From an uncultured Dialister sp. (GTDB lineage: Bacteria; Bacillota; Negativicutes; Veillonellales; Dialisteraceae), in assembly GCF_900765565.1 (NCBI RefSeq), contig NZ_CAAFRZ010000264.1, forward strand, positions 1 through 8,592: a DNA stretch of 8,592 nt, read 5' to 3'. The notes under the pieces are model-generated. The model had not been told where the DNA came from, made no database searches, and saw only the letters and a list, made by a program, of their open reading frames with translations. Shown piece after piece: positions 1 through 8,592 of the stretch. Positions within the stretch are counted from its first letter, which is position 1. Each line of letters starts with the position of its first letter. The position numbers were made by a program, and so were the translations under genes.

Positions 1-387
1 CAACTAGCCACCAGCTACTGATTCGCCCCAGGCGAATCACCCCGCAGGGCCCACCAGAATCCCTCTGTCTGCTTCGCAGACATCCCCCTTTGGAAAAGGG
101 GGACTGTTAACAGCGGTTCCGCCGCAGATGGAATCCTAATGACTCTGCACAAAAAAGTGCAAATGACTATGCAGCAGGCTCCCTTCGGAGAAGGGAGCTC
201 CCCACCGGGGTGAGGGATGGTGATGGAGCCGGCCCGCAGGGCCCATCAGAATCCCTCTGTCTGCTTCGCAGACATCCCCCTTTGAAAAAGGGGGACTGTT
301 GTCAGCGGCTCCGCCGCAGATGAAGTTTATAAGGCGGCGCTTCCCAATCTGTGCGCCGCCACCTTTGCGGCAAAGCCGCGGATCGTC
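1..387. repeat. Gene-free repeat region at left edge, including a 90-bp direct repeat
   Basis: No gene is seen here. Bases 4-24 carry short CTAGCCA-type heptads followed by a hairpin, GATTCGCC (20-27) with GGCGAATC (31-38); the same heptad-plus-hairpin combination recurs at 4060-4087. Two copies of a 90-bp sequence, 41-130 and 233-322, align without gaps and differ at about five positions. Each holds small hairpins: GTCTGC/GCAGAC around TTC, and CCCCCTTT facing AAAGGGGG. Between the copies lie further small hairpins (CTCCCTT/AAGGGAG near 179-199, CCCC/GGGG near 200-210). Near 366-379 is a GCGGC/GCCGC palindrome. The content is that of intergenic repeat elements; function is unknown. Confidence 0.75.
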
Positions 388-571
388 AGCGCCGCAGGCT
401 GGCCAGCTTTCCTAGCCGCTAGCAGCTGGCAGCTAGAAGCCCCCACCCGTTCGAACGGCGCCCGGCCATCCGTCATCTGGCCCGAAGGGCCTGTCCACCC
501 AGCCACCAGCTACCAGCCACTAGCTACTGATCTGCTCAATGCCCCCATCCGTTCGCACGCCGCCCAGCCAT
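388..571 (+). repeat. Heptad array - 59-bp linker - heptad array - half linker
   Basis: A GCGCCGCAGGCTG lead-in (390-402) and a TTTC motif precede four 7-bp units of the CTAGCAG family (412-439). A linker of exactly 59 bp follows (440-498), containing the palindrome GGCCCGAAGGGCC. Next come five units of the CTAGCCA family (499-533), then CTCAATG (535-541) and the first half of another linker (542-570), which stops at the terminator of the UPF0210 gene. The half linker is thus on the opposite strand to that gene, so the gene's own transcript would read its complement just after the terminator. Confidence 0.85.
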
Positions 572-611
572 AAAAAAACTGTATCGGACAATCATCCGAT
601 ACAGCTTTTTT
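572..611 (-). terminator. Intrinsic terminator of the UPF0210 operon, possibly bidirectional
   Basis: A perfect 10-bp stem (579-588 with 595-604, CTGTATCGGA and complement) encloses the 6-nt loop 589-594. On the minus strand the stem is followed by seven T residues (complement of 572-578), which is the expected end for the gene that stops at 622. On the plus strand six T residues (606-611) follow the stem, so it could also stop transcription from the left. Confidence 0.88.
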
Positions 612-621
612 CATTGTATCA

Positions 622-1980
622 TCAATTCGTCAGCGATCTCATCGGAGCCGGGATCTTGCCTCCCCGGTTAATGAAATCGTCCGCCCGGAACTGGTTGATC
701 TTCATTACCGGTGCATAGCCCATGAGGCCGCCGAACTGCACCATGTCTCCCGGTTTCTTACCCGGTACCGGGATGAGGCGGGTGGCGGTGGTCTTGTTAT
801 TGATCATGCCGATAGCCGCTTCGTCGGCGAGGATAGCGGAAATCGTGGAAGCCGGCGTGTCACCGGGGATGGCGATCATATCGAGGCCCACGGAGCACAC
901 GCAGGTCATGGCTTCCAGTTTCTCCAGGCAGAGACTCCCCTTTTCCACGGCCTGGATCATGCCCAGGTCTTCGCTCACCGGAATGAAGGCACCGGACAGG
1001 CCGCCGACACTGGAAGAGGCCATGAGGCCCCCCTTCTTCACCGCATCGTTCAGGAGGGCAAGGGCCGCCGTAGTTCCCGGGCCGCCGCAGCTTTCCAGAC
1101 CCATTTCTTCCAGCACCTGGGCCACGCTGTCGCCGACGGCAGAGGTAGGCGCCAGGGACAGGTCGATGATGCCGAAGGGCGCATGGAGCCGTTCCGTTGC
1201 CGCTTCCGCCACCATCTGGCCGAGACGGGTAATCATGAAGGCCGTATTCTTGATGGTCCTTGCCACCACGTTGAGAGGCGCCCCTTTCACATCTTCCAGG
1301 GCCCGCTTCACCACGCCGGGACCGGAGACACCCACATGGATGGCCGTATCTCCCTGGGTCACCCCATGGAAAGCGCCGGCCATGAAGGGGTTATCTTCCA
1401 CGGCGTTGCAGAATTCTACGAGTTTCGTGCATCCGTAGGCATCCTGGTCCTTCGTGAGTTCTGCCGTTTCCTTCACTACCTCACCCATCCGTTTCACCGC
1501 ATCCATATTGATGCCGGCCTTCGTGGAACCCACGGCCACGGAGCTGCAGATGCTCTTCGTGGAAGCCAGGGCTTCCGGGATAGAGTCAATGAGGATTTTA
1601 TCGGAAGACGACATGCCCCGGTCCACCAGGGCCGAGAAACCGCCGAGGATATCGACGCCCACTTCGTCCGCCGCCTTCTGCAGTGTTTTGGCGATATTCA
1701 CGTAGCTGGAAGTCTTAAGGCCCCCTGCCACCAGCGCAATGGGGGTGACGGAAATACGGCGGTTAATGATGGGCACCCCGTATTCCCGGGAAATATCATG
1801 GCTCACTTCGGTGAGATGTTCCGCCTTTGTGCAGATGGTGTCGTAAATCTTCCGGCACAGCGTCTTTTCATCGTCCGAAACGCAGCCCAGGAGGGAAATG
1901 CCCATGGTAATGGTACGGACGTCCAGTTTGTTCTGGTCAAACATCCGCTCCGTAGCAAGGATTTCTTCAATATCGAGCAT
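622..1980 (-). CDS. UPF0210/DUF711 family protein (PFL-like fold), function unknown
   Basis: A 452-residue protein recognisable as the UPF0210 (DUF711, 'PFL family protein') family by its full-length run of conserved glycine-rich segments: [10 protein letters not shown] (113-122), [14 protein letters not shown] (147-160), [17 protein letters not shown] (206-222), [19 protein letters not shown] (276-294), [19 protein letters not shown] (323-341), and a C-terminal [11 protein letters not shown] (372-382) with [10 protein letters not shown] (415-424). Known of the family: structural work places it near the pyruvate formate-lyase fold, but the glycyl-radical RVxGY signature is not visible here and no reaction is established. 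The start is ATG at 1980, preceded by a strong AAGGGGGA site. It lies 11 bp downstream of the ACT gene's stop, and the ribosome site starts within that stop (TGAAAGGGGGA), so the pair is probably translationally coupled. No truncation is seen. A role in a small-molecule-responsive system with the ACT partner is inference only. Confidence 0.95.
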
Positions 1981-1991
1981 GGCTCCCCCTT

Positions 1992-2264
1992 TCAGATGCG
2001 GTGCATGGCGTAGAAAATATCAGCCAGCTGGGCCCGCACATCCACACCCAGTTCTTTGCCGAGCTGTCCCAGGTCATCCTGCACATCCTTCAGGGAACCC
2101 TTCGCCTTTTCCATATCACAGATGAGGACCATGTCGAAAATATCCCCCAGGATGGTCTGGGAAATATCGAGAATATTGATATTTTCCTTAGCCAAAGCTG
2201 CTGCCACGCCGGCTACAATGCCCACCCGGTCAGCGCCGATAACGGTAACCACGATTTTTTTCAT
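1992..2264 (-). CDS. ACT domain-containing protein, UPF0237 family
   Basis: A 90-residue, single-domain protein. Residues 4-38 show the ACT opening ([19 protein letters not shown], then NINILDISQ), with the conserved turn G10-x-D12-x-x-G15 that in ACT domains contacts amino-acid ligands; the second half supplies the remaining strands and helix. It is a stand-alone ACT protein of the UPF0237 group, a family without a catalytic domain, taken to sense a small molecule or bind a partner; no ligand can be deduced. The start at 2264 has an AAGGAG site (2276-2271, minus) six bases upstream. It is first in an operon with the UPF0210 gene, an arrangement known from other Firmicutes such as streptococci, which supports a joint function. 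Confidence 0.94.
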
Positions 2265-2347
2265 AATTTTCTCCTTCCGATTCTACAGGATTCACACTGG
2301 CATCCCATTCAAGAGAAAGATTCATCTCCCTGCACAATGTTGTACTT

Positions 2348-2356
2348 ATTATAACA
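2348..2356 (-). promoter_or_regulatory. Extended -10 promoter of the ACT-UPF0210 operon
   Basis: On the minus strand 2356-2348 reads TGTTATAAT, a perfect TATAAT with the TG extension one base upstream. No good -35 is visible at 17 bp, consistent with an extended -10 promoter. It lies about 85 bp upstream of the ACT start codon and just inside the non-repetitive stretch 2265-2390; repeats begin at about 2391. Confidence 0.75.
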
Positions 2357-2394
2357 TACGAATGGATAGTATGAGCTCATAGGGATAGATAGAT

Positions 2395-2508
2395 CGAGAC
2401 CGAGACCGAGATCGAGGATGGCAATCCCAGGCCCTGCGGGCCGGGTGGCGGATGACTGAGTGGCGTGCGGACAGATGGGGCTTCCAGCTGCTAGCGGCTA
2501 GCTGTTAG
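2395..2508 (-). repeat. CGAGAC hexamer array - 58-bp linker - heptad array
   Basis: Four 6-bp units of the CGAGAC type (2395-2418) are followed by a few spacer bases and a linker of 58 bp (2423-2480) with the palindrome GGCCCTGCGGGCC, then four heptads (2481-2508) ending next to GAAAA. Relative to the copies at 412 or 5577 this block is inverted. The first heptad, CTTCCAG, is the complement of the CTRRAAG unit that closes every array of this family. Confidence 0.83.
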
Positions 2509-2545
2509 GAAAACCGATCGAAGCACCGCAGGCTGATCAACTTTT

Positions 2546-2707
2546 CTGGCAGCTAGCGGCTAGAAGCTAGAAGCCCCCATCCGTTCACACGCCCCTCAGC
2601 CACAGGACAACCGCGGCAAAGCCGCTAAAGACCTAGACCTGGATCTAGATCTAGACCTTCAGGGCCTCCAGCCCAGAGCCTCAACTCTCAACTCTCAATT
2701 CTCAAAT
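2546..2707 (+). repeat. Heptad array - 59-bp linker - CTAGAC hexamers - 23-bp linker - CTCAACT array
   Basis: Four CTAG-type heptads (2546-2573), a 59-bp linker (2574-2632), four hexamers of the CTAGAC type (2633-2656), a 23-bp short linker (2657-2679), then four CTCAACT-type heptads (2680-2707). The long linker starts like the others (CCCCCATCCGTTCACACG), but its second half carries a GCGGC/GCCGC palindrome in place of GGCCC/GGGCC without any change in length. The same order of hexamers, 23-bp linker and CTCAACT array recurs at 7114-7188. With 2423-2508 this block forms a long inverted repeat. Confidence 0.85.
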
Positions 2708-2747
2708 CTATCCCCCTAATCAGCTAGCCACTCCCTCAGCCATCATG

Positions 2748-2753
2748 TATAAT
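2748..2753 (+). promoter_or_regulatory. -10 element of the exonuclease III gene
   Basis: A perfect TATAAT lies 43 bp upstream of the ATG at 2796, in an AT-rich stretch that contrasts with the repeats on its left. No convincing -35 is visible; the bases 17 bp upstream belong to CTAGCCA-like sequence. Confidence 0.65.
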
Positions 2754-2795
2754 AATCATATAGATAAACATAAATTCAGAAAAAGGAGAACTCCC

Positions 2796-3557
2796 ATGAA
2801 AAAACTGAAATATATTTCCTGGAACGTGAACGGCCTCCGGGCCTGCCTGAAGAAGGGCTTCATGGATGCCTTCAACGCCCTGGACGCAGACTGCTTCTGC
2901 CTCCAGGAGACAAAACTCCAGCCCCACCAGATCGAGCTGGACCTGCCTGGCTACCACCAGTACTGGAACAGCGCCGTGAAGAAAGGCTACAGCGGTACCG
3001 CCATTTTCACAAAAGAAGAGCCCCTCTCCGTCACCTACGGTCTCGGTATCGAAGAGCATGACCAGGAAGGCCGCCTCATTACGGCGGACTTCGGCACCCA
3101 CTACCTCCTCTGCTGCTACACCCCCAACAGCCAGCGGGGTCTGGCAAGGCTCCCCTACCGCATGACCTGGGAAGAAGCCATGAAGGAATACATGACAAAA
3201 CTGGCAGAAAAAAAGCCGGTGATCCTCTGTGGCGACCTGAACGTGGCCCACGAGGACATCGACATTGCCAATCCTGCTTCCAACCATAAAAACGCCGGCT
3301 TCACCGACGAAGAACGGGGTAAAATGACGGACCTTCTCTCCGCCGGCTTCACCGACTCCTTCCGCCACCTCCACCCCCACGAAAAAGAGGCCTACTCCTG
3401 GTGGAGCTACTTCGCCAAATCCCGGGAACGGAACATTGGATGGAGAATCGACTACTTCCTGGTCTCCGACGCCTGGAAGGACCACATCAAAGGGGCCTCC
3501 ATCCACCCGGAAATCCTCGGCAGCGACCACTGCCCGGTGGAGCTGGATCTGGAGTAA
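2796..3557 (+). CDS. xth: Exodeoxyribonuclease III / class II AP endonuclease (ExoA/Xth type)
   Basis: A 253-residue enzyme of the exonuclease III family, which cleaves DNA 5' of abasic sites and removes 3' blocking groups in base excision repair. The full active-site set is present: N10 in SWNVNG (8-13), E38 in QETK (37-40), Y108 in YTPNS (108-112), D147 and N149 in GDLNVAH (146-152), D219 in GWRIDYFLVS (215-224), and D244-H245 in SDHCP (243-247). Length matches the Bacillus ExoA type. The start is ATG 2796, with AAAGGAG (2782-2788) seven bases upstream; an in-frame ATG at 2745 is rejected because it sits immediately before the -10 TATAAT. The gene stands alone. The TAA stop (3555-3557) lies in a stretch resembling the intergenic linker, and no intrinsic terminator follows. 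Confidence 0.97.
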   Translation: MKKLKYISWNVNGLRACLKKGFMDAFNALDADCFCLQETKLQPHQIELDLPGYHQYWNSAVKKGYSGTAIFTKEEPLSVTYGLGIEEHDQEGRLITADFGTHYLLCCYTPNSQRGLARLPYRMTWEEAMKEYMTKLAEKKPVILCGDLNVAHEDIDIANPASNHKNAGFTDEERGKMTDLLSAGFTDSFRHLHPHEKEAYSWWSYFAKSRERNIGWRIDYFLVSDAWKDHIKGASIHPEILGSDHCPVELDLE

Positions 3558-3582
3558 CTAAGCAGCGTACAAACAGATGAAG

Positions 3583-3690
3583 CCTTCAGCCTTGAGCCTT
3601 GAGCTGGATGGGCCCTGCGGGCCGGGTAACGGGTGTGTGAGATTGCGTGCAACCCACAGGAGCTTCCAGCTGCCAGCTGTTAGCTCCCAG
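3583..3690 (-). repeat. CCTTGAG heptads - 59-bp linker - heptad array
   Basis: Three units of the CTCAAGG family in complement (3583-3603) are followed by a linker of exactly 59 bp (3604-3662) and four CTAG-type heptads (3663-3690) that end at GGAAAGCC. The preceding bases, covering the stop codon of the exonuclease gene, resemble the distal half of the linker. It is inverted relative to the 412 copy. Confidence 0.83.
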
Positions 3691-3765
3691 GAAAGCCGGT
3701 CGGGCCCTTCGGGCCAGAACCATTCCGCGGCTTCGCCGCCATACCTTCTGCCTCTAACCGTTTAT

Positions 3766-3864
3766 CGTCATCTCGAGCGGTGGTAGCATGCAAGATGCCT
3801 ATTCAGTCAAGAATAGCTACAGCTTCGATGAGTCGAGAGATCTTCCTGATAAATGACTATGACG
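3766..3864. repeat. About 100-bp foldback element of unknown kind
   Basis: The ends pair: CGTCAT (3766-3771) with ATGACG (3859-3864). Inside, TCTCGA (3771-3776) can pair with TCGAGA (3833-3838), GTAGC (3783-3787) with GCTAC (3816-3820), and CTATTC (3799-3804) with GAATAG (3811-3816), some of these being alternatives because they overlap by one base. The sequence differs from the heptad-linker repeats around it. It could be a decayed palindromic repeat with an insertion in its loop, or a structured transcript; no known RNA family was recognised. Confidence 0.45.
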
Positions 3865-3878
3865 GGGTTTTCAAAAAG

Positions 3879-3906
3879 AATTGAGATTTGAGGTAAGAGA
3901 ATTGAG
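3879..3906 (-). repeat. Degenerate four-unit TTGAG heptad array
   Basis: Four 7-bp units, AATTGAG, ATTTGAG, GTAAGAG and AATTGAG, again 28 bp in total. It is the complement of the CTCAACT family but more diverged, and it is not followed by a standard linker. Confidence 0.6.
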
Positions 3907-4039
3907 GTCCCGCCTGCGGCGCTTTCACTAGCTACCCTACGTCGCCTACGGTTCCCTACGAACCCCGTTTGCTTTCCACTGCACCGCGGTGGGGTTTGCT
4001 GATGGGGACTGATGGGTCCGGCCCGCAGGGCCTGTTCAC

Positions 4040-4087
4040 CTAGCCACTAGATCTAGATACTAGCCACTGATTCGCCTCCGGCGAATC
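4040..4087 (+). repeat. CTAGCCA array with CTAGAT insertion and GATTCGCC hairpin
   Basis: CTAGCCA (4040-4046), a CTAGAT-like 13-bp insert (4047-4059), CTAGCCA (4060-4066) and a hairpin GATTCGCC (4069-4076) with GGCGAATC (4080-4087). It is preceded by a GGCCCGCAGGGCC palindrome (4019-4031), as other arrays are. The same array-hairpin junction is at 4-38. Confidence 0.65.
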
Positions 4088-4107
4088 ACCCCGCAGGGCC
4101 TGTCCAG

Positions 4108-4221
4108 CTCAAGGCTCAAGGCTGAAGGCTCAATGCCCCACACGCTCGCACGCCGCTTATCCACCCGTCACCCGGTCCGCTGGGCCTGATTACCAAGCTG
4201 CCAGACACTAGCCACCAGCTA
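4108..4221 (+). repeat. CTCAAGG array - 58-bp linker - array ending in a stop codon
   Basis: Four CTCAAGG-type heptads (4108-4135), a 58-bp linker (4136-4193; one C shorter at its start than the 59-bp form) with the palindrome GGTCCGCTGGGCC, then four heptads CAAGCTG, CCAGACA, CTAGCCA and CCAGCTA (4194-4221). The last three bases of the array, 4219-4221, read TAG on the minus strand and are the stop codon of the HAD gene. Confidence 0.8.
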
Positions 4222-5022
4222 CCTATCCAGCAGCTTCTCTATCTCCTTTGCCACCCCGTCCTCTTCATTGGACAGGCAGAGATGGGAAGCTGCTTTTTTT
4301 GCGACCTCGTCAGCATTGGCCACAGCGTAGGACAGGCCCGCCATCTTCAGGAGGGGCACATCGTTTTCCGTATTGCCGAAAGCCATGACTTCATCCGTGG
4401 AAATGCCCTCCTTCTCACAGAGGAAACGCACCGCCTCTGCCTTATTGACCCCCTTCTTATGGACATCCACGAAATCATCCCCCGGGAACACCACATCCAC
4501 ATGGGGGCCGAACTTCTCCTCCACCGCCCGGCGGATTTCATTTCTTTTCTCCGCCGACGGATTCGCAAAGACGATACGGGTCACCAGCTTCTTTGGATGG
4601 TAAAATTCCTCTCCCACAAAGATGGGCTTCTTGGACCGGTACTTCGCGTACTTCACCTCCGTGCCGTTGGGGGCGTCCATATAAATGAGGTCATCCATGA
4701 AAGAAGTGGCCTGCCAGCCCTGGCGCTTCGACTCCAGCAGGATGTCCGAAGCCAGTTTCGGATCCAGTCCCTGCTGCAGGAGGGGCTCCCCGGTTTCGCT
4801 CATCATGATCCAGGCCCCGGTGTAGCAGATGAGAGGCACATTTCCCAGATGGAGGGACTTCACCTTCCTCTGCGCCGAATCCCACATGCGCCCCGTGGCC
4901 ACCACCACCCGGTACCCCGCCTCAGAAGCGCGGCGGATGACCTGACGGGAATATTCGGAAATAGACATATCATCATGAAGAAGGGTGCCATCCAGGTCGA
5001 TGGCGATCATACGAATGGACAT
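4219..5022 (-). CDS. Cof-type HAD superfamily hydrolase (sugar-phosphate-type phosphatase)
   Basis: A 267-residue soluble HAD hydrolase with a large cap (about 85-185) between the two halves of the core, the type IIB (Cof) layout. Motif I is IAIDLDGTLL (6-15), with nucleophile D9 and acid/base D11; motif II is T43 in VVATGR (40-45); the motif III lysine is K194 in HKKGVNK (188-194); motif IV is AFGNTENDVPLL (214-225). In most Cof proteins motif IV reads GDxxND; here the first aspartate is N217, while N220 and D221 are kept. Family members dephosphorylate sugar phosphates, flavin or cofactor phosphates; the substrate cannot be told. The start is ATG 5022, with AAAGGA (5037-5032, minus) upstream; an upstream extension to 5103 would translate the intergenic repeat and is rejected. 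The stop lies within a heptad array. No clear promoter is seen; the AGTTGAG array sits directly upstream. Confidence 0.94.
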   Translation of the reverse strand: MSIRMIAIDLDGTLLHDDMSISEYSRQVIRRASEAGYRVVVATGRMWDSAQRKVKSLHLGNVPLICYTGAWIMMSETGEPLLQQGLDPKLASDILLESKRQGWQATSFMDDLIYMDAPNGTEVKYAKYRSKKPIFVGEEFYHPKKLVTRIVFANPSAEKRNEIRRAVEEKFGPHVDVVFPGDDFVDVHKKGVNKAEAVRFLCEKEGISTDEVMAFGNTENDVPLLKMAGLSYAVANADEVAKKAASHLCLSNEEDGVAKEIEKLLDR

Positions 5023-5047
5023 AGGGACGTTCCTTTCTGTAGAAAAG

Positions 5048-5161
5048 AGTTGAGAGTTGAGAATTGAGAGTTGAGGTTCCGCGGCTGCCGCCGCGAGTGC
5101 CATGTGGCTGGGTTGCGTGCATTCTTGTGGGGGCTTCTAGCTGCTAGCTTCTAGCTATTAG
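5048..5161 (-). repeat. CTCAACT array (complement) - 58-bp linker - heptad array
   Basis: Four units of AGTTGAG/AATTGAG (5048-5075), a 58-bp linker (5076-5133) and four CTAG-type heptads (5134-5161) followed by GAAAGC. The linker's outer half has the usual GTGGCTGGGTTGCGTGC form, while its inner half has a CGCGGC-GCCGCG palindrome (about 5080-5095) instead of GGCCC/GGGCC. Read on the minus strand, the CTCAACT array is 10 bp upstream of the ribosome site of the HAD gene. Confidence 0.84.
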
Positions 5162-5189
5162 GAAAGCTCGACAGCCTGCGGCGCCACCG

Positions 5190-5252
5190 ACGGCCGGGCT
5201 CTAAGGTGCTCGCTTAAATGTGCAGTAAATGCTCGCAAATGAGCCCGGCCAG
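5190..5252. repeat. Hairpin element with TGTGCAGTAAA core, copy A
   Basis: A perfect 10-bp stem, GGCCGGGCTC (5192-5201) with GAGCCCGGCC (5241-5250), encloses 39 bases. The loop contains the 11-mer TGTGCAGTAAA (5219-5229), flanked by CGCTT on the left and GCTCGC on the right. The same stem type, spacing and 11-mer occur at 8508-8566. It lies between a left-facing and a right-facing heptad array. Confidence 0.7.
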
Positions 5253-5323
5253 AGCTGCCCATCGGGCTGGGGTTAGCTGTAGGAAACTGATGGGAACTGG
5301 CCCAATGGGCCTGGTCAGCCTTC

Positions 5324-5400
5324 CTAACTGCTAATTGCTAGCAGCTAAAAGCCCCCATCCGTTCACACGCCGCTTAGCCACACAAGCGCCGCAGGCTGAC
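5324..5400 (+). repeat. Heptad array with truncated linker
   Basis: Four CTAG-type heptads (5324-5351; CTAACTG, CTAATTG, CTAGCAG, CTAAAAG) and the first half of the linker (5352-5381, starting CCCCCATCCGTTCACACG), then GCGCCGCAGGCTGAC (5386-5400) in place of the second half. It faces the inverted array at 5134-5161. Confidence 0.8.
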
Positions 5401-5570
5401 TTTAACCTCCCCCATCTATGGGGGAGGTGGCGCCGAAGGCGACGGAGGGGGCTCTCGCTAAAGTCGCTCCTACCGTTTCCTTCCAATCCCCCAGCCGCTT
5501 CACGGCCATCCATTGGCGCCCCTCCACCCGAGGGGAGGTTGGGGTGCATTTGCGGCGAAGCCGCTTTCCA
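5401..5570. repeat. GC-rich intergenic hairpins
   Basis: CCTCCCCC (5406-5413) pairs with GGGGGAGG (5420-5427) around a 6-nt loop, followed by a GCC-GAA-GGC hairpin near 5432-5440. A second CCCCT/AGGGG foldback is near 5519-5535, and GCGGC-GAA-GCCGC is near 5552-5564. These look like a separate class of ordinary intergenic palindrome. No T-tract marks them as terminators and there is no adjacent gene end. Confidence 0.55.
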
Positions 5571-5576
5571 GCTTTC

Positions 5577-5691
5577 CTAGCCGCTAACAGCTAGCAGCTA
5601 GAAGCCCCCATCCGTTCACACGCTCCTCAGCCACCCATCACCCGGCCTGCAGGGCCTGACCAGCTCAAGGCCCAAGGCTCAAAGCTCAAGG
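5577..5691 (+). repeat. Heptad array - 59-bp linker - CTCAAGG array
   Basis: The cleanest example of the composite unit: lead-in AGCTTTC, four CTAG-type heptads (5577-5604), a linker of exactly 59 bp (5605-5663) starting CCCCCATCCGTTCACACG and ending CCTGACCAG with the palindrome GGCCTGCAGGGCC, then four CTCAAGG-type heptads (5664-5691). Confidence 0.88.
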
Positions 5692-5749
5692 CCTCGCTCC
5701 TGATGACTCCAACTGTCCCCTGCTCAGCGCCTGCGGCGGACCAGCTCTC

Positions 5750-5970
5750 CTAGCCGCTAGGAGCTAGCAGCTAAAAGCCCCCATCCGTTCGTACGCCTCT
5801 CAGCCACCCATCCCCCGGCCCGCAGGGCCTTTCCAGCTCAAGACTGAAGGCTCAAGGCCCCACCCGTTCACACGCCCCTCAGCCACATACAGACCGGCCC
5901 GCAGGGCCTGTTCACCTAGCCACCAGCTACTGGCCACTAGCTACTAGCCACTGATCTGCTGGAAGCCCCC
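5750..5970 (+). repeat. Three heptad arrays joined by 59- and 58-bp linkers
   Basis: Four CTAG-type heptads (5750-5777), a 59-bp linker (5778-5836), three CTCAAGG-type heptads (5837-5857), a 58-bp linker (5858-5915), five CTAGCCA-type heptads (5916-5950), the junction CTGATCTG (5951-5958), CTGGAAG (5959-5965) and the start of a further linker (CCCCCACACG, 5966-5975). The chain ends at the promoter of the EamA gene. It is the longest such chain in the window and shows three heptad families in one reading register. Confidence 0.86.
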
Positions 5971-5977
5971 ACACGTA

Positions 5978-5986
5978 TGCTATAAT
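5978..5986 (+). promoter_or_regulatory. Extended -10 promoter of the EamA transporter gene
   Basis: TGCTATAAT is a perfect TATAAT with the TG extension, 33 bp upstream of the ATG. No TTGACA-like -35 is seen at 17 bp. It starts three bases after the last repeat segment, so the upstream promoter region is repeat DNA. Confidence 0.75.
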
Positions 5987-6019
5987 AACTATTATACAAC
6001 GTACACAAGGAGCATTCTC

Positions 6020-6901
6020 ATGAAATACCGTCTTTTACTTCTCACCGCCGCCCTGATCTGGGGCTTTGCCTTTGTGGCCCAGGTGGTGGGTATGGACACC
6101 GTAGGGCCCTTTACCTTCAACGGCTTCCGCTTTATCCTGGGATCCGCCGCCCTCCTGCCCTACCTCTATTTCCACCCCGCCGGAGAAAGCCCGGCGAAAA
6201 CGAAGATTCCCCTGTGGGCAGCGTTCCTCATGGTAGGGATTCCCCTGTTCCTGGGCGCCACCCTCCAGCAGGTGGGTCTCCAGTACACCACCGCCTCCAA
6301 GGCCAGCTTCCTCACGGCCAATTATATCCTCATGGTGCCTATTGCTGGCCTTTTCCTGGGAAATCCGCTCCACCGGAACCACCTCATCGGCGCCGTCCTT
6401 GCCATCATTGGGGTCTACTTCATGTCCATTACCGAAGACTTCACCATCAGTCTCGGCGACGGCCTCATGCTTCTCTGCGCCCTGTCCTTCACCGTGCAGA
6501 TTCACATGTTGGACTATCTCACCCAACGGTTTTCCCCGGTTCTCCTGTCCTGCGGCCAGTTCCTCGTCACCGGCGTGCTGAACCTGATTTTAGCCTATAC
6601 CTTTGAAACTCCCACCCTGTCTGGCCTGGAAGGCGCCCTGTGGCCCCTTCTTTACACCGGCATCCTTTCCACCAGCGTAGCCTACACCCTCCAGGCGGTG
6701 GGGCAGAAATACCTGCCTCCCACGGAGTCCTCCATGATTCTCAGTATGGAAATGGTCTTCGGCGGCCTGTCGGGTATCCTCTTCCTCGGTGAATCCTTCA
6801 CGTTCCGCCAGTACATCGGCGTCTTCGCCATGACCGCCGGCGTCTTCCTGTCCCAGCTCCCCAGCCCGGTCCTTCTGAAAGGCCGGCGGTCAGGTAACTG
6901 A
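6020..6901 (+). CDS. EamA/DMT superfamily transporter (ten transmembrane helices)
   Basis: A 293-residue inner-membrane protein with the two EamA repeats of the drug/metabolite transporter superfamily: about 4-136 and 146-281, each with five hydrophobic helices. The first repeat opens with ALIWGFAFVAQ (11-21) and carries TASKASFLTANYILMVP (91-107); the second has the matching segment around PPTESSMILSMEMVFGGL (233-250) and LGESF (256-260), followed by the last helix. Such proteins export or import small metabolites; the substrate cannot be told. The start at 6020 has AAGGAG (6007-6012) seven bases upstream and an extended -10 promoter. The gene stands alone. The last few codons (about 6880-6901, KGRRSGN) align with the intergenic linker repeat at 2436-2470, so the C-terminal tail and TGA stop may come from a repeat. 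No intrinsic terminator follows. Confidence 0.93.
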   Translation: MKYRLLLLTAALIWGFAFVAQVVGMDTVGPFTFNGFRFILGSAALLPYLYFHPAGESPAKTKIPLWAAFLMVGIPLFLGATLQQVGLQYTTASKASFLTANYILMVPIAGLFLGNPLHRNHLIGAVLAIIGVYFMSITEDFTISLGDGLMLLCALSFTVQIHMLDYLTQRFSPVLLSCGQFLVTGVLNLILAYTFETPTLSGLEGALWPLLYTGILSTSVAYTLQAVGQKYLPPTESSMILSMEMVFGGLSGILFLGESFTFRQYIGVFAMTAGVFLSQLPSPVLLKGRRSGN

Positions 6902-6951
6902 GCAGCGTGCGCACATGCGGGGGCTTCTAGCTTCTAGCGGCTAGCAGCTAG
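6880..6951 (-). repeat. Linker overlapping the EamA 3' end - heptad array
   Basis: The distal half of the linker (about 6895-6923, CTGAGCAGCGTGCGCACATG then GGGGG) precedes four CTAG-type heptads (6924-6951) ending at GGAAG. Matching against the 2436-2470 linker extends back into the coding end of the transporter gene. With 7027-7083 it forms a foldback with arms of about 75 bp. Confidence 0.75.
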
Positions 6952-7026
6952 GAAGACAGGGCAGCCTACGGCATAATTACGTTTGGGCAAACCTGATGGG
7001 AAAGCGCCGCAGGCTGGCCAGCTTTC

Positions 7027-7188
7027 CTAACAGCTAGCAGCTAACAGCTAGAAGCCCCCATCTGGTCGCACACTTCTTAGCCACCCGTCACCCGGCCCGG
7101 AGGGCCTGATTACCTAGACCTAGATCTAGACCTAGACCTCCAGGGCCTTCGGCCCAGAACCTCAACTCTCAACTCTCAACTCTCAATT
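7027..7188 (+). repeat. Heptads - 59-bp linker - CTAGAC hexamers - 23-bp linker - CTCAACT array
   Basis: Four CTAG-type heptads (7027-7054), a 59-bp linker (7055-7113) with the palindrome GGCCCGGAGGGCC, four CTAGAC-type hexamers (7114-7137), a 23-bp linker (7138-7160) with GGGCC-TTC-GGCCC, and four CTCAACT-type heptads (7161-7188) placed 13 bp upstream of the dehydrogenase ribosome site. Order and spacing are the same as at 2546-2707. Confidence 0.87.
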
Positions 7189-7201
7189 CTGTCTCATTCC
7201 G

Positions 7202-7216
7202 AAAGGAGCATCTCCT
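7202..7216 (+). promoter_or_regulatory. Ribosome binding site within a small hairpin
   Basis: AAAGGAG (7202-7208) lies eight bases before the ATG, and AGGAG (7204-7208) is followed after CAT by its exact complement CTCCT (7212-7216). A 5-bp, 3-nt-loop hairpin could therefore cover the ribosome site. Similar complementarity follows the AGGAG of the exonuclease gene (GGAG, AA, CTCC). Confidence 0.5.
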
Positions 7217-8161
7217 ATGAAAGAAATCGTCATTGCCCAGCCCCTCGGTATTTCCAAAGAAACCCTGGACCCCCTCTCCGCCTCCCTGGTGAAAGAGGGA
7301 TACCACATCACGCCTTACGATACCCTTCCCAAAGACCAGGAAGACCTGGGAAACCGCCTGGAAAAGGCGGATCTCGCGGTCATTGCGAACTACCCCCTGA
7401 AGAAAGAAGCCCTGGACAAGGCAAAGTCCCTGAAGTACCTCTGCGTAGCCTTCACAGGCGTGGACCACGTGGACATTGACTACTGCAGGGAAAAGGGCAT
7501 CGCCGTTTCCAACTGCGCCGGCTACTCCACGGAATCCGTAGCGGAACTGACAATCGGCATGGTCCTTGCCCTCTACCGCAAACTGGCAGACGGCGATAAA
7601 GCCGCCAGGAACGGCGGCACCAACGCCACCCTCCGGGGCATTGAAATCAAAGGCCGCACCTTCGGCATCATCGGCACCGGCGCCATCGGCTCCCGGGTGG
7701 CAGAACTGGCGAAAGCCTTCGGCGCCCATGTCATCGGCTACAACCGGTCCCACAAAAATAAGGACATAGAGTACAGGGACCTGGACACCCTTCTCAAGAC
7801 CGCAGACATCGTTTCCATCCACCTGCCCCTCACCCCGGAAACCAGGCATTTTCTGGACGCGAAAAAACTCTCCCTCATGAAGAAGAGCGCTATCCTCATC
7901 AACACCGCAAGAGGCGGCATCATCGACAACAAAGCGTTGGCTGACTGCCTCACCAAAGGCACCATCGCCGGCGCCGGCATCGACGTCTTCGACGGCGAAC
8001 CGCCCCTTCCGGAAGACTATCCCCTCCTGAAGGCACCAAACCTGGTCCTCACTCCCCACGTGGGCTTCGACACCGAAGAAGCCATGGAACGGAGAGCGGT
8101 CATCGTCTTCGACAACCTGGAAAGCTACCTGGCAGGAAACCAGAAAAATACGATCTGCTGA
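7217..8161 (+). CDS. D-isomer-specific 2-hydroxyacid dehydrogenase, NAD(P)-dependent
   Basis: A 314-residue cytosolic oxidoreductase that interconverts a 2-oxoacid and a D-2-hydroxyacid. The catalytic domain (about 1-100 and 285-314) contains FTGVDHVD (79-86); the inserted nucleotide domain has the Rossmann motif FGIIGTGAIGSRVAEL (149-164, with G153-x-G155-x-x-G158). The catalytic triad is in place: R232 in NTARGGIID (229-237), E261 in GIDVFDGEPPLP (254-265), H281 in LTPHVGF (278-284). After the second strand the loop reads YNRS (175-178), without the aspartate typical of NAD-dependent members, which favours NADP(H) (inference). The family includes phosphoglycerate, glyoxylate/hydroxypyruvate and D-lactate dehydrogenases; no C-terminal ACT domain is present, so this is not a long-form SerA. 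It does not resemble the Acidaminococcus HgdH as I know it. It is a single gene with its own terminator. Confidence 0.95.
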   Translation: MKEIVIAQPLGISKETLDPLSASLVKEGYHITPYDTLPKDQEDLGNRLEKADLAVIANYPLKKEALDKAKSLKYLCVAFTGVDHVDIDYCREKGIAVSNCAGYSTESVAELTIGMVLALYRKLADGDKAARNGGTNATLRGIEIKGRTFGIIGTGAIGSRVAELAKAFGAHVIGYNRSHKNKDIEYRDLDTLLKTADIVSIHLPLTPETRHFLDAKKLSLMKKSAILINTARGGIIDNKALADCLTKGTIAGAGIDVFDGEPPLPEDYPLLKAPNLVLTPHVGFDTEEAMERRAVIVFDNLESYLAGNQKNTIC

Positions 8162-8173
8162 TTGCATGACATA

Positions 8174-8211
8174 AGCCTGCAGAATGGTGAACCCATTCTG
8201 CAGGCTTTTTT
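8174..8211 (+). terminator. Strong intrinsic terminator of the dehydrogenase gene
   Basis: A perfect 14-bp stem (8174-8187 with 8193-8206, AGCCTGCAGAATGG and complement) with a 5-nt loop is followed by six T residues (8206-8211). It starts 13 bases after the stop codon at 8161. Confidence 0.95.
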
Positions 8212-8214
8212 CGT

Positions 8215-8366
8215 GTGGCTAAGCGGTGCGTGAACGTGTGGGGGCATTGAGCCTTCAGCCTTGAGCATTGAGCATTGAGCTGATCAGGCCCTGCGGGCCA
8301 GGTGATGGGTGGCTGGGGAGCATGCGAACGGATGGGGGCTTTTAGCTTCTAGCTGCTAGCGGCTAG
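8215..8366 (-). repeat. Half linker - CATTGAG array - 59-bp linker - heptad array
   Basis: A half linker (8216-8244, TGGCTAAGCGG to GGGGG) starts four bases after the terminator T-tract. It is followed by five heptads of the CTCAAGG/CTCAATG family in complement (8245-8279), a linker of exactly 59 bp (8280-8338) with the palindrome GGCCCTGCGGGCC, and four CTAG-type heptads (8339-8366) next to GAAAGC. Confidence 0.86.
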
Positions 8367-8434
8367 GAAAGCTGAACAGCCTGCGGCGCTGACAATCCGC
8401 GGCTTCGCCGCAAAGGTGGCGGCGCAAGTGAGAT

Positions 8435-8458
8435 TGAGGTCGAGACCGAGATCGAGGG
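8435..8458. repeat. Four-unit CGAGAC-type hexamer array
   Basis: TGAGGT, CGAGAC, CGAGAT and CGAGGG: four 6-bp units, the same family as at 2395-2418. Confidence 0.7.
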
Positions 8459-8503
8459 TATTTGCAACTTCGTTGCCATTCCAATCGACACTACCCCTAA
8501 TAC

Positions 8504-8567
8504 GTCGGCCGGGCCCTAAAAGGAAGGCGCTTTGGTGTGCAGTAAAAGCGCCAACTTGGGCCCGGCT
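8504..8567. repeat. Hairpin element with TGTGCAGTAAA core, copy B
   Basis: Outer stem GCCGGGCCC (8508-8516) with GGGCCCGGC (8558-8566), perfect over 9 bp; inner stem GGCGCTTT (8526-8533) with AAAGCGCC (8545-8552); apical loop GGTGTGCAGTA. The core TGTGCAGTAAA (8536-8546) and the flanking GTCGGCCGGGC match copy A at 5190-5250. The inner stem is better formed here than in copy A. Confidence 0.7.
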
Positions 8568-8592
8568 CAGCAGTCCTCTGCAGGACTGCTGC

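What the first reader, a model, noticed from the sequence alone, without database searches (positions are those of the whole stretch)
388..8366. Intergenic DNA follows an array-linker grammar: four short units, then a 58-59 bp linker
In almost every intergenic region, tandem arrays of short units alternate with a linker of nearly fixed length. Measured linkers are 440-498 (59), 2423-2480 (58), 2574-2632 (59), 3604-3662 (59), 4136-4193 (58), 5076-5133 (58), 5605-5663 (59), 5778-5836 (59), 5858-5915 (58), 7055-7113 (59) and 8280-8338 (59). A 28-bp array plus 59 bp gives a modular unit near 87 bp. About 41% of the window is noncoding and most of that obeys this grammar. Regular spacing across different sequence families suggests a defined element family rather than random decay. 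Possible roles are a non-autonomous mobile element, a nucleoid or replication-related protein-binding array, or a transcribed structured RNA; none is shown.
Basis: seen in the sequence. Interest (0 to 1): 0.85.

Follow-up and report, generated by a model that had tools for sequence, protein, structure and literature searches.

The report
Gene-flanking hairpin repeats filling Dialister spacers
Much of the DNA between genes in this Dialister-like bacterium consists of copies of one modular repeat, a four-unit array plus a 58-59-base linker carrying a small hairpin, which flanks genes in a consistent orientation and likely spread as a small mobile-type element whose RNA copies are predicted to fold into long hairpins.

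Summary
The regularity is real, but its cause differs from the one proposed. The 11 listed linkers are 58-59 bp and belong to one homologous family in two orientations (mean identity 68%), not to several. Each ends in a hairpin slot that can pair in 11 of 11 copies; two copies have a different stem. The CTAGCNG array is exactly four units in 11 of 11 arrays of that type. At all 10 gene ends that border a copy, the hairpin end points at the gene. Opposed copies form inverted pairs that fold into long hairpins (z -5.9 to -7.6). A relative (G409) carries one such pair (z -8.6). In five relatives with the same gene order the EamA-2HADH gap is 37-65 bp, against 315 bp here. Relatives carry other 7-, 8- and 9-mer arrays; G409 has a fixed-frame hairpin slot with exchanged stems (97 of 101 paired). 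Best reading: a MITE/BOX-like modular intergenic repeat, probably non-autonomous, that would be transcribed into hairpins. Mobility, ends, copy number and RNA effects are not shown; no genome is held for this window.

The parts
412..498 (+). CTAGCNG array (412-439) plus full linker (440-498)
542..573 (+). half-linker just outside the DUF711 terminator-like stretch, preceded by CTCAATG
   Evidence: profile E 1.8e-4
2389..2658 (.). inverted pair: hexamer array, linker 2423-2480 (-), CTAGCNG array, centre, CTAGCNG array, linker 2574-2632 (+), hexamer array; followed by a CTCAACT array 2680-2709
   Evidence: 2389-2720 folds with z -7.59
3581..3690 (-). CTCAAGG-type array (3581-3603), linker 3604-3662, CTAGCNG array (3663-3690), downstream of the exonuclease gene
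4107..4193 (+). CTCAAGG-type array plus linker 4136-4193, facing the 3' end of the HAD gene
5041..5400 (.). inverted pair: CTCAACT array (5046-5075), linker 5076-5133 (-), CTAGCNG array, centre, CTAGCNG array, half-linker 5353-5395 (+)
   Evidence: folds with z -5.92 (minus strand)
5577..5952 (+). three successive units: CTAGCNG array and linker 5605-5663; CTCAAGG-type array; CTAGCNG array and linker 5778-5836; CTCAAGG-type array and linker 5858-5915; CTAGCCACTAGCTA array
6885..7190 (.). inverted pair in the EamA-2HADH gap: half-linker 6881-6922 (-), CTAGCNG array, centre, CTAGCNG array, linker 7055-7113 (+), hexamer array, hairpin, CTCAACT array
   Evidence: 6885-7200 folds with z -7.02; gap 315 bp against 37-65 bp in five relatives
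8211..8366 (-). half-linker 8211-8243 (weak, E 0.39), CTCAAGG-type array (8244-8280), linker 8280-8338, CTAGCNG array (8339-8366), downstream of the 2HADH terminator-like stem

Best explanation
The pattern consists of copies of one modular, hairpin-forming repeat family that flanks genes of a Dialister-like bacterium, and it likely spread as a non-autonomous, MITE- or BOX-like element. Shown here: the usual module is a 28-bp four-unit array, a 58-59 bp linker ending in a 5-bp hairpin slot, and then a second array of changeable unit type; copies next to genes point the hairpin end at the gene, and opposed copies form inverted pairs. Inferred: where such a pair lies inside a transcription unit (between EamA and 2HADH, or upstream of HAD) its RNA would fold into a long stem, which would be cut by a double-strand RNase such as RNase III or would shield mRNA ends, and so would uncouple neighbouring genes. 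Inferred: copies persist in spacers, next to stop codons and terminators, because they do little harm there. The copying enzyme is unknown.
For: One linker family in two orientations, with half-copies. Hairpin slot paired in 92.7% of cells, three of five pairs with changes on both sides, covariation score reached by 0 of 500 shuffles. Ten of 10 bordered gene ends face the hairpin end; three more in G409 agree. Three window pairs and one G409 pair fold far better than shuffles. EamA-2HADH gap 315 bp against 37-65 bp in five of five relatives with that order; HAD-EamA 994 against 87-131 bp in four of four measured. G409 pair keeps a 28-bp array and a 57-bp linker with another sequence, and its arms match each other better (0.73) than other copies (mean 0.40).
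Against: No target-site duplication, defined end or transposase was found; Y1 transposases are in 2 of 10 relatives and not in G409. The ACT-exonuclease spacer (531 bp) is not longer than in G404 (644 bp). Arms of window pairs are no more alike than arms of different copies. Only one full pair in G409. G409's own arrays show no polarity (15 of 27 placed arrays point to the nearer gene). No RNA data.
Confidence: 0.5

Rival explanations
1. Local mutation without mobility: short arrays arise by replication slippage, hairpins are perfected by template switching, and the shared linker spread by recombination between spacers.
For: Arrays of several unit types and lengths in relatives; array types exchanged beside the same linker. 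Heptamer repeats are the most abundant long simple repeats in most genomes and slippage was proposed (PMC4679880, Introduction read).
Against: The CTAGCNG array is 28 bp in 11 of 11 window and 3 of 3 G409 arrays, not variable. Slippage does not explain a shared 58-59 bp linker in two orientations or the gene-facing polarity in the window.
Confidence: 0.22
2. The repeats are kept because they work as boundary RNAs (terminators, mRNA end protection or translation control), and number and polarity reflect selection rather than spread.
For: Polarity at 10 of 10 bordered gene ends; pairing kept while stems change; units directly next to stop codons, terminator-like stems and ribosome sites.
Against: No Rfam match. 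Orthologous gaps in relatives work without them. No RNA data. A T-run follows the 8173-8207 stem, not the linker hairpins.
Confidence: 0.15
3. REP/BIME-type mosaic moved by a RAYT (Y1) transposase.
For: Mosaic of short hairpins in spacers; G408 has two Y1 matches.
Against: G409, with the densest hairpin modules among relatives examined, has no Y1 match; 8 of 10 genomes have none. The window's own genome could not be searched.
Confidence: 0.08
4. Protein-binding array for nucleoid or replication functions.
For: Regular spacing and repeated short units.
Against: Unit types change beside the same linker; pairing, not only sequence, is conserved in the hairpin slot; polarity follows genes on both strands.
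Confidence: 0.05

Closest known systems
Pneumococcal BOX elements (PMC3049150; passages read)
   Same: Composite modular repeat with fixed end modules and a tandem array, 67-637 bp, in spacers, predicted to fold as RNA.
   Different: The array unit here is 6-7 bp and of several types; a hairpin slot with exchanged stems; other phylum branch. Sequence relation to BOX was not tested.
Correia/NEMIS and other bacterial MITEs (PMC2229807, PMC10969869; passages read)
   Same: Small non-coding inverted repeats in spacers whose transcripts form long stems; RNase III cuts Correia transcripts according to these papers.
   Different: GC-rich instead of AT-rich; ends not defined; arms contain a four-unit array; no target-site duplication or transposase found.
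REP/BIME mosaics (recalled; search listing only)
   Same: Mosaics of short palindromic modules in spacers.
   Different: Short-unit arrays between the hairpins; Y1 transposases not consistently present.
Heptamer long simple sequence repeats, STRR and TAACTGA repeats (PMC4679880; abstract and Introduction read; cyanobacterial STRR from recall and a search listing)
   Same: Seven-base tandem units in spacers; G408 even has the TAACTGA heptamer as AACTGAT arrays.
   Different: Here the main array has a fixed number of units and is part of a larger element with linker and hairpin.

Membership tests
MITE | Inverted arms and a strongly paired transcript | tested here: met
   Three window pairs and one G409 pair; z -5.9 to -8.6
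MITE | Total length under about 500 bp | tested here: inconclusive
   Pairs span about 250-360 bp, but element ends are not defined
MITE | Target-site duplication at a filled site against an empty site | tested here: inconclusive
   Shorter orthologous gaps found in relatives, but too diverged to align the borders
MITE | A+T-rich | tested here: not met
   Window spacers are 59% G+C
MITE | Transposase in the same genome with matching ends | not testable with these tools
   No genome held for the window
BOX element | Modular composite with a tandem array between fixed modules | tested here: met
   Array-linker-array chains, 11 linkers
BOX element | Sequence homology to boxA, boxB or boxC | not tested
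   No BOX sequence was fetched
REP/BIME | RAYT (Y1) transposase in the genome | tested here: inconclusive
   2 of 10 relatives, not G409; own genome not held
STRR / long simple sequence repeat | Tandem 7-bp units in spacers | tested here: met
STRR / long simple sequence repeat | Variable number of units | tested here: not met
   CTAGCNG array is 28 bp in 11 of 11 window and 3 of 3 G409 arrays; the CTCAAGG-type arrays do vary, 3-5 units
Rfam RNA family | Match at the gathering score | tested here: not met
   0 matches in the window and in L072 7700-16000

The most novel reading that the evidence does not exclude
Some Dialister lineages write their spacers in a modular structural code: fixed frames of species-specific 6-9-mer arrays and conserved linkers holding hairpin slots whose stems are exchanged as whole, already paired cassettes, oriented to the adjacent gene. 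An unknown enzyme that reads folded single-stranded DNA or RNA would copy and swap these hairpins, giving genes matching pairs of boundary tags.
Probability: 0.1. Interest if true: 0.85.

Novelty: new variant of a known kind. Interest (0 to 1): 0.52.

Why it matters
Spacers of this kind seem undescribed for Dialister: two full-text searches pairing Dialister with repeats listed two papers each, off-topic by title and start of abstract. If right, a lineage has raised its noncoding share to 41% in this window, against about 6-10% in stretches of G404 and G410-G412 (G402 and G425 also have 15-17% without such arrays), by filling gene borders and splitting an operon-like gap with long hairpins. 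That gives a natural test of how much intercistronic hairpin load an mRNA tolerates, and of how hairpin stems change without losing pairing. Such repeats may also break short-read assemblies.

Tried and rejected
Exact linker pattern in genome contigs: 7 single hits in unrelated organisms, read as chance. The same pattern and an array-linker junction in viral contigs: none. Window against plasmids and phages, near mode: none. Rfam at gathering score: none. Searching an ORF that runs across a unit among proteins, to count copies through spurious gene calls: one candidate, none scored. Y1 transposase: not consistent. The idea that arms of one window pair are homogenised: not supported for four window pairs tested, only for the single G409 pair. 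Gene-facing polarity as a genus rule: not claimed. In G408, 45 of 64 placed arrays of five families point to the nearer gene, but the CTAACNG family alone is 12 of 21, and I chose unit directions partly after seeing the sequences; in G409, 15 of 27. G407's two CTAGCNG pattern hits are close to its reversed-pattern control of one. Stop codons in all frames as a function of heptamers: considered, not tested.

Dropped before counts: G409 from the EamA-2HADH gap count, because its gene order differs there; G404 from the HAD-EamA count, because its EamA match lacks the start; the HAD-exonuclease spacer, because G408 has other genes between. The two gene ends of the 11-bp ACT-DUF711 gap border no copy. 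In one search, arrays inside called ORFs or far from genes were not placed. G408 stretches were mostly chosen by array hits, so array density there is biased upward. The 43% figure rests on hand-marked modules. The profile was built from the 11 linkers it then finds. ORF calls are a simple longest-ORF rule. The G406 stretch is all N.
Full report
WHAT THE WINDOW IS. Six genes are supported by Pfam: DUF711 (622-1980, -), ACT (1992-2264, -), an exonuclease/endonuclease/phosphatase family protein (2796-3557, +), HAD hydrolase (4219-5025, -), EamA transporter (6020-6901, +) and a D-2-hydroxyacid dehydrogenase, 2HADH (7217-8161, +). The EamA protein is 95% identical to one that a source names as Dialister sp. 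(best 120 of 6,559 hits listed). No genome is held for the window. Through genomes reached by loci I searched 61 genomes of one order; 6 have an EamA match at E <= 1e-80, the closest being G409 (84%) and G408 (79%).

THE OBSERVATION. The 11 linkers are at the stated places and are 58 bp (four) or 59 bp (seven). Read on the proper strand they align as one family, with consensus CCCCCATCCGTTCGCACGCCnCTCAGCCACCCGTCACCCGGCCCGCAGGGCCTG: mean identity 0.68, range 0.48-0.90, with 1,033 substitutions and 48 gap columns summed over 55 pairs. Seven lie on the + strand and four on the - strand. A profile built from them finds four half-copies in the window, two clear (E 6.3e-5, 1.8e-4) and two weak (E 0.088, 0.39), and nothing better than E 0.11 in the 80 fetched relative loci searched (L072-L151). 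Nine of the 11 linkers follow a (CTAGCNG)x4 array and two follow a CTCAAGG-type array; the CTAGCNG array is 28 bp in 11 of 11 cases, counting two before half-linkers. The array on the other side changes type: CTCAAGG, CTCAACT, a hexamer CTAGAC/CTAGAT type, or CTAGCCACTAGCTA.

THE HAIRPIN SLOT. The linker's far end holds a 5-bp hairpin. In the 11 copies 92.7% of cells pair and three of five pairs show changes on both sides (9 of 500 shuffles reach that); the covariation score is reached by none of 500 shuffles. Slid versions score lower, with +1 close on that measure (0.295 against 0.324), since one copy has a four-base loop and is shifted by one. A free stem search gives at least 5 pairs in 11 of 11, one of them in another register; in two copies (2574, 5076) the stem is of GCGGC type instead of GGCCC.

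POLARITY. Taking the nearest linker or half-linker, 10 of the window's 12 gene ends border a copy, and in all 10 the hairpin end, or in half-copies the end that would carry it, points at the gene. Three of the 10 rest on half-copies (DUF711, EamA and 2HADH 3' ends); for DUF711 and 2HADH the next full copy agrees. Under random, independent orientation this would be about 1 in 1,000 (my calculation). Within a spacer, minus-strand copies lie left and plus-strand copies right, so the CTAGCNG arrays face each other and the copies form inverted pairs. Three such pairs fold far better than dinucleotide shuffles: 6885-7200 z -7.0, 2389-2720 z -7.6, 5041-5400 (minus strand) z -5.9, none of 100 shuffles as good in each case.

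COMPARISON WITH RELATIVES. G408, G404, G410, G411 and G412 keep the order of the window's genes or parts of it. The EamA-2HADH gap is 53, 65, 45, 65 and 37 bp in those five and 315 bp in the window; HAD-EamA is 87, 131, 131 and 127 bp in G408, G410, G411 and G412 and 994 bp here (ends of protein matches, so approximate). A TATAAT-like pair pointing both ways sits next to EamA in the window as it does in the short G408 gap. By inference HAD has been separated from its promoter by most of the repeat DNA and would carry a long hairpin-rich 5' UTR; no promoter-like site was found there by the consensus scan, which found fewer such sites (1) than shuffles give (2.3). The ACT-exonuclease spacer (531 bp) is longer than in G408 (329 bp) but not than in G404 (644 bp).

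A COPY IN ANOTHER SPECIES. G409 has one complete inverted pair between two co-directed genes (C2:97,840-98,091, that is L072 7841-8092) and one partial copy (near C2:101,975). Its plus arm shows a 28-bp array, a 57-bp linker, the hairpin GCGGCGAAGCCGC, a CTCAA array and then a ribosome site. The pair folds with z -8.6, none of 200 shuffles as good. Its linker differs strongly from the window's, yet its two arms score 0.73 with each other against a mean of 0.40 with other copies. Its three bordered gene ends obey the same polarity.

THE WIDER PATTERN. Gaps between neighbouring arrays are broad in G408 and few in G409, so the 58-59 bp rule is not a rule of the genus. What is shared is a habit. 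G408 has 84 period-7 arrays in 319 kb (stretches mostly chosen by array hits), 75 of them outside called ORFs, of many unit types. G409 contig C2 (759 kb) has 12 period-7, 12 period-8 and 24 period-9 arrays, some inside called ORFs. G409 C2 also has 325 AACCYTB-hairpin modules against 5 in a Markov control. Selecting 101 slots by their flanks only, 97 pair over five outer bases; they comprise 33 distinct inserts, 29 of which pair, and 16 stem combinations, while halves of different stem types pair in 927 of 17,653 trials. Small GC-rich hairpins per kb of spacer are 6.7 in the window, 4.2 in G409, 3.0 in G407 and 1.4 in G408, and 0-0.8 in G402, G404 and G410-G412; outside this group G300 has 1.6 and G403, G405, G425 and G432 have 0-0.3 (small samples). 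Among the other genomes sampled, only G407 showed period 6-9 arrays.

HOW IT PROBABLY WORKS. Linker homology in both orientations, half-copies, short orthologous gaps and an equivalent pair elsewhere are best explained by dispersal of a small non-coding element. The enzyme is unknown; Y1 transposases occur in 2 of 10 relatives and not in G409. Pairs inside transcription units would give long RNA stems. By analogy with Correia elements, whose transcripts are reported to be cut by RNase III (PMC2229807, PMC10969869; passages read), these would be processed and would uncouple neighbours. That step is inference.

WHAT IS NOT SHOWN. No target-site duplication, no defined ends, no genome-wide count in this species, no RNA data. 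It fails one usual MITE property (A+T richness) and one STRR property (variable number of units in the main array), so I file it with neither; it works like a MITE or a BOX element.

Noticed in passing
L092-L129 (G409 contig C2): A different dispersed module, AACCCTC-hairpin-GTCAAACTTAAG, with fixed frame (mostly 13 or 15 nt inserts) and exchanged, nearly always paired stems, often beside 9-mer AACCYTYTG arrays.
   Followed up: partly
L074-L091 (G408): Several heptamer array families in one genome (CTAACNG, AACTGAT, CACGAAC, CCCGCAC, GAACGAA); AACTGAT is a rotation of the TAACTGA heptamer reported in Beggiatoaceae. L080 15500-16050 has about four tandem copies of a roughly 160-bp unit holding the CACGAAC array.
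   Followed up: partly
window 3765-3865; L072 13375-13540: Another repeat shared with G409, beginning GTCATCTCGAGCGGTGG and containing GCTACAGCTTCGATGAGTCGAG.
   Followed up: no
window 5195-5250 and 8505-8570; L072 11835-11880: A further palindromic family built around GGGCC(C)/GGCC ends and a core with TGTGCAGTAAA or CAAAGCGCCTT.
   Followed up: no
L073 8250-10980 (G409): In G409 EamA and HAD lie head to tail with a 20-bp gap and 2HADH is divergent, unlike the window and five other relatives: a local rearrangement.
   Followed up: partly
window 5988-6013: TATAAT-like boxes in both directions beside EamA; the one facing HAD is now about 960 bp from the HAD start.
   Followed up: partly
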